This document shows, one piece after another, positions 1 through 64,000 of a stretch of DNA of 64,000 nucleotides (positions within the stretch are counted from its first letter, which is position 1; every line of letters begins with the position of its first letter). A program made the translations under genes and the position numbers. Below the pieces are notes generated by a model. That model was not told the DNA's origin, ran no database searches, and saw only the letters and a program-made list of their open reading frames with translations. Origin of the DNA: Natronomonas moolapensis 8.8.11 (GTDB taxonomy: Archaea > Halobacteriota > Halobacteria > Halobacteriales > Haloarculaceae); assembly GCF_000591055.1 (NCBI RefSeq), contig NC_020388.1, forward strand, positions 1,302,001 to 1,366,000, in the 5' to 3' direction.

Positions 1-129
1 CACGCGCCCGGTTTTTGTCGGCCGGGACTGGTTTGTCGACGAGCGCCGGTTGGGTCGCCGGCCGCGTCCGTGTTCCGTCCGGCCGCGCCGACCGGCAACG
101 ACGTACCCGGCGAACGAGGGCTCGAACGC

Positions 130-148
130 ACCCCCGTTCGGCGGGGGT
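130..148. promoter_or_regulatory. Perfect inverted repeat next to the TATA box
   Basis: ACCCCCG (130-136) and CGGGGGT (142-148) are perfect 7-base arms around a TTCGG loop. The repeat ends two bases before the TATA-like box at 150-157, where the archaeal BRE would lie. An operator for autoregulation of the downstream HTH gene is plausible but inferred. Confidence 0.45.
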
Positions 149-149
149 A

Positions 150-157
150 TTTATATA
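150..157 (+). promoter_or_regulatory. TATA box of the TFB-like HTH gene
   Basis: TTTATATA lies with its centre about 27 bases before the ATG at 181. This is the spacing expected for a leaderless haloarchaeal transcript and supports the chosen start. Confidence 0.6.
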
Positions 158-180
158 TCGCGACGCCCCTGGTTGCGAGT

Positions 181-489
181 ATGTACCGCGCGCGCGACCA
201 CGTCGAGAACGAGCGGTGGCTGGCCGACATCGACGACGCCGCCGAACGCCTCGGGCTGAGCGGCGAGGCGAAATCGCGGGCGACGGACCTGTTTCTCTCG
301 ACGGTGCCGGGGCCGGATCGCTCGAAGCGGGCGACGGTGGCGGCCAGTCTCTACGCCGGCGCGCTCGTCGCCGGCGAGGGGCGCTCTCAGGCGGCGGTCG
401 CGGACGCCGTCGGCGTCTCGCGGCTGACCGTCCAGGGGCGATGGAAGGAGCTTCTGGCGGCGGCTGGGCTCGAGCCACCACAGTGGTAG
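181..489 (+). CDS. Small TFB-like cyclin-fold/HTH protein
   Basis: This 102-residue protein resembles a single C-terminal cyclin repeat of archaeal transcription factor B. Residues about 45-95 contain an alanine-rich helix (VAASLYAGALVAGEG) followed by a helix-turn-helix (SQAAVADAVGVSRLTVQGRW), as in the BRE-contacting TFB repeat. The N-terminal zinc ribbon, B-finger and first cyclin repeat of a real TFB are absent, so it cannot be a full initiation factor. A DNA-binding regulator derived from TFB is the best guess. The reading frame is open further upstream, but the TATA box at 150-157 fits the ATG at 181. The next gene, aglB, starts 105 bases downstream with its own promoter-like sequence. 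Confidence 0.7.
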   Translation: MYRARDHVENERWLADIDDAAERLGLSGEAKSRATDLFLSTVPGPDRSKRATVAASLYAGALVAGEGRSQAAVADAVGVSRLTVQGRWKELLAAAGLEPPQW

Positions 490-594
490 CGGGACGCCCG
501 GGATGTGGACCGGTGGATCGACGCCCGCCGGGTTCGGCCCCGTCCGAGACCCAATGGAAAAGGCTTATGCGGGTTTTGACAGTGTGTTCGGGCA

Positions 595-3468
595 ATGAGT
601 CAGCGGTTCGAAGCGCTCGAAGAGCGACTCGCGGAGTACGAGTCGCAGATCGATTCCGTCTATCGTCTGTATCACATCCCCGTTCTCGTGGCCCTCATGG
701 CGTTTATGCTGTGGGTTCGGGTACGCAACTACACGAACCACATCGGCCCGAGTGGCGAACCGCTCTACACCGGCAACGACGGGTACTACCACTACCGGTC
801 CGTGAACTACGTGCTCGAGCACTACCCGTACACAATGCCGTTCGACCCCTGGACCGGGTTCGACGCCGGGAGACGGGCCGGGCAGTTCGGAACGATTTTC
901 GATCAGGCGGTGGCGACGGCTGCGCTCGTCGTCGGACTCGGGTCGCCGTCCCAGGAGACGGTCGTCACGGTCACGCTGTTCGCCGCGCCGGTGATCGCGA
1001 CGCTGTGTGCGATTCCGATGTACTACGTGGGCACGCGACTCGGCGGTCGCTTCGGCGGTATCGTCGCCGTGGTCGTCCTCGCGTTGACGCCGGGGTCGTT
1101 CCTCACGCGGAGCGTCGCGGGGTCGTTCGACCACCAGATCGCCGAGGTGTTCTTCTCGCTCGTCGTCCTCGCGGTCGGCATGAAGCTCCTCGCCGTCGCC
1201 CAACGCGAGGCCCCGATCTACGAGTTCGTCCGGACGCGTGAGTTCGAGCTACTCCGTCGGCCGGTCGCGTGGGGGCTCGCTCTCGGCGTCGTGCTCACGT
1301 TGGCCGTGCTCAACTGGCCGCCAGCGATCTTCCTGTTCGGGCTGTTCGGGATTTTCCTCTTTTTTGCCCTCTCGCTCGAGTTCCTCCGGGGACACAGCCC
1401 GGACCACATCGCCATCCCCACGGTCGTCGCGATGGTGACGGCGGCGGTCCTGATCGTCCCCTTCCTGCAGACAACCGGGCTCCAGCCGACCGATTACTCG
1501 ATCGCACACCCCTTGCTCGCGACGGCCGTCGCCGCGGGGACGGCGTTCATGGCCGGGGTGGCCCGACTGTGGGAGCGACAGGAGCTGCCCCGAGCGGCGT
1601 ACCCGTTCGGCGTCGCCGGTGCCGGTCTCGTCGGGGCCGGCGTCCTCGCCGTTGTCTCGCCCGACACGCTCGGCTTCTTCCTCTCGCAACTCGAGCGCGT
1701 CGCCGGGCTCGGAACGACCGACACGGTCGCGACCATCGGCGAAGCGCAGGCTCCGAGGGATCCGCTCGGGCTCTTTTATCGGAACTACGGCCTCGGATTT
1801 TATACGGCGGTTCTGGGCGTGTTGCTCGTCGTGTATCGGGTCGTCTCGCGGACGCGGCCCCGGGCGGACTACCTGCTGATCGCGGTCTACGGGGCGCTCA
1901 TGCTCCTGTTCACCCTGACACAGAACCGCTTCGAGATCCACTTCGTGGTCGCGGTCGCCGCCGCAAACGCCTACGTCGTCGGCTGGATCTACCAGTTCGT
2001 CGACCTCCGGGACGTCCGGACAGACATTGCGAAGGTCAAACCCTACCAGATCCTCATCGTGATCGCGATCCTCGCCGTCATCACCGGCCCCCTCGTCGCG
2101 ACGGGGGCGACGCTCTCGACGGCCGACGGGGCCGCCCAGCCCGGCGAGATGCAACAGTGGGGCGAAAGCCTCGATTGGCTCTCCGAGGAGACCCCCGAAG
2201 TCGGGGCCTACGGCTCGGGGGACGAGCCGAGCCTCGAGTACTACGGCACGTACGAGAATCAAGAGGACTTCGAGTACGGCGACGGCGACTACGGCGTGCT
2301 CGCGTGGTGGGACTACGGCCACTACATAACGACGCGCGGCGAGCGGGTCCCGGTCGCGAACCCCTTCCAGCAACGCGCCACCGAGTCGGCCGACTTCCTG
2401 CTCGCCGACGAGGAGACGGAGGCCCTCGAGATCCTCGACGAGGACCAACCCGACGGCGAGGGCGTCCAGTACGTGATGGTGGATTACCCACTCGGCTACG
2501 CCGGCACGCAGAAGTACAACGCCCCGACGGCCTTCGAGTCCAGACACAACGTGACGAGCGGCGACGTCGGCATCCAGGTAGTCAACGAGCAGGGCCAACG
2601 GCTCTACGGCGCACACACCCAACGCGGCTACGAGAGCATGCGCGTCCGGCTGTACCAACACCACGGGAGCGCACAGGAAGCCGGTCCCGTGACGGTCAAC
2701 TTCGGACAGTACTCGGCAGCCGACGGCGTTGCGACTCTCCCGGAAGGGGCGGCCGGGCTCGACGACCTGTTCACCCAACACGACAGCGTCGAGGCCGCCC
2801 GCGAAGCGGCAGAGAGCGACCCGACCGTCGTCCACGGCGGTGTCCTGGGCCAGCAGGCCGAGCGGACCGAGGCGCTCGAACACTTCCGGCTGGTTCACGC
2901 CGGCGGGCCGACCACCCAGTCGCCGTTCGACCGGCTCGTTCCCGGCCAGACGATCGGCGACAACGAATCGTGGGTGAAGACCTTCGAGCGCGTCGACGGC
3001 GCGACGGTCGAAGGGAGCGGCCCCGAGAACACCGAGGTCCGCGCGAGCGTCGAGATGGAGATGAGCGCGACCAACGAGACGTTCACCTACACCCAATACG
3101 CCGACACGGACGACGAGGGGAACTTCGAGATGACGCTGCCCTACTCGACGACCGGCTACGACGAGTACGGTCCCGAGGCGGGCCACACGAACGTGAGCGT
3201 GCGCGCGAACAGCAGTTATCAGTTCGTCGCGCCCGAAGCCGGTGCGTTCGGCCAAGCCGACGTGACCGAGGGCCAGGTCGTCGGCGCGGACGAGTCGCCA
3301 GTCACGGTTGAGCTCGAGGTCCCACAGCTCGGGCCGGGTGTCGTCGGCGGCACCGACGGATCGGCCGGCGGCGACACGACGGGAAGCGAGACAGCCGACG
3401 GCGACACGACCGGTTCCGGCGGCGACGACGGCACCGCCCCCGAAAGCCGGGTTGCGGCCGCCGGATGA
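595..3468 (+). CDS. aglB: Dolichyl-phosphooligosaccharide-protein glycotransferase (archaeal STT3)
   Basis: This 957-residue membrane enzyme transfers the lipid-linked glycan to asparagine in N-X-S/T sequons on the outer face of the membrane. The first external loop has the catalytic acid motif GNDGYYHYR (Asp62), and a later loop has SFDHQIAE. About a dozen hydrophobic segments fill residues 25-510. The soluble C-terminal domain carries the family signature WWDYG at residues 571-575. The far C-terminus has a beta-rich region with sequons (NET, NVS) and ends in a Gly/Asp/Thr-rich tail (about 915-957). A TATA-like box (GGCTTATGC, about 563-571) fits a leaderless start. The stop codon overlaps the ATG of the DUF368 gene by 4 bases (ATGA), implying translational coupling. 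No other glycan-assembly (agl) genes are in the window. Confidence 0.95.
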   Translation: MSQRFEALEERLAEYESQIDSVYRLYHIPVLVALMAFMLWVRVRNYTNHIGPSGEPLYTGNDGYYHYRSVNYVLEHYPYTMPFDPWTGFDAGRRAGQFGTIFDQAVATAALVVGLGSPSQETVVTVTLFAAPVIATLCAIPMYYVGTRLGGRFGGIVAVVVLALTPGSFLTRSVAGSFDHQIAEVFFSLVVLAVGMKLLAVAQREAPIYEFVRTREFELLRRPVAWGLALGVVLTLAVLNWPPAIFLFGLFGIFLFFALSLEFLRGHSPDHIAIPTVVAMVTAAVLIVPFLQTTGLQPTDYSIAHPLLATAVAAGTAFMAGVARLWERQELPRAAYPFGVAGAGLVGAGVLAVVSPDTLGFFLSQLERVAGLGTTDTVATIGEAQAPRDPLGLFYRNYGLGFYTAVLGVLLVVYRVVSRTRPRADYLLIAVYGALMLLFTLTQNRFEIHFVVAVAAANAYVVGWIYQFVDLRDVRTDIAKVKPYQILIVIAILAVITGPLVATGATLSTADGAAQPGEMQQWGESLDWLSEETPEVGAYGSGDEPSLEYYGTYENQEDFEYGDGDYGVLAWWDYGHYITTRGERVPVANPFQQRATESADFLLADEETEALEILDEDQPDGEGVQYVMVDYPLGYAGTQKYNAPTAFESRHNVTSGDVGIQVVNEQGQRLYGAHTQRGYESMRVRLYQHHGSAQEAGPVTVNFGQYSAADGVATLPEGAAGLDDLFTQHDSVEAAREAAESDPTVVHGGVLGQQAERTEALEHFRLVHAGGPTTQSPFDRLVPGQTIGDNESWVKTFERVDGATVEGSGPENTEVRASVEMEMSATNETFTYTQYADTDDEGNFEMTLPYSTTGYDEYGPEAGHTNVSVRANSSYQFVAPEAGAFGQADVTEGQVVGADESPVTVELEVPQLGPGVVGGTDGSAGGDTTGSETADGDTTGSGGDDGTAPESRVAAAG

Positions 3469-4409
3469 GCCGGTCGGGCGGGCTCCGTGCCTGGGTTTCG
3501 ATCTACCTGAAGGGCGCCTGCATGGGGGCAGCCGACACCGTCCCGGGGGTCTCCGGCGGAACGATCGCAGTCGTCGTCGGGATCTACGAGCGGCTGATCG
3601 CGGCGCTGACCGCGCTCGATCCGCGGGCGGTTCGACACCTCGGGGCGATCCACACGGGAGCGGGACGTGCGGCCCTCGCCGCCGAACTCCGGCAGGCGGA
3701 CGTTCCCTTCCTGTTCGTGCTCGGGCTGGGCGTGCTGTCGGCCGCCGCGACCGTGGCCACCGGGATGCACACTGCGGTCACGCAGTTTCCGGCCCCGACG
3801 TACGCGTTCTTTTTCGGGCTCATCGGCGCCTCGGCGGCGGTGCTGTATCGCCACGTCGACGTCGACACCGGCCTCCGGGTGATCGTCGCCGTCGTCGGGT
3901 TCTCGCTCGCCTTTCTCGTCACCGACCCCGCTCTCGCCGGCGCGCGGCCGACGACGCTGCCGGTGTTGTTCGTCGCCGGGGCGATCGCCATCTCGGCGAT
4001 GATACTCCCCGGGATCTCGGGTGCGTTCCTGTTGCTCTTGATGGGCCAATACGAGTACGCAAGCGGGATTCCGCGGCGGACTGCCGAGGGTGTCGGTGCC
4101 GCCCTGGCGGGCGATCTCGGGCCGCTGGTCGATGCCCTCGTCCCGCTCGTCGCGTTCGGCTCGGGGGCGCTCGTCGGGCTGTTGTCGGTCGCCTACGCCG
4201 TCCGAGCCGCCCTGCGGCGCTACCGGGAGGCGACGTTCGCCTTCCTCGTCAGCTTGATGCTCGGCGCGCTCAGGCTCCCCGCCCGGGAGGTCGCCCGACA
4301 CGTCGGGACGATCTCCCCCGAGTCCGTGGCGACGGTGGGCGTGCCGGCCGTCGCCGGCGGCCTCGCCGTGGTGGCGCTGGATCGGTACAGCGACGAACTG
4401 GAGTACTGA
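3465..4409 (+). CDS. DUF368 membrane protein (PopT/UptA-type polyprenyl-phosphate translocase family)
   Basis: This polytopic protein of 314 residues shows the DUF368 hallmark twice, as expected for an inverted-repeat transporter fold: VPGVSGGTIAVVVGIYERLI near residue 27 and ILPGISGAFLLLLMGQYEY near residue 180. Bacterial DUF368 proteins have been identified as undecaprenyl-phosphate flippases that return the carrier lipid to the cytoplasm. Here the gene overlaps aglB by 4 bases. AglB releases a spent dolichyl carrier on the outer face, so recycling of dolichyl phosphate is the natural inferred role. The family assignment is strong; the archaeal substrate is inference. Its stop codon shares its last base with a 110-bp repeat element. 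Confidence 0.85.
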   Translation: MSRSGGLRAWVSIYLKGACMGAADTVPGVSGGTIAVVVGIYERLIAALTALDPRAVRHLGAIHTGAGRAALAAELRQADVPFLFVLGLGVLSAAATVATGMHTAVTQFPAPTYAFFFGLIGASAAVLYRHVDVDTGLRVIVAVVGFSLAFLVTDPALAGARPTTLPVLFVAGAIAISAMILPGISGAFLLLLMGQYEYASGIPRRTAEGVGAALAGDLGPLVDALVPLVAFGSGALVGLLSVAYAVRAALRRYREATFAFLVSLMLGALRLPAREVARHVGTISPESVATVGVPAVAGGLAVVALDRYSDELEY

Positions 4410-4518
4410 TACTAGTGGACGGACTCGCACAAGACCGACTCACGAGCGATCCGCCGGTCGCTCCGTCGGACGGCGTGGTTCTCGTGCGTCGTGTGTATAT
4501 TCGTTTGCCTGTCAGTAT
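4409..4518. repeat. 110-bp inverted-repeat element, copy A
   Basis: This element is bounded by ATACTAGTGGAC on the left and GTCAGTAT on the right, which are inverted relatives of each other. Its core (about 4439-4492) is the reverse complement of the core of the copies at 13147 and 18284, and it contains the conserved blocks CGATCCGCCGGTCG and CACGAG/CTCGTG. The left end is the last base of the TGA stop of the DUF368 gene. It has no coding capacity. It looks like a MITE-like or REP-like non-autonomous mobile element. Confidence 0.8.
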
Positions 4519-4593
4519 GACGAGCACTGCGGCCGCGCCGACGCGGGTCGAAACCGGCGTGTACGTTAACCCCGTCGCCCCCGAAAGGACGGT

Positions 4594-5196
4594 ATGTCCG
4601 GCCGTCCGGCCCTCGCGACGCTCGCGCTCTGTGTCGGCACGTTCGGTGCCCAGACGGTCGGTACTGTCGCCGGACTCGGCCCCGGGGCGTTCGCGCTGTC
4701 GCTCCCGCTTTCTGAGCAGCCGTGGACCCTTGCGACGAGCGTGTACGCCCACGGCAGTGCCGGCCACCTGCTCGCGAACGGCCTCGCGTTGCTCGTCGTC
4801 GGGCCGCTCGTGGCCTACGTGACGACGGGGGTGCGCTTCCACGCGTTCTTTCTCGCGACCGGCGCGGTCGCCGGAGTCGTCCAAATCGTCGCTTCGGCCC
4901 CGTTCGGCGGGAGCGCGGTTCTCGGCGCCAGCGGCGCCATTTTCGCGCTCCTCGGCTACTTATTCGTCGGGAACCGCGCCTCCGAGCGCGTCCTCGCGTG
5001 GCTTCCGTTGGGCCGGCGCGGCCGACTCGCCGTCTTCGTCGCGCTGGCGGCGCTTCTCACCGCCGCGACGGCCGCCCCGGGCGTCGCACTCGTCGCCCAC
5101 TTCGTCGGGTTCTGTCTCGGCGCCGCCGCCGGCCGGTTCCGGGTGCTTCACGTCCGTTCGGGCGAGGGCGATAGCTCGGGTGGGGGTGGACGCTGA
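4594..5196 (+). CDS. Rhomboid family intramembrane serine protease
   Basis: This membrane protein of 200 residues has about six hydrophobic helices. The nucleophile motif is GASGAIFALLGY (GxSG, Ser near residue 113). The catalytic histidine is in VAHFVGFCLGAAAG near residue 170, so the Ser-His dyad is present. An N-terminal helix is followed by HGSAGHLLANGLAL, matching the usual rhomboid H(x)2-3HLxxN motif. Rhomboids cleave transmembrane substrates within the bilayer; the substrate is unknown, though in Haloferax a rhomboid affects S-layer glycoprotein glycosylation. That makes the nearby aglB operon worth noting. The gene lies just downstream of repeat copy A. Confidence 0.88.
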   Translation: MSGRPALATLALCVGTFGAQTVGTVAGLGPGAFALSLPLSEQPWTLATSVYAHGSAGHLLANGLALLVVGPLVAYVTTGVRFHAFFLATGAVAGVVQIVASAPFGGSAVLGASGAIFALLGYLFVGNRASERVLAWLPLGRRGRLAVFVALAALLTAATAAPGVALVAHFVGFCLGAAAGRFRVLHVRSGEGDSSGGGGR

Positions 5197-5265
5197 GTTG
5201 GGGCGTCGGACGCGGCAGAGACACAACGGACGGGACACGGCGGCGGCCAACACACAACAACAAAG

Positions 5266-5287
5266 ACCACCAGTCCCGAGTGGTGGT
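5266..5287 (+). promoter_or_regulatory. Perfect stem-loop just before the rnp3 start codon
   Basis: ACCACCA (5266-5272) and TGGTGGT (5281-5287) form a perfect 7-base stem with an 8-base loop, ending two bases before the ATG at 5290. If transcribed, it would sit against the initiation region. No clear TATA box is visible in the A/C-rich stretch upstream. Confidence 0.5.
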
Positions 5288-5289
5288 GT

Positions 5290-5979
5290 ATGTACGAGGC
5301 CGTCCACGCGCATCCCGACGGGCAGGCAACCGTCGCCCGACTGGCCAAACGCGCTGCGACGTGCGGCTACGGAGGGATCGTGGTCCGGAACCACGGCGAC
5401 GAACAGGCGGACTACGACGCCGGCCGCATCACCGAGGCGTACGGCGTCGACGTCGTCGCCGGGATCGAGATCCGCGCGGCCGAGGCCGGTCGCGCGAGCG
5501 GGCTGATCGGGAACTACCGCTCGAAGCGGCCCGTCGTCTGCGTCCACGGCGGCGAATTGAACCGCTTTGCGGTCGAACAGCCCCAGGTCGACGTACTCGC
5601 ACACCCGATGGACGGCGGCGACGTCAATCACGTTCTCGCGCGGACGGCCGCCGAGAACGGCGTTCACCTGGAGTTCAACTTCAGCCGCGTGCTGCGGGCC
5701 GACGGCGGGGAGCGGGTCCAGGCCATCCAGGGCCTCCGGAAGCTCCGCGAGCTGGTCGAGCACTACGATACGCCCTACGTTGTCTCCGCGGACGCCGACT
5801 CCCACCTCGCGTTGCGGGCCCCCCGAGAGCTGTTCGCCCTCGGCAAGGTGATCGGCTTCGAGAGCGGAGCCGTCGAGGCGGGGATGCGGGCGTGGCGCGA
5901 TATCGTTGAGCGCAATCGCGAGCGGCTCTCCGGGGCGGTCATCGAGCCCGGCGTCCGCATCGAGGGGTCGGACCGCTGA
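5290..5979 (+). CDS. rnp3: Ribonuclease P protein component 3 (Rpp30)
   Basis: This PHP/TIM-barrel-like protein of 229 residues belongs to the Rpp30 family, which partners with Rnp2 (Pop5) on the RNase P RNA to mature tRNA 5' ends. Recognisable blocks are GGIVVRNHGD (about 33), VVAGIEIRA (about 56), VDVLAHPMDGG (about 98), HLEFNFSRVLRA (about 122) and VVSADADSHLALRAP (about 164). In archaea rnp3 usually sits directly upstream of rnp2 and psmA. Here three genes intervene, and rnp2-psmA-sbds resume at 9349. A stem-loop precedes the start codon. Confidence 0.92.
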   Translation: MYEAVHAHPDGQATVARLAKRAATCGYGGIVVRNHGDEQADYDAGRITEAYGVDVVAGIEIRAAEAGRASGLIGNYRSKRPVVCVHGGELNRFAVEQPQVDVLAHPMDGGDVNHVLARTAAENGVHLEFNFSRVLRADGGERVQAIQGLRKLRELVEHYDTPYVVSADADSHLALRAPRELFALGKVIGFESGAVEAGMRAWRDIVERNRERLSGAVIEPGVRIEGSDR

Positions 5980-6006
5980 CGATCGGGGGGCAGCCCCCGA
6001 CGGCGG

Positions 6007-6050
6007 TGTTTATATATGCCTCCGGTCGCCCCGCGACCCTTTTAAATACC
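6007..6050 (+). promoter_or_regulatory. Two TATA-like boxes upstream of the lipoprotein gene
   Basis: A TTTATATATG box near 6007 and a TTTTAAATAC box near 6040 precede the ATG at 6077. The second has leaderless spacing. They may be alternative promoters, or the first may belong to an unannotated transcript. Confidence 0.4.
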
Positions 6051-6076
6051 GGAGGGACGAATGTGTGGACGTTCAG

Positions 6077-7042
6077 ATGCGCCGTCGCGCTTTCCTCGGC
6101 TGTCTCGCCGGTAGCGCCGTCTCGCTTGCGGGGTGTAGCAACGGCCCACCGGAGCGGTTGCCCCAGTCGGCACTCTCCGACTCCGACGAGTCGACTCCGG
6201 GCGCGGACGGTCGGGCGTCCGCCGGGGAAGCGACGCCCTCCGCCCCCGAAGCGACGGTCACGACGCGGATCGACGCCCCCCAGCGCCGGCGCGTCGGCCT
6301 GTCGTTTCGGCTCCGGATCGTCGTCGAAAACGACGGCGAGGAGCCACAGACGGTCACCAGAACGGTCCGGGATCTGACCGGTGGCGCGACGGTCGGGGGG
6401 TTCTCCGAGACCGTCCCACCGGGCGGGTGGCGCGCGTGGACGAGCCCGCCGGTAACGTACGGGCGGGTCCCGGAGTTCGGCACCGCTGCGTTCGAGGTCG
6501 AGGAGACCGGCCAACTCCTCGACGTTCGTCTCTTCGAGTCTCTGCACCCCCGGTCGTCGCACAGTTATAACGACGGCCTCGAAGTCACCTTCGAGGGTGT
6601 CCGCATCCTCCGGGCGTACGGCCACGAGATCGACGGCGAACGTCGGTGGCGGACCGCCGAGGACGGCTCCCGCTTCGCGTTCGTGTTCCTGTCGGTCGCC
6701 GGCGTGCGCGGCGACGACGTGGTTCGGCCGCCGCCGACGCGAGCGGGACTCCCCGTACGAGCCGGCGACGCGGTGGTGCGCCCGACGCGGACGCGGTACT
6801 CGCCCGATACCGGCGCGATCGTCCCGTCGAGATACAGCGACGACAGACGCGGGACGACACCGAGCGAGGACGTCCCGGCGTACGACGCGACCGACCTCCG
6901 ACGGGTGGCTGTGGACGGTCGACACCCGACGACGACCGCCTACGGCGACACGGACGCCGCCCCAGACCGGACGCTGTGGCTCGCGTATACGGTTCCCGCG
7001 GGGACCCCCGCAGACCGGGTGCGGCTGCTCGCGAGCCGGTGA
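6077..7042 (+). CDS. Tat-type lipoprotein, DUF4352-like
   Basis: This secreted lipoprotein of 321 residues starts MRRRAFLGCLAGSAVSLAGC, a twin-arginine signal ending in a lipobox with Cys20. A Ser/Thr/Gly/Ala-rich linker follows to about residue 60. The rest is beta-rich: an early domain resembles a CARDB-like fold (LSFRLRIVVENDGEEPQTV), and a later segment (GLEVTFEGVRIL, then RFAFVFLSVAGV) resembles the DUF4352 immunoglobulin-like fold of surface lipoproteins. No catalytic motif is visible. The start was placed at the Tat signal; the longer open frame upstream lacks support. The gene interrupts the rnp3-rnp2 neighbourhood. Confidence 0.75.
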   Translation: MRRRAFLGCLAGSAVSLAGCSNGPPERLPQSALSDSDESTPGADGRASAGEATPSAPEATVTTRIDAPQRRRVGLSFRLRIVVENDGEEPQTVTRTVRDLTGGATVGGFSETVPPGGWRAWTSPPVTYGRVPEFGTAAFEVEETGQLLDVRLFESLHPRSSHSYNDGLEVTFEGVRILRAYGHEIDGERRWRTAEDGSRFAFVFLSVAGVRGDDVVRPPPTRAGLPVRAGDAVVRPTRTRYSPDTGAIVPSRYSDDRRGTTPSEDVPAYDATDLRRVAVDGRHPTTTAYGDTDAAPDRTLWLAYTVPAGTPADRVRLLASR

Positions 7043-7051
7043 TCCGGTCGG

Positions 7052-7513
7052 TCATCCCGCGCGGGCGCCGACGGCCGCTCCGATCCCGCCGGCGACGGCC
7101 GAGGCGACCGCGGCGACGGCGAGTGCGACGAGAAACGAGCGCGTCCAGATCGACCCGACCGGCGAGCCGGCGCCCCCGAGCGTCGCCACGGTCGCACCCA
7201 ACAGCAACGTCCCGAGGAGTCCGCCGCCGACCGCGACCGGGATCGATCGCCCCGGGTCGAAGACCCCCCGGCCGAGGACGAGTCCGACGACGATGCCGAG
7301 CACCGGTGCCACGACCAGCGCAGTGACGGCGAGTGCGACGAGCACCGTCTCGACGAACACGGGACCGAGCTCCGAGACCGCGTTGCCGGTCGCCGCCGCG
7401 AGAAAACGGGTGTGAGCCAACCGCGCGCCGGCGAAGGCGACTGCCCCCGCGGCGAGGCTCACACCGACGTACACGATCACGACGCCGACAACGGTGTCTC
7501 GCCCTCGGGTCAT
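7052..7513 (-). CDS. Hypothetical four-helix membrane protein
   Basis: This 153-residue protein has four hydrophobic segments (about residues 8-30, 45-75, 90-110 and 122-148) rich in Gly, Ala and Val, and few charges. No family was recognised. A GTG 12 bases upstream is an alternative start. A TATA-like GTTAATTTAG on the minus strand near 7541-7550 fits the ATG at 7513 as leaderless. It converges with the preceding lipoprotein gene, 9 bases away, and points the same way as the lipoprotein gene upstream of it. Confidence 0.6.
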   Translation of the reverse strand: MTRGRDTVVGVVIVYVGVSLAAGAVAFAGARLAHTRFLAAATGNAVSELGPVFVETVLVALAVTALVVAPVLGIVVGLVLGRGVFDPGRSIPVAVGGGLLGTLLLGATVATLGGAGSPVGSIWTRSFLVALAVAAVASAVAGGIGAAVGARAG

Positions 7514-7591
7514 CTCATCCGCCACTCCGGAGCCCCGCTAAATTAACTGTGGGGTTCGCCTCTCGCCGACGGCGCGTCGGAGCGGCCCCCA

Positions 7592-9175
7592 TCAGCTCCC
7601 CTCGACGCGGAGCCAGCTCCGCTCCAGCGGCAGCGTCCACGACTCCTCGACGTAGTCGGACGGCTCGACGAAGAGGACGCTCTCGAGGTTGTGCGTCGAT
7701 CCAACGACCTCGTCGTCCGGTTCCTTCTCCGCGGTAGCGGAGCCCCCCGGAATCGACGACTCGTCGACGACTGACTCCCCGTCCGTGACGGTCCCGTCGA
7801 CCGGGATCACTTCGCCGGGGCGGATCCGAACCGTGTCGTCCGCCTCGACGTCCTCGATGGGGATCCGGAGGGGTTCCTCGTCGCCGTCGTCGTCGTCGCG
7901 AATCACGACCGCCTCGGTGACCTGCCGCCGGATCCCGGGGTTCCGGGAGGGAACGTAGCGATCCTCGATCGGCGTTCGGGCGGGCGCGACGACGATCACG
8001 AACTCGCCGAACTGTTTGAACAGCGCGTAGACGACCTCGCCGTCGAGGCGGTATCGGGCCTGCTGCCACTCCAGATCGCCGAGTTCGACGGTTCGGTCGG
8101 GCTCGAGAAAGACAGGTCCATCGAGAAGCGAGTCCCGCGCCGCGGCCGCCGCCTCGAAGTCGTCGTATCGCTGGACGTAGATCGGCCAGGAGACGAACTG
8201 CTCGGTGTACACCCCGAGCGGCCCCCCGTCGTAGTCGGCCCAGTCGTTGACGACGACCTCGAGTTCGTCGCGTCGGTCCTCGGGAACGGCGACTGGTTCG
8301 AACCGTTCGGAGAAGGTGTAGGTCGGCTCCCATCGCGTCGACCCGGCCGGTGAGGCAGCCGGATCGCCGAGCAGTTCCGGATCGTCGCGGTCCTCGACCG
8401 CGAACTCGGTGTGGGCGCGGGCCCGGAACCGGACGCCCCGAAGGTAGCGAATGCCGTAGCGCATCTCGCCCACGTACCGGATGGGGCTCAGATAGCGGAA
8501 CTCGAAGAGGGTATCGTGGACGGGGTCGTCCTCGTCCTCGCGGTCCGGGTCGCCGGCGGCCATGAACTCCACGAGCCGGTTTCGGATCGGGTCCTTCGAG
8601 AGGTTCTCCTGGCGAAAAAACAGCCCCCTGAGACGCTCGTAGTACTCCCGGAGCGACTCGAGTTCGTCGTTGAGTGCCGGCCGGTCGCCGCGCTCGCCGA
8701 AGCGCTCGACGCGCTCGATGGCCCGGTCGTTGTACGAGCGGACACGGCTCGCGAGCTCGAAGTGCGGTTCGAGCCCCGTCTCGATCGCTTCCTCGACGTA
8801 GGTTGTAACGTCTTCGAGGCGTTCGAGATCGCTCTCGCTGATCGCCGTCATGTTTTCGAGTTGGAGGATCGTCTCGACCGCCCGATCGAGCGCGTTCGTG
8901 TAGTCGTCGTACACGTCGTCGTACGTCGTGCCGAACCACGCCGCTTCGTCGACGACCCGACGCGTCGCCTCGGCGAGGCTGCCGATCGGTCCCTCGAGCG
9001 GGTCCGGGCCGTCGTCCCCGTCGGCCCCGTTCCCGTCGTCTTCTGGGGTCGGTTCCGGCGTCGACTCGTCGCTGGGGCGATTTATATAGACCCCTTCGGT
9101 GCTCAGACAGCCCGAAAGCGCCCCCACGAGGGAGACACCGCCGAGGCGGAGCACGTCGCGACGTTCCGCAGGCAT
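7592..9175 (-). CDS. Tat lipoprotein with a C-terminal P-type ATPase actuator-like segment
   Basis: This predicted secreted lipoprotein of 527 residues begins MPAERRDVLRLGG and has a lipobox LVGALSGC, then a low-complexity Pro/Glu/Asp linker. Residues about 65-230 are helical with coiled-coil character; residues about 230-420 are of unknown type. Residues about 420-497 (DNA about 7690-7918) read like the actuator domain of a P1B-type ATPase, including TVRIRPGEVIPVDGTV, GESVVDESS and EKEPDDEVVGSTHN. The catalytic TGES loop is replaced by IPGGS. No transmembrane helices, P-domain or DKTGT motif are present. The start is fixed by the Tat signal and by the TATA palindrome 18 bases upstream. Its function is unknown. 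The fusion could be an evolutionary graft rather than a working domain. Confidence 0.75.
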   Translation of the reverse strand: MPAERRDVLRLGGVSLVGALSGCLSTEGVYINRPSDESTPEPTPEDDGNGADGDDGPDPLEGPIGSLAEATRRVVDEAAWFGTTYDDVYDDYTNALDRAVETILQLENMTAISESDLERLEDVTTYVEEAIETGLEPHFELASRVRSYNDRAIERVERFGERGDRPALNDELESLREYYERLRGLFFRQENLSKDPIRNRLVEFMAAGDPDREDEDDPVHDTLFEFRYLSPIRYVGEMRYGIRYLRGVRFRARAHTEFAVEDRDDPELLGDPAASPAGSTRWEPTYTFSERFEPVAVPEDRRDELEVVVNDWADYDGGPLGVYTEQFVSWPIYVQRYDDFEAAAAARDSLLDGPVFLEPDRTVELGDLEWQQARYRLDGEVVYALFKQFGEFVIVVAPARTPIEDRYVPSRNPGIRRQVTEAVVIRDDDDGDEEPLRIPIEDVEADDTVRIRPGEVIPVDGTVTDGESVVDESSIPGGSATAEKEPDDEVVGSTHNLESVLFVEPSDYVEESWTLPLERSWLRVEGS

Positions 9176-9192
9176 GATTCGACGGACGGCGG

Positions 9193-9206
9193 CCATATAT
9201 ATATGG
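9193..9206. promoter_or_regulatory. Palindromic TATA element between divergent genes
   Basis: CCATATATATATGG is a 14-base perfect palindrome, 18 bases upstream of the minus-strand lipoprotein ATG. It can serve as that gene's TATA box. Being symmetric, it could also initiate toward rnp2 at 9349 or bind a dimeric regulator. Confidence 0.55.
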
Positions 9207-9348
9207 CTTTGTGAGACGGACGCAGCGAACCGGTCGCCACCGGGTGCCGACAGGCGATACGGCGTCGGTGGCCCGAGGCCCGCTTGCGGGCCGAGGCCTG
9301 TCTGTCCGTGACCGCCGAAGCTATGTGTCGGACGGTCGGAATAAGGAT

Positions 9349-9834
9349 GTGAAGCATCTGCCGAAGCACCTCCGACCCCGGTGGCGGTATCTCGCCGTCG
9401 GGTTGGAGTCGTGGGCCGACACCGACGTCGATCGTCGGTCGTTCCAGCGGGAACTGTGGTTCGCCACCCAGAACCTCGTCGGCGACGCCGGCAGTGCCGA
9501 ACTGGACGCAAGCGTGTTGTACTTCTCCTTCGAGGACGGCGACGGCGAGGCGGTCGTCAGGGTCCGCCGCGGTGAAGTCGGGCGACTTCGGGCCGTTCTC
9601 GCGACCGTCTCCACCGTGGACGGGGAGCCGATCGGGCTCTCGGTCCGGGGCGTCAGCGGCACGGTTCGAGCCTGTGAAGAAAAGTATATACGGCGTCCGG
9701 AGGTACAAATTGAGGAGAGAACCGTCGCGTTCGCCGAATCGAACCGGCCCGCCGTCGCCCGGGACGACCGGGTCGACGTCGACCTTCCGGACGACCGCGT
9801 GGGCGCGACAGCACTCGATATTCGCGACAACTAA
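9349..9834 (+). CDS. rnp2: Ribonuclease P protein component 2 (Pop5)
   Basis: This 161-residue Pop5 homologue is the partner of Rnp3 in archaeal RNase P. The N-terminus KHLPKHLRPRWRYLAVGLES is typical, followed by the alpha/beta sandwich, with ASVLYFSFEDGDGEAVVRVR and ERTVAFAESNRPAV near the C-terminus. The start is GTG at 9349 because homology begins at the next residue. The frame is open further upstream (to 9211), but that part looks non-coding. psmA starts 3 bases after the stop codon, so the two are almost certainly co-transcribed. Confidence 0.9.
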   Translation: MKHLPKHLRPRWRYLAVGLESWADTDVDRRSFQRELWFATQNLVGDAGSAELDASVLYFSFEDGDGEAVVRVRRGEVGRLRAVLATVSTVDGEPIGLSVRGVSGTVRACEEKYIRRPEVQIEERTVAFAESNRPAVARDDRVDVDLPDDRVGATALDIRDN

Positions 9835-9836
9835 CA

Positions 9837-10586
9837 ATGCAGGGACAATCGCAGCAGCAGGCGTACGACCGGGGGATCACGATCTTCTCCCCGGACGGCC
9901 GTCTGTACCAGGTCGAGTACGCGAGAGAGGCGGTCAAACGAGGCACGGCGTCGATCGGGATCCGGACCGACGACGGCGTCGTGTTGGTAGTCGACAAGCG
10001 CATCCGCTCGCCGCTCATGGAGCGGACGAGCGTCGAGAAGATCCACAAGGCCGACGACCACATCGGCATCGCGAGCGCCGGCCACGTCGCCGACGCCCGA
10101 CAGCTCATCGACTTCGCGCGCCGGCAGGCGCAGGTCAACCAGCTCCGGTACAGCGAGCCGATCGGCGTCGAAACGCTGACGAAGGCCGTCACCGACCACA
10201 TCCAGCAGTACACCCAGGTCGGCGGCGCGCGCCCCTTCGGCGTCGCGTTGATTATCGGCGGCATCGAGGACGGCGAGCCCAGACTCTACGAGACGGACCC
10301 CTCGGGGACGCCTTACGAGTGGCAGGCGCTCGCAGTCGGCGCCGACCGCGGCGACATCGAGGATTACCTCGAAGAACACTACAGCGACGACCTCGACCTC
10401 GACGGCGGTATCGGCCTCGCTATGGAGGCGCTCGCCTCCGTCAACGAGGACGGACTCACCTCCGAGGGGATCGGTCTCGCCACGGTGTCCGTCGAGGACG
10501 GCTTCGGGAAGGTTCCCGACGAGGAGGTCGAGACACACCTCGAGGAACACGGCCTGCTGGCCGACGAGAACGAAGACGACGAGTAG
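9837..10586 (+). CDS. psmA: 20S proteasome subunit alpha
   Basis: This 249-residue alpha subunit forms the outer gate rings of the archaeal 20S core particle. The N-terminal gating helix and signature are clear: QAYDRGITIFSPDGRLYQVE, then YAREAVKRGTASIGIR. There is no N-terminal propeptide or catalytic Thr, as expected for alpha. The C-terminus is acidic (about 20 residues), a haloarchaeal trait. It follows rnp2 by 3 bases and precedes sbds, the classic archaeal association of RNase P, proteasome and ribosome-maturation genes. Confidence 0.97.
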   Translation: MQGQSQQQAYDRGITIFSPDGRLYQVEYAREAVKRGTASIGIRTDDGVVLVVDKRIRSPLMERTSVEKIHKADDHIGIASAGHVADARQLIDFARRQAQVNQLRYSEPIGVETLTKAVTDHIQQYTQVGGARPFGVALIIGGIEDGEPRLYETDPSGTPYEWQALAVGADRGDIEDYLEEHYSDDLDLDGGIGLAMEALASVNEDGLTSEGIGLATVSVEDGFGKVPDEEVETHLEEHGLLADENEDDE

Positions 10587-10640
10587 CCGCGCCGGTCCCG
10601 TTTGGGAACATCTTTTATCTCCGGCCGCGTATCGAAACGT

Positions 10641-11366
10641 ATGATATCACTTGACGAGGCCGTCACGGCCAGACTCGAGTCCCACGGCCAGCGCTTCGAG
10701 GTGCTCGTCGATCCCGACGCCGCACTCGCGATCAAGCGCGAGGAGTTCGACGGCGAGCTCGAGGACGTCATCGCCGCCGAGGACGTCTTCGAGGACGCGT
10801 CCTCGGGCGATCGACCGCCGGAGACGTCCTTGGAGGAGGTCTTCGGGACGACCGATCCTCTGGAGGTCATCCCCGAGGTCATCCGCCGCGGCGAAATCCA
10901 GATCACGGCCGAGCAGCGCCGCGAGATGCAGGAGCGAAAGCACAACCAACTCGTCAACAAGATCGCCCGCAACGCCGTCAACCCCCAGATGGACGACGCT
11001 CCCCACCCACCCGAGCGGATCGAGCGCGCCCTGGAGGAGGCCGGGTTCAAAATCGATCCCATGGAGCCGGTCGAAAACCAAGTCGACGACGCCCTCGACG
11101 CCCTCCGGCCCGTCATCCCCATCCGGTTCGACGAGGTCGTGATGGCGGTGCAGGTCCCGGCGGAGTACGCCGGCAGCGCGCAGGCGCAGATCCGCCAGTT
11201 CGGCGACCTCGAGAGCGAGGAGTGGCAATCCGATGGCTCGTGGGTCGGCGTGCTCCGCTTCCCCGCCGGTCTCCGTAACGACTTCTACGACGTGGTCAAC
11301 GAACACACGAGCGGCGAGGCCGAGACCAGAGTCGTCAAGGACGAAGACGAGATCGGAACGCGGTAG
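10641..11366 (+). CDS. Ribosome assembly factor SBDS
   Basis: This 241-residue orthologue of the Shwachman-Bodian-Diamond protein acts in late 60S/50S maturation. The N-terminal FYSH domain shows [20 protein letters not shown] and [20 protein letters not shown]. The middle helical domain carries [20 protein letters not shown] and [18 protein letters not shown]. The C-terminal domain ends in a ferredoxin-like fold. A TATA-like CTTTTATCTC lies about 27 bases before the ATG at 10641, so the 13-residue longer frame is unlikely. It lies 54 bases after psmA. Confidence 0.95.
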
Positions 11367-11441
11367 AGCGTCCCGACGCGCCGGCGGCGACGGCACGCTC
11401 GAGGCAGTTTTATACCGTCCCGTCGAGACCCGACAGACACT

Positions 11442-12407
11442 ATGCGAGCAGTCACTGTCGGCGAGCACGGCGGACCCGAAGCACTGCGCGTCGAGGAGAT
11501 CGATCGGCCCGAACCGAGCGAGGGCGAACTCCTCGTTGAGGTCGACGCGGCCGGCGTTAACCCCGTCGATACGTACTTCCGGGACGGCTCGTACGACCCG
11601 GTCGGCCTGCCGTTCACCCCGGGTGTCGACATCGCCGGGACGGTCGCGGAAACCGGCACGGGCGTCGACGCCCTGTCGGTCGGTGACCGCGTCTACGGGA
11701 CCGGGATCGGCAACGGGGAGTACCAAGGCGCCTACGCGGAGTACGCTACTGTCCCGGCGGACCGGGTCGTCGGACTCCCCGACGGCGCCGGAACGACTCA
11801 GGCCGGGGCGGCGGGCGTCGTCGCCTGTACCGCCTGGCGGGCACTGATCGATCACGCGAACCTCGACCCCGCCGAGCGCTGTCTCGTCCACGGGGGGTCG
11901 GGCGGCGTCGGCCACGTCGCTGTCCAGATCGCCGCCGCCGTCGAGGCGCGGTGTCTCAGTACCGCCGCCCCGGCGTATCACGACGACGTCGAGGCCCTCG
12001 GGGCCGGGACGGTCCTCGATTACGGCCGCGACGACCTCGCCGACGCCGTCCTCGACGCCTCCGACGGCGGCGTCGACGTGATCCTCGATCACCGCCTCGA
12101 CGATTACCTCCAGTTCGACGCGGACGTCGCGGCGGCCGGGGCCACCGTCGTCGGCATCGGCGAGAACGACCCCGCGCCAGCCTTTTCGGCCGTCGCCGGC
12201 GGCCGCGCGAAGGACGTCACCTACCAGCTCATGAGCATGTTCAACACGCCCGACCTCCGGGTGCCACTCCGGGGCGTCGCCCACCTGATGGACGCCGGGG
12301 CGCTCGAAGTCGAAGTCGCCCGGCGTTACGGCCTCGAGGAGGCGGCCGAGGCCCACCGCGACGTGATGAACGACAGCTTCTTCGGCAAATTAGTGATTGA
12401 CGTATAG
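11442..12407 (+). CDS. NADPH:quinone oxidoreductase-like MDR protein
   Basis: This 321-residue member of the medium-chain dehydrogenase/reductase superfamily is of the zinc-free quinone reductase type. It has an N-terminal GroES-like domain (AAGVNPVDTYFRDG, then FTPGVDIAGTV) and a Rossmann domain with VHGGSGGVGHVAVQIAAA near residue 152. No structural zinc Cys cluster is visible. It probably reduces quinones or activated enones with NADPH; the substrate is not determinable. A TATA-like TTTTATACC precedes the start by about 30 bases. Confidence 0.85.
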   Translation: MRAVTVGEHGGPEALRVEEIDRPEPSEGELLVEVDAAGVNPVDTYFRDGSYDPVGLPFTPGVDIAGTVAETGTGVDALSVGDRVYGTGIGNGEYQGAYAEYATVPADRVVGLPDGAGTTQAGAAGVVACTAWRALIDHANLDPAERCLVHGGSGGVGHVAVQIAAAVEARCLSTAAPAYHDDVEALGAGTVLDYGRDDLADAVLDASDGGVDVILDHRLDDYLQFDADVAAAGATVVGIGENDPAPAFSAVAGGRAKDVTYQLMSMFNTPDLRVPLRGVAHLMDAGALEVEVARRYGLEEAAEAHRDVMNDSFFGKLVIDV

Positions 12408-12452
12408 GGCGGTCGTAGATCGGGAAAAATAAGGGGACTAACTGAGTTAAAA

Positions 12453-12806
12453 ATGGAGTACAGGTATGCGTGCGATCGTTGTGGGGAGATCAACGCCTCA
12501 AATCCACACCGTTGTAGAAACTGTGGCTCGACCGTATTCTCCCCCATCTCTACTGAAACGCTAATAGAACAAAGCTCAGGCACGGATACACCGGAACGCA
12601 TCGATCCTGATAATATAGGTAGAACAGGTACAGCTGACCCTGACGTGGAATACGAATCGTCTCCCGGTGTGGCTATTGATGGATCAATCGAGACGGAAGA
12701 TCGGACGGAAAAAAGTGAAACAGAGACAACCAGTATTACACGAGTAGTTATATCACTTCTCCCCGTCATTCTGTTTGTTGGAATATTGGTTATTTGGGTG
12801 TTATAG
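12453..12806 (+). CDS. Zinc-ribbon protein with C-terminal membrane anchor
   Basis: This 117-residue protein opens with a four-cysteine ribbon (CDRCGEINASNPHRCRNCGS, residues 8-27). An acidic, Ser/Thr-rich, presumably disordered stretch spans residues 30-92, and the last 22 residues form a single hydrophobic helix (VVISLLPVILFVGILVIWVL). That implies a tail-anchored protein with its ribbon in the cytoplasm. Base composition is clearly more AT-rich than in neighbouring genes, with codons such as ATA and AGA. It ends 13 bases before a mobile-element remnant, so recent acquisition is likely. Function unknown. Confidence 0.75.
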   Translation: MEYRYACDRCGEINASNPHRCRNCGSTVFSPISTETLIEQSSGTDTPERIDPDNIGRTGTADPDVEYESSPGVAIDGSIETEDRTEKSETETTSITRVVISLLPVILFVGILVIWVL

Positions 12807-12819
12807 AGATACAAGGAGA

Positions 12820-13137
12820 ATACTGGTGGCTTTAGCCACCAGATGAATCCGACAAAAGTTTATGTATAGACACAGTACGTATAATTGTGCGTGGAGAACT
12901 GGCAGTTGACTCGGTGTTTGCCACGGTTTTTAACCGGAATCAAAAAGTAAGCCGACCACGCCGACAGTCGTAAAACAATCAGCTATCTCGAAGCCCTTCA
13001 GCGGGTACGAGTAACGGCTTCGTGGCAGAGCCACTGGCTGACTGTCCAGCAAACCTGAGACTCCCAACGTTCAGGATTGACCTGCCCGGCCAACACCGGG
13101 TGGGAGGCCCGCGCTTTTAGGCGCGGGAGGATGTCAC
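12820..13137 (+). mobile_element. Transposase-less IS200/IS605 (IS1341-type) remnant, possible orphan reRNA
   Basis: The left end has a perfect hairpin, CTGGTGGC TTTA GCCACCAG (12823-12842), followed by AT-rich sequence with TATA-like runs. The right end has the hairpin CCCGCGC TTTTAG GCGCGGG (13108-13127) followed by AGGATGTCAC, as in haloarchaeal IS1341-type elements (from memory of the family). Only about 265 bases lie between the two hairpins and no tnpA or tnpB frame survives. The structured stretch of about 180 bases before the right end would correspond to the omega RNA/reRNA scaffold of a TnpB element. It abuts the zinc-ribbon gene on one side and repeat copy B on the other. Confidence 0.6.
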
Positions 13138-13146
13138 TATTCGAAC

Positions 13147-13256
13147 ATGCTGGTAGACGGAATCAGATGAAACCGACGCACGAGGACCACGCCGTTCGAC
13201 GGCGCGACCGGCGGATCGCTCGTGCGTCGCATGTACATTTGCCTGCCTGTCAGTAT
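13147..13256. repeat. 110-bp inverted-repeat element, copy B
   Basis: The termini are ATGCTGGTAGAC (left) and GTCAGTAT (right). The core contains CGACGCACGAG and CTCGTGCGTCG, a perfect 11-base stem, enclosing a smaller hairpin (GCCGT TCG ACGGC). Its length is identical to copies A and C, and its orientation matches copy C. It begins 10 bases after the end of the IS200/IS605-like remnant. The next 200 bases up to 13460 are AT-rich at first and hold no gene; they probably contain the promoter of the ABC operon. Confidence 0.8.
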
Positions 13257-13460
13257 GAAAAATATGCGCTGTGGTCTGCCAGTCGGAACCAATACATCAT
13301 AAAAATTTGTAATACCCTCACCTGCGGAAAGTAGAGCGAAAAAAGCCGATAGCTGGCTCCCGTGTTTCGACGGGACGCGGCGGATCGAGCCCGGCGTGGA
13401 CGCCGTACGGCTATCGATTCCCGGCGCGGGTTTTTGTGAGGCGGGGGCCACTCCTCGCAC

Positions 13461-14357
13461 GTGATTGAGGTCCGCGACCTCCGAAAGGAGTACGGCGGGT
13501 TCGTCGCCGTCGAGGGAAGTACCTTCGGCGTCGACAGCGGCGAGGTGTTCGGCGTCATCGGTCCGAACGGCGCCGGGAAGACCACGACGCTGAAGGCCAT
13601 TTCGGGGCTGCTCGAGCCGACGAGCGGAAGCGTCAGAATCGGCGGGCGGCGAGCCGACAGCCGCGAGACGCGGCGCTTGCTCGGGTTCCTCCCCGAGGAG
13701 TCACCGCTGTACGAGGAGATGTCGCCGCGATCGTATCTCCGTTTCTTCGCCGACCTCTACGACGTGCCCCGCGACGCCGCCGACCGGCGGATCAACGAGA
13801 CGCTGGATCGACTGGAGTTGGCCCACCGCGACCGCGCGCTGGGCGATATGTCGAAGGGGATGAAACGGAAGGTCGCGATCGCGAGATCGCTCGTCAACGA
13901 TCCGGACGTGTTGATTTACGACGAACCGGCCTCCGGGCTGGATCCGCTGACGACGAACTACATCATCGAGTTCACAAAGGAACTCGCCGCGGAGGGGCGG
14001 ACGGTCGTCTTCTCGGCGCACAACCTCTATCACGTCGAGGAAGTCTGCGACCGGGTCGCGATCATGAACGAGGGACGGATCGTCACGAAGGGACCGCTCG
14101 CGGAACTCAGAGACCGCTACGGCGAGCGGAGGTATCACGTGTTCACGACGGTCGAGGTGCCCGACGCAACGGCCGAGGGCGACCGCTACCGACGCGTCGT
14201 CGATGATGTGGAGGCGCTCGAAGCCGTTCGGGCGGACGCGATCGAACGGGGCGGGAGACTCGACGATGTCCGGACTGTCGAACCCAGCCTCGAGGGGCTC
14301 TTTTTGGACGTCGCGTCGTCGGAGGATCGAAGCGCGCCGGGACCGACGGAGAACTGA
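13461..14357 (+). CDS. ABC exporter ATP-binding protein (ABC-2 type)
   Basis: This 298-residue nucleotide-binding subunit has Walker A GPNGAGKTTT (about 34), the signature region MSKGMKRKVAIARSL and Walker B VLIYDEPASGLDP. The signature LSGGQ is replaced by MSKGM, as in several NatA-like exporters. A C-terminal extension of about 80 residues follows the H-loop. The start codon is GTG. The stop overlaps the start of the permease by one base (TGATG), so this is the first gene of a tightly coupled three-gene operon. Confidence 0.92.
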   Translation: MIEVRDLRKEYGGFVAVEGSTFGVDSGEVFGVIGPNGAGKTTTLKAISGLLEPTSGSVRIGGRRADSRETRRLLGFLPEESPLYEEMSPRSYLRFFADLYDVPRDAADRRINETLDRLELAHRDRALGDMSKGMKRKVAIARSLVNDPDVLIYDEPASGLDPLTTNYIIEFTKELAAEGRTVVFSAHNLYHVEEVCDRVAIMNEGRIVTKGPLAELRDRYGERRYHVFTTVEVPDATAEGDRYRRVVDDVEALEAVRADAIERGGRLDDVRTVEPSLEGLFLDVASSEDRSAPGPTEN

Positions 14358-16243
14358 TGCGCCCGAGCACACTTCTCCGGATCGCTCGCTGGGAGTCGAC
14401 GAAGGGGGTCGGCGGGATCGATCGCGGGGCGATCGCGGTCGTCGTCGCCGCGGTTGCGTTCGTGCTCGCGGTCGGGACGGTTGCTCTCGCCGGCGGCGTC
14501 GCACTCGAGGACGGCATCTATCGCGTCGGCGTCTCCGAGGACGCGGCGTACCACGACCCGATCGAGGCGGACCCGACGTTCGCGGCCGTGGAGGCGGCTC
14601 CCGGTTCGGTTCGGACCGGGACGGCCCGCTCTACGGGAGTCGACGGCATCGTCGTTGGCGGGTTCGACGGGGGCGACCGCCTCGACCTCTACGTTCGAGA
14701 GCAGGCCGGCCGCACCGAAATCTACGTCGCGGTGGCCGACGGCGAACCTACCGAAAAGAGCCTCGCGGCGCTGTCGGCGCTCCGGGGGACGGTCTCGGGG
14801 TACAACGACGCACTCATGCGGACCGAAGAGGACCAAGCCGCCGCGTTCCCGGTGACCGTGGCGATCCGCTTTTTCGAGCGCGATCGAGCGGGAGGCGTCG
14901 GTTCACCCGGGGACGGGGGAACGGGCGATGATCTCGGCCTCCCCGGCGGGAATAACGCGACGGGCGACAGCTCAAGTGGCGACTCGACCGACGGTCCGGA
15001 CACGGACGCGTCGGTTGACGACACCGCCGTCTCCTCGTCGCTCGGGGCGTTCGACCTCTTCGGAACGTCGTCGACGAGCGGCTCGCCCTCCGACATCCAA
15101 CCACCTTTTCCCTTCCAGTCGCTCGTCCTCGCGTTCCTGTTCGTGTTGCCGTTGAATTTCCTCGTGCAGGCCTACGGGAGCTCGATGCTTGCCGAGCGCC
15201 TCGACCGGCGCGGCGAACTGCTGCTCGTCGCGCCGATCAGCCGCGCCGAGATCGTCGCCGGAAAGACGCTTCCGTACCTCGCGGCCGCGCTCGCGATTAC
15301 GGTGGCCATCGTCGCCGGTCTGGGACTACTCGGCAGCGACGGCGGGGCGCTCTCCGTGCTCGCGGTCACGCCGCTCGCGTTTTTGTTCCTCGGTACGACG
15401 TTTCTCGCGGCGATGTTCGCCCGGTCATTCAAAGAGCTGACATTTCTCGCGGTGACGATCACGACGACGCTGACGACGTACGCGTTCGTCCCCGCCATCT
15501 TCGCCGAGACGAGCCAGGTAGCGTTCGTCTCGCCGCTGACGCTCGTGATAAAAGACCTCACGGGATCGGGGGTCTCGGCCGGGGAAATCGCCTTCTCCGT
15601 CGGTCCGCCGACGCTCGTCGCCGGCATCTGTTTTCTTTTGGGACTCGGGATCTACCGCGAGGAGGACCTGTTCACCCAGCGGCCGGTCCACCTGAAGGCG
15701 CTCGACGCACTCGCAGGGCGCATCCACCGGCCGCGAGGCGTCGCCGTCGCCGTTGGCCTCTTGATCCCGTTCGTTTTCGTCGCCGAGCTGTTGGCGGTCG
15801 CCGTCCTGTTCGCGCTGCCCGTGGACCTTTCGATCCCGCTGATCTTCGGCACCATCGCGGTGGTCGAAGAACTCGCGAAGGGGCTGCCGATCTACGCGGG
15901 CTACGCCCACGCCCGGTACGGACGGACGCTCCCGGTCGTCGTCGCCGTCGGGGCGGCCTCCGGGATCGGGTTCTTTTTCGCCGAGAAAATCACCCTCGCG
16001 ATCCAGTTCGTCGGGTTGCCCGGCCTCGCCGTCGCCGACGCCGCCTTCCAGACCGGCCTCGGGGCGGGCGATCCAGCGCTCGTTGCGGTCCTGGCGCTCG
16101 CGCCGCTCGTCCTCCACGTCGTCACGGCGACCCTGACGTCCCTCGGCGCAGCACGCGGTCGGCGGCTCTTCATCGTCGGTCTCTGTACGGCTGTCCTGGT
16201 CCATCTCGCATACAACGTCACGGTGGTGAGCGCCCTTGTCTAA
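14357..16243 (+). CDS. ABC-2 permease fused to a PrsW-like intramembrane protease
   Basis: This 628-residue membrane protein has two modules. Residues about 1-430 are an ABC-2 permease of NatB type, with an N-terminal helix, a large external domain with a Gly/Asp/Ser-rich linker (about 185-235) and a block of helices. Residues about 450-628 resemble PrsW/CPBP-type proteases, with the ordered motifs VVEELAKGLP, GFFFAEKI, LHVVTATLTSLGAA and LVHLAYN supplying paired Glu and two His residues within helices. The module could process a protein moved or sensed by the transporter. It is coupled to the ATPase upstream (1-base overlap) and to a second permease downstream (8-base overlap). Confidence 0.85.
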   Translation: MRPSTLLRIARWESTKGVGGIDRGAIAVVVAAVAFVLAVGTVALAGGVALEDGIYRVGVSEDAAYHDPIEADPTFAAVEAAPGSVRTGTARSTGVDGIVVGGFDGGDRLDLYVREQAGRTEIYVAVADGEPTEKSLAALSALRGTVSGYNDALMRTEEDQAAAFPVTVAIRFFERDRAGGVGSPGDGGTGDDLGLPGGNNATGDSSSGDSTDGPDTDASVDDTAVSSSLGAFDLFGTSSTSGSPSDIQPPFPFQSLVLAFLFVLPLNFLVQAYGSSMLAERLDRRGELLLVAPISRAEIVAGKTLPYLAAALAITVAIVAGLGLLGSDGGALSVLAVTPLAFLFLGTTFLAAMFARSFKELTFLAVTITTTLTTYAFVPAIFAETSQVAFVSPLTLVIKDLTGSGVSAGEIAFSVGPPTLVAGICFLLGLGIYREEDLFTQRPVHLKALDALAGRIHRPRGVAVAVGLLIPFVFVAELLAVAVLFALPVDLSIPLIFGTIAVVEELAKGLPIYAGYAHARYGRTLPVVVAVGAASGIGFFFAEKITLAIQFVGLPGLAVADAAFQTGLGAGDPALVAVLALAPLVLHVVTATLTSLGAARGRRLFIVGLCTAVLVHLAYNVTVVSALV

Positions 16244-17279
16244 GACGACCATCGCAGGCCGGGAGTTCCGGTCGCTCTCCCGGGAAAAGACGATCGTGCT
16301 TGCGTTGCTCATCCAGATCGTCATCGCCGGCTTCTCGTCGTTTCTGGTCGTCGGCCTCACCTCGCTGTACGACCCCGGAGCCGCGGCCGACGACGTCGTG
16401 GTCGGCGTCACCGGCGAGGAGACCGACGCGCTCGTCGCGGCCGCCGGGGAAGTCGACGGCCTCGAGGTCAGACGGTACGACGACCGGGACGCCGCGAGGG
16501 CCGCCTTCGACGCCAACCGGGTTGGGGCGACCGCCCACGCCGAACGCGCCGAGGGGCGGACGGCAGTGCGCGTCACGGCCCCGCAGGCGAGCGTCCGGAA
16601 GACGTTCATCGTCGTCCAGGTTCGGGCCGCCCTCGAGGCGCTCGAGCGCAACGAGCGCGCCGACCGGACGGCGTCGCTCGCGAACGATCCCCTGTCGGTC
16701 CCGCCGAGCGTCGACGCCAGTCCCTACTTCGGGTTCCCCTACACGGTGCTCGTGCCCACGCTCGTTTTTTTGCCCGTTTTCATTGGCGGGGCCGTCGTCG
16801 TCGACTCGCTGACCGAGGAAATCGAGCGCGGAACGTTGACGCTGCTTCGCGTGACGCCGGCGTCGCTTCTGGACGTCGTCGACGGCAAGGCGGGGGTGAT
16901 GGCGGCGCTGACGCCGCTCCAGGTCGGGCTGTGGATCGCGTTGCTGTCCGCGAACGACATCCCGGTCGGAAACGTCGCGCCGATCCTGACGATCGCGACG
17001 GCGCTGTCGGCGCTGTCGGTCGCCTTCGCCGCCGGGCTCGCGCTCGTCGTCCCCGCCCGCCAGCGGGCGCAGTTGACCTACTCGTTCGGGATGTTGGCGG
17101 CCTTCGCCGCTACGGCGCTCTTGCCCGAGCACCCGGCGACGACGGTCGCACGTTTTGCGATCGACAGCCCGACGCTCGGCACGTACGCCCACCTCGCCGG
17201 GTACGTCCTCGCGTCCGTCGTCGCCGTCGCCGCGTTCCGCCGGTGGGTCCGTGGCGTCGACGCCGAGGCGCTCGGGTAG
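16236..17279 (+). CDS. ABC-2 type permease
   Basis: This 347-residue protein is the second permease of the exporter. It has an N-terminal helix (TIVLALLIQIVIAGFSSFLV), an external alpha/beta domain (about 50-150) and then five or six helices, including the ABC-2 signature region VDSLTEEIERGTLTLLRVTP. The start is TTG, inside the end of the upstream gene, and homology-like sequence begins at once (SKTTIAGREFRSLSREK). A short T-run after the stop (17280-17284) may end the operon. The substrate is unknown. Confidence 0.85.
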   Translation: MSKTTIAGREFRSLSREKTIVLALLIQIVIAGFSSFLVVGLTSLYDPGAAADDVVVGVTGEETDALVAAAGEVDGLEVRRYDDRDAARAAFDANRVGATAHAERAEGRTAVRVTAPQASVRKTFIVVQVRAALEALERNERADRTASLANDPLSVPPSVDASPYFGFPYTVLVPTLVFLPVFIGGAVVVDSLTEEIERGTLTLLRVTPASLLDVVDGKAGVMAALTPLQVGLWIALLSANDIPVGNVAPILTIATALSALSVAFAAGLALVVPARQRAQLTYSFGMLAAFAATALLPEHPATTVARFAIDSPTLGTYAHLAGYVLASVVAVAAFRRWVRGVDAEALG

Positions 17280-17309
17280 CTTTTTGCTCCCGCCGACGCT
17301 GGTCCCGGC

Positions 17310-18284
17310 ATGGAGTACACCACGCTCGGTTCGACCGGCATCGAGGTCTCACGGCTCTGTCTGGGCTGTATGAGTTTCGGCGATCCGGAGTGGCGCGAGT
17401 GGGTCAACGGTGAGGCGTTCGGCCACGAACTCGTCGAACGCGCCCGGGAGTTGGGCATCAACTTCTTCGACACGGCGAATATGTACTCCCGGGGCGAGAG
17501 CGAGCGGATCCTCGGGGAGGCGCTGGAGGGCCACCGCGAGGCGTCCGTGATCGCGACGAAAGTGTTCTTTCCGATGCGCGAGGACGACCCGAACTCCGGA
17601 GGGCTCTCCCGGAAGACGATCGATCAAGAGCTGTCGAACTCGCTCGATCGGCTCGGCGTCGACACCGTCGATCTCTACCAGACCCACCGCTGGGACTACG
17701 ACACGCCGATCGAGGAGACGCTCCGGGCGCTCACCGACGCCGTCCGGCGCGGGCAGGTCCGTCACGTCGGGGCCTCCTCGATGTGGGCCTACCAACTCGC
17801 CGAGGCGCTGCACACGAGCGATCGGCTCGGCCTCGAGCGGTTTGCGACGATGCAGAACCACTACAACCTCGCCTACAGGGAAGAAGAACGCGAGGTGTTG
17901 CCGCTGTGTGAGCGCGAGGGGCTCGGCGTTGTCCCCTGGAGCCCGATGGCGCGGGGGTATCTCACCCGTCCCCACGAGGCGTATATGTCGACGAAGCGCG
18001 CCGAAACCGACGACTACGCCCAGAAACACCCCTACGCGGACAACGGGGGCCGAGAGATCAACGAGCGCGTCGAGGAACTGGCGGCCGACCGGGGCGTCTC
18101 GATGGCCCAGATCGCGCTGTCGTGGCTGCTCCACAAGGAGTGGGTCGACGCGCCGATCGTCGGCGCGTCGAAACTCGAACACCTGGAGGACGCCGTCGAG
18201 GCCCTCGAGATCGACCTCTCCGAGTCGGACCTCGAGTACCTCGAGGAACCCTACGGACCGGTCTCGGTGTCCGGCCACGAGTGA
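17310..18284 (+). CDS. Aldo/keto reductase
   Basis: This 324-residue TIM-barrel NADPH-dependent oxidoreductase is of the YhdN/YajO type. Catalytic residues are visible: Asp and Tyr in INFFDTANMYSRGESE, Lys in VIATKVFFPM and His in DLYQTHRWD, giving the D-Y-K-H tetrad. The cofactor-binding C-terminus has APIVGASKLEHLEDA. The substrate cannot be deduced. The TGA stop shares its last base with the left end of repeat copy C. Confidence 0.92.
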   Translation: MEYTTLGSTGIEVSRLCLGCMSFGDPEWREWVNGEAFGHELVERARELGINFFDTANMYSRGESERILGEALEGHREASVIATKVFFPMREDDPNSGGLSRKTIDQELSNSLDRLGVDTVDLYQTHRWDYDTPIEETLRALTDAVRRGQVRHVGASSMWAYQLAEALHTSDRLGLERFATMQNHYNLAYREEEREVLPLCEREGLGVVPWSPMARGYLTRPHEAYMSTKRAETDDYAQKHPYADNGGREINERVEELAADRGVSMAQIALSWLLHKEWVDAPIVGASKLEHLEDAVEALEIDLSESDLEYLEEPYGPVSVSGHE

Positions 18285-18393
18285 TACTGATGGACTAAAG
18301 AGCGTACACACGACGCACGAGGCGCACGCCGTTCGACGGAACGACCGGCGGATCGCTCGTGATCCGGTTTCGTTTGATTTCGTCCACCAGTAT
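18284..18393. repeat. 110-bp inverted-repeat element, copy C
   Basis: Left end ATACTGATGGAC and right end GTCCACCAGTAT are near-perfect inverted repeats and give the clearest view of the termini. The core (about 18311-18363) matches copy B in direct orientation, with CACGCCGTTCGACGG, CGACCGGCGGATCG and the CACGAG/CTCGTG stem. As in copy A, it starts at the last base of a TGA stop codon. The remaining sequence to 18550 shows no gene; TTATTTTG near 18513 is a TATA candidate for the next gene. Confidence 0.82.
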
Positions 18394-18550
18394 GAGCGTC
18401 GGCCCGGATCGCGGACGGGCACGTCGATCGGCGCCAGCCGCGGGCGACCCGAACACACGGACGCACGCACACTCCGGCGCCCCGGAGACGGTGTCCCGCC
18501 GGCTGAGAACTGCCCCGCCCGTTATTTTGTGCCACGGCGAACGATGATGC

Positions 18551-19036
18551 GTGACGATCGACGAACTCGAAGCCTACGGCACGGAGCGGATGGACGACGA
18601 CGGGATCGACCAACTCCTCGCGAACCAGACGACGGGTGTCCTGGCGCTCCCGGCCGAGGGAGCGCCGAGTATGCGCCCGCTGTCCTTTCATTTCGACGGC
18701 GACTCGGCGCTTCACTTCGTCTACGTCGTCGGCGAGGAAAGCCGAAAGAGCGAACTGAGCGACGGGGCAGACACCGCCCGATTTCTCGTTTACCGCACGG
18801 AGACGCCGTTCAACTGGCGCAGCGTCCTGCTGTCCGGGGCGATCGACCGCGTCCCCGAGGACGAATCCGAGGCCGTCGGCGACGCGATGGAGACGACGCG
18901 CCCCGACCTCTTCGAGCGCGCGCTGGCCGTCGAGAACACCGAACTGTACCGGTTCGACGTCGAGGAACGGACGGGGGTCAAACACCTCGGCCTCCCGCCG
19001 GAGCTGGAGGACAGCGGCGACGACGCCGTGGAGTGA
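18551..19036 (+). CDS. Pyridoxamine 5'-phosphate oxidase-like flavin-binding protein
   Basis: This 161-residue split-barrel protein is of the PNPOx-like family common in haloarchaea. Key blocks are LANQTTGVLALPAEGAPSMR, LHFVYVVGEESRKSE and SVLLSGAIDRVPED, matching the FMN-binding barrel. It is too short and divergent to be a true vitamin B6 enzyme. A flavin- or F420-dependent reductase or a general FMN protein is more likely. The start is GTG at 18551; the nearby ATGATG is in another frame. Confidence 0.82.
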   Translation: MTIDELEAYGTERMDDDGIDQLLANQTTGVLALPAEGAPSMRPLSFHFDGDSALHFVYVVGEESRKSELSDGADTARFLVYRTETPFNWRSVLLSGAIDRVPEDESEAVGDAMETTRPDLFERALAVENTELYRFDVEERTGVKHLGLPPELEDSGDDAVE

Positions 19037-19206
19037 CTCCGATCGGCCCCTCCGCGACGGCCGCCCGGTCGGGTTCCCGCCCGGCCACCTGGCGGAGCGC
19101 GCCCGCGACCCCGAATCACATCTCGAGGCTCGTCCCGACCCCGTCGACTCACGGGGGTCGCTTCCGGTACCGACACCCCGAGAAGGTTACGGGCGCAAAG
19201 GCAACT

Positions 19207-19920
19207 ATGCGTTCGCTTCTGTCGATGCGGTGGCGGGATCTGTTGTTCGCACACTGGCCCGTCGACCCCGGGACTGTTGGAGGAGCACTCCCAGAAGGGC
19301 TCTCCGTCGACACCTACGGCGGCGACGCCTACCTCGGAGTCGTCCCGTTCGTCATGAACGACATCCGGCCTCGGGGCTCGCCGGTGGGGCTTTCTTTCGG
19401 CGAGTTGAACCTCCGGACCTACGTCACGGTCGGCGGGCGCCCTGGCGTCTACTTTTTCAATCTTGACGCGGACGACCGCGTGGGCGTCCGCCTCGCTCGG
19501 TCTCTGTTCCAGCTCCCGTACTACCGCGCATCGATGACCGTCGGGACGCACGGCGAGGGGCGCTCCCGCGAGGTCACGTTCAGGAGCCGCCGGCTGACCC
19601 GGGACGCGCCTTCGGCGCGCTTCGGGGCGACGTACGGCCCCGAGGGAGCCTTCTCGGAGCCGGAGCCGGGGTCGCTCGAGGCGTTTCTCACCGAGCGCTA
19701 CCGGTTTTACACCGCGGACGACGGCGGCCGGCTCTACCGCGGCGACGTCGAACACGAACCGTGGCGGCTCGCGCCCGCGTCGGCCCGGTTCCGCGCGAAC
19801 ACGCTGTTTCGCGCCAACGGGTTCGATCACCCCACAGGAGACCCCGTCCTGCACACTGCGACCCCAATAGACGTTACTGCGGGGCGGATCCGTCGGGTCG
19901 ACGCGCTCGATTCGCCGTGA
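19207..19920 (+). CDS. DUF2071 (YqjF-like) protein
   Basis: This 237-residue protein is recognisable as the DUF2071/YqjF family: MRWRDLLFAHWPVDPGTV at the N-terminus, then YLGVVPFVMNDIRPRG, ELNLRTYVTVGGRPGVYFF and RYRFYTADDGGRLYRG. The fold is related to acetoacetate decarboxylase, but no catalytic lysine in the canonical context is seen and the biochemical role is unknown. The start ATG at 19207 is where family similarity begins. The upstream 170 bases look non-coding. Confidence 0.82.
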   Translation: MRSLLSMRWRDLLFAHWPVDPGTVGGALPEGLSVDTYGGDAYLGVVPFVMNDIRPRGSPVGLSFGELNLRTYVTVGGRPGVYFFNLDADDRVGVRLARSLFQLPYYRASMTVGTHGEGRSREVTFRSRRLTRDAPSARFGATYGPEGAFSEPEPGSLEAFLTERYRFYTADDGGRLYRGDVEHEPWRLAPASARFRANTLFRANGFDHPTGDPVLHTATPIDVTAGRIRRVDALDSP

Positions 19921-19984
19921 ACAAACATAGCACAGCCACGGTCGACACGGCCTACTAAATACGTCGCGACCCCACTTTCCACCG

Positions 19985-20578
19985 ATGGACGAGACCGACG
20001 GTAGCCGGGTGGGTTCGAGCCCGTTCGGCGAGGAGACCACGCCGGCGATACGGCGTATCGAAGACGCGTCGACTTCCGAGGCGACGGTGCCGGACGTCGA
20101 GGCGTTAACCGGAGATCCCCAGACGCTCGAGCCGGCGATACAGGGCGTGTGGGTGATCCAATCGGCGATATCGGCGGCGGTTTTGGGTATCATCGCAGCC
20201 GTCATTTTTTCCGTCGTTTCGCCCGGCGGCGCCTGGGTTGGCGCCGTCGTGTTCGTCGTCACCGCCGCCCTCGGGATCGTCTTCTCGCTGCTGAAATACC
20301 GCATCTGGATGTACCAGGTGCGCGACGACTCGCTGTATCTCAAACGGGGCGTGCTCACCCGCGTCAACACCGTTGCGCCGTACGTCAGGATCCAACACGT
20401 TGACACCCGCCGCGGTCCGGTCGAGCGCGCGTTCGGGCTCGCAACGACGGTCGTCTACACGGCCGGATCGCGTGGCGCCGACGTCTCGATTCCCGGTCTG
20501 ACGCCCGAGCGAGCCGACGACCTCCAGACCCGGTTGAAACACCTCGCCATCGCCGCCGAGGGTGACGACGCAGTCTGA
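19985..20578 (+). CDS. Bacterial-PH-domain membrane protein (YdbS-like)
   Basis: This 197-residue protein has an unstructured acidic N-terminus of about 60 residues, two hydrophobic helices (about 57-80 and 80-103) and one bacterial PH domain (DUF304), seen as DDSLYLKRGVLTRVNTVAPY, then VRIQHVDTRRGPVERAFGLA and a C-terminal LTPERADDLQTRL. It overlaps the next gene by one base (TGATG). The pair matches bacterial ydbS-ydbT, membrane proteins of uncertain function implicated in resistance to membrane-active peptides. Confidence 0.85.
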   Translation: MDETDGSRVGSSPFGEETTPAIRRIEDASTSEATVPDVEALTGDPQTLEPAIQGVWVIQSAISAAVLGIIAAVIFSVVSPGGAWVGAVVFVVTAALGIVFSLLKYRIWMYQVRDDSLYLKRGVLTRVNTVAPYVRIQHVDTRRGPVERAFGLATTVVYTAGSRGADVSIPGLTPERADDLQTRLKHLAIAAEGDDAV

Positions 20579-22068
20579 TGAAACTCGACCCGCTCTCGAT
20601 CCCGGTCCGAGCCGGCGAATCGGTCGTCAGACTCGCGTGGGTCCTCGTGTTCGCTCTCGTCGGGTCGCCGGCCCTCGGCGGGGTCTCGGGGATCGGCGTC
20701 GCCGTCGTCGGATGGTTCGTGATCGCGCTCGCCTACCAGTTGGTCTACTACCAGCGCTTCGAGTACGACCTCTCGGGCGATACGCTAGATATCGCCTCCG
20801 GCGTCGTCTCGCGGCGCAACCGCGAGATCCCGGTCGGTCGGGTTCAAAACGTCGACATCAGCCGCAACGTCGCCCAGCGCGCGCTCGGGATCGCACAGAT
20901 CAACCTCGAGACCGCCGGTGGCTCCTCGACCGAGGCCTCGTTGCGCTACGTGAGCTTCGAGGAGGCAAAGCAGCTCCAGTCGAAACTCGGCCGGTTGAAG
21001 CGCGGCGAAACGTCGACGAAGACGGCCGATCCCGCACCCGAACGGGAGCTGTTCGCGGTCACAAAAAAGGAACTCGTCCTCCTGGGGCTCATCGGGATCG
21101 ACCTCCGGCTGTTGTCGTTCGTTACGGTCCTGTTGCCGGTGATATCGCCGTCGCTCCGGGAACAGTTCGCCGACCCGCTCGTCGGCCTCGCCGTGACCGC
21201 GCCGCTGGCGGCCGTCGCCGTCGTCGGGATCGCGGCCTTGATAAGCGGCGCGATCGCGCTGACCAGCTACTACGGGTTTCGCCTCGCCAGACAGAACGAC
21301 GAACTCCTCTACGAGCGGGGGCTTCTACAGCGCTTCAGCGGGACGATCCCGCTCGAAAAGGTACAGACGCTGACGATCTCGGAGAACGTCCTCGCTCGCC
21401 GGCTCGGCTACGCCTCGCTGGCGGTCGAAACGGCCGGCTATGCGCCGAACGACGAGGGGTCGGAGTCAGCGATTCCGCTAGCCGAGCGCGATCGGGTGGT
21501 CGACCTCGCGCGATCCATCGAGGCGTTCGACGGGATCGAGTTCGAACGGCCGCCGAAGCGCGCCCGCGAGCGATACGCCGTCCGCTACAGCGTCGTGGCG
21601 GCCCTGGCGGTCGGGATCGCGTTCGCGGCCGATCGCTACACGGGGCTTACGTTCGCGTGGTACGTGGCGCTTGCGCTGTTGCCACTGGCGCTCGTTGGGG
21701 CCCACCTCAAGTGGCTGCACCTCGGGTACGACATCCAACCGGACTACGTCGTCCTCCGGGAGGGGTTTTGGACCCGAACGACGACGGTCGTCCCCTACTA
21801 CCGGGTCCAGACCGTCCTCGACTCCCAGACAGTGTTCCAGCGTCGGCGTGGCCTCGCCTCGCTCGTCGTCGACACCGCCGGCTCCAGCGGGCTGACGAAC
21901 AGACAGCCACGGGCGCTCGATATCGACGCGGCGCGGGCGGCTGACCTCCGCGAGACGGTCGCCGACCGGCTCCAGACCGCAGTGCAGCGACGACGGAGCG
22001 ACCGACGCCGCGAACGGCTCCGATCGATTGAGGCGGACCTCGACGAGGTTCCGGTCGGCCCGGCGTGA
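20578..22068 (+). CDS. Triple bacterial-PH-domain membrane protein (YdbT-like)
   Basis: This 496-residue partner of the YdbS-like protein has three DUF304 PH modules, each after a pair of helices. Each module carries a recognisable core: EIPVGRVQNVDISRNVAQRA (about 82), TIPLEKVQTLTISENVLARR (about 258) and TTVVPYYRVQTVLDSQTVFQ (about 400). The C-terminus is basic and cytoplasmic. Translational coupling to the upstream gene implies a complex. A T7 run 12 bases after the stop likely terminates transcription. Confidence 0.87.
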   Translation: MKLDPLSIPVRAGESVVRLAWVLVFALVGSPALGGVSGIGVAVVGWFVIALAYQLVYYQRFEYDLSGDTLDIASGVVSRRNREIPVGRVQNVDISRNVAQRALGIAQINLETAGGSSTEASLRYVSFEEAKQLQSKLGRLKRGETSTKTADPAPERELFAVTKKELVLLGLIGIDLRLLSFVTVLLPVISPSLREQFADPLVGLAVTAPLAAVAVVGIAALISGAIALTSYYGFRLARQNDELLYERGLLQRFSGTIPLEKVQTLTISENVLARRLGYASLAVETAGYAPNDEGSESAIPLAERDRVVDLARSIEAFDGIEFERPPKRARERYAVRYSVVAALAVGIAFAADRYTGLTFAWYVALALLPLALVGAHLKWLHLGYDIQPDYVVLREGFWTRTTTVVPYYRVQTVLDSQTVFQRRRGLASLVVDTAGSSGLTNRQPRALDIDAARAADLRETVADRLQTAVQRRRSDRRRERLRSIEADLDEVPVGPA

Positions 22069-22080
22069 TCGGCGACACCG

Positions 22081-22087
22081 TTTTTTT
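22081..22087 (+). terminator. Poly-T terminator after the PH-domain operon
   Basis: Seven consecutive T residues follow GACACCG, 12 bases past the stop codon of the YdbT-like gene. Archaeal RNA polymerase terminates at such T-tracts without needing a hairpin. Confidence 0.5.
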
Positions 22088-22108
22088 CTCGGCTATCCAC
22101 GGATCGAT

Positions 22109-22339
22109 ATGGCACGCGAAGTCAGACACGACGCGGACGGCCCCGCGGTGTTCGACGCCGACGACCTCGGCGACGACGGGAAACTCTACGTCTGTCGGTG
22201 TGGTCTCTCCGATGGCGCGCTCTGTGACGGCTCGCACAACGCGACAGCCGACGAGACCGAAGGCGTCCGTTATAAATACGAGGACGACGACCCCGGCGGC
22301 GAGCGCCGCCTCCTCGAGCGCGACCGAACGGACGGGTGA
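22109..22339 (+). CDS. CDGSH-type iron-sulfur domain protein
   Basis: This 76-residue protein carries the CDGSH [2Fe-2S] ligand set: CRCGLSDGALCDGSH, with three Cys and one His, residues about 29-43. An N-terminal REVRHDADGPAVF strand and an acidic C-terminus complete a single-domain type. Such proteins bind a labile cluster and may act in electron transfer or iron and redox sensing. It is a stand-alone gene between the PH operon terminator and the HAD phosphatase. Confidence 0.9.
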   Translation: MAREVRHDADGPAVFDADDLGDDGKLYVCRCGLSDGALCDGSHNATADETEGVRYKYEDDDPGGERRLLERDRTDG

Positions 22340-22386
22340 GTCGGCGCGGCAGTTCATATAAGTCGTTCCGACGCCTACTCTCGGGT

Positions 22387-23187
22387 ATGGACTACGAGGG
22401 CGCGGTGTTGGATCTCGACGGGACCGTCTACCGCGGCGACAAGCCCATTTCGGGGGCGCTCGAGGCGATCGAGCGGTTTAGGACGGCTGGGATCGAGCCG
22501 TTGTTCTTTTCAAACAACCCGACGAAGTCCCGCGAGGCGTACACCGAGCGTCTCGGCGGGTTCGGACTCGACGTCGATCCCGGGGCGGTCCTCTCGGCTG
22601 GGACCGTCACGACGCGGTATCTCGTCGCGGAGCACGCCGACGATACGGTCTTTTTGATCGGCGACGACGGCCTCCGCGCGCAGTTCGAGGCCGAAGGCGT
22701 CGACCTCGCGGCGGACCCGACCGAGGCGGACGTCCTCGTCGCCTCCTGGACGCGAGCGTTCGAGTACGACGACATGGTGGCGGGCTACGAGGCGCTGCGG
22801 TCCGGGGCGACGTTTTACGCTACCGACCCCGACCGACTGATTCCGGCCGCCGAGGGGATGACGCCGGGGTCGGGGGCGATCGTCAACGCCGTCGGCGGCC
22901 CGCTGGATCGCGACCCGAAAAAGACGCTCGGCAAACCCTCGACGGAGGCTCGTCGGGCCGCCCTGGACGCCCTTGGTTGCCCGGCCGAGCGGTGTTTCGT
23001 CGTCGGCGACCGCCTGAACACCGACATCGAACTCGGCGAACGGGCGGGGATGACGACCGTGTTGGTCCGGACCGGCATCGCGACGGACGACGACGTTTCG
23101 GAGAGCGCCGTCCAGCCCGATTACGTCGCGGATTCGCTCGCGGACGTGCCCGAGGTGCTGGAGCTTGGCGGAACGCCGGGGTCATAA
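22387..23187 (+). CDS. HAD-superfamily sugar/nucleotide phosphatase (NagD type, HAD-IIA)
   Basis: This 266-residue phosphatase has HAD motif [10 protein letters not shown] (Asp nucleophile and Asp+2), motif [13 protein letters not shown], motif III lysine in the GKPSTEARR region and motif [19 protein letters not shown]. The IIA cap and NagD-like spacing suggest hydrolysis of small phosphorylated metabolites such as sugar phosphates or nucleotides. Its stop codon overlaps that of top6A on the other strand by 6 bases, so the two genes are strictly convergent. Confidence 0.92.
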
Positions 23188-24294
23188 AATACCCATCTCG
23201 CCGAGCCGTTCGGGCAGGTACGTGTCGGTAACGAAATCCAGCCCGCGGGAGGCGAGCGCCTGTTGTTCGGCCTTCTTTCCGATGTCGAGTTGGAGTTCGA
23301 TCTGTTCGGTCCAGTAGTCGTCCTGGAACCGTGGGTCCTCGAGTTCGCTCTCTAGGGCGTTGACATCGGAGTCACTGAGCGGATCCGTCGGGAGTTCGTA
23401 GTTAACGATGTCGACGGGCTGGATGCCGACGTACTCCGCGTCGGGCGTCGCCAGATACTCCGAGAGGTGCGCCGACTTGATCGAACCGTAGGCGACGGAG
23501 GCGTAGATCCGATACGACCACGGGTCACCGTCACAGAAAACGACCGTCGGCAAGTCGAGTTCGGCGTCGAGCCGCCTGGTGATTCGACGGGTCGCTCTCG
23601 CCGGCTGGCCCTTCAGATGGACGACGATGACGTTGTACGCCTCGTCGAAGCCGTTCTCGACGAGCCGATCGCGCATCCCGCCGGTCTCGACGCACAGCAC
23701 GAAGTCGGCGTCGTGATCGAGAAACTCGATCGTGTCGGGGTTGTTCGGAATCTGATAGCCGCCCTCGCCGACGTCCTCCTGGCAGTGGATCTCCCGTTCG
23801 CCGCGACGGGTCTGCTCGCGGAGATACAGCGGTCCCATAATCGTCGCGCCGGACTCCTCGGGCCGCATGTGGAAGTCCTCACGAGTCACCCCGCTGACGA
23901 TCTCTAAGTCCTCAACGAGTTGGTTGGACTCGTCTTGGCCGGTGAACTGGGCACGCTCCTCGTCCCACGACTCCGAGAGATAATACAGCTCCCGCAGCGT
24001 CGAGGAACGACCCTGGTCGAGTTGGTCGGCGAGGAACTCGATCGTGTAGATCGCTTTCAGGAGCTTCTGTGCGCCGCGGACGCTGTTGGCCGACCGGGTC
24101 GACGTCCGGTCCCCGTACACCCACACGTCCGCGTCCTCGTCGAAGACGATGTTGCTCTTCGTCCGGGTCGGAATCTCCATTTCGGGGACGCTCCCGTCGG
24201 CAAACTGGTCGTAGAACTCGCTCGCGAGATCAATGAGCCGTTCGCGGGCGAGGTCGTCTTTCACGTCGGTGTCGGTGTCTGAATCCGTGCTCAT
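23182..24294 (-). CDS. top6A: DNA topoisomerase VI subunit A
   Basis: This 370-residue Spo11-like catalytic subunit makes the double-strand break of type IIB topoisomerase VI. The 5Y-CAP segment has [13 protein letters not shown] with the catalytic tyrosine (Tyr104 or Tyr105). The Toprim domain shows [11 protein letters not shown] and [20 protein letters not shown], with the metal-binding acidic residues. The start at 24294 follows the top6B stop by one base, so top6B-top6A form an operon. The longer frame upstream is the overlapping end of top6B. Confidence 0.96.
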
Positions 24295-24295
24295 G

Positions 24296-27200
24296 TTATG
24301 CGTTGATCGTGAGTTTTTCAGCCTCGATGCCGTCGACGGAGACGTCGAAGCTCGCCTCGCCGTCGATCCCGTACTCGAGCGTCGCGCTCGCACCGGTTTC
24401 GACCGTCGGCGACCACTTCAGGAACCACTCGCCGTCCATCTCGACGACCGTCGCCCCGTCCGGATCGCCGGGATCGCTCGTGACGATCTCCGTGATCTCC
24501 GGGGAAACGTTCGTACTCCCGTGGTTGTGGACTGACAGTCGAACTGTCGATCCCTCGACGGTCCGCTCGACGAGGACGTTGTTCATGATCCGGGCCAGCG
24601 AGTCCTCGACGTCGAGGGGTTCGCGCCCGGTCACCTCCGAGAGCTTCCCGGCCATCTCCGGGAGGATGTCGGCGATGACGTCCTGCTTGCGCCGTCGCTT
24701 CTCCAGCGAGCGCTGCTTTTTGAGGTGCGATTGGAGGTCCCGGCCGGCCTCTTGGAGGGCGAGTCTGAGTTCGCCCTCGATCTCGGGGATGTTCGCGACG
24801 GCGTCCTTCGACTCGCTGGTGAAGGGGACGCTCGTCGAGGCGACGTGGACCATGATCACCGCCGACCCGCCCGGCATCCCGGAGCCGCCGGGCTGGTCGA
24901 GACCGTAGTTGCGCCAGTTGACGTTCTTCAATACGTCAACGGTCGCACACGCCCCGCGCTGGTAGACGAGGGGGACCCGGTTGGCGAACCGGAGCAACTC
25001 CACCGAGCCGTCGGCCTCGATCTCGCCGCCGTAGGCGATCCCGACCTCGACGACGAAGGGGTCGCCGCCGTGAACCGCCGCGTCGCGCGTCACGGCGGTG
25101 TAGAAGTCGGCGTCGTACTCCTTGCGCAGCCCGGCGAGGACGAGGTCCTCGGAGATCGGCGCCAGACAGTCCGTCGGCGGTGCGAGGATGTCGGTCTCGC
25201 GCATCGCCTCCAGAAACCGGGCGGCGACGTCGCGGTCCTCGGCCACGGATCGAACCTTCGGCGGCTCCTCGTCGACGGTCACCGCGTGCGACCAGATCGC
25301 GTCGACGACGTTCTCGCGGGCCGTCTCCCCGAACGTCGCGCCGTCGTACTCCTCGGTCGCGTCGGCGGCCCGGTCGACGAACTCCCGGAGCTGTGCGCGG
25401 GTGATCCGGTTGCGGGCGTCCTCTTGGTCGTCGAACTTGTCGGCCAACCGGCCCGAAAGCCCCTCGATCGCCGCGTCGTCCTTGCGGCTCGTCGTTGCGT
25501 CGTCGACGAGGCGATAGCAATCCGCGGCCCGATCGACTGTGAGCTCGCCCCACGCCGCGTCGACGGCGTTTTCGCGAACCGTCGCGCCGAACGTCTCGTC
25601 GAACTCCGTTTCGATCCCGTCGGCTCGCTCGTCGACGAGGTCGGCGAGTTCCGGGTAGGCGATCCGCTCGCGTCCGCCGACGTCGTCGGCGACGCGTTCG
25701 GCGAATGCCGTGGTGGCGGCTGCCGTCTTGTTCGCGACGGCGGCCTCGACGGCCGGCTCGACGTCGGCGCCGGAAGCCGCCCCCGGTGGCCGCCACGCGA
25801 CCGCCCGTCCGAAGTGTCTGTCCCGGAAGTTGTCGAGGACGCCCCCGGCGGTCTTGGCCCCGACGCGGGTGAACTCGCTCTGAAGGAACCCGGACAGCGA
25901 GTACGACTCCGTCGAATCGAGCATCTTCAGAAGCGTCCCCAGCTCGACCCCGTGGGGGTGTGGTCTGATCTCCTCGGTCTCGGGCGGCAACTCCTCGGCC
26001 GCGCGCTCGGATTTGAACGAACCGCCGGGCTCGTGAAACTCGATCCTGGCGTGGGGGTTGACGACCGCGGTGTATTTGATGTAGTTGCGGAGCTGTTTTC
26101 GCGCCCGCATATTCCCCTCCATCTCGACTTCGATCCGGGTGCCGTGGGGGCGCTCCCAGCTCGTCGCCTCGTCGGCGTCGATTTCCGGTTCGTTGGTGTC
26201 CGTATCGATCGTGAGCTCGAAGTAGCGCGCGCGCTCGCCGTTTTCGGTCTTTGAGGTGATATTCGCTGGCTTCCCGGACGTGAGCTGAGCGTACAGTACA
26301 GCCGCTGAAATGCCGATTCCTTGCTGTCCGCGGCTGTTTTTGACGCTCATCGCCCCGTCGTTCACGACGACGAAGTTCTCGTCGTCCCCGCGTGCTCCGG
26401 GAACTGAGATGTCGTAGACGTGGTCCGGCGGTTCGGTCTCCTCGACCGTCTGAACTGGGAGCAGACACATATCCGAGTCTGTGAACCCCTGGAGATTCTG
26501 GACGGTCTCCCACAGCGCCTCGAGCCGATCCGTCGGCCGATGTGCCTCGTCGAGCAGTCCGTACTCCTCGAGTCGGTGTACGTAGCGGGGCTTCTCGACG
26601 CGTTCTCCGGACAGCGCCCGCTCGATGAGCCGCTGGTATATCGCCGCGTGTTCGCGACTCGAGCCGAGGCCGGCACCCATCAACAGCGCGGGGACGGTAT
26701 CGGGTACCGTCTCGTAGGACGTTTTGGCGACGCGAACGTCGTCGAGTAGTGTGGTCGGAATCCGGTCGTAGCGCTGTGTCCGGGTCTCGGTCGTCGTCTC
26801 GAATACGCCACCGATCTCCGTGTCCTCGCCGTAGACCTTCGTGAGGTATCGCTCGCTCGGCTCGTCGGCGTATCCGCCGGACCGCTTGGATTCCGTGCTC
26901 GCAACGACGCCCTGCATGTTCCAGAGTACGGACAGCTGTCGAGCGAGCGTTTCGCTCGTCGTCGTGTGGGAGAGTTCGTTTCCGGGGTACGCATCCGACC
27001 CGTCACCCTGGTACAATGCCGCGATGAGCCGCTGTTGGTGTTCGGCCGACATCCGGAAGACGAACTCGGGGAGACGTTTATTTCCGGCCGCATCACCGCA
27101 CGTCGCTTTCAGGAACAACGCCAGCGGCGAACCGAACGCTTTCACCCGAGTGGAGTTTCGTTCCCGTTCGACTGTCGTCGACGACCCCGTGATCGCCGCG

Positions 27201-28399
27201 ACGGCCTCCTCGGTCGCTTCGATCAGTTCGGATTCGTGCACTCCGAAGGTGAAACCGACCTGTCTCGGCTCGGCGTGGCCCTCGGATACGTAGTGAGCGA
27301 GCAGTTCGACGAACGATTCGTCGACCGGGATCGTGACGGGAACCGCTGTCGCCTCGCCGCCGACCTGATACGTTTTGAACCGACAGTCCCGGGCTCTCTT
27401 CTCCCAGCCGAGATCGAGCACCGTCTCGGCAGGGAGGTATCCTTTCTCGATGTAGTTGCTCTCGAAACTGTCACGGAGAACGTCGACGCCGTTGTACCGG
27501 TAATAGGATCGCTTCCGGGGGCTATCCGGCGACGGTTTCTTTCGTATCGTCTCGCCGGAGCGGATCTCGGCCAGCGTCTCATCGTCGAACCCGTACACGT
27601 ACACCCGACGTTCTTCGAGTTCCTCGATCGGGATGTGTTCGAGGAGGTTGATCTCCTCGACCGGTTCGTCCATTCTCGGGAGCGACTGAGGTGCCAGGAC
27701 CGTATCGCCGGGTTCGAGATCGCTCGCCTCGATCTCTTTCGTGTTCCCGTCTTTCGTCACCCCGAAAAGGCTGTGGTTGCCGGTCACCTCGACGCTCCGT
27801 CCACGGCTCGTGGTGATCCGGAACGTCCGCTCGCGCGTCCGATGGCGGATCGCGTGTGTCGCCGCCTGCCACGACGTTTCGTGTGTTTTCCTGTCGAACG
27901 ACGGAACCTCGATGTCGTCCGGGAGAGGCGCTGTCGCGTCGCCGTCCTCGTCGTCGGGCGGAAGATACGCATCGCACAACACGCCGATCGGCACCGTCTC
28001 GACCTTGCCATCGCGCCGCACCAGAACCTGCTGGTCCGGCGTTAGCGATTGTTTGCGTGCGTGAAACCGCGACCCATACAGCAGCTTCCCGAACACTTTC
28101 GGGACCTGCTCTCCGGTGATCCCGGGACCGTTGTCCTCGACGACGAGCCGGTAGTAGCCGCCGACCTCTTTGATTTCGACGTAGATATCCGGGAGGATCC
28201 CGGCCTCCTCGGTGGCGTCGAGGGCGTTGTCGACCGCCTCCTTGACCGCGGTGACGAGCGCCTTCGCGTCGCTGTCGAAGCCGAGCATCTGCTTGTTCTT
28301 TTCGAAGAACTCGGCGATAGAGATGGAGCGCTGGTTCTCGGCGAGCTCCTCGGCGACCGCGCCGCCGCCCTCGCCGAGTTCCGACTGGTACGAAGTCAT
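24296..28399 (-). CDS. top6B: DNA topoisomerase VI subunit B containing an intein
   Basis: This 1367-residue precursor of the GHKL ATPase subunit holds an intein at residues 118-688, leaving about 796 residues after splicing. The extein has the Bergerat fold: [26 protein letters not shown] and, after the intein, [18 protein letters not shown]. An extended H2TH-containing middle region (about 830-1100) contains two similar repeated helical blocks ([28 protein letters not shown]). The transducer domain is next, with the ATP-contacting lysine region. The C-terminal 120 residues form an immunoglobulin-like domain. The intein interrupts the ATP-lid motif, so splicing is required for activity. It is divergent from gyrB. 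Confidence 0.95.
26336..28048 (-). other. Intein with LAGLIDADG homing endonuclease in top6B
   Basis: This 571-residue intein starts with Ser ([16 protein letters not shown]) and ends GAMSVKN followed by Ser+1. Block B has the T-x-x-H motif (VTGNHSLF, intein residues 88-95). The two dodecapeptide motifs of a LAGLIDADG endonuclease are LLAHYVSEG (about 249-257) and [10 protein letters not shown] (about 341-350), each with its acidic residue, so the endonuclease looks intact. The penultimate residue is Lys rather than the usual His. Insertion is between RFHARKQ and SRGQQGIG of the ATP-binding fold. Confidence 0.9.
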
Positions 28400-28502
28400 C
28401 TACCGGGAGCTAAACCTCCCGGAACGTAAAACCCCGTCGGGACCACGGTGAAAGTGAAGCCGTCGGGGGCGAGCGTGGCGGCGGGGCGCCAGGCGCTGCC
28501 GA

Positions 28503-28871
28503 TCACTCCTCGCGAGGGGTCCCGAGGTGGTCCATGTGGTACGCCAGGCGGACGAGCCACGCGGTCGGGAGCGTACAGACGACGAAGGCCACGCCGACGC
28601 CGGTCGTTGACAGCCCCGCGGCCCCCACGGCGATCCCGGCGACGACGTAGGCGAACGAGACGACGACAGAAAGCACCGTCGCGGTGACGAGAATGCCGTT
28701 GACGGCGATCACCCGGGTGTTGTACTTGATCCAGCGGTCGCAACTCCGCAGCACTCGGGTCTCGAACGCGTCGCCGTCGGCCGCGATCCATCGCTCGACG
28801 GCTTCGGCGGCGATCTCCTGTCTGCGTGCGATCTGGGACTCGACGGTCGTCCGGGTCCCCTCGCGGGCCAA
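28503..28871 (-). CDS. Hypothetical two-helix membrane protein
   Basis: This 122-residue protein has a charged N-terminal half (about 1-48, predicted helical and cytoplasmic) and two long hydrophobic segments (about 52-80 and 83-108), ending LAYHMDHLGTPREE. No family was recognised. The start is TTG by frame; no better ATG or GTG is evident, so the N-terminus is uncertain. It lies between top6B and gyrB and is transcribed in the direction of top6B. Confidence 0.5.
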   Translation of the reverse strand: MAREGTRTTVESQIARRQEIAAEAVERWIAADGDAFETRVLRSCDRWIKYNTRVIAVNGILVTATVLSVVVSFAYVVAGIAVGAAGLSTTGVGVAFVVCTLPTAWLVRLAYHMDHLGTPREE

Positions 28872-29015
28872 CGCGAGCGCTTCCCGTCGGCTTTCGCGGG
28901 ATCGGAACCGCCGTCTGCCACACCGGTGTTACAGCGGCGACGTATTTGTTCGTCGGGCGCTCGCGGAACGCGGCAGCGGACGAACGATGGGCGTTCGCCC
29001 GCGCGCGTGCGGGGG

Positions 29016-29024
29016 ATTTATAAA
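29016..29024 (+). promoter_or_regulatory. TATA box of gyrBA
   Basis: TTTATAAAC lies about 34 bases before the gyrB ATG at 29054, giving a transcript with a very short leader. This is the promoter for the gyrB-gyrA operon. Confidence 0.6.
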
Positions 29025-29053
29025 CGCCGCGTTGTAAGAATAAGCAGTATCAG

Positions 29054-30973
29054 ATGTCTCAGAACAGCGACTACAGCGCCGGACAGATACAGGTACTGGA
29101 GGGGCTAGAAGCCGTCCAGAAGCGTCCGGCGATGTACATCGGCTCTACGGATGGACGCGGCCTCCATCATCTCGTCTACGAGGTCGTGGACAACTCCATC
29201 GACGAGGCGCTGGCCGGGCACTGCGACGCCATCGAGGTGCGCATCAACGAGGACGGGTCGGTGAGCGTCGTCGACGACGGGCGCGGGATTCCCGTCGACA
29301 CCCACGAGGAGTACGACCGCCCCGCGGTGGAAGTCATCATGACAGTCCTCCACGCGGGCGGAAAATTCGACAGCAAGTCCTATCAGGTCTCCGGTGGTCT
29401 CCACGGCGTCGGCGTCTCGGTCGTCAACGCCCTCTCGAAGTGGCTCGAGGTCGAAATCAAACGCGACGGCGCCGTCTGGCGTCACCGCTTCGACCACGGC
29501 GAGCCCGAAGCGGACATAGAACGGGTCCGGGAGATGAACCCGGGCGAGGGGACCGGCACCGAGATCCGCTTTTGGCCCGACGGCGACATCTTCGAAACCA
29601 CGGCGTTCGAGTACTCGACGCTGGAGTCGCGGCTCCGGGAGCTCGCCTTCCTGAACCCCGGCGTCGAGATCGCCCTCCGGGACGAGCGCTCCGACGAGGG
29701 GACAAACTCGGTGTTCGAGTACGAGGGGGGCATCCGGGAGTTCGTCGCGTACCTCAACGAAACACGTGAGCTGCTCCACGAGGACATCGTCTACGTCGAG
29801 GACGACGCCGACGACATCCACGTCGAGATCGCAATGCAGGCGACAGCGGGCGTACAGGGGTCGATCCACGCCTTCGCGAACAACATCAACACCCGCGAGG
29901 GCGGGACGCACCTGACTGGTTTCAAGACCGCGCTCACCCGCATCATAAACGACTACGCGGGATCGAACGGTCTGCTCTCGGACCTCGACGGCACGCTCAA
30001 AGGGGAGGACATCCGCGAGGGCCTGACGGCCGTCATCTCGGTCAAACACCCCGACCCGCAGTTCGAGGGCCAGACGAAGACGAAACTCGGCAACAGCGAC
30101 GTTCGGGGGATCGTCGAGGGAGCCGTCCACGAGAAGCTCGCGACGTACCTGGAGGAACACCCCGACACTGCCGAGGCCATCGTCTCGAAGGCCGTCGAGG
30201 CGGCGAAGGCACGCAAGGCAGCGAAAAAAGCCGAAGAACTGACGCGCCGGAAGTCGGCGCTAGAATCGACTTCGTTGCCGGGAAAGCTCGCCGACTGCCG
30301 GGAGCGAAGCCCCGAGGACGCGGAGCTTTTCGTCACCGAGGGCGACAGCGCCGGCGGGAGCGCAAAGCAGGGCCGCAACCCCGAGTTCCAGGCGATCCTC
30401 CCGATCCGCGGGAAGATCTTGAACGTCGAGAAACACCGTCTCGACCGCATCCTCGAAAACAACGAGATCCGAAACCTGATCACGGCTATCGGGACGGGGA
30501 TCGGCGAGGAGTTCGACATCGAGGCGGCGCGGTATCACAAGGTCATTCTCCTGTGCGATGCGGACGTCGACGGCGCACACATCAGGACGCTACTCTTGAC
30601 GTTCCTCTATCGGCACATGACGCCGCTCATCGAGGCGGGCTACGTCTACGCCGCCCAGCCGCCGCTGTACCGGATTCGCTACAACGGCGAGACCTACGAC
30701 GCGATGACCGAAGCCGAACGGGAGGAGGTCGTCGCGGACGTCTGCGGCGGCGACCCGGATCAGGTCCAGCGGTTCAAGGGGCTCGGCGAAATGAACCCCG
30801 AACAGCTCTGGGAGACGACGATGGATCCCGACAACCGGATCCTCAAGCGGATCACCGTCGAGGATGCGGCGGCGGCCGACCGGATGTTCAGCGTGCTGAT
30901 GGGTGACGCCGTCGGGCCGCGAAAGCAGTTCATCAAGGACCACGCCGAGGAGGCGGAGTGGATCGACATATGA
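29054..30973 (+). CDS. gyrB: DNA gyrase subunit B
   Basis: This 639-residue ATPase subunit drives negative supercoiling by gyrase. ATP-binding motifs are [26 protein letters not shown] and [16 protein letters not shown]. The Toprim domain has [16 protein letters not shown] and [17 protein letters not shown]. The C-terminal [10 protein letters not shown] and [17 protein letters not shown] motifs are standard. It has no intein, unlike the neighbouring top6B. The stop overlaps the gyrA ATG by 4 bases (ATGA). In haloarchaea this is the novobiocin target. Confidence 0.98.
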
Positions 30974-33516
30974 GCTCCGAGGCCCCCGACGCGCCGGACG
31001 TTCCGGCCGACGAGGTAGAGCCCGTCCGCATCGAGGACGAGATGGAGCAATCCTACATCGACTACGCGATGAGCGTCATCGTCGGGCGCGCACTGCCCGA
31101 CGCCCGCGACGGCCTCAAGCCCGTCCAGCGGCGCATCCTCTATGCGATGGACGAGATGGGCGTCACGTCCCGGTCGGGCCACCGGAAGTCCTCCTCGATC
31201 GTCGGGGACACGATGGGGAACTACCACCCCCACGGCGACTCGGCGATCTACGACGCCCTCGCACGGATGGCACAGGACTTCTCGCTGCGATACCCCCTCG
31301 TCGACGGCCAGGGGAACTTCGGCTCCGTCGACGGCGACCCCCCCGCGGCGATGCGATACACCGAGGCGCGGATGGCCCCCATCGCCGAGGAGTTGCTCGC
31401 CGACATCGACAAGGACACGGTCGACTTCGCGCCGAACTACGACGACCGCCTGACAGAGCCGGCGGTGTTGCCGGCGGCGATCCCGAACCTGCTCGTCAAC
31501 GGCGCGTCGGGGATCGCAGTCGGGATGTCGACGAACATCCCGCCGCACAACCTCGGGGAGGTGATCGACGCCGCGATCCACGTCATCGACCATCCCGGCT
31601 GTTCCGTGGCCGAGTTGCTCGACACGCCTGACTCGGACGGCTACGTGAAGGGTCCCGACTTCCCGACCGGCGCGAAGATCGTCAACCGCGAGGGGCTGTG
31701 GGACGCCTACACCGAGGGCCGTGGGCGACTCCGGGTTAGAGCGGAGATGGAAACCGAGTACGACGAGACGGGCGGGGATCGCATCGTCGTCACCGAACTC
31801 CCCTACCAGCAGAACAAGGCCCGCCGGATCGAACGCATCGCCGACGACGTCGGGGAGGGCAAGATCGAGGGAATCCGCGACATCCGCGACGAGTCCGACA
31901 GGAACGGCGTCCGGATCGTCGTCGAGTGCAAACGGGGCGCAAACGCCGACGTGGTCCGGAACCAACTGCTCGAACACCACCTCGAAAACACCTTTTCGGT
32001 GATCTCGCTCGCGCTGGTCGACGACCAGCCCCGGATACTGAACCTGAAGGAGCTTCTCGAGGCGTTCGTCGAGCACCGCCGCGAGGTCGTCCGCCGTCGC
32101 TCGCAGTTCGAACTCGACGAGGCCGAGGACCGCGCCCACATCCTCGAGGGGCGGCTCACGGCGCTGGACAACGTCGAGCGCGTCGTCGAACTCGTCCGCG
32201 ACAGCGAGGACCGCGACGCGGCGATGGCGGGGCTTCGCGAGGCGTACGACCTCTCGGAGGCACAGGCCGAACACATCGTCCGGATGCAGCTCGGCTCGCT
32301 CACGTCGATGGAAGCCGGCGAGATCGAGGCGGAGTATCGGGACGTCCAAGACGAAATCGAGCGGCTCGAAACGATCCTGAACGACGAGAGCGAGCTGCTC
32401 GACGTCATCAAGGACGAACTCGAGGCGGTCAAGGCGTCCTACGACGACGAGCGCCGAACGGGAATCGTCGAGGACGCCGGCGCCGTCACCCGCGAGGACC
32501 TCATCGCAGAGGAGGAGGTCGTCGTCGCGGTCTCGGAGGACGACTACGTCAAGCGGATGTCGCTCTCGGAGTTCGATCCCCAACACCGCGGCGGCAAGGG
32601 GATCATCGGCTCGCGCCCGAAGTCTGGCGATCGGGTCTCGACGGTGTTTACCGCCTCGACGCACGATTATCTCCTCTGTTTCACCAACCAGGGCCAGGTC
32701 TACCGCCTGAAAGTGTTCGAGTTGCCGGAGATGGGCCGGACCGCCCGGGGCACCTCGGCGGTCAACATCGTCGATCTCGACGACGGCGAGGAGATCACCG
32801 CGGTCGTCAACACCGACGACATCGGCGAGGGGTACTTCGCGATGGCGACGAGAAACGGCTACGTCAAGCGGACCGAGGTCTCGGCGTTCGAGAACGTCCA
32901 CTCGGGCGGCATTCGCGCGCTCACGCTCGAATCCGACGACTCCCTCGTCGACGTGGAGGTCACCGACGACGACGGCGACCTCCTGGTCGGCACCCGGGAG
33001 GGAATGACGATCCGCTTTTCCGGGGCCGACGCCCGACCGATGGGCCGGTCAGCACGGGGCGTCAACGGCATCGACCTCCGGGACGGCGACCGCGTCGCCG
33101 GTCTCGTCGCGGCGGCGGCCGACGACGACCGACATCTCCTGACGGTGACGAAGAACGGCTACGGCAAGCGGACGCCGCTGTCGGAGTACCGCCGCCAATC
33201 GAGGTACGGCAAGGGGCTCATCGACATCAAGACCGACGAGCGAAACGGTCCCGTCTGCTCGATCAACGCCGTCTCCGAGGGCGATGGTCTCGTCATTATG
33301 AGCGAATCCGGCCAGATCATGCGCACCCACGTCGGCGAGGTCTCGACGGTCGGCCGCAACACGAAGGGCGTCGTCGTGATGCGTCTGGACGACGACGACC
33401 GCGTCGCCGGCGTGGACGTCGTTCCCGACGAGGGGCGCGACGACGGACTCGAGGCGGACGATGAGACCGAAGCAGTCGGCGGGTCCGACGGCGAAGCCGG
33501 ACCGGGCGACGAGTAG
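30970..33516 (+). CDS. gyrA: DNA gyrase subunit A
   Basis: This 848-residue DNA breakage/reunion subunit has its catalytic tyrosine at position 130 ([10 protein letters not shown]). The quinolone-resistance region is [20 protein letters not shown]. The C-terminal beta-pinwheel carries the GyrA box in [10 protein letters not shown], which marks a supercoiling gyrase rather than topoisomerase IV, followed by repeated blades of the YVKR type. The tail is acidic. Start at 30970, overlapping gyrB by 4 bases; the 4-codon longer frame is ignored. Confidence 0.98.
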
Positions 33517-33522
33517 GCGGCG

Positions 33523-33894
33523 TTACTCCAGCGGTTCGATCAACTCGACCGCGTGGCCGTCGGGGTCGAGCACGAACGCGGTTTTGGCCCCCGCGGCGGG
33601 CTGGTCGGCGGGCTCCTTCCGGACGCCGTGGTGGTCGATGGTCTCGAAGGCCGCGTCGACGTCGTCGACTTTGACCGCGAGGTGGTCCCACCGGTCGCCG
33701 TCCTCGCTCGGCGTCTGGCCCTCGGTGTCGGAGAGTTGGAGTTCGACGCCGTTGTCGTCGGCGACGTAGCGATTGACCGTTTCGCCGTCCTCGGTTTCGA
33801 AGCCCCACGACTCCTCGAACTCGAGGTTCTCCGTGTACCACTCGACGGATCGTTCGACGTCCGAGACGTTCAAACAGGTGTGTAGGATCACCAT
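33523..33894 (-). CDS. Glyoxalase/VOC family protein (lactoylglutathione lyase-like)
   Basis: This 123-residue vicinal-oxygen-chelate protein has two beta-alpha-beta-beta-beta modules. Metal ligands are consistent with glyoxalase I: His5 (ILHTCLNVSD), Glu51 (GVELQLSD), His70 (RWDHLAVKV) and Glu near 117 (HAVELIEPL). Isomerisation of a thiol-methylglyoxal adduct is likely, though the haloarchaeal thiol is not glutathione in general. It converges with gyrA, 6 bases from its stop. Confidence 0.88.
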   Translation of the reverse strand: MVILHTCLNVSDVERSVEWYTENLEFEESWGFETEDGETVNRYVADDNGVELQLSDTEGQTPSEDGDRWDHLAVKVDDVDAAFETIDHHGVRKEPADQPAAGAKTAFVLDPDGHAVELIEPLE

Positions 33895-33990
33895 ACCGAA
33901 GCACCGACCGGGCCGGGCATAACGGCGGCGGTTCGACCCCGCGGGACCCGACGGCCGCGCTCGACCCCCAGACGGGAACGAGGGGCGTCG

Positions 33991-36213
33991 CTACTGGAAG
34001 CCGATCCGGCCGCCGCTCTGTCGGCGGCCGTCCGGGCTGCCCCCGCGGAACTGGTCTTCGACGTCGTCGTAGTAGCTGCGGATGTCCTCGGTGATCGTCG
34101 GACGGACGGACTCCAGTGCCTGTCTGAAGTGTCGCATCTCCACGTCGTCGGCGGCGTCGTCCTCGCGGAGCGCCTCGATCGCCGCCTCGCGGGCGATCGA
34201 TTCGAGATCCGAGCCGACGTAGCTACCGGTCATTTCGGCGATTTCGCGGAGGCTCACGTCGGGCGCCAGCGGTGTATCGTCGGTGTGGATGCGGAGGATC
34301 TGCTCTCGGCCCTCCGTGTCCGGTTCGCCGATCATGACGAGCCGATCGAACCGACCCGACCGGATGAGCGCCGGATCGATCATATCGGGGCGGTTCGTCG
34401 CGCCGATCACCATCACGTCGTCCATGTCCTCCAGGCCGTCGAGTTCGGTCAGCAGTTGATTGACGACCCGCTCGGAGACGTTCGAGCCGACCTCGCCGCC
34501 ACGGCCGGGCGCCAGCGAATCGAGTTCGTCGAAGAAGATCACCGTCGGCGAGACCTGTCTGGCCTTCCGGAACGTCTGTCTGATGGCCTTCTCGCTCTCG
34601 CCGACCCACTTCGAGAGGAGTTGTGGGCCACGAACCGAGATGAAGTTCGCGTTGGTCTCGTTGGCGACCGCCTTCGCGATGAGCGTCTTCCCGGTGCCCG
34701 GCGGGCCGTACAACAACACCCCTGCGGGCGGGTTGATTCCCATTCGGTCGAACTTCTCGGGGCTGTTCATGGGCCACTCGACGGACTCTTTGACCTGGTT
34801 CTTCTCGTCGGTGAGGCCGCCGACGTCGTCCCACGACACCTTCGGCAACTCGACGAGTACCTCCCGCATCGCCGAGGGGTCGACCTCGTTCAGCGCGTTG
34901 CGGAAGTCGTCCCGTTTGATGATCATCCGGTCGATGAGGCTCGGCGGGATGTCCTCCTCGTCGAGGTCGATCTCGGGGAGATATCGGCGCAATGCTTTCA
35001 TCGCGGCCTCCTTGGTGAGGCTCTCGATGTCGGCGCCGACGAAGCCGTGGGTCTCGTCGGCCATCGTGTCCAGGGAGACGTCGTCGGCCAGCGGCATCCC
35101 GCGGGTGTGGATCTGGAGGATTTCCTTGCGTCCGGTCTCGTCCGGGACGCCGATCTCGATCTCCCGGTCGAAACGCCCCGGCCGCCGGAGGGCGGGATCG
35201 ACGGCGTCCACGCGGTTCGTCGCCGCGATGACGATGACTTGCCCCCGCGACTCCAGGCCGTCCATCATCGTCAGTAGTTGGGCGACGACGCGGCGTTCGA
35301 CTTCGCCGGTCACGTCCTCGCGCTTGGGCGCGATCGAATCGAGTTCGTCGATGAAGATGATCGACGGCGACTCCTCGGTCGCGTCCTCGAAGATCTCCCG
35401 CAGTTGCTGTTCGGACTCGCCGTAGTACTTCGAGATGATCTCGGGACCGGCGATGGAGAAGAACGAGGCGGAGGTCTCGTTGGCGACCGCCTTCGCAAGC
35501 AGGGTCTTGCCCGTACCGGGCGGGCCGTGCAACAATACCCCCTGTGGCGGCTCGATGCCGAGCTTCTTGAATATCTGGGGGTGTTTCATCGGCAACTCGA
35601 CCATCTCGCGGACGCGCTGGATCTCGTTTTGGAGGCCGCCGATGTCCTCGTAGGTGATGCCGCCGCCGGTCTTCTCGAAGCCGGCGATCGGTTCCTCGCG
35701 GAGTTCGACCTCGGTGTCCTCGGTGACGAGACACACCCCGTCCGGGTCAGTCTCGACCGCGATGAGCGGGATGGCCTGTCCCGGCGACCGCATAAACGGG
35801 TGGTTCGTCGAGGACATGACAGGGACGATGTCGCGCTCGACGACCGGCCGCTTGAGTATCTGCCGTTTGACCATCCCCGCGGCGTCGGAGCCGAACTGCA
35901 CCGACGCCTCCTCCGGCGGGGCGAGAACGAGCTTGTCTGCCTTCGTCGCCTCGGCCTTCCGTATCGTGACGCGCTCGCCGATGCCGACGTCGGCGTTCTG
36001 TCTGGTGAAGCCGTCGATCCGGACCGTGTCGGTGTTCCAGTCCTGCCGGTCGGCCCGCCAGACTTTCGCCGCTGTCGTGTCCGCGCCTTCGATCTCGATT
36101 ATGTCACCCGGCGACAGCTTGAGATGGAGCAGGGTGTCCGGATCGAGGCGTGCGATCCCCCGTCCGGAGTCGTTGGGGTACGCCTTCGCGACCTCGAGTT
36201 GAACCTCGTTCAT
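33991..36213 (-). CDS. Cdc48/VCP-type AAA+ ATPase
   Basis: This 740-residue protein unfolds substrates and is thought to feed the archaeal proteasome. The N-terminal double-psi barrel ([19 protein letters not shown], about 5-23) is followed by D1 (Walker [14 protein letters not shown], Walker [10 protein letters not shown]) and D2 (Walker [14 protein letters not shown], Walker [10 protein letters not shown]), with second-region-of-homology arginines. The C-terminus is shorter than in eukaryotes. The start at 36213 is set by the N-domain. A TATATATA run lies only 5-12 bases upstream of the ATG, with a further AT-rich box about 40 bases upstream. psmA is 25 kb away in this window. Confidence 0.96.
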
Positions 36214-36451
36214 CCTGATATATATACTCCGCTCCGCCCGGAGATATGCTTTTTGCTCACGACACCGCTTCGGCGTCATCAACTGTCGGCTCCAGCCCCC
36301 CCTAGAGCGCGAGGCTTTCGCCTCGAATCTCCGCAAGCCGGCGAATCGTATGCGATCCCGAGAGGGCGTCCACTGACGCCGCGGACCGGCGCTCCTCGCC
36401 CGCGAGAGACTCCGACATCGTTTTGACCGTCGGGTCGGTATCGGTGTTCGA

Positions 36452-36745
36452 ATGATAGAGCGGCTGGCGAGACAGCTCGGGAAGGAAGAACGAGACCTCC
36501 TCGTCCTGGAGGCCGTGCTTTCGCACTACCCGATCGGGATCGCCGGGATCGCCGAGGACGTCGGGATCGACGAACACAAAACGAGACACTCCCTCCGGAT
36601 GCTCGAAGACGACGGGCTCGTCGATCCGACGCCCGACGGGGCCGTCCCGGCCGACGGCGTCGGCGGGCGCATCGAGGAGATCAACGCTGGCCTCGACGGC
36701 CTCGTCGAGCGCGCCGAGGAGCTCAAGCGATACGGCGACGAGTGA
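36452..36745 (+). CDS. Small winged-helix protein, probable transcriptional regulator
   Basis: This 97-residue protein has a winged-helix-like region ([20 protein letters not shown], then [18 protein letters not shown], about 20-58) and a C-terminal helix rich in Glu and Leu (about 70-95) that could dimerise. No specific family name was recalled. It is divergent from cdc48 with a 238-base spacer and is followed after 56 bases by a small membrane protein. A regulatory role is inferred from fold only. Confidence 0.65.
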
Positions 36746-36801
36746 CGGGAGATGCCGGCCGAAACCGGAAGGCTCGAAACGCCCGGTCGACTACGAGGCA
36801 T

Positions 36802-37026
36802 ATGTGGATCCTCGATGCGGACGCCGGCCTCCCCGGTTGGGCCCTCGGCGTGGTGTTGCTCGCGGGGACGATATCGGTCGCCGGCGTGACGGACTACTTG
36901 TTGACGGGGGCTGGCTACGACATCGCCGGGACCGCCGTTTGGGCGCTGTGTTACGCCGGCGCGCTCGCGACGGTCTGGGTCGTCTGGCTGCGCGACATCG
37001 AGTTTACCGGGCCGGAGAGTGGATAG
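36802..37026 (+). CDS. Hypothetical small membrane protein
   Basis: This 74-residue protein has two hydrophobic helices (about 12-33 and 42-63) and a short acidic tail. It starts MWILDADAGLPGWALGVVLL. No family was recognised. The frame is open further upstream, but this ATG is preceded by AT-poor sequence and is the natural start. Little can be said of its function. Confidence 0.6.
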   Translation: MWILDADAGLPGWALGVVLLAGTISVAGVTDYLLTGAGYDIAGTAVWALCYAGALATVWVVWLRDIEFTGPESG

Positions 37027-37063
37027 CGATACGCCCACGGGGCGCGGTCGAACTCACAGCCGA

Positions 37064-37240
37064 TCACTTGGTGCCGACACCGGTGATCTCGATTCGAGCG
37101 CCGCCCTCGACGCTGTCCGTGACGCGGAGCTCCCGGCCGTGTGCCTCGACGGTTTCTCGGGCGATCGCCAGCCCGAACCCGCTGCCCCAGACCGTCGTGC
37201 TGTAGCCCGGCTCGAACACCGCAGCGGCCGAATCGTGACG
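37064..37240 (-). pseudogene. C-terminal remnant of a sensor histidine kinase
   Basis: About 50 residues on the minus strand read as the end of a HATPase_c domain, with an F-box-like VFEPGYST, a G2-like GSGFGLAIA and the terminal IARETVEAHG helix, then a stop at 37064. The N, G1 and HisKA regions that should precede it are missing; upstream sequence does not resemble a kinase and runs into the ahbAB gene. This is a decayed or truncated histidine kinase. No other gene is seen between 37027 and 37320. Confidence 0.6.
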
Positions 37241-37320
37241 GGCTCGGAGCCGCCAGTCGGGTTGTTCGACGACGGGGATCGGGGATACGCTCGCCGTGAT
37301 CGCCGAGCCGACGGAGGCGG

Positions 37321-38370
37321 TCACTGCCCGCTGACGATCTCCTCGTAGCGCGCGCCAGTCTGTTTGAGCGTTTCGGTGGAGTAGAGCCGCTCGTGTTCGA
37401 AAGGGAGATATTCGGTCGCCAACTCGTCGATCTTCCCGTCGACCGCCTCGGGGTCGCGGCCGTGGATCATAGTGAAGAGGTTGTACTCCCATCCCTGCTC
37501 GGGGCGACGGGGACGGTGATAACACAGCGTCACGTAGGGGAGTTCCCCGACCGTCTCCCCGAGAGCATCGAGGTCGCCGTCGGGGACGTCCCAGACGACC
37601 ATGCAGTTCGAGTCGAAGCCGGTGACGATGTGGTTGACGACGCAGCCGATCCGCTTGATGCAGCCGTCCGCGGAGAGCCGTTTGATCGCGCTCAGGACGT
37701 CCTCGACGGACGCATCGACCGCCGCAGCCACGTCCCGGTAGGGGGTCTTCGAGAGGGGAAAGCCCTCCTGGATCTCGAGGATGAGCCGTCTATCGAGATC
37801 CGAGAGATCAGCGGCCGCCGTCTCGGAGATCCGCGTGGCGTCGACGGTCGTCGAGTCGATCGACTCCCGGGCGAAGCGGTCGCCGTTGACCACGGGAAAC
37901 TCGAGATCGATGTAGAAATCCGTCAGCATCGGAAGCACTAGCACCGAACAGCCGGTTTCGGCTTCGATCTCCGAAACGATCCGGTCGCGCGTCTCGAGGG
38001 ACCCGGCCGTGACGACGAACCACATGTTCCACTCGTGGTCGCGGCGGTAGTTGTGGTTCACCTGCCGGTGGCCGTTGATGACCTCGGCGATCTCCCCGAA
38101 GCGGTCCTCCGGCGCTCGTACCGCAGCCAGCGTCGAGGAGCCGATGACCGGCGGGTTGAGCACCGCTCCGAACCGGCGGAAGATCCCCGCCTCCCGGAGC
38201 CGTTCGACACGTTCGAGCGCCTCCGTCTCGTTGATTTCTAAGGCCTCGGCGACGCGTCGGAACGGTCGTTCCGCCACCGGAAACCCCGATTGGTAGCCGT
38301 CGATAATCGCCGCGTCGGTCGCGTCGATGGCCGCTCGCCAATCGTCGCCGTCGGTGGCCGGCGTACTCAT
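37321..38370 (-). CDS. ahbAB: Siroheme decarboxylase, fused AhbA-AhbB
   Basis: This 349-residue protein is made of two Lrp/AsnC-like halves, each a winged helix followed by a RAM-like domain. The first half has NHNYRRDHEWNMWFVV and the second YHRPRRPEQGWEYNLFTMIH, motifs of siroheme decarboxylase AhbA and AhbB rather than of ordinary Lrp regulators. The enzyme converts siroheme to 12,18-didecarboxysiroheme in the alternative heme pathway used by archaea. In many organisms the subunits are separate genes; here one chain carries both. No other heme genes are in the window. Confidence 0.88.
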   Translation of the reverse strand: MSTPATDGDDWRAAIDATDAAIIDGYQSGFPVAERPFRRVAEALEINETEALERVERLREAGIFRRFGAVLNPPVIGSSTLAAVRAPEDRFGEIAEVINGHRQVNHNYRRDHEWNMWFVVTAGSLETRDRIVSEIEAETGCSVLVLPMLTDFYIDLEFPVVNGDRFARESIDSTTVDATRISETAAADLSDLDRRLILEIQEGFPLSKTPYRDVAAAVDASVEDVLSAIKRLSADGCIKRIGCVVNHIVTGFDSNCMVVWDVPDGDLDALGETVGELPYVTLCYHRPRRPEQGWEYNLFTMIHGRDPEAVDGKIDELATEYLPFEHERLYSTETLKQTGARYEEIVSGQ

Positions 38371-38522
38371 TACCCTGTCTACGGGGCAGGGGGTTTAGTT
38401 TTCGTCGGTCACGAACGGCTTCGCCGCCGTTCGGCTCAGCGTGCTCCCCACAGAGTACGGGTGGATTCTCCCGGTATAGGAAGATGGAACGGGTTTTTGT
38501 TCCACAAGGCCGAACGCACCGT

Positions 38523-39587
38523 ATGGCACAAGCGACGGAACGGTACGGGGAGTGGCCGCTGAAACGGCTGATGACCGAGGTCGTCGGCTCGGGGCACAAA
38601 TCCGCCGACGACATGACGCGCGAGCAAGCGAGCGAAGCGTTCGAACGGATTCTCGACGGCGAACCCGACCGGACGACGCTCGGGGCGTTCCTCCTCGCGA
38701 ACCGCTGGAAGCGAAACACGCCGGAGGAACTCGCCGCCTACGTCGATGTGATGGCCGACGGCGTCGAGACGGCTCACCCCGAGTGCAACCCCGTCGACTG
38801 CGGGGCGAACTACGACGGGAAGGGCCGGACTGCCCTGCTCGGGGTCGCCTCGGGGCTCGTCGCGGCCGCGGCTGGGACTCCGGTCGTGGTCCACTCCGGG
38901 GACCGCGTTCCGACGCAAAAACAGGACGCCTACAAGCACGTACTCGACGAACTCGGCGTTCGAACCGATCTCGCCCCCGAGGCGTCGGCGGAGATGACCG
39001 ACGAGGTCGGGTTCGGGTTCTACTACCAACCGGAGTTCAACCCCGGTGTGGAGGCGCTCTTCGATCGCCGCGACCAGATGGGCGTCCGCACGTTCCTCAA
39101 CACGGTCGAGACGCTCGCGAACCCCGCCGGCGCGTCCGTCCATCTGGGGAGCTTCTATCACCTCCCGTACGCCAAGCGGATCATCGACACTGTCGACGCC
39201 TCGGCGACCTCCGGGGTCGAACGCGTCGTGATGTTCCAGGGGCTGGAGGGGTACGACGACGTCCGGCCCGGCTCCACCAAGGTGGCCGTCTGGGACCACG
39301 GCGGCGAGGTGACGGACTTCGATATCGAAACGCCGGAGTACGGCATGGACTTCGAGAGCGATGACCTCGGCGTCGACGACGTCGCGGCCGAGTCGGCAAC
39401 GATCACCGAAGAGATTCTGCGCGGCGAGCGTAACGACCAGTTCGCCGACGCGGTCGCGGTCAACGCCGCGCTACGGATCTACGCCCGCGGTGACGCCGAC
39501 GATATCGAGGCCGGACTCGAGACAGCCCGCGATGCCATGGCGTCGAACGAACCGGCAGCGCGGCTGGACGCGCTCCGGTCGTTCTAG
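38523..39587 (+). CDS. Anthranilate phosphoribosyltransferase-like protein (TrpD2/YbiB type)
   Basis: This 354-residue protein has the nucleoside phosphorylase-like fold of TrpD. The N-terminal helical domain (LTMxxxxAxxF-like DMTREQASEAFERILDGEPD) is followed by an alpha/beta domain with CGANYDGKGRTALLGVAS and PVVVHSGDRVPTQKQDAYKH. The canonical TrpD GTGGD and KHGNR loops are altered, so a TrpD2/YbiB-like protein of uncertain substrate is more likely than tryptophan biosynthesis. No trp genes are nearby. Its TAG stop lies in a palindromic CTAG shared with the convergent gene's stop. Confidence 0.85.
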   Translation: MAQATERYGEWPLKRLMTEVVGSGHKSADDMTREQASEAFERILDGEPDRTTLGAFLLANRWKRNTPEELAAYVDVMADGVETAHPECNPVDCGANYDGKGRTALLGVASGLVAAAAGTPVVVHSGDRVPTQKQDAYKHVLDELGVRTDLAPEASAEMTDEVGFGFYYQPEFNPGVEALFDRRDQMGVRTFLNTVETLANPAGASVHLGSFYHLPYAKRIIDTVDASATSGVERVVMFQGLEGYDDVRPGSTKVAVWDHGGEVTDFDIETPEYGMDFESDDLGVDDVAAESATITEEILRGERNDQFADAVAVNAALRIYARGDADDIEAGLETARDAMASNEPAARLDALRSF

Positions 39588-39877
39588 CGGGCCCGAAGCG
39601 AGTATGCGATTATCGAGAGTCCGGAGAGGACAAAGAGGCTCTCGATCAGGATGCCGATCCCGAGGTTGCTTCCCAGCAACTCGAAGGTGAGACCGGCCAG
39701 CAACACGCCGACGACGATGAGACCGAATCCGATCGCGAGCAGGCCGATCGATCGGTCCGCAGTCCGTCGATACGCGCTGAACGCGAGGTAGGTGACAACA
39801 CCGCCGACGAGGAGAATGGACGTCTTGACGATGGCTATCGCGAGTTGGACTTCGAAACTGGATGTCGAATGTACCAT
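39584..39877 (-). CDS. Small three-helix membrane protein, DUF7521-like
   Basis: This 97-residue protein has three hydrophobic helices (about 11-32, 41-65 and 73-93) with a short N-terminus MVHSTSSFEVQ. It resembles a haloarchaeal membrane protein family often found beside an HTH gene; I recall this as DUF7521, without certainty. It starts 2 bases after the stop of the HTH gene upstream, so it is co-transcribed with it and the pair may form a sensor/regulator unit. An earlier in-frame start exists but would overlap the HTH gene. Confidence 0.7.
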   Translation of the reverse strand: MVHSTSSFEVQLAIAIVKTSILLVGGVVTYLAFSAYRRTADRSIGLLAIGFGLIVVGVLLAGLTFELLGSNLGIGILIESLFVLSGLSIIAYSLRAR

Positions 39878-39879
39878 GA

Positions 39880-40257
39880 TTACAGCTCTTTTTGCACCTC
39901 GGACCACATTTCCGCGAGGCGTTCGTCCGGGTTTCGAACCGGCCGATCGATCTCGACTTCGAGGCCGGCGGAACCGGTCCGTGTCACGACGACGGCTTCG
40001 AAATTGAGTCGGTACCGCGTCGCGTGGCTGCCGTCCTCGCGGATCTGGGTTCCCTCGCTGACGAGGGTCGCCTCCGACAGCCGCTCGAGCTTTCGGTACA
40101 GCGTCGATCGAGGGATGTCACACCGGTCGAGAAGCGACCGCGCCGTTCGGGGGTCGCCTAATTCGGTGAGAATGGCGCGACAGTCCTCGTCGTGCAACGC
40201 CCCGAGTACCGCGTCGATGTCCGGGGTCTCGTCTTCGATCGACGGATCCCGAACCAT
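39880..40257 (-). CDS. Winged-HTH transcriptional regulator (ArsR-like)
   Basis: This 125-residue protein has an ArsR-like winged helix: AVLGALHDEDCRAILTELGD, DPRTARSLLDRCDIPRSTLY and RKLERLSEATLVSEG (about 15-75), then a beta-rich segment and a short C-terminal helix. No metal-binding Cys cluster is present. The DUF7521-like membrane protein follows immediately, suggesting control of, or by, that protein. The gene is divergent from the cyclophilin gene, with 96 bases between starts that must hold both promoters. Confidence 0.8.
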   Translation of the reverse strand: MVRDPSIEDETPDIDAVLGALHDEDCRAILTELGDPRTARSLLDRCDIPRSTLYRKLERLSEATLVSEGTQIREDGSHATRYRLNFEAVVVTRTGSAGLEVEIDRPVRNPDERLAEMWSEVQKEL

Positions 40258-40353
40258 AGTGTGTCTTCTCGCCGGAGAACTAAACGGCTGTGGATTGACA
40301 ACACCCGGACGAGGAGTCGGCAGTCTTTTGCGACGCCCACCCCTGCATGGGGT

Positions 40354-40926
40354 ATGAGCGACGACAGAGCCGTCTCCAATCCGGACAACCCGACCGTAAC
40401 GCTGCGGACGACCCACGGCGATATCACCGTCGAACTGTTCGAAGGACGGGCACCGCGAACCGTCGAGAACTTCCTCGGCCTGGCGGAGCACGATCCCGCC
40501 GCCGACGCCGATCCGGGCCTCGAAACCAACACTTGGAAAGACCCCGAAACGGGCGAAGTCCGCGGCGACTCTCTGTACGAGGGCGTCGTCTTCCATCGGG
40601 TCATCGACGACTTCATGATTCAAGGTGGGGATCCGACTGGGACCGGCCGCGGCGGGCCGGGGTATCAGTTCGACGACGAGTTCCACGACGACCTCAGCCA
40701 TGACGGCCCCGGAATCCTCTCGATGGCCAACTCCGGACCGAACACCAACGGGTCGCAGTTTTTCGTTACGCTAGATGCGACGCCACATCTCGACGGCAAA
40801 CACGCCGTCTTTGGCCAAGTGATCGACGGCATGGACGTCGTCGAGGAGATCGGCTCACTGCCCACCGGTCGCAACGACGAACCCAAAGACGACGTCGAGA
40901 TCGAGACGGTCGAGGTCGACGGCTGA
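40354..40926 (+). CDS. Peptidyl-prolyl cis-trans isomerase (cyclophilin)
   Basis: This 190-residue cytoplasmic cyclophilin has the active-site motifs GVVFHRVIDDFMIQGGDPTG and GILSMANSGPNTNGSQFFVT, with Arg, Phe, Gln and Phe positions in place. A Trp for cyclosporin binding is replaced by the HLDGKHAVFGQV region, as in most prokaryotic forms. It carries an acidic insert after ENFLGLAEHDP typical of haloarchaea. It converges with the Nudix gene, one base between stops. Confidence 0.95.
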   Translation: MSDDRAVSNPDNPTVTLRTTHGDITVELFEGRAPRTVENFLGLAEHDPAADADPGLETNTWKDPETGEVRGDSLYEGVVFHRVIDDFMIQGGDPTGTGRGGPGYQFDDEFHDDLSHDGPGILSMANSGPNTNGSQFFVTLDATPHLDGKHAVFGQVIDGMDVVEEIGSLPTGRNDEPKDDVEIETVEVDG

Positions 40927-40927
40927 G

Positions 40928-41479
40928 TCACTCCTGGGCCCGGATCGCGTACTGCAGGACAGCCAGTGCGGATCGGCCGTCGCGGAGTTCGCCGACCGCC
41001 GCCCGCGATCGAAGTTCCTCGAACGTCGCCGTCTCGACGGCGATCGACTCGTTGTGATCGAGGTCTTGCTCGGCGGCCGGTTCACAGCCGTGTGCGACGA
41101 CATAGTGGAAGACCGAGTCGAAGAGTCCGTTGGCCGGTTCGTACGTCGCGATCTCCTCGACGGCACCGGCGTTGTAACCGGTCTCCTCCCGTAGCTCCCG
41201 TCGGGCAGCGGCTCGGACGTCCCCGTCCGCGTCCTCGAGGCCGCCGGCTGGGAGCCCGTAGTTGATCCGGCCGACCGCCTGGCGCCACTCGCGGATGACG
41301 ACGACGTCGCCCTCGTCGGTGAACGGCAACACCACGACCGACGGCGGTTCCGAGACGGAGTGAAACTCGGTTTCGGTTCCGTCGGGGAGCCGAACGTCGT
41401 CGCGCACGACGTCGAAGCCCGGGCACGTGTACTCGGTTTCTGAGCCGAGCGTTCGCCACGCTAGTTCGGAATCGTCCAT
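40928..41479 (-). CDS. Nudix hydrolase (ADP-ribose pyrophosphatase-like)
   Basis: This 183-residue enzyme shows the Nudix box GLEDADGDVRAAARRELREE (about 100-119). The catalytic REL-x-EE core is intact, but the first Glu of the Gx5Ex7 element is Gly here. N-terminal strands and GDVVVIREWRQAVGRINYGL match the ADP-ribose/NUDT5-like subgroup. The likely reaction is hydrolysis of ADP-ribose or a similar nucleoside diphosphate sugar. The stretch 41480-41684 upstream has no gene; it holds a TATA-like GATATATAAAC near 41630 and a CGTGGC/GCCACG hairpin near 41613. Confidence 0.88.
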   Translation of the reverse strand: MDDSELAWRTLGSETEYTCPGFDVVRDDVRLPDGTETEFHSVSEPPSVVVLPFTDEGDVVVIREWRQAVGRINYGLPAGGLEDADGDVRAAARRELREETGYNAGAVEEIATYEPANGLFDSVFHYVVAHGCEPAAEQDLDHNESIAVETATFEELRSRAAVGELRDGRSALAVLQYAIRAQE

Positions 41480-41684
41480 ACTACCGGGTCGAGCGGCGCA
41501 GACAAAACGGTATCCCTCACGGATGGCGTGCAGGCGGCGCATTCGTTCCGTCCGACGGCGGCGCGCCGCGCTCCCGTCTCGACCGGCCGTCGACGACTCG
41601 TCACGTCGTGGCGTATTTGGCCACGTATCGATATATAAACTCTCGCGTGCGCAGGATCGAGTGTGGCACACGCCGATCGCGGTC

Positions 41685-42014
41685 TCACCGCCCTTCGAGC
41701 CACCCGAAATAACGACCGTAGTGTGTCGCACAGTCCGGATTGAATGCCGCTCCACAGTCAGGACAGGTGGCGGTCGAGACGTACACCGGCGCGGGCATCG
41801 ACGTCCCACAGACGCCACAGCGGACGGCCGGCTCCTCGCGCCGGTCGACCGGCCACGGCACTGCGCTGTGGTCGGCGAGCACTCGATGGCACTCGAAACA
41901 GGCGTAGTACGCCTCACAGCAGCCGAACCGGATGGCGACGACGTCCTGTTCGGTTCCGTAGTGTGCACACCGGGTATCGTCATCCAATCCGACACCGCGT
42001 ACACTGTCGGGCAT
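41685..42014 (-). CDS. CHY zinc finger protein
   Basis: This 109-residue protein has the CHY zinc finger: RCAHYGTEQDVVAIRFGCC, then EAYYACFECHRVLADH and two later Cys pairs (RCGVCG, TCPDCG), ending in DCATHYGRYF. The pattern of Cys and His implies three bound zincs. CHY fingers occur in eukaryotic Pirh2-type ligases and in small bacterial and archaeal proteins of unknown role. The start at 42014 was chosen as nearest to the conserved region; an ATG 15 codons upstream is possible. Confidence 0.82.
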   Translation of the reverse strand: MPDSVRGVGLDDDTRCAHYGTEQDVVAIRFGCCEAYYACFECHRVLADHSAVPWPVDRREEPAVRCGVCGTSMPAPVYVSTATCPDCGAAFNPDCATHYGRYFGWLEGR

Positions 42015-42116
42015 ACACCCTCTACGACCGGACCGGGTAACTCGGTTGTGTGTCGGCATCGAGGCACTCCACCGACTCGCCGACGGCCCGTCGATGCCAG
42101 AGACACCCGTCTTTTT

Positions 42117-42137
42117 GTTCTCGCGTCCCGTGAGAAC
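42117..42137 (+). promoter_or_regulatory. Stem-loop in the cupin 5' region
   Basis: GTTCTCGCG (42117-42125) and CGTGAGAAC (42129-42137) pair over nine positions, one a G:T wobble, with a TCC loop. It ends 7 bases before the cupin ATG and follows a T5 run. It could be a 5'-UTR hairpin affecting translation or an operator. Confidence 0.4.
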
Positions 42138-42144
42138 TGGGCAC

Positions 42145-42555
42145 ATGGAGTACGAACTGGTAGATCTCGACGACGTGCCGGTGACGGATCTCTCCGGAGT
42201 CGAATCGGTTCCACCGGACCTCAACATCAGACCCGTCGGCGAACACCTCGGGCTCTCGGAGATGCGCGCGACGGTGTGGTACTTTGACCCCGGCGAGGAG
42301 ATCCAGTACCACGCCCACAGCGAACAGGAGGAGCTGTATTTCGTCCTTGAGGGGGCGTTCTCGCTGAAGCTGGGTCGATCCGGCGAGACCGAGTACGTCG
42401 ACGCCGGACCCGGAACGTTCTGGGTCGCGGAGCCGAAGGTCGGCCACGGGCACCGAAACGTCGGCGACGACCGCGGCGTCGTCCTCTCGTTCGGCGCGCC
42501 GCCGGTCGACGACCCCGGGCTCAACCCCCACGACCTCGAACATGCTGAATTCTGA
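42145..42555 (+). CDS. Cupin-domain protein
   Basis: This 136-residue single-domain cupin has motif 1 in DPGEEIQYHAHSEQEELYFV (H-x-H with Glu) and motif 2 in DAGPGTFWVAEPKVGHGHRN. The metal ligands are therefore plausible. It may be a sugar-phosphate isomerase-like or regulatory cupin; the substrate is unknown. The start at 42145 is where the domain begins; the earlier in-frame start lacks support. The 262 bases after its stop, up to 42817, hold no gene but include a GCTGTGG/CCACAGC hairpin (42637-42652) and a T7 run near 42788. Confidence 0.85.
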   Translation: MEYELVDLDDVPVTDLSGVESVPPDLNIRPVGEHLGLSEMRATVWYFDPGEEIQYHAHSEQEELYFVLEGAFSLKLGRSGETEYVDAGPGTFWVAEPKVGHGHRNVGDDRGVVLSFGAPPVDDPGLNPHDLEHAEF

Positions 42556-42817
42556 TGTTTGTGACCTACGCTCTCGACAAATACGTTCGTGATGGGCCAG
42601 AGAACTTCGCGTACAATTTGTTTTATCGGTTGAATAGCTGTGGTCCCACAGCACTGCTCGACAGTACGGACGGGCGCAATCTCACACCCCACGGTTCGCT
42701 TCCGGTATGTCGGGACCCTCCCCGACCGACTCGCTCGCTTCGGTCGCTTCTCGAGGTGGGAGGGCTCCACCCCGAAGCACGCTGAATCTTTTTTTGTCCG
42801 AGGGCCGAACGGAGCAT

Positions 42818-43225
42818 ATGGAGTACGAAGAGAGACTCGACCGCGCGCTCGAGACGACGCCGGACATCGAGGAGGCGGCGGATCGGCTCTCGCTGCCCGA
42901 TCCCGAGGTGCGCCAGGAGGGGGCGGCGACAATATACGAGAACTTCCAGACCACCCTCGACGTCCTCGGCCGAGCGGGCGAGCACGTGATGAAACACCTC
43001 CAGTCCGAACTCGGGACGAGCGCCCACATCGACGAGCGGGGGCGACTCAGGCTGACCGGGGCGTTCCGGGCCGGCCGCGTTCGGGAGGCGATGGAGGCGT
43101 ACGTCGAGCGGTACGTCCGCTGTCCGGAGTGTGGTCTCCCGGACACCAGAATCGAAACCGAGCGCGGGGCGGAGATACTCAGGTGTACGGCCTGCGGCGC
43201 GCGCTCCCCGGCTGGCGGGGAGTGA
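42818..43225 (+). CDS. Translation initiation factor aIF2 subunit beta
   Basis: This 135-residue aIF2 beta subunit of the ternary complex brings initiator tRNA to the small ribosomal subunit. It has the conserved core (VRQEGAATIYENFQTTLDVL, then HVMKHLQSELGTSAHID and LTGAFRAGRVREAMEAYVER) and the C-terminal zinc ribbon CPECGLPDTR...CTACG. It lacks the eukaryotic Lys-rich N-terminus, as expected. The start at 42818 follows a T7 run and a short leader. It converges with the FNT channel gene. Confidence 0.95.
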   Translation: MEYEERLDRALETTPDIEEAADRLSLPDPEVRQEGAATIYENFQTTLDVLGRAGEHVMKHLQSELGTSAHIDERGRLRLTGAFRAGRVREAMEAYVERYVRCPECGLPDTRIETERGAEILRCTACGARSPAGGE

Positions 43226-43243
43226 CGGCACAGCCGGCCGAAC

Positions 43244-44209
43244 TCACTCGTTCTCCCGTCGCCGCTTCGTCGGCTTGTCTGTCGGGACGTACGTCCGACC
43301 GACGCTGCTGCCGCCGACAAGTTCCCGGAGCGATAGCTGCCGTTCGACGCCGTCCTCGCGGGTCGACTCGACGCGCCGTTCGGTGGTCTGGAAGTAGTTG
43401 ACGAGGGTGACGAGGACGACGCCGCCGACGGTGTTACCGAGGAGGACGGGGAAGACGAAGCCGACGAGACCCGAACGGAGGGCTGCCTCGCCGAGGAAGA
43501 CGAGATACATGAGTTCGGTGAAGGAGACGACGACGTGAAACAGGTCCGCAAGCGGGATCAACAGAAAGGCGGTGTAGATCAAAAAGAACCGCGAGACCGT
43601 ATCGCGGGCGGCGAAGTCGAGCCAGACGACGCCGGCGACAATCAACCCCGCGAACCCGGCCTTGAAAAACAGATCAAAAAAGCCCGTCTCGACGCCCTTC
43701 CGCGAGATGTCGACGGCAACAGCGGCCGTCTCGGGCGAAAACACGCCCGTCCGCGCCAGGATCAACGCCCCGAACAATCCCCCCGCGAAGTTTCCGACTG
43801 CGACGACGACCCAGGTCCGAAACAGCGCGGGGAGACTCGCCAGCCGCTCCAGGACGAGCGCGACGGGCGGAACCGTGTTCTCGGTGTAGAGTTGATAGCC
43901 GCCAAGGATGATGTATATGAACCCGATCGGGTACAGCATCGCCGCGAGTACCGGGTTGTCCGTTTTGGCGGTCATCGACGAGTAGATCAAGAAGGTGAGC
44001 GTGATCGCAAAGCCCGCAGCCAGCGAACTGAAAAACAGCTCCCGCGTTCCGGTGTCGATCTCCTCGTCGGCGGCGGCGATGATGCGCTGGAACACCTCGT
44101 CGGTCCCGAAACGGTCGCGAACGACCTCCCCGACGGCGGGCGCGCCGCTTCGGGACCGTTCGACGGCGTCCCTGAGCGACTCCTCGTCGGCACCGGGTTC
44201 GTCGTCCAT
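43244..44209 (-). CDS. Formate/nitrite transporter (FNT) family channel
   Basis: This 321-residue protein has a charged N-terminal extension of about 65 residues and six membrane helices. The FNT-typical features include the re-entrant-loop region with GNFAGGLFGALILAR and the final GNTVGGVVLVTLVNYFQTTE. The length and N-terminal extension fit the YfdC-like subgroup. FNT proteins pass small monovalent anions such as formate, nitrite or hydrosulfide as acids; the substrate here is undetermined. The start was placed at MDDEPGADEES. Confidence 0.87.
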   Translation of the reverse strand: MDDEPGADEESLRDAVERSRSGAPAVGEVVRDRFGTDEVFQRIIAAADEEIDTGTRELFFSSLAAGFAITLTFLIYSSMTAKTDNPVLAAMLYPIGFIYIILGGYQLYTENTVPPVALVLERLASLPALFRTWVVVAVGNFAGGLFGALILARTGVFSPETAAVAVDISRKGVETGFFDLFFKAGFAGLIVAGVVWLDFAARDTVSRFFLIYTAFLLIPLADLFHVVVSFTELMYLVFLGEAALRSGLVGFVFPVLLGNTVGGVVLVTLVNYFQTTERRVESTREDGVERQLSLRELVGGSSVGRTYVPTDKPTKRRRENE

Positions 44210-44304
44210 CGGATCGAGTTCCCCTTCGACACCGGAGTTTAAAAACACCGTCCATCGACGGCGCGAACCCCGCGGTATTTTATTCGGGCAGACGTGGACG
44301 GCGT

Positions 44305-44781
44305 ATGGCGATCGAAACCCTCCTCGCCGCGATCGGTCCGAACGACGGCAGCCGGACCGACGAGTTGATCGACGCCGTCGTCGACATCGTCGAACCGACC
44401 GACGCGAGCGTCGTCTTGCTCCACGTTTTCAGCGAAACGGCCTATCGGGCGGGAATCGAAGAAGCCGGGTTCGACCCGGACGCTCCGCCATCGCCCGGGG
44501 AACTGGCCTCGCGGCTCGCCGGGGTCGATGCCGTCGCGGCGGCGCTCGGGGACTCCGGCCTTGAGTACGACATTGTGGGTGAGATCGGCGACGAAAAGGA
44601 GACGATACTGCGGGTCGCCGGCGATACCGATGCGGATCTGCTGTGCGTTTCGGGTCGGAAGCGGTCGCCGACCGGTAAGGCAGTGTTCGGCAGCACGGTC
44701 CACGAACTCATGATGGACGCACCCTGTCCGGTGTTGTTCGTCCGGGAGGGCCTCAGCGGCGACGCGGGGACGGCCGATTGA
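44305..44781 (+). CDS. Universal stress protein (UspA family)
   Basis: This 158-residue single-domain Usp has the ATP-binding motif near the C-terminus in CVSGRKRSPTGKAVFGSTVH (G-2x-G-9x-G-S/T pattern partly met) and the final strand CPVLFVREG. Such proteins bind ATP and help survive stress, with ill-defined biochemistry. A TATA-like GTATTTTATT about 30 bases before the ATG indicates its own leaderless promoter. It converges with the HMG-CoA reductase gene. Confidence 0.9.
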   Translation: MAIETLLAAIGPNDGSRTDELIDAVVDIVEPTDASVVLLHVFSETAYRAGIEEAGFDPDAPPSPGELASRLAGVDAVAAALGDSGLEYDIVGEIGDEKETILRVAGDTDADLLCVSGRKRSPTGKAVFGSTVHELMMDAPCPVLFVREGLSGDAGTAD

Positions 44782-44804
44782 TTGGTCCCGGCGGGTCGCG
44801 CCGA

Positions 44805-46013
44805 TCACCGGCCCAGTTCCTCGTGAGCGCTCGCGAGGTGATTCGAGGCCAACGCGCCGAGCAGCGAGAGCTCCCCGGCCAGCGCCGCCGTGGTGATGAC
44901 CTCGGCGAGCGCGTCCGCGTTCGTGCCGGGCGGATTGCCACCGCCACGAACTCCGACGACGTCGAGGCCCTCGCGCTGTGTCGGGAGTTTCGTCCCGCCG
45001 CCGACGGTTCCGAGTTCCAGGGACGCGATCGTGAGGCTCGCATAGAGATGTCCGTCACGAACGTCGGCGGTCGTGATCGCGTTCGACCCCTCGACGACCT
45101 GGGCGATGTCCTGGCCGGTGGCGAGAAAGGCGGCCGCGACGGTGTTGGCCGCGTGGGCGTTGAACCCGAGCGAGCCCGCCTTGGCCGATCCGACGAGGTT
45201 CTTTCTGGTGTTGGCCTCGCTGATGGCCTCCGGGGTCGTCCCGAAGTACCCCTCGACTACCTCGCGTGGGAGCACCACGTCGGCCGCGACGGTCCGGCCG
45301 CGTCCCTCGACGCTGTTTATCGCCGCCGGCTTCTTGTCGCTGCAGAGGTTGCCCGACAGGGCGACGAGGTTGGCCGGGGTCTCGGACTCGACGGTTTCGC
45401 ACGCGGCCTCGGTCGCGATCGTGGCCATATTCATGCCCATCGCGTCCTTCGTGTCGTAGGCGAACCGGAGGAAGACGTTGTCTCCGACGACGTAGGGCGT
45501 CACATCCCGCAACTCCCCGTGGCCCGTCGTCGACTCGGCGGTGGCCGCGAGGCGGTCGGCGTTGTCCCTGACCCAGGCTGCGGTTTCGCTCGCCTCGGCG
45601 ACGCCCTCGACCCGGAACACCGGCGCGCGGGTCATAGCGTTTTTTAATACTCTCGCCGTGGCACCCGCGGCCGCCCGCATCGCCGCACAGCCGCGGTTGA
45701 CAGAGGCGACCAGCGCACCCTCGGTCGTCGCGAGCGGGAGATACGGCTCGCCCGCCACCGCGGCGCCGTCGACGGCGACCGGGCCGACGACGCCCATCGG
45801 CACCTGCGCCGCCCCCACCATGTTCTCGATGTTGGGTTCGGCGGCGGCGGCGTCGAAGGCGTAGGCCCCAGTAGTTTCGAGATCCGCCCCGGTCTCGTCG
45901 GCGAGGAGCCGCCTGCGGGCCGCCGTCGCAACGTCGGCGTCGGCGTGCTGTTCGAGTTCGTGAAGCCGCAGATCGCCGTCCTCGACGGCGGTGACGAGTT
46001 CGTCGGTATCCAT
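44805..46013 (-). CDS. hmgA: 3-hydroxy-3-methylglutaryl-CoA reductase (NADPH, class I)
   Basis: This 402-residue enzyme makes mevalonate for archaeal isoprenoid ether lipids and is the target of mevinolin and statins. Class I motifs include ENMVGAAQVPMGVVGP, DAMGMNMATIATEA, NLCSDKKPAAINSVEGRG and ELGTVGGGTKLPTQREGL, with catalytic Glu, Lys, Asp and a C-terminal His (LASAHEELGR). It has no membrane domain. It is divergent from nadA; the 232-base gap contains promoters for both. Confidence 0.97.
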   Translation of the reverse strand: MDTDELVTAVEDGDLRLHELEQHADADVATAARRRLLADETGADLETTGAYAFDAAAAEPNIENMVGAAQVPMGVVGPVAVDGAAVAGEPYLPLATTEGALVASVNRGCAAMRAAAGATARVLKNAMTRAPVFRVEGVAEASETAAWVRDNADRLAATAESTTGHGELRDVTPYVVGDNVFLRFAYDTKDAMGMNMATIATEAACETVESETPANLVALSGNLCSDKKPAAINSVEGRGRTVAADVVLPREVVEGYFGTTPEAISEANTRKNLVGSAKAGSLGFNAHAANTVAAAFLATGQDIAQVVEGSNAITTADVRDGHLYASLTIASLELGTVGGGTKLPTQREGLDVVGVRGGGNPPGTNADALAEVITTAALAGELSLLGALASNHLASAHEELGR

Positions 46014-46192
46014 ACCGGCGAGGTCGGCTGCCTGTGACTAATGGCTTCCGTCCCGCAGAGCGGCGGTTCTGTCGTTATTTATCGGCAGGTGGGGCATAAT
46101 ACACCGAACTGCCAAGAACGCTCATCGACACAGACGGAGCTTCATGCCGCATTTTCTAAGCAAGATCGCTCTTTCATAGGCTTTTTGAAGAC

Positions 46193-46245
46193 AAATATTT
46201 ATCAATACAGAGCACTGTGTGTCTGGATACATCCGGAGACCGATA
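46193..46245 (+). promoter_or_regulatory. nadA promoter region with imperfect inverted repeat
   Basis: ATATTTATCA near 46193 is a good TATA box, in a stretch (about 46090-46215) much richer in A and T than the rest of the window. Between it and the ATG lies GTCTGGAT/ATCCGGAGAC (about 46222-46241), an imperfect inverted repeat at or just after the expected transcription start. It is a candidate operator for NAD-dependent control, inferred only. Confidence 0.4.
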
Positions 46246-47388
46246 ATGAACGAAATGGAAACGGCGGACCTCGAAACGGACCTCAGCCTGTTCAAATACG
46301 ACCATCTCGAGCAACTCCCGCCCGCGTACCGGACGCTGGAGGAAACAGAGCGCAGCGACCGCATCGCGGCCGCAAAGGCGGAACTCGGCGACGACGTCGT
46401 CGTGCTCGGCCACAACTATCAGCGCCGCGAAATCGTAGAGCACGCCGACTTTATCGGGGACTCCTACGGACTCTCGAAGCGCGCCGCCGAGGCCGACGCG
46501 GAGTACGTGATCTTCGCGGGCGTGACGTTCATGGCCGAGTCGGCCGACATCATCACTGACGACGACCAGACCGTACTCCTGCCGTCGATGGAGGCGTCCT
46601 GTCCCATGGCCGGGATGGCCGAGGCGCTACAGGTCGACGCTGCTTGGGCGGAACTCACCGCCGTCGTCGACGACGACACCGAGATCGTTCCCATCACGTA
46701 TATGAACAGCTACGCGGACCTCAAGGCGTTCTGTGCGGAGCAGGGCGGGTTGGTGTGTACGTCGTCGAACGCCCACCGCGCCTTCGAGTACGCCTTCGAG
46801 AACGGTGACAAGGTGTTGTTTCTCCCGGACAAACACCTCGGGACGAACACGGCCCACCGGCTCGACCAGGGGGACGAAACCGTCGAGTGGGACCCCTGGG
46901 ACGCCGAGGGGACGGACGCGAGCGAAATTCGCGAGAACGACATCCTCCTGTGGGACGGCTACTGTCAGGTCCACGAGCGGTTCCGGGTCGAACACGTCGA
47001 GCAGATCCGAGACGACCACCCCGACGCGAACGTGATCGTCCACCCCGAGTGCCGACGCGAGGTCGTCGCGGCCGCCGACGAGGCCGGCTCGACGGCCACG
47101 ATCCGCGAGACGGTCGAGAACGCCGATCCCGGCGATACGTGGGCGATCGGGACGGAGATCCACCTCGCGAACCACCTCGCCCGGTGGCATCCGGAGGTGA
47201 ACGTGCTCCCGCTGTGTGGCGACGCCTGCATGGACTGCAACGCCATGCGGCAGATCGACCCCAACTACCTGACGTGGGTCCTCGAGGGACTGGTCGAGGG
47301 GCGCGAGCGAAACGTCATCGAAGTCGCCCCCGAGGAGAAAGCGCGGGCGGAACTGGCCCTCGAGCGAATGCTGGAGATCCAGGGATGA
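46246..47388 (+). CDS. nadA: Quinolinate synthase A
   Basis: This 380-residue [4Fe-4S] enzyme condenses iminoaspartate with dihydroxyacetone phosphate to quinolinate. Conserved blocks are VVLGHNYQRREIVEHADFIG, SCPMAGMAEA (first cluster Cys), NVIVHPECRREVVAAADEAG (second) and LPLCGDACMDCNAM (third). The start was placed at MNEMETADLE because the upstream frame overlaps the promoter. An alternative start is ATG 46255. The stop overlaps nadB by 4 bases, so nadA-nadB-nadC are an operon for de novo NAD synthesis. Confidence 0.95.
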   Translation: MNEMETADLETDLSLFKYDHLEQLPPAYRTLEETERSDRIAAAKAELGDDVVVLGHNYQRREIVEHADFIGDSYGLSKRAAEADAEYVIFAGVTFMAESADIITDDDQTVLLPSMEASCPMAGMAEALQVDAAWAELTAVVDDDTEIVPITYMNSYADLKAFCAEQGGLVCTSSNAHRAFEYAFENGDKVLFLPDKHLGTNTAHRLDQGDETVEWDPWDAEGTDASEIRENDILLWDGYCQVHERFRVEHVEQIRDDHPDANVIVHPECRREVVAAADEAGSTATIRETVENADPGDTWAIGTEIHLANHLARWHPEVNVLPLCGDACMDCNAMRQIDPNYLTWVLEGLVEGRERNVIEVAPEEKARAELALERMLEIQG

Positions 47389-48974
47389 CGGCGCGAACGA
47401 CGGACGTACTCGTCGTCGGATCGGGCATCGCCGGCTGTGCGGCCGCGCTCGCCGCGGCCCGCGAAGGGGCCGAGGTGACGGTCGCCTCGAAAGCGACCCG
47501 CCCCGAGGACGCCTCCTCGTGGTGGGCCCAGGGCGGCATCGCCGTCTCGAGGGACGACCCGGAGCGGTTCAAACGGGACATTCTGGACGCGAGCGACGAC
47601 ACCGCTGACCCCGAGGCGGTCGACGTCCTAGTCGAGAACGCCAACGACGCCGTGGAGGACGTGCTGTTGGGGACCCTCGACGTCAGGTTCGATCGCACGG
47701 CGTCCGGCGAGGAACCGGCGGCGTCGACAGACGGGCACGCGGCGGGACCGTCGACGCGCGAAGGGTTCGATTTCGGCCGCGAGGCCGCCCACAGCGACGA
47801 CCGGATCCTCCACGTCGACGCCTCGACGGGCGAGGCGATCCACGTGCCGTTCCTGAATCACCTCGATGCACACGAAAGCGTCGAGATCCGCGAAGACACC
47901 GCGGCGCTGGAGTTGATCCGCCACGAGGGACGGGTGTACGGCGCGATGCTGGAACGCGGTGGGGAGGTGGTGCCGACCTTCGCCGGCGCGACGGTGCTCG
48001 CGACGGGCGGTGTCGGCGACCTCTACCCCGGTTCCACCAACCCGGCCGGCACGACCGCCGACGGCATCGGGATGGCGGCGCTGGCCGGCGCGGACGTCGC
48101 GGATATGGAGTACGTCCAGTTCCACCCGACGGTGTACACCGGGGCGGCACACGGTGCGGCGGCGGGCGAGGAAGACACCGGCGGCGACGGCGGGCAGTTC
48201 CTCGTGAGCGAAGCCGTCCGCGGGGAGGGTGCTGTCCTGCGGAACGGCGACGGCGAGCGGTTCATGCCGGGCTATCACGAGGCCGCCGAGCTTGCCCCTC
48301 GCGACGTGGTCGCCCGTGCGGTGACGGCCGAGCGCGAGGCGACGGGCGAGGTCCGTCTGGACGTCTCGCCGCTGGCGTTCGCCGAGTCGTTTCCGGACCT
48401 CGCGGCACTGTGTGCTGACAACGGCGTCGACTACGCCGACGGCATCCCGGTCGCGCCCGCCGAGCACTTCCTCTGTGGTGGGGTCACCGTCGACGACTGT
48501 GGGCGGAGTTCGCTAGAAGCGCTCTACGCGGTCGGCGAGACGGCCTGTACCGGCGTTCACGGCGCGAACCGCCTCGCCTCGACGAGCCTGCTCGAAGGGC
48601 TCGTTTGGGGGCTGCGTGCCGGTGCCGACGCGGCCGGCCGCGAGCCGACGACCGTCGAACCCCCCGAGTTGCGGGACCGGGACCCGGCGCTACCGGAGGG
48701 CTTCGCCCGCGAGAAGTTCCACCGGCTCCGTCGCGTGATGGCCGGAGATGTCGGGCTCGAACGCAGCCCGGCGGACCTCAAGCGCGCCCGGTCGGTCCTC
48801 CGCCGGCTCAAGGGCGAGGTCGACGCCTACGTCCGCACGCGGACCTCGCGGTCGCTGTACGAACTCCGTCACGCCGTCACGGCGGCGCTGTTAATCGCGC
48901 GCGCCGCCGGCGAGAACGACGAGAGCGTCGGCACTCACTACCTGATCGACGCCCCGGAGGCGAGCGCCGACTGA
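47385..48974 (+). CDS. nadB: L-aspartate oxidase
   Basis: This 529-residue FAD enzyme of the succinate dehydrogenase/fumarate reductase flavoprotein family oxidises aspartate to iminoaspartate for NadA. It has an N-terminal dinucleotide fold LVVGSGIAGCAAALAAAREG, a conserved WWAQGGIAVSRDD, the active-site region YVQFHPTVY and the FAD-binding LYAVGETACTGVHGANRLAS. An acidic insert (about 105-130) is lineage-typical. The ATG lies within the nadA stop overlap. Confidence 0.95.
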   Translation: MTARTTDVLVVGSGIAGCAAALAAAREGAEVTVASKATRPEDASSWWAQGGIAVSRDDPERFKRDILDASDDTADPEAVDVLVENANDAVEDVLLGTLDVRFDRTASGEEPAASTDGHAAGPSTREGFDFGREAAHSDDRILHVDASTGEAIHVPFLNHLDAHESVEIREDTAALELIRHEGRVYGAMLERGGEVVPTFAGATVLATGGVGDLYPGSTNPAGTTADGIGMAALAGADVADMEYVQFHPTVYTGAAHGAAAGEEDTGGDGGQFLVSEAVRGEGAVLRNGDGERFMPGYHEAAELAPRDVVARAVTAEREATGEVRLDVSPLAFAESFPDLAALCADNGVDYADGIPVAPAEHFLCGGVTVDDCGRSSLEALYAVGETACTGVHGANRLASTSLLEGLVWGLRAGADAAGREPTTVEPPELRDRDPALPEGFAREKFHRLRRVMAGDVGLERSPADLKRARSVLRRLKGEVDAYVRTRTSRSLYELRHAVTAALLIARAAGENDESVGTHYLIDAPEASAD

Positions 48975-48978
48975 GTCG

Positions 48979-49788
48979 ATGATTCCGACCAGTACGATCG
49001 AGGCCTGGCTCCGCGAGGATCTCGGACACCACGACGTGACGAACGACGTCCCGGGGGAGACCGAGGGCCGGCTCGTCGCCACGGAACGCGGTGTCGCCGC
49101 CGGCATTGAGGCGGCGACGCAGGTCTTCGAGTATCTCGGGGTTGAGTCCTCGACAGCGGTCGGCGCCGGTGACCGCGTCGACGCCGGCGACGTGGTGTTC
49201 CGGACGGAGGGACCGGCCCGGGAGACACTCCGCGGCGAACGCGTGGCGGTCAACGTCGCGGCCCACGCCTCGGGCATCGCGACGCGGACCCGAACGGCAC
49301 TCGAGGCGGCCCGCCGCGTCTCCGAGGACGTCGCCGTCGCCGGAACCCGGAAGACGACGCCGGGGTTGCGCGGGGTGGAAAAACGCGCCGTCGCGGCCGG
49401 CGGGGGCGACACCCACCGACTCGACTGCTCGCACATGGTGATGATAAAGGACAACCACGTCGCCGAACTGGGGATCGAACGGGCCGTCGAGCGGTTCCGC
49501 GAGCGCGCCTCGTTCGCGACCCGGATCGAGGTCGAAGCCGAAACCGAAGCCGAAGCGCTCGCGGCCGCCGAGGCGGGTGCCGACGTCGTCTTGCTCGATA
49601 ACATGATGCCGGCCGAGACGGCGGCTACCGTCGAGGTCCTTCCCGAGGGTGTCGTGACCGAGGCCAGCGGCGGAATCACCATCGAGTCGCTCCCCGAATA
49701 CGCCGCGACGGGGGTCGACGTCGTCTCGCTCGGATCGCTGACACACAGCGCCGACGCGCTGGACCTCTCATTCCGGATCGGAGAGTGA
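48979..49788 (+). CDS. nadC: Nicotinate-nucleotide pyrophosphorylase (carboxylating)
   Basis: This 269-residue quinolinate phosphoribosyltransferase makes nicotinate mononucleotide. Motifs include LREDLGHHDVTNDV, AVNVAAHASGIATRTRT, VAGTRKTTPGLRGVEKRAVAA, HRLDCSHMVMIKDNHVAELG and VVLLDNMMP, covering the quinolinate and PRPP sites. It starts 4 bases after nadB, completing the nadABC operon. Confidence 0.96.
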   Translation: MIPTSTIEAWLREDLGHHDVTNDVPGETEGRLVATERGVAAGIEAATQVFEYLGVESSTAVGAGDRVDAGDVVFRTEGPARETLRGERVAVNVAAHASGIATRTRTALEAARRVSEDVAVAGTRKTTPGLRGVEKRAVAAGGGDTHRLDCSHMVMIKDNHVAELGIERAVERFRERASFATRIEVEAETEAEALAAAEAGADVVLLDNMMPAETAATVEVLPEGVVTEASGGITIESLPEYAATGVDVVSLGSLTHSADALDLSFRIGE

Positions 49789-49843
49789 GGACGGCGGTGG
49801 GCGCGTCGACCCCGCCAGGACGGTAACGCGGGCGTCCGGCCTA

Positions 49844-49864
49844 TTGAAGAGTATTTATCTTCAA
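49844..49864. promoter_or_regulatory. Inverted repeat enclosing a TATA-like box
   Basis: TTGAAGA (49844-49850) and TCTTCAA (49858-49864) are perfect arms around GTATTTA, which overlaps a TATA-like sequence. It lies 63 bases before the DUF3311-like gene. A second TATA-like TTCTTAATAC lies nearer, at about 49890. This is a strong candidate operator overlapping a promoter, controlling the symporter operon. Confidence 0.55.
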
Positions 49865-49927
49865 AACGCGGTTCGGTCGGCAATCGATGTTTCTTAATAC
49901 GAGTAGCTACAACTACTTTTCGACAAC

Positions 49928-50152
49928 ATGGCTTCGACAGCCGAACGGTACGGATGGGCGATGGTGATGGCGCTGCTCCTCGCGCTCGCGATCCCGTGGT
50001 TCCTGTGGAGCGTCGACCGTCTCGTTTGGGGACTGCCGCTTTGGCTGTGGTGGCACGTCGGGTGGATGCTCGCCGCGTCGGTCGTCTTTTGGGCGTTCTC
50101 CCGGCGTGCGTGGGGAATCTGGATCGTCGACGCGGGCGGTGAGACGGCGTGA
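49928..50152 (+). CDS. DUF3311-like small membrane subunit
   Basis: This 74-residue protein has two hydrophobic helices (about 10-28 and 36-60). It is of the kind encoded beside SSS-family symporters in many prokaryotes (DUF3311), and the GTGA overlap with the symporter gene supports that assignment. It is probably an accessory subunit for transport. The ATG at 49928 has an AT-rich leader with a promoter-like region. Confidence 0.8.
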   Translation: MASTAERYGWAMVMALLLALAIPWFLWSVDRLVWGLPLWLWWHVGWMLAASVVFWAFSRRAWGIWIVDAGGETA

Positions 50153-51678
50153 CCGCGAGCCTCCAGATGGGGATCGTCGTCGGCTACCTCCTCCTCGCGC
50201 TCGGGGTCGGCCTCGCCGCCTACCGGGTCACCGACCGCGCGGCCGAGGACTTCTACCTGGCGAGTCGGACCTTCGGAACCGTTGTGTTGCTGTTCACTGT
50301 CTTCGCGACGCTGTTGTCGGCGTTCACCTTCTTCGGCGGGCCGGACACCGCCTACGCCTTCGGGCCGGAGTGGATCCTCGTAATGGGGCTGATGGACGGG
50401 CTCATCTTCGCTCTTCTGTGGTACGTCGTCGGCTACAAACAGTGGCTGTTGGGACAGCGCTACGGCTACGTCACGCTGGGCGAGTTGCTCGGCGATCGGT
50501 TCGGTTCGCGGTCGATCCGCGCGCTCGTCGCCGGCGTCTCGCTGTTTTGGCTGTTCCCGTACGTCATGCTCCAACAGATCGGCGCGGGCGGGGCCTTGGC
50601 CGCCCTCACCGACGGGACCGTCCCCTTCGCTGCTGGGGCGACGCTGATAACGGGCTTTATGATCGCCTATGTCGTGTTGGCGGGGATGCGCGGAATCGCC
50701 TGGACGGACACCCTCCAGGGGGCGTTCATGCTTGTTGCGGTCTGGAGCGCGCTGTTGTGGGTGCTCGTCGCCGTCGACGGCGGGGTCGGCACGATCAACG
50801 CCGGCCTCGCGGCGACGAACCCCGAGTTCCTCGCGCTCGGCAGCGGGTTTTACACCCCGGGGACGATGCTCACGTTCGCGATCTCGATCGCCTTCGGCGT
50901 GGCGATGTTCCCACAGGTCAACCAGCGCTTTTTTACCGCCGCCTCGGAGACGGTGTTGAAACGGTCGTTCGCCCTGTGGCCGCTTCTCGTGTTGTTGCTT
51001 TTCGTCCCCGCGTTCCTCCTCGGCACCTGGGGCCGCGGCCTCGGCCTCGAGGCGGACATCGGCGCGGGCGAGAGCATTCTCCCGGTCGTCCTCGCGGAGT
51101 ACACCCCGGCGTGGTTCGCCGCTCTCGTCGTCGCGGGCGCGATCGCCGCGATGATGTCCTCCTCGGACTCGATGTTGCTGTCGGGATCGTCGTATTTCAC
51201 CCGCGACATCTACCGCCCGCTCGTCGACGACGGGCTCTCCGAGACGGCGGAGGACCGCCTCGGACGGGCCGGCGTCGTCGCCTTCGCGGTCGGCGCCCTC
51301 GCGGCGAGCGTCTGGGCCGAGGCGGAGGCCTTCGGCGCGGCGACGGTCGGATCGATCCTCGTCGACATCGGCGACCTCGCGTTCGGCGGGTTCGCACAGC
51401 TCGCACTCCCGGTCGTCGTTGCGCTGTACTGGCGGCGGACGACGGGGACCGGACTCGCTGCCGGCGTCGTCGCCTCCCAGATCGCCTACATCGTCTTCAA
51501 CTTTCTGCCGGAGACGGGCGTCGGCTCTCTCACCCTGTTTTCGGACGCGTATCTCGGGTGGGGGATCTCGATCTACTGTATGCTCTTCGGCCTCCTCGTG
51601 ACCGTTGCCGTCTCGGCCGCCACGGCGGCGAACCCCGAAGCGAACGTCGACGATCATTTCGGGCTCCGGGCGGACTGA
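50149..51678 (+). CDS. Sodium:solute symporter (SSS family)
   Basis: This 509-residue protein has about 13 helices. The N-terminal region shows AAYRVTDRAAEDFYLASRTF and the sodium-site helix with FFGGPDTAYAFG. VLAGMRGIAWTDTLQGAFML is the SSS signature and MMSSSDSMLLSGSSYFTRDI is the conserved helix-9 region. The substrate is unclear; the DUF3311 partner is typical of panF-like or carboxylate symporters. Start GTG at 50149 overlaps the small subunit's stop by 4 bases. Confidence 0.92.
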   Translation: MTASLQMGIVVGYLLLALGVGLAAYRVTDRAAEDFYLASRTFGTVVLLFTVFATLLSAFTFFGGPDTAYAFGPEWILVMGLMDGLIFALLWYVVGYKQWLLGQRYGYVTLGELLGDRFGSRSIRALVAGVSLFWLFPYVMLQQIGAGGALAALTDGTVPFAAGATLITGFMIAYVVLAGMRGIAWTDTLQGAFMLVAVWSALLWVLVAVDGGVGTINAGLAATNPEFLALGSGFYTPGTMLTFAISIAFGVAMFPQVNQRFFTAASETVLKRSFALWPLLVLLLFVPAFLLGTWGRGLGLEADIGAGESILPVVLAEYTPAWFAALVVAGAIAAMMSSSDSMLLSGSSYFTRDIYRPLVDDGLSETAEDRLGRAGVVAFAVGALAASVWAEAEAFGAATVGSILVDIGDLAFGGFAQLALPVVVALYWRRTTGTGLAAGVVASQIAYIVFNFLPETGVGSLTLFSDAYLGWGISIYCMLFGLLVTVAVSAATAANPEANVDDHFGLRAD

Positions 51679-51732
51679 CGCGAGCGCCCGTTTCGACCGA
51701 ACCGCGCTCGTGTCTCGACCGTTCGCCCCGGC

Positions 51733-52326
51733 TCAGTCGTCGGCCGCCGCGAACGCCTCGCCGTGGCTCACCTCGTCGCCGAGGAGGTCCATGAACGCCG
51801 AGAGCCACTCGGGGTGATCCGGCCACGCCTGCCCGGTCACGAGGTTGCCGTCGGTGACGACGCCGTCGACCCACGAACAGCCCGCGGCCTCGCACTCGGC
51901 TCTGACCGCCGGATAGGCGGTGAGTTCGTAGCCCTCGAGGACGCCGGCAGCGGCGAGGATCTGTGGGCCGTGACACACCGCCGCGACCGGCTTGTCGGTC
52001 TCGAAGAAGTGCCGAACCGCCTCGAGGACGGGCTCGTGCGTCCGGAGGTACTCGGGGGCGCGCCCGCCGGGCACACAGAGGGCGTCGTAGTCGCTCGGCT
52101 CTGTTTCGGCCATCGTCGCGTTCAACTCGAAGTCGTGCCCGCGGGACTCCATATACGTCTGATCGCCGCGGAAGTCGTGGATCGCGGTCTTGATCGTCTC
52201 GCCGGCTTCCTTGTCGGGACAGACGGTGTGGACCTCGTGGCCGACCATCTCGAGCGCCTGAAACGGCACCATAATTTCGTAGTCCTCGCCGAAGTCACCG
52301 ACGATCATCAGGATTTGCTTGCCCAT
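51733..52326 (-). CDS. DJ-1/PfpI family protein
   Basis: This 197-residue protein has the class I glutamine amidotransferase-like fold. The nucleophile elbow is VAAVCHGPQILAAAGV (Cys near residue 117), with Glu in MIVGDFGEDYE and CVPGGRAPEYLR as in the DJ-1 triad region. It may act as a glyoxalase/deglycase, a chaperone or a protease; the family is poorly resolved. The start was placed at MGKQILMIVGDF; the longer frame has no family similarity. Confidence 0.9.
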   Translation of the reverse strand: MGKQILMIVGDFGEDYEIMVPFQALEMVGHEVHTVCPDKEAGETIKTAIHDFRGDQTYMESRGHDFELNATMAETEPSDYDALCVPGGRAPEYLRTHEPVLEAVRHFFETDKPVAAVCHGPQILAAAGVLEGYELTAYPAVRAECEAAGCSWVDGVVTDGNLVTGQAWPDHPEWLSAFMDLLGDEVSHGEAFAAADD

Positions 52327-52447
52327 TGGTATCACCATTCTCCCTGTTGCACGAGCGATAAATAAACCCCTGTGTCGGGCGGGATTGTGGCGCTCCGAAC
52401 CCCCGTATCCGGCGGAACGGCGGCGTTGCACCGGACGTCCCGACCTC

Positions 52448-52867
52448 TCACCCCCACGTCCAGCGCGCGTCGAGTACGTACCGATAGATGCCGCTGAGGA
52501 CGATCGCGACCGCGTTCGCCGCCAGGTACGGAACGCTCTGCCATTCGACGAGGACGTAGAGGACGGCGAGTTGGATCGGGATAGCCGTCCCGCGGACGAG
52601 GTTGGTCTTACACAGGCCGACGACGTACTCGACGGGACCGCTGTTTCGCATCGCCCGGAACGTCCAGGCGTTGTTGAGCACGTACGAGAGAACGATGGTA
52701 ATTTCGATGGCGACCAGCGCGCCGACGATGTAGTTCACGCCGGCCCCCTCGACGAACAGCCAGAGCGTCCCCATCTGGACCCCGGCAGTGAAGACGCCGA
52801 CAGCGACGAACCGGCGCAGGCGGGCCGCAAGCGGGCCGACGAGGAGGCTTCGGAGAAGCGACCGCAT
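52448..52867 (-). CDS. GtrA family membrane protein
   Basis: This 139-residue protein has four helices. The GtrA pattern is clear: RFVAVGVFTAGVQMGTLWLF, ALVAIEITIVLSYVLNNAWT and SGIYRYVLDARWTWG. GtrA proteins are proposed to flip or hold polyprenyl-linked sugars. It directly abuts the alkaline-phosphatase-superfamily gene (zero bases between the upstream stop and this ATG), so the two likely act together in envelope-sugar or lipid-head-group modification. Confidence 0.88.
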   Translation of the reverse strand: MRSLLRSLLVGPLAARLRRFVAVGVFTAGVQMGTLWLFVEGAGVNYIVGALVAIEITIVLSYVLNNAWTFRAMRNSGPVEYVVGLCKTNLVRGTAIPIQLAVLYVLVEWQSVPYLAANAVAIVLSGIYRYVLDARWTWG

Positions 52868-54295
52868 CTACCGGTAGCCGAGCGCTTCGAGGCGCGCCCC
52901 GAGGTCGTCGTCCATCTCGTCGCCCCGGTCCGTCCGCCCCGTCCGCAGCGTGGCGGCGTGGGCGTCGGCGATCTCCGCGAACTCCCGGAGGACGTCGCGT
53001 TGTGTCGGCGTCGGGTCCACAGAGAGGTCCTCCTGTTGGGACGGGTCGGCGGATCGGGCGTACAGCTCCGTCACCCCGGTCTCTGTGTTTTCGATGTACG
53101 TCCACTCGTCGTCCCGAACGCCTACGAGCAGGTCGCCGTCGTCGAGCGAGCGCGGGATCGGCTGTGCGGTCACCTCCTCACCACGAACCGTGACGGACAC
53201 GACCGGGTCGTCGGCCGGGGCGTCCCCCTCGAACACGCCCGGGGCTAGCGACTCGCCGTGCCAGGCGTCCGGCGAGTCGACGCCGGCGAGATCCGCGACG
53301 GTCGGCGGGATGGAATCGAGACCGACCTGCCCCTCGACCCGGCGGGCGGGCGCGCCGGGGACGTCGACGATCAGCGGCACGCGGATCAGTTCGTCGTAGA
53401 GCTTCGGGTAGTGCGCGAGGTGGCCGTGCTCTTGGAACTCCTCGCCGTGGTCGCCCGCGAGGACGACGGCCGTCTCGTCGGCGAAGCCACCCTCGGAGAC
53501 CACGTCGAGGAGTCGCCCGACGCTGGCGTCGACCTGCCGGGTGGCCGCCCGATACAGCGTCCGGAGCTCCGAGAGCGTCCGTTCGTCGACGTCCCACCCC
53601 AGCCCGGTCCGGGTGTGGGCGTGCAACATCCGGTGGGTGCCGACCCACCCCTCGGAGACCTCGCGGATGTACCGCGGGGCTGGAACGTAGGGCGTGTGGG
53701 TGTCCATGTAGTGCACCCAGAGGAAAAACGGCGAGTCGGCCGACCGGAGGAACTCGCTCGCGGCGTGTTCGACGTCGAACATCCGGGAGGTGTCGAGGAA
53801 CGGTCGATCGTCGGCCGTCCCGCGGAGCCACGACCCGAGACGGCGGGCCGGCGACATCGCCAACTGGAGCCACGCCTCGACCGTCGGATGGGTGGCGAGA
53901 TAGCGGCTGTAGATGCTGGAGCCGACGCTCGCGACGAACGGCTCGAACTCGTCGAATCCCTCGTCGTAGCCCCAGTGCTCCGTGAGAAACCCGTTCGCGG
54001 CGTTGAATCCGCCCGTCGAGACGCCGGCCTCCGAGAGCGTCGACGCGAGCGTCGGGGTCTCGGCGACCCCGATCCGGTCGGAATCCGCGAAGACGGGCCG
54101 GGAGGCCATGATCGACGGGAACGAAAACGGCGTCCAGTTGCCGGTCGCGAAGGCGTCCTCGAAGACGGTCCCGCGCTCGGCGAGCGCGTCCATCTCGGGG
54201 GTGTGTCGCTCGGGGTCGTACGCGCCTATCGCGTCCGCTCGGAGCGAATCGACGGTTATCAACACGACGTTCGAGATGTCTGTGTCACGTGGCAT
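52868..54295 (-). CDS. Alkaline-phosphatase-superfamily (sulfatase-like) protein
   Basis: This 475-residue protein has the sulfatase fold: VVLITVDSLRADAIGAYDPE (metal Asp), NWTPFSFPSIMASRP where the nucleophile should be, FLWVHYMDTHTPYVP and VVLAGDHGEEFQEHGHLAHY (metal Asp-His, second His). The CxPxR motif required for formylglycine is absent; Thr or Ser occupies the site, as in phosphoglycerol or phosphoethanolamine transferases and phosphodiesterases. No signal peptide or membrane helix is evident, so it seems cytoplasmic. It is probably co-transcribed with gtrA. Confidence 0.85.
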   Translation of the reverse strand: MPRDTDISNVVLITVDSLRADAIGAYDPERHTPEMDALAERGTVFEDAFATGNWTPFSFPSIMASRPVFADSDRIGVAETPTLASTLSEAGVSTGGFNAANGFLTEHWGYDEGFDEFEPFVASVGSSIYSRYLATHPTVEAWLQLAMSPARRLGSWLRGTADDRPFLDTSRMFDVEHAASEFLRSADSPFFLWVHYMDTHTPYVPAPRYIREVSEGWVGTHRMLHAHTRTGLGWDVDERTLSELRTLYRAATRQVDASVGRLLDVVSEGGFADETAVVLAGDHGEEFQEHGHLAHYPKLYDELIRVPLIVDVPGAPARRVEGQVGLDSIPPTVADLAGVDSPDAWHGESLAPGVFEGDAPADDPVVSVTVRGEEVTAQPIPRSLDDGDLLVGVRDDEWTYIENTETGVTELYARSADPSQQEDLSVDPTPTQRDVLREFAEIADAHAATLRTGRTDRGDEMDDDLGARLEALGYR

Positions 54296-54374
54296 GATCG
54301 TCGGTCGTAGCCGCCGTCGGTGTTCGTCCGAGACGGGGAGACGCGGGATCCTCTCTTCCCGAGCGCCAGTCGGC

Positions 54375-54437
54375 GTACGGTGGGTGTCGGTTCGCGTGCG
54401 GTGGATGTCGGTTCGCGTGCGGTGGATGTCGGCTCGC
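54375..54437. repeat. Three tandem 21-bp repeats
   Basis: The unit GTGCGGTGGATGTCGGTTCGC occurs three times with a few substitutions. The period is a multiple of three, and in one minus-strand frame it reads as a REPTSTA-like heptad, but no convincing gene contains it. It lies in the 307-base gap 54296-54602, which otherwise shows only AT-richer sequence (CGCTTATAACG near 54490, probably a promoter). Confidence 0.75.
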
Positions 54438-54602
54438 GTTCGGCATCGGCGCGTACACGCGCTGAATCCGCCGAAACGTCCGACGCGATACGCTTATAAC
54501 GACCAGTGGCGGCTTTATGGTTTCGGTATCCTAGACGGGACCGCCCCGTTCGGCCGATCCAGTGGGTCAAGATACAATACGCTCGGCGCACAACCATACG
54601 GT

Positions 54603-54815
54603 ATGTCGGTATCAAAGAACGTCGGCGGCCGTGACCGCCTCGTCCGGGGAGTACTCGCAGCCGTGCTGACCGTGATAGCCATCAAGACACTCACAAGCGG
54701 CAGGCGACGGACCGCGGTGCTCGCGGCGATCGGCGCGCTCGGGTTCGGGTTCAACGCGACGACGTGTTACTGCGGGACCAACGAGGCGCTCGGCATCGAC
54801 ACGACTGGGGAGTGA
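54603..54815 (+). CDS. DUF2892-like inner membrane protein
   Basis: This 70-residue protein has the DUF2892 (YgaP-type) pattern: KNVGGRDRLVRGVLAAVLTV, then a hydrophobic stretch and NATTCYCGTNEALGI, with two cysteines near the C-terminus. Such proteins are often linked to rhodanese or redox proteins, but none is adjacent here. A TATA-like GATACAATAC lies about 35 bases upstream of the ATG. The stop is followed by sequence resembling the end of an IS1341-type element. Confidence 0.8.
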   Translation: MSVSKNVGGRDRLVRGVLAAVLTVIAIKTLTSGRRRTAVLAAIGALGFGFNATTCYCGTNEALGIDTTGE

Positions 54816-55092
54816 CACCCTCCCGGATTTACTTCCGTGGTCATAGACCGTGCCCACGACGGAGTGGCTCCCAACTCGTTGCCCCGCACGGTTAGCCTGG
54901 GTCCGTGTCAGTCCGCCTCCGACCGAAATAGCAGGCTTCAGCTGTCTTCGCACTATATCGGAACGTGTGGATCGGCTGGGATCAGAGTGGATGATTTTGT
55001 TTCCGGATGTTATCCGATATATTACTGTAGCTATACCCGGTAGGGTTGCGGCCGCCAGGCAGCTTAATACCATGCATCTACATTAGCTGGTA
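54816..55092. other. Gene-free AT-richer spacer, possible degraded mobile-element end
   Basis: No gene is seen here. The beginning read on the minus strand ends in CCGGGAGGGTGTCAC, similar to the right terminus of the remnant at 13137 (GGGAGGATGTCAC), preceded by an imperfect CGGA/TCCG hairpin. That suggests a decayed IS1341-type right end. The second half (54960-55092) is AT-rich (GATATATTACTG near 55015) and probably carries the promoter of the SDR gene. Confidence 0.35.
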
Positions 55093-55863
55093 ATGCCTGG
55101 TTTCAACTCGGATTTCGAAGACACCGTAGCGCTCGTCACGGGAAGCAGTCGTGGTATCGGTGCCGCGACAGCCCGATTGCTCGGCGAGCGGGGTGCCGAT
55201 GTCGTCGTCAACTACAACTCTAGCGCTGACGCCGCCGACACGGTCGTTGACTACATCAGGACCGCAGAGGGCGAGGGCGACGCGATCGCCATCCAAGCTG
55301 ACGTTCGAGTCCGCGACGACGTCGACGCGATGGTGGCGGAGGCAGAGTCGACATTTGGCACCGTCGACGTCTTGGTGAATAATGCAAATATGTCGTTCCC
55401 ATTCAAACCGTTCTTAGAGCAGTCCTGGGCGGAGTTTTCCGCTAAGTTCCAGGATGAACTTCGAGCGGCATACAACTGTACTCAGGCTACCGCACCGGCG
55501 ATGGCTGACCAGGGTTACGGCCGCATCGTCTACGTCTCCAGTGAGGCCGCTCGTAACCCTCAACCGACGTTCAGCGCGCACACGACGGCGAAGGCAGGAC
55601 TTAACGGACTCGCCCGCGCTGTGGCCACAGAATTAGGTGGAGAGGGCATCATCGCGAACGTCGTTTCGCCGGGGCTGGTTCGGACCGAGGCGAGCGAACC
55701 GTATCGAGCGGAGTTCGACGACGAGGTCCGGGCGCAGACCCCGCTAGGGCGCATAGCCGAGCCCGAAGACGCGGCCCGAGCAATTGCCGTATTCGCTAGC
55801 GATGACGCCCAGTTTGTTACAGGGACGTACACGCCCGTCAACGGAGGTTTGACTGTCGAGTGA
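55093..55863 (+). CDS. Short-chain dehydrogenase/reductase lacking the catalytic Tyr
   Basis: This 256-residue classical SDR is closest in pattern to FabG-like oxidoreductases. The cofactor motif is VTGSSRGIGAATARLLGERG. The NNAG motif reads LVNNANMSF. The catalytic Ser is in GRIVYVSSEAA and Lys is in the later HTTAKAGL, but the Tyr four residues before that Lys is His (TFSAHTTAK). Tyr to His needs only TAC to CAC. The enzyme may be impaired, use His, or bind without catalysis. The gene is less GC-rich than its neighbours, suggesting transfer. Confidence 0.88.
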   Translation: MPGFNSDFEDTVALVTGSSRGIGAATARLLGERGADVVVNYNSSADAADTVVDYIRTAEGEGDAIAIQADVRVRDDVDAMVAEAESTFGTVDVLVNNANMSFPFKPFLEQSWAEFSAKFQDELRAAYNCTQATAPAMADQGYGRIVYVSSEAARNPQPTFSAHTTAKAGLNGLARAVATELGGEGIIANVVSPGLVRTEASEPYRAEFDDEVRAQTPLGRIAEPEDAARAIAVFASDDAQFVTGTYTPVNGGLTVE

Positions 55864-55951
55864 TCGGGCTGCCGGTTCGCACCAGCGGCACCGGCCCGAG
55901 GCCGTGTTGGAGACCTCGTGATTTTTACCTATCTCGATTCCATGTCCAAGT

Positions 55952-56848
55952 ATGCAGACCCACATCGTGCCGGTCGGGTTCGACTACGACCGGTTGATCG
56001 CGCCGTTGGTGCGGGACCAACTCGACGTCGATCGGGTCGTCCTGCTCGAGGGGGCGGTCGGCAGCGAGGCCAACGTCGAATACTCGAAGAACCTCGCGAG
56101 CAAACTCGAGAAGGACTTCACGAACCTGCTCGGCGCCGAGACGGAGGAGTACGTCGTCGAGGACGTCTACGACTACGACGCGGCCTTCGAACAGGCGTAC
56201 GCGCTTATAAATGGCGAGCTCGACACCGGCAGCGAGGTGTGGGTCAACGTCTCGGCGATGCCGCGGACGGTTTCGTTTGCCTTCGCTACGGCCGCCCACT
56301 CGATCATGGTCGAACGCGAGGGCGACCGCGACCGGATCCACACCTACTACACCGTCCCCGAAAAGTACCTCGAAACCGAACTCGCCGAGGAACTCAGAAA
56401 CCAGTGCGATCTCCTCGAGTCGGTCCTCGGGGGGGACGTCGACGACGAACGGGTCGCCGAACGGCTGGAGACCGGCCGCGAACTCCTCGAGGAGTTCGAC
56501 GAGCGCGGGACCACCATCGGCGCCAAGCGCTTCGGCGACGGCCACATCATCGAGCTCCCGGTCGCCTCCTTCTCGAACGTCAAACCGTTCGAGGAGTTGA
56601 TCCTCTTTACGCTCGGCGAGCACGAGGAGTTCGAGTCGGTCTCGGAGCTCGCGGGGACGCTCGCCCGCGAGCTCGGAGAGGAGTACACGGACTCCTTCCG
56701 GTCGAAGGTTATTTATAACGTCGATCGGCTCGGCCCCGGCGGCAAGGGGTACATAGAGCGCGAGGAACACGGCAACTCCTATCGGACGCGGCTCTCCCGG
56801 ATCGGGGAGCTGTGGGTCCGCTCGCACGCCGACCACTCGGAACTGTGA
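55952..56848 (+). CDS. HFX_2341-type (DUF6293) CARF-like domain plus winged-helix regulator
   Basis: This 298-residue protein has an N-terminal Rossmann-like domain (MQTHIVPVGFDYDRLIAPLV, then VVLLEG, VWVNVSAMPRTVSFAFATAA and the helix of HSIMVERE, residues 1-140). Its layout resembles the CARF domains of Csa3-like regulators. A linker is followed by a wHTH (FTLGEHEEFESVSELAGTLA, then IYNVDRLGPGGKGYIERE, about 215-295). CARF domains bind cyclic oligoadenylates or related ligands. No CRISPR genes are in the window, so it would be a stand-alone nucleotide-sensing regulator. The CARF relation is a recognition-level call. Confidence 0.7.
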   Translation: MQTHIVPVGFDYDRLIAPLVRDQLDVDRVVLLEGAVGSEANVEYSKNLASKLEKDFTNLLGAETEEYVVEDVYDYDAAFEQAYALINGELDTGSEVWVNVSAMPRTVSFAFATAAHSIMVEREGDRDRIHTYYTVPEKYLETELAEELRNQCDLLESVLGGDVDDERVAERLETGRELLEEFDERGTTIGAKRFGDGHIIELPVASFSNVKPFEELILFTLGEHEEFESVSELAGTLARELGEEYTDSFRSKVIYNVDRLGPGGKGYIEREEHGNSYRTRLSRIGELWVRSHADHSEL

Positions 56849-56863
56849 GCGCCCGCGACGCGG

Positions 56864-57340
56864 TCACCGATCCGGTGTCACGTCCGTGGCCGACCCCTCG
56901 TCCGCGAGCGCCTCGTCCATCGCCCGCGGGTCGATCCAGACGACGAACCCGGACTCGCGTTTGATCAGTCCTTTTATATGCTCGCCCTCGATCGGGGAGT
57001 CGTCGACCGACTCCGCGTCGAGATCGGAGACCTCCTCGACGCTGTCGACGGCCCACCCGATCGAGCGCTCGTCCTCGAAGATATCGGAATCGAAGATGAC
57101 GATCCGGTCGCCGATGTCGCCGTCGGTCCCGAGGCCGACCTTCGGGTCGACGATCGAGGTAGTGTTTCCCCTGAGGTCGATGACGCCCTCGACGTGCGGC
57201 GGGGAGTTCGGGATGGGCGTCAACTCGCCCATGTCGACGATCTCGGTCACGTAGTCGATGCTGACGCAGTACGTCTCCTCGCCGAGGCGGAACTCGAGTA
57301 CCTGTTCCGCGTCGAGGGCAGGGGCCGTTTCGGTGGACAT
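56864..57340 (-). CDS. cheW: Chemotaxis coupling protein CheW
   Basis: This 158-residue CheW links transducers to the CheA kinase. The SH3-like double barrel shows VLEFRLGEETYCVSIDYVTE, VEGVIDLRGNTTSIVDPKVG and WAVDSVEEV, with an extended acidic C-terminus (about 125-158). No other che genes are nearby, so it may be a stand-alone copy beside a main cluster elsewhere. It converges with the CARF-like regulator gene. Confidence 0.93.
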   Translation of the reverse strand: MSTETAPALDAEQVLEFRLGEETYCVSIDYVTEIVDMGELTPIPNSPPHVEGVIDLRGNTTSIVDPKVGLGTDGDIGDRIVIFDSDIFEDERSIGWAVDSVEEVSDLDAESVDDSPIEGEHIKGLIKRESGFVVWIDPRAMDEALADEGSATDVTPDR

Positions 57341-57493
57341 GGCGTCTCGTCCCTGCTTCGCCGCCGGCCCTACTTAATACTGCGAGCGTTTCACCGATGG
57401 ATACGCCGACGGGTCGGGCGGTCGGCGGGTCGACGGGTCGGGCGGCGCGCCGAGAGCGGAAACGCTTTGATGCCGGCTCCCGCAGCCTCACGC

Positions 57494-57796
57494 ATGGAGT
57501 GGCCCCACGACCCCGACGGCGAGGAAGGCTCAGAAGGGATGCGAAAGTACGGTCAGGCGGTGCTCGCGAAGAAACTCGACGAAGAGGGTGACTTCCCGCT
57601 CTCGGCCGCGGAGTTCGTCGACGACCACGGCGACGAACCCGTCCGGTTGAACCACACCCGCGTCGTCAGCGTGGCCGACATCTTCGACGTCGTCGAGGAA
57701 GACGAGTTCGAGGACATCGTCGCCTTCCACCGCGCCGTCGGGCGCGCGATGCGCGATCACGACATGTGGGAAGTCGACGTCGACGCCCACGCCTGA
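57494..57796 (+). CDS. DUF5785 family protein
   Basis: This acidic cytoplasmic protein of 100 residues matches a haloarchaeal family I recall as DUF5785: EWPHDPDGEEGSEGMRKYGQ, FPLSAAEFVDDHGDEPVRLN and FHRAVGRAMRDHDMWEVDVD. It looks alpha-helical with no catalytic motif. Function unknown. The following 234 bases to 58030 show no gene. Confidence 0.75.
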   Translation: MEWPHDPDGEEGSEGMRKYGQAVLAKKLDEEGDFPLSAAEFVDDHGDEPVRLNHTRVVSVADIFDVVEEDEFEDIVAFHRAVGRAMRDHDMWEVDVDAHA

Positions 57797-58030
57797 GACT
57801 GGCAGGCGGACGCGCCCGGCCCGGTCGACGAATCGCCCGCCACTCGCCCCGTCGTGTGGCTCGAACCGCGTGCGCTGTGCCTTCGGTAGTGCGTGACGAG
57901 TCGGCAACACCGGCGCTTTTTGCGTCCTCCGGCCGGATCGTTCGTTCCGGGCGCCGTTCTCCGGCTTCCGACACCGGCGGCATCGTCGCCGATGGCAAGG
58001 CAAATATCGGCCGGCCGCGAACGTCGGGAC

Positions 58031-58789
58031 GTGACAAACGCCCAGGTAACGCTCATCCAGATCGACAACTACGGGCCGTGGACGGTAACCCCCGAACCGC
58101 GCCGTGAGGTCGACCTCCAGACCCTCCAATCGCGGCTGTACGCCGACCTCTCACAGCTTGTCGGGAACAGGGAGGGCTACGTCTTCTTCACCCGCTTCGA
58201 CAACATGGTTGCCGTCACCAACGGCCTCGACGCCGCCGACCACGCCCTGATCCAGGAGTCGGTCGGCAACCGGTATCCGGTGACGGTGAGCCTGAGTATC
58301 GCCGTCGATTCCTCCCCGGCGGCGGCGCTCGGGACCGCGACCGGCCACCTCCAAGACGCCGGCAGCGCCCAGGACGGCGACCGCCGGGAGATTCTCCGCG
58401 GCGACCCCCTCGACGACGCGGCCAGAACCGACGGAGACGTCCGGATCGCCCACTTCGACGTCAACGACGCGACCGGCAAGTACACCGACCAACTCAACGA
58501 GTTCGACTCCTTCATCAACATCGAGCAGGGGTACGCCGAACTGATGCGTTATATGCGAAACGCCCACGAGTCGCTGTCGTTTTTCGTCGGCGGCGACAAC
58601 ATCATTGCGGTGTGTAACGACGTTGACGAGGCCGGCTACCTCGACGCCGTCGGACACGTTCGGGAGGCCGTCGGCGTCGATTTGAAAGTCGGCGTCGGAA
58701 CCGACCGGACGGCCCAGGCCGCCGGGATGGCCGCCAAACACGCCCTCGAGACCTGTCGGGAGGAGTGCACCGACGTCGAGTTTGCGTGA
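58031..58789 (+). CDS. gch3: GTP cyclohydrolase III
   Basis: This 252-residue enzyme is of the archaeal GTP cyclohydrolase IIa/III type. It produces 2-amino-5-formylamino-6-ribosylamino-pyrimidinone 5'-phosphate, the first step to riboflavin and F420. Two GGDEF/cyclase-like repeats are visible: VTLIQIDNYGPWTVTPEPRR with YVFFTRFDNMVAVTNG, and GDVRIAHFDVNDATGKYTDQ with SFFVGGDNIIAVCNDVD. The start is GTG at 58031, as the preceding 13 codons do not fit the family. It is a single gene here; other riboflavin genes are absent from the window. Confidence 0.9.
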   Translation: MTNAQVTLIQIDNYGPWTVTPEPRREVDLQTLQSRLYADLSQLVGNREGYVFFTRFDNMVAVTNGLDAADHALIQESVGNRYPVTVSLSIAVDSSPAAALGTATGHLQDAGSAQDGDRREILRGDPLDDAARTDGDVRIAHFDVNDATGKYTDQLNEFDSFINIEQGYAELMRYMRNAHESLSFFVGGDNIIAVCNDVDEAGYLDAVGHVREAVGVDLKVGVGTDRTAQAAGMAAKHALETCREECTDVEFA

Positions 58790-58878
58790 TCGCCCACCGT
58801 GTCGAACGCGGTGAGCCGAGCACCACCGATGAACGCGTGGATACATTTATTTCAGACCACCTGTAATAAACCGGTAGT

Positions 58879-60237
58879 ATGTCGAGAAAGATAGACAGAC
58901 GTGACGTACTGAAAGGAGCCGGCGTTACCGGTCTCGCCGCCCTGGCCGGGTGTACCGGCAACGGCAACGGTACCGGCGGCAACGGCAACGGTACCGGCGG
59001 CAACGGCAACGGTACCGATACCGGCGGCGACTCCGGCAGCGTAGACGTCGACGTCATCAACGTCATCGGGTACCCGGAAGACGGTAACACGCTGTTCCGA
59101 AACTACTACGAGCTGAGCGACGGCAGCGAGGACATCATTGTTCCCGACGGCCTCCGGGACGGAGAGCTCCAACAGCAAGTCGGAAACCCGATGGAGAACG
59201 TCGTCGGGACAGCACCCGCTGCGGGCGGTCCCGCACAGGAGGCGTTTAGCGGCCTCTACGAGAACGAGTACGGCGAAACCCCCGGGGTGTTTACGACACA
59301 GTCGTACGACTCCGTCGCCGTCGGCATCCTCGCGAACGTCGCGGCGGGAGAAAACAGCGGCACCGGTATCCGCGATCAGATGCGGAACGTGGCCAACCCC
59401 GACGGGATGGAAGTCACTCCCGAGAACTTCGTCGAGGGCGTCGAGGCCGTCGCCAACGGCGATCCGATCAACTACCAGGGGGCGTCCTCGGACGTCAACT
59501 TCAACGAGGCCGGCGACCCGGCCAACGCCGCCTACGACGTCTGGGAGTTCACCGGCGACGGCGGGACGGAGGCGACAGACACGCTGAATTTCGAGGGCGA
59601 TAGCCCGGACGGTGCTGGTCCCTCCGCCGACACGATCGAGGGCGGGCTCGGACGGACCGTCGACATCGGCATCCTGCTCCCGGAGACCGGCAACCTCGCC
59701 TCGGTGGGCGAGGGAATGATAAACGCCGCCGAAATCCCGGCGATGCAGGTCAACGAGGCGGACGTCGACATCGAGGTCGAAACCCAACTCGAGGACACGA
59801 ACACGGAGCCGAACACGGGCATTCAGGCGGCGAACTCGCTGGTCAACGCGGGCGTTCCTTACATCTGTGGGTCGGCGTCCTCTGGGGTGAACGTCCCGGT
59901 GGCACAGCAGGCGCTCATCCCGAATCAGGTCGTCGGCTGCTCGCCGTCCTCGACGGCGCTGTCGGTGACAAACCTCGAGGACGACGACTACATATTCCGG
60001 ACGGCACCGTCGGATCTGCTACAGGGTCGCGTGATGGCACAGGTCGCCTCAGAGCAGCTCGGCGCCGAAGTCGCGACGACGCTGTACGTCAACAACGACT
60101 ACGGCCAACAGCTCTCAGAGCAGTTCGCCAGCGTCTTCGAGGCGGACTTCGGCGGGACCGTCGAGGCACAGGTGGCCTACAATCAAAACGAGGACTCTTA
60201 CACCTCGGCCATCCAGGAAGCCATCGGCGGTAACTGA
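58879..60237 (+). CDS. LivK-like substrate-binding lipoprotein, apparently circularly permuted
   Basis: This 452-residue periplasmic-binding lipoprotein has a Tat-like signal (SRKIDRRDVLKGAGVTGLAA) and lipobox Cys25, then an Asn/Gly/Thr linker. Residues about 56-235 match the C-terminal part of LivK-family proteins (VINVIGYPEDGNTLFRNYY, IIVPDGL, NYQGASSDVNFNEAGDP, AAYDVWEF). Residues about 259-452 match the N-terminal part (VDIGILLPETGNLASVGEGM, FRTAPSDLLQG, TLYVNNDYGQ). The order is thus reversed. Residues 226-258 bridge the halves. It converges with livHMGF on the other strand, 8 bases from livF. A TATA-like box (CATTTATTTC) lies near 58846. It is the probable binding protein of that importer. 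Confidence 0.82.
   Translation: MSRKIDRRDVLKGAGVTGLAALAGCTGNGNGTGGNGNGTGGNGNGTDTGGDSGSVDVDVINVIGYPEDGNTLFRNYYELSDGSEDIIVPDGLRDGELQQQVGNPMENVVGTAPAAGGPAQEAFSGLYENEYGETPGVFTTQSYDSVAVGILANVAAGENSGTGIRDQMRNVANPDGMEVTPENFVEGVEAVANGDPINYQGASSDVNFNEAGDPANAAYDVWEFTGDGGTEATDTLNFEGDSPDGAGPSADTIEGGLGRTVDIGILLPETGNLASVGEGMINAAEIPAMQVNEADVDIEVETQLEDTNTEPNTGIQAANSLVNAGVPYICGSASSGVNVPVAQQALIPNQVVGCSPSSTALSVTNLEDDDYIFRTAPSDLLQGRVMAQVASEQLGAEVATTLYVNNDYGQQLSEQFASVFEADFGGTVEAQVAYNQNEDSYTSAIQEAIGGN
58957..59019 (+). repeat. Three tandem 21-bp repeats in the lipoprotein linker
   Basis: GGCAACGGCAACGGTACCGGC is repeated three times (the last slightly changed) within the substrate-binding protein gene. It encodes a Gly/Asn/Thr-rich linker just after the lipobox. 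In-frame tandem repeats like this can promote slippage or recombination and may relate to the permutation of this gene. Confidence 0.85.
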
Positions 60238-60245
60238 TCGGGTTA

Positions 60246-61058
60246 TCACCCGCCCAGGAAGTCCTGTCGGACTCCCTGGTCGGCCAGCAGTTCGACGCCG
60301 GAGTCCTCATAGCGGTTTCGTCCGTCGACCAGGACGTACCCCCTATCACACCGCCTGAGCGCCTCCTTGGCGTTCTGTTCGACCATCAGGATCGCCGTTC
60401 CGTCGTCGTTGATGCGGTCGATGCGGTCGAACATGTCGTCGACGAGGTCGGGTGCGAGACCGGCTGAGGGCTCGTCGAGCAACAGCAAATCGGGGTCGAG
60501 CATCAGCGTCCGACCCATCGCGAGCATCTGTCGCTGGCCGCCGGACATCGTCCCGGCCTTCTGTTCGCGCCGTTCCCGGAGGATGGGAAAGCGGTCGTAG
60601 ACGGTCTCGAGGGCGTCCTCGGGCGTCTCGTCGAGGATGTACGCCCCCATCTCCAGGTTCTCCTGAACCGAGAGATTCGCGAACACATTGTCGTTTTGGG
60701 GCACGTAGCCGATCCCTTCGTAGATGATCTCCTCGGGGACGGTGTCGGTAATGTCCGATCCACCGAACGTGACGGAGCCGTCCATCCGGTTCGTCAGCCC
60801 GAACACGGATTTCATAAGGGTCGATTTGCCTGCCCCGTTCGGACCGACAATCGTGACGTACTCTCCCGGCCTGACGTCGAGGTCGACGTCCGAGAGAATC
60901 TGTAGGTCCCCGTAGCCGGCGTCGAGGTTTCGCACCTCGAGTATGCTGTCGTCCCAGCGCCTGGCACCTCTGTTGGCGCCGGTGTCGGCGTCTGTCTCGG
61001 GCTCGGCGTCGACCGCGTCCCCGGTGTCGGGGTCGGTCTCGCTGTCGATGTCACTCAT
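60246..61058 (-). CDS. livF: Branched-chain amino-acid type ABC transporter ATP-binding protein
   Basis: This 270-residue LivF-like ATPase has Walker A GPNGAGKSTLMKSVFGL, signature MSGGQRQMLAMGRTL and Walker B LLLLDEPSAGLAPDL. The family's QNDNVFANLSVQENL motif follows the Q-loop. The N-terminal 40 residues are an acidic extension not typical of bacterial LivF. It overlaps livG by 4 bases (ATGA) and is the last gene of livH-M-G-F. Confidence 0.94.
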   Translation of the reverse strand: MSDIDSETDPDTGDAVDAEPETDADTGANRGARRWDDSILEVRNLDAGYGDLQILSDVDLDVRPGEYVTIVGPNGAGKSTLMKSVFGLTNRMDGSVTFGGSDITDTVPEEIIYEGIGYVPQNDNVFANLSVQENLEMGAYILDETPEDALETVYDRFPILRERREQKAGTMSGGQRQMLAMGRTLMLDPDLLLLDEPSAGLAPDLVDDMFDRIDRINDDGTAILMVEQNAKEALRRCDRGYVLVDGRNRYEDSGVELLADQGVRQDFLGG

Positions 61059-61960
61059 TCGACGTCGCCCCCGAGATACGCCTCGATGACCGCCTCGTTC
61101 GATCGAACCTCGGACGGTGGCCCTTCCGTGAGGACGGACCCCTGATGCATCACGATGATGTGTTCGCAGTGCTCCATAATCAGGTCCATGTCGTGTTCGA
61201 CGATGAGGAACGTGTACCCGTCCTCGCGAAGTTCGTGAATGTGCTCGAGGAGCCGCCCTTCGAGCGAGGGGTTGACGCCCGCGAACGGCTCATCGAGTAG
61301 CAACATCGTCGGGTCCGTCAGCAGTGCGCGGGCCAACTCGAGGAGCTTCCGTTGGCCCCCCGAGAGGTTGCCCGCATACTCTTCGGCGAGATGATCGATC
61401 TCGAAGAACTCGAGCATCTCCCAGCAGCGCTCGAGTACCTTCCGCTCCTGTTCGACGACGCCCCGGCGGGCGAGCGGCAGCACCGACCGCCACAGCGACT
61501 CGCCGAGTTGGCCCTTCGGTGCGAGCATCATGTTCTCGATGACGGTCATCTCCTCGAGCTCGCGAGCGAGTTGGAAGGTGCGGACGAGGCCGTGGTTTGC
61601 GATCCGGTTCGGCGACAGCCCCGTGACGTCTTCGCCCTGGAAGTAGACAGTCCCGTCGGTCGGTTCGTGGATTCCCGTGATGCAGTTGAACGTCGTCGAC
61701 TTGCCGGCTCCGTTCGGGCCGATCAACCCGGTGATAGACCCCTTTTCGACGCTGAAACTCGCCCCGTCGACGGCGGTGATGCTGCCGAACTCCTTTCGCA
61801 GCCCCTCGACGCGGAGCGGGATCGAACTGGGCGTGTGTTTCGCCGCCCGCTCGATGTCCGAGTCGTGCGTCTCGACGCCCTCGCGGTCCTCGGGGGAGGC
61901 CCCCGACCGGCCCGAAACGGCCGTCCCGGCTGCCGCGTCAGTGGCTTCGGTGTCACTCAT
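61055..61960 (-). CDS. livG: Branched-chain amino-acid type ABC transporter ATP-binding protein
   Basis: This 301-residue LivG-like ATPase has Walker A GPNGAGKSTTFNCITG, signature LSGGQRKLLELARALL and Walker B TMLLLDEPFAGVNPSL. The LivG-type motif LVRTFQLARELEEMTVIENM is present. The N-terminal extension (about 50 residues) is acidic. The start was placed at MSDTEATDAA, 8 bases into the livM end; an upstream in-frame ATG would lie deep in livM. Confidence 0.94.
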   Translation of the reverse strand: MSDTEATDAAAGTAVSGRSGASPEDREGVETHDSDIERAAKHTPSSIPLRVEGLRKEFGSITAVDGASFSVEKGSITGLIGPNGAGKSTTFNCITGIHEPTDGTVYFQGEDVTGLSPNRIANHGLVRTFQLARELEEMTVIENMMLAPKGQLGESLWRSVLPLARRGVVEQERKVLERCWEMLEFFEIDHLAEEYAGNLSGGQRKLLELARALLTDPTMLLLDEPFAGVNPSLEGRLLEHIHELREDGYTFLIVEHDMDLIMEHCEHIIVMHQGSVLTEGPPSEVRSNEAVIEAYLGGDVE

Positions 61961-63323
61961 CTGCGTCCTCCTTGTCGGCGTTAGCGCTGTCGCCGAGCGA
62001 CGTCGTTCCGGCCGATCCGCCACCCGCCGGTCGTTCGAGCCCGATCGGACTCGCGGCTTCCTTGCGGTGGCCGAGTATCCCCTCCGGCCGGTTGTGCATC
62101 AGGTATACGAGCACGAGACCCATGATGACGAGTTGTAGTTGTTGCATATTGTCGATCGTGTACACGAACAACGGGATCGGGTTCGCCGAGTCCACGATCG
62201 GCGCAACGGCCCCAGCGAACGTGTCGACCGCGTCGACCTCGATCGTCTCCTGAACGATGTTCTTGACGAACAGCGGCCCGCGGAACAGAAAGGCCGCAAA
62301 CACCGCGCCGCCGACGACGCTGCCCGTGTTCGAGCCGGCACCGCCGATAATGAGCGCGATCCACACGAAGAAGGTGATCCGTGGTCGGAACGCGTCGGGC
62401 GTGATCGCGCCCTGTTCGGCGTAAAACAGGATGCCGGCCAGTCCCATCAATCCGCAGCCAATCATAAACGCCTGTATCTTGAATCGGCTCGTGTCCTTGC
62501 CGAGCGAGCGGGTCGCCTCCTCGTCCTCGCGGATCGCTTTCAGCACCCGACCGAACGGCGAGTTGCCGATCCGTCGCAGTGTCACGTAGAACCCAGCCAG
62601 GAACACCAGCAGGACGAGCGCATAAAAGAGGCCATCGAGTACGGGCTTTGGGTTCGCCCCGAGACCGAGTTGGGTTCCGAGCGACTCGGTGAACCCCACG
62701 TAGGCTTCCGAGAGCCCCAAGACGGCGAGAAGTTGATCCGTCGGGTCGAAATCGAGGATGAGCCCGGAGCCACCACCGAGACCGGTGTAGTACCCGGCGA
62801 CGACGACGTCTTGGAAACTGGACTCGAGCAACGTGAACCGAACGATCTCGCTGAGGCCGATTGTGACGATAGCGAAGTAGTCGGCGCGGAGACGCAACGC
62901 CGGTAGCGCAACGAGACCGCCGAAGATCGACGCCGCAACGACGCCGCCGACGATACCGAGCCAAAGCGGCAGGCCGAACCCGCCCGTCGACCCGGCTGCC
63001 GGCTGTGTCAACATCGCGCCCTTCGAGAGGATGGCCGTCGTGTAGATGCCGATCGCCATGAACCCGATGACGCCGATGTTAAACAGTCCCGTGTACCCCC
63101 AATGGAGGTTGAGCCCGAGCGCCAACATAGCGAACACGGCAATATAAAACAAGAGCTGAGCGATCGAGTTGACCTGTTGTCTGACCCCGTACTCGAGGAG
63201 CATCCCGCCAGCGAGGTACAGCGCGAACAGCCCGGCAACGAGCGCCGTCAGCTTCACGGCGTCTTGCCCCCAGACCGCTGCCAGTGCCGTCGCGTTCGGG
63301 CTGTCGCCAGTCTCGTCGCTCAT
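61953..63323 (-). CDS. livM: Branched-chain amino-acid type ABC transporter permease
   Basis: This 456-residue LivM permease has about 9-10 helices. Family motifs are LGLNLHWGYTGLFNIGVIGF, ALRLRADYFAIVTIGLSEIV and the cytoplasmic EAA-like loop SPFGRVLKAIREDEEATRSL. Later IGGAGSNTGSVVGGAVFAAF is the usual GGxGTxxGPxxGA region. The C-terminal 60 residues are hydrophilic. The ATG overlaps the livH stop by 4 bases. Confidence 0.94.
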   Translation of the reverse strand: MSDETGDSPNATALAAVWGQDAVKLTALVAGLFALYLAGGMLLEYGVRQQVNSIAQLLFYIAVFAMLALGLNLHWGYTGLFNIGVIGFMAIGIYTTAILSKGAMLTQPAAGSTGGFGLPLWLGIVGGVVAASIFGGLVALPALRLRADYFAIVTIGLSEIVRFTLLESSFQDVVVAGYYTGLGGGSGLILDFDPTDQLLAVLGLSEAYVGFTESLGTQLGLGANPKPVLDGLFYALVLLVFLAGFYVTLRRIGNSPFGRVLKAIREDEEATRSLGKDTSRFKIQAFMIGCGLMGLAGILFYAEQGAITPDAFRPRITFFVWIALIIGGAGSNTGSVVGGAVFAAFLFRGPLFVKNIVQETIEVDAVDTFAGAVAPIVDSANPIPLFVYTIDNMQQLQLVIMGLVLVYLMHNRPEGILGHRKEAASPIGLERPAGGGSAGTTSLGDSANADKEDADE

Positions 63324-64000
63324 GCAGTCGACCTCCCGGAGAAGATGCCCGTCGGGCGCACGAGCAACACGACGATCATTACGACGAACGCGGCCGCCCT
63401 CGAGAGGCCAGTCGGGATCCAGACGACGGAGACCGACATCGTGAGACCGATGACGAGGCCGCCGACGATGGCTCCGTATATCGACCCGATTCCGCCGAGG
63501 ATTACCGCTGCGAACACCGGCAACAGGAGGACCCACCCCTGGAACCAGTGTAGCGTCCCGTTCCAGATGACGAACATATAACCGGCGACACCGGCGAGAC
63601 CGGCGCCGATGATCCACGTAAAGCGGATGACTCGCTCCGTCGGGATTCCGGTCACTCGGGCGAGGTCCTCGTTGTCCGCCATCGCCCGCATCGCCTTCCC
63701 GAGTTTCGTTCGCTGGAGAAGCAGGTGTAGCCCGCCCATCAGCGCGACCGCGACGACGACGAGCGACACCTCGTGCAGATCGAGGCTGACGATTCCGTCG
63801 ACGAGTGGGATCGCGACGCTCGGAACGTCCCCCGATGCTGTCACCCCGCGCCGGCCGGGCCCGAAGACGAACTGAATCAGATACCGGAGTGCGAACGCGA
63901 CGCCGACGCTCGTTATCAACAGCGCGATTCCGGACCGGTCTCTGATCGGCCGGTACGCCAGTCGGTCGATCGCAAGCGCGAGCGCGATCGCCGATGCCCC
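63320..64000 (-). CDS. livH: Branched-chain amino-acid type ABC transporter permease, partial
   Basis: This is the C-terminal part of LivH, 226 codons visible and open through the window edge, so the true start lies outside. The visible sequence includes the family's DRLAYRPIRDRSGIALLITS loop, then TKLGKAMRAMADNEDLARVT (the EAA-like coupling helix) and ILGGIGSIYGAIVGGLVIGL. It forms the heterodimeric membrane channel with LivM. Frame and overlap with livM are unambiguous. Confidence 0.93.
   Translation of the reverse strand, partial: GASAIALALAIDRLAYRPIRDRSGIALLITSVGVAFALRYLIQFVFGPGRRGVTASGDVPSVAIPLVDGIVSLDLHEVSLVVVAVALMGGLHLLLQRTKLGKAMRAMADNEDLARVTGIPTERVIRFTWIIGAGLAGVAGYMFVIWNGTLHWFQGWVLLLPVFAAVILGGIGSIYGAIVGGLVIGLTMSVSVVWIPTGLSRAAAFVVMIVVLLVRPTGIFSGRSTA

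Follow-up and report, generated by a model that had tools for sequence, protein, structure and literature searches.

A LivK-type binding protein with exchanged halves in Natronomonas moolapensis, and the apparently repeated circular permutation of its locus in haloarchaea

What kind of gene encodes the two halves of a familiar binding protein in exchanged order, and how did it arise? The question is raised by an open reading frame at positions 58879-60237 (+ strand) of a 64,000-nucleotide stretch of the Natronomonas moolapensis 8.8.11 genome (contig NC_020388.1), referred to here as the window. The frame runs from ATG to TGA without an internal stop and encodes 452 amino acids. Its product starts with a Tat signal peptide (RRDVLK; 58879-58953, +) that ends in the lipobox LAGC, with Cys25 as the predicted lipidation site, and continues with a Gly/Asn/Thr membrane tether in which a repeat search finds in-frame 21-bp repeats (58954-59043, +). 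An initial annotation, made by reading this DNA alone, had described the N-terminus in the same way, and Pfam TAT_signal (residues 4-24) and TIGR01409 agree with it. It had also proposed that the remainder is a LivK-like SBP with its C-terminal half (C-half) in front of its N-terminal half (N-half).

Domain and structure matches bear this proposal out. The C-half comes first in the chain (residues 56-235; 59044-59583, +), a fusion linker of ~20 residues with the core GDSPDGAGPSADTIEGGLG leads from the native C-terminus to the native N-terminus (59584-59652, +), and the N-half comes last (residues 259-452 and the stop codon; 59653-60237, +). When the halves are aligned separately, as had been suggested, the one proves to be the start of the family and the other its end: residues 260-448 strongly match positions 1-186 of the 343 in PF13458 (Peripla_BP_6), and the first half weakly matches positions 263-353 of the 353 in ANF_receptor (E=6e-4). 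A single PDB chain, 3td9 (Thermotoga LivK), accommodates both, with query residues 259-446 aligned to its positions 15-198 and residues 56-177 to 204-328, and 4gnr shows the same swapped mapping. An HMM of the C-half built from the protein's own family scores 288 bits on the first half. Because both halves map onto one LivK chain, and do so in frame, the order is swapped and almost nothing has been lost; permutation, rather than deletion, had been the earlier view as well. The possibility that the two parts are N-terminal lobes of different genes is ruled out by their mapping to distinct parts of 3td9. The window protein lacks the colinear N-to-C order of the Peripla_BP_6/LivK (HAAT) family, and it has the attributes of a natural circular permutation: within one open reading frame, and in several genomes, two segments are homologous to a single protein and their order is exchanged. 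Its PF13458 score, 97 bits over two stretches, exceeds the curated cut-off of 31.7. The score for the NCBIfam model of high-affinity branched-chain amino acid SBPs (NF011933) is 46 bits, under the curated cut-off of 477, as is that of a canonical haloarchaeal relative (48 bits).

How widespread is this arrangement? Among 342 genomes drawn evenly from the Halobacteriales, about 130 (132 when counted by hand from the rows listed) contain a full-length colinear match to the permuted query, and the comparison with haloarchaeal orthologues that had been recommended thereby confirms the order. The matches are full length in dozens of independently assembled genomes, at ~47-86% identity, and the same order is found in named isolates of Halorubrum, Halorussus, Halobellus, Halospeciosus and Haloglomus, for example Halorubrum saccharovorum, Halorussus halobius and Halospeciosus flavus. 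The claim that permuted SBPs are rare in nature is therefore only partly right: a single natural type I precedent is known, but within the Halobacteriales the permuted form is a common one. In other families of the phylum, the matches listed comprised only half-length pieces, and those inspected had the canonical order. A search for permuted copies on haloarchaeal plasmids returned matches in two pieces, and the one open to checking, H1, which agrees with L202 in record length and position, is canonical.

The family holds more than one permuted arrangement. HMMs of each half, built from the family, were scanned against the open reading frames of all loci, and on this basis the 175 distinct proteins divide into 111 CP-A, 59 canonical and 5 CP-B. 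Canonical proteins have the order N-C and CP-A proteins, including the window protein, the order C-linker-N. CP-B proteins consist of the N-half minus its first ~38 positions, the C-half, the linker and then the missing first ~40 positions, such that they begin at the second strand and have the first strand and helix at their end. The two CP-B groups have different C-termini (e.g. NEADLDIS and AKMWNDQM). CP-B proteins retain the linker motif of CP-A (GxNPxGxGPSADxxPG, slightly varied), and for this reason CP-B looks like a second permutation, made in a gene that was already permuted. The halves still align at ~45-75% identity between forms, and some genomes carry both canonical and permuted paralogues. 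Halorussus halobius has identical CP-A proteins on two separate contigs (L048 and L049), and the matching copies in genome G214 are likewise on two contigs. At one further locus, L231 (genome G216, 2974-5565), a CP-A gene of group g2 is interrupted in its N-half by an insertion of ~1.4 kb, probably a mobile element; both parts of the gene are ~83-85% identical to L028. Another locus, L087 (2970-5369), contains an open frame of 800 residues in which distant LivK halves are confined to the second part.

All three forms occupy a common locus, in which a GTP cyclohydrolase III gene is followed by the SBP gene and then by livFGMH on the opposite strand. At most loci with long enough flanks, canonical, CP-A and CP-B genes lie on the same side of livF-livG-livM-livH and convergent with it, and the SBP gene is often preceded on its own strand by GTP cyclohydrolase III. 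In the window, GTP cyclohydrolase III (57893-58789, +; PF05165, E=7e-89) is the conserved upstream neighbor, and it accompanies the SBP gene frequently across families without an obvious functional link. Downstream, in convergent orientation, the translated frames are a livF-like ABC ATPase (60246-61058, -), which is conserved beside all three forms, a livG-like ABC ATPase (61055-61960, -), a livM-like permease (61953-63323, -; PF02653 at 62295-63164) and a livH-like permease that runs past the end of the window (63320-64000, -; PF02653 from 63365 to beyond the end). The genome encodes three PF13458 SBPs, each adjoining its own permease pair, and the permuted protein is the only one next to this LivHMGF set. 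Within Natronomonas, an assignment that rests on L042 (from a Natronomonas contig; the same-genus genome G003 encodes an identical protein), the same slot holds a canonical gene in L075, L077, L081, L085, L086 and L091, a CP-A gene of the main group in L001, L009 and L011, a CP-A gene of group g2 in L029, L033 and L036, and a CP-B gene in L037, L068 and L070.

Where has the chain been cut? In CP-A, the cut separates the helix SYTSAIQEAIG from the strand VINVIGYP that comes after it, at ~residue 190-200 in LivK numbering. The initial annotation had placed it at the inter-lobe hinge; the mapping onto LivK, with the lobe limits that we assume for LivJ/LivK, puts it inside lobe 2 instead. All CP-A proteins start at most a few residues from the strand VIGYP (or VVGFP) and end at most a few residues from the helix SYxSxxxxAL, that is, with the break in the helix-to-strand loop. 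The CP-B break is in a different helix-to-strand loop, after the first helix. Helix-to-strand loops in such a fold sit away from the ligand cleft, which would explain why both breaks are tolerated. Some canonical proteins have a mature N-terminus similar to the last part of the fusion linker, as with IPGSEAGRTVSVGV in L080. The membrane tether has a median length of ~34 residues, and canonical relatives likewise have a low-complexity, Gly/Asn-rich tether after the lipobox. Consequently, the 21-bp repeats, once read as a scar of duplication and trimming, give no sign of either; they are ordinary lipoprotein-tether sequence with no bearing on the permutation.

How often did permutation occur? 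In trees for which the halves were first restored to canonical order, the main CP-A group and CP-B unite in a single clade (100/100). The g2 proteins (L028 and relatives) make up a second one (100/99), nested in a canonical group, group g3 (L032, L153, L156 and L157) is a clade (100/100) amid other canonical proteins, and L027 and L031 group with the canonical L072 and L197. A CP-A protein, L054, is sister to one CP-B group. AU tests, with p-values that are somewhat optimistic given that the groups were named after a first tree had been inspected, reject a single clade of all permuted proteins (p-AU 8e-5; p=0.004 with an earlier set), of main plus g2 (p=9e-4), of main plus L027 and L031 (p=0.0035) and of CP-B (p-AU 2e-4). 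With a canonical root state, the simplest history has CP-A gained about four times and CP-B twice. Given that the single clades are rejected, it seems that the same loop was broken on about four separate occasions to yield CP-A, and that CP-A in turn gave rise to CP-B on two. Separate trees of the N-half and the C-half agree for main, g2 and g3, which argues against single-half gene conversion as the source of the polyphyly. As a separate matter, the N-half of the canonical protein L100 groups with CP-A group g2 and its C-half elsewhere, and L100 is likely to be a recombinant.

By what route might a gene be permuted in place? Duplication is a textbook route to circular permutation (PMC3320104). 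For this locus, the most likely course, taken several times, is a tandem duplication after which the outer halves were lost: tandem pairs of CP-A genes exist at the locus (L023, L166 and L227, family f17), and the linker resembles a canonical mature N-terminus. The initial annotation had favored the same route; the route seems likely to stand, on these grounds rather than on the tether repeats from which it had been argued. In genome G097, the tandem CP-A proteins are each ~59% identical to the window protein. The loop in which CP-A is broken is Gly/Asp/Asn-rich like the tether, and after duplication of the gene, one deletion from tether to loop would create the new start. This composition may, speculatively, explain why the same break was used repeatedly.

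What would the permuted protein do? AlphaFold2 (AF2) models have one confident fold for the window protein (pLDDT 88.7, pTM 0.85) and similar values for CP-B (pLDDT 89.6, pTM 0.84), although the input was an alignment of permuted relatives, making this a weak test of foldability. The initial annotation had looked to structure prediction for a single type I fold with swapped termini. A single fold was predicted with confidence, and the Foldseek matches of this model to LivK span one half, as Foldseek aligns in chain order. Alignment of the CP-A model with the best LivK structures extends along no more than ~195 columns, in most cases at 2.2-2.8 A, and that of the CP-B model along ~340, a long match because only the first strand and helix have moved; these lengths are as expected from the two arrangements. 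S355, T359, Y408, D90 and D144 (window numbering), which we take to be positions of the LivK pocket region, are invariant in CP-A, CP-B and canonical proteins. All forms are under purifying selection, with dN/dS of ~0.1-0.4 in CP-A, CP-B and canonical pairs. We infer that the fold is the normal type I fold: the chain would run from the lobe-2 strand VINVIGYP to the native C-terminus, through the linker to the native N-terminus and on to the helix that precedes the starting strand, producing an ordinary two-lobed Venus flytrap with its ligand cleft intact. In CP-A, the membrane tether would be attached at the far side of lobe 2 and no longer to lobe 1, a change that may be nearly neutral because flexible tethers are present in all forms. 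The exported lipoprotein would bind its ligand, probably an amino acid, and pass it to the convergently encoded LivHMGF importer, its presumed partner. With a probability of roughly 85%, then, the gene encodes a Tat-exported, lipid-anchored LivK-like SBP that is permuted in lobe 2, folds normally and feeds LivHMGF, and this arrangement arose in place several times, with CP-B derived twice from CP-A.

There are other ways to read these data. An assembly or annotation artefact could not be excluded from a single sequence, but its probability is negligible: the source genome is complete, as one 2.91-Mb contig, the linker is conserved, and because the arrangement recurs at full length in dozens of independent assemblies, named isolates among the about 130 genomes, chance and misassembly are excluded. 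It is also conceivable that the permuted protein is a sensor, scavenger or decoy whose order drifted after docking constraints were lost, and the convergent position of the gene, without co-transcription with livFGMH, would suit such a role. Yet canonical genes are convergent with livFGMH as well, no other PF13458 SBP lies beside the LivHMGF set of the window, and the invariant pocket motifs and low dN/dS speak for a working binding protein, so we give this idea very little credence.

The alternatives for the history of the locus carry somewhat more weight. The foremost, and still an unlikely one, is that a single ancestral permutation was followed by several reversions or by gene conversion with canonical paralogues, with the polyphyly existing only in the sequence tree. 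A history of several but fewer permutations, combined with reversions or gene conversion at the common locus, could likewise underlie the tree. The use of one break loop by all CP-A proteins, the S(A)D..PG..R element common to the linkers of main, L027 and L031, and the coexistence of canonical and permuted paralogues would all fit. Rejection of a single clade by the AU tests does not decide the matter, as reversion would yield the same result. However, each half on its own places g2 in the same canonical group (starred values of 99 for the N-half and 96 for the C-half) and g3 away from the main clade, reversion takes the same kind of steps as gain, and the g2 and g3 linkers are unlike that of main, the g2 linker ending like the mature N-terminus of its canonical neighbor. 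Fission followed by fusion, in which separate half genes rejoin in reverse order, is a general route for natural permutation (PMC3320104), and we consider it improbable at this locus. There are no separate half genes in the loci scanned or their flanks, and a CP-B protein that has kept the CP-A linker is more simply derived from a tandem array. Repeated permutation in place by duplication remains the preferred reading, with the proviso that neither a fused N-C-N form nor a leftover half beside any gene was found in the loci scanned.

What are the implications of such a locus? To our knowledge, natural circular permutations are usually ancient, single events that are noticed only afterwards. 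Here, canonical, once-permuted and apparently twice-permuted orthologues occupy the same locus in close relatives and have alignable halves, which makes the route, the intermediates and the costs or benefits of permutation directly testable. A broader proposal, on which we are evenly divided, is that one locus has undergone re-permutation in place at two loops, at least four times at the first and twice more at the other, that the topologies are interchangeable within one genus, and that a feature of the DNA or selection on the tethered lobe drives the recurrence. Naturally permuted type I binding proteins, with break points that nature tolerates, would also be useful for sensor design. Searches of open-access literature turned up no report of permuted LivK-type or haloarchaeal SBPs, the only comparable cases being TpMglB-2 and engineered sensors. 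As far as checked, four things are new: that a LivK-family protein is permuted, that haloarchaea have the permuted form so often, that there is a second permuted topology, and that permutation seems to have originated repeatedly at a single locus.

Several known systems share parts of this pattern. LivK and LivJ (3td9, 4gnr, 4n0q and 2lbp) are homologous to the window protein over both halves, have its pocket motifs and are encoded beside livHMGF; they differ in that the window protein has swapped halves, a linker between the native termini and a tether on lobe 2. DNA methyltransferases are a family for which intermediates of permutation have been documented (cited in PMC3320104), and they resemble the present family in having several topologies and in permutation by duplication, the probable route here; they are enzymes, whereas here it is an SBP whose forms are alternatives for a single locus among members of one genus. 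The Thermotoga ribose-binding protein has been made into permuted halves that are reported to fold still (PMC9815098), a parallel in that permuted PBP halves can fold, with laboratory half constructs there and a natural, full-length protein here. The closest precedent is Treponema pallidum TpMglB-2 (Tp0684), a natural circularly permuted "Type Ic/Cluster Bc" ligand-binding protein in which the first three N-lobe strands have moved to the C-terminus, the moved part being 13% identical to EcMglB (PMC4990184). Like the window protein, it is a naturally permuted, lipid-anchored type I SBP, its gene is reported to adjoin those of its ABC importer, and permutation brings a further inter-lobe crossover (PMC4990184). 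TpMglB-2 belongs to the sugar-binding MglB family and is broken in the N-lobe, whereas the window protein belongs to the LivK/HAAT family, and the Type Ic topology is matched neither by CP-A, with its break in lobe 2, nor by CP-B, with its break after the first strand and helix. In contrast to TpMglB-2, the haloarchaeal family combines halves that can still be aligned with a canonical and two permuted forms at one locus, and its permutations appear to have originated repeatedly.
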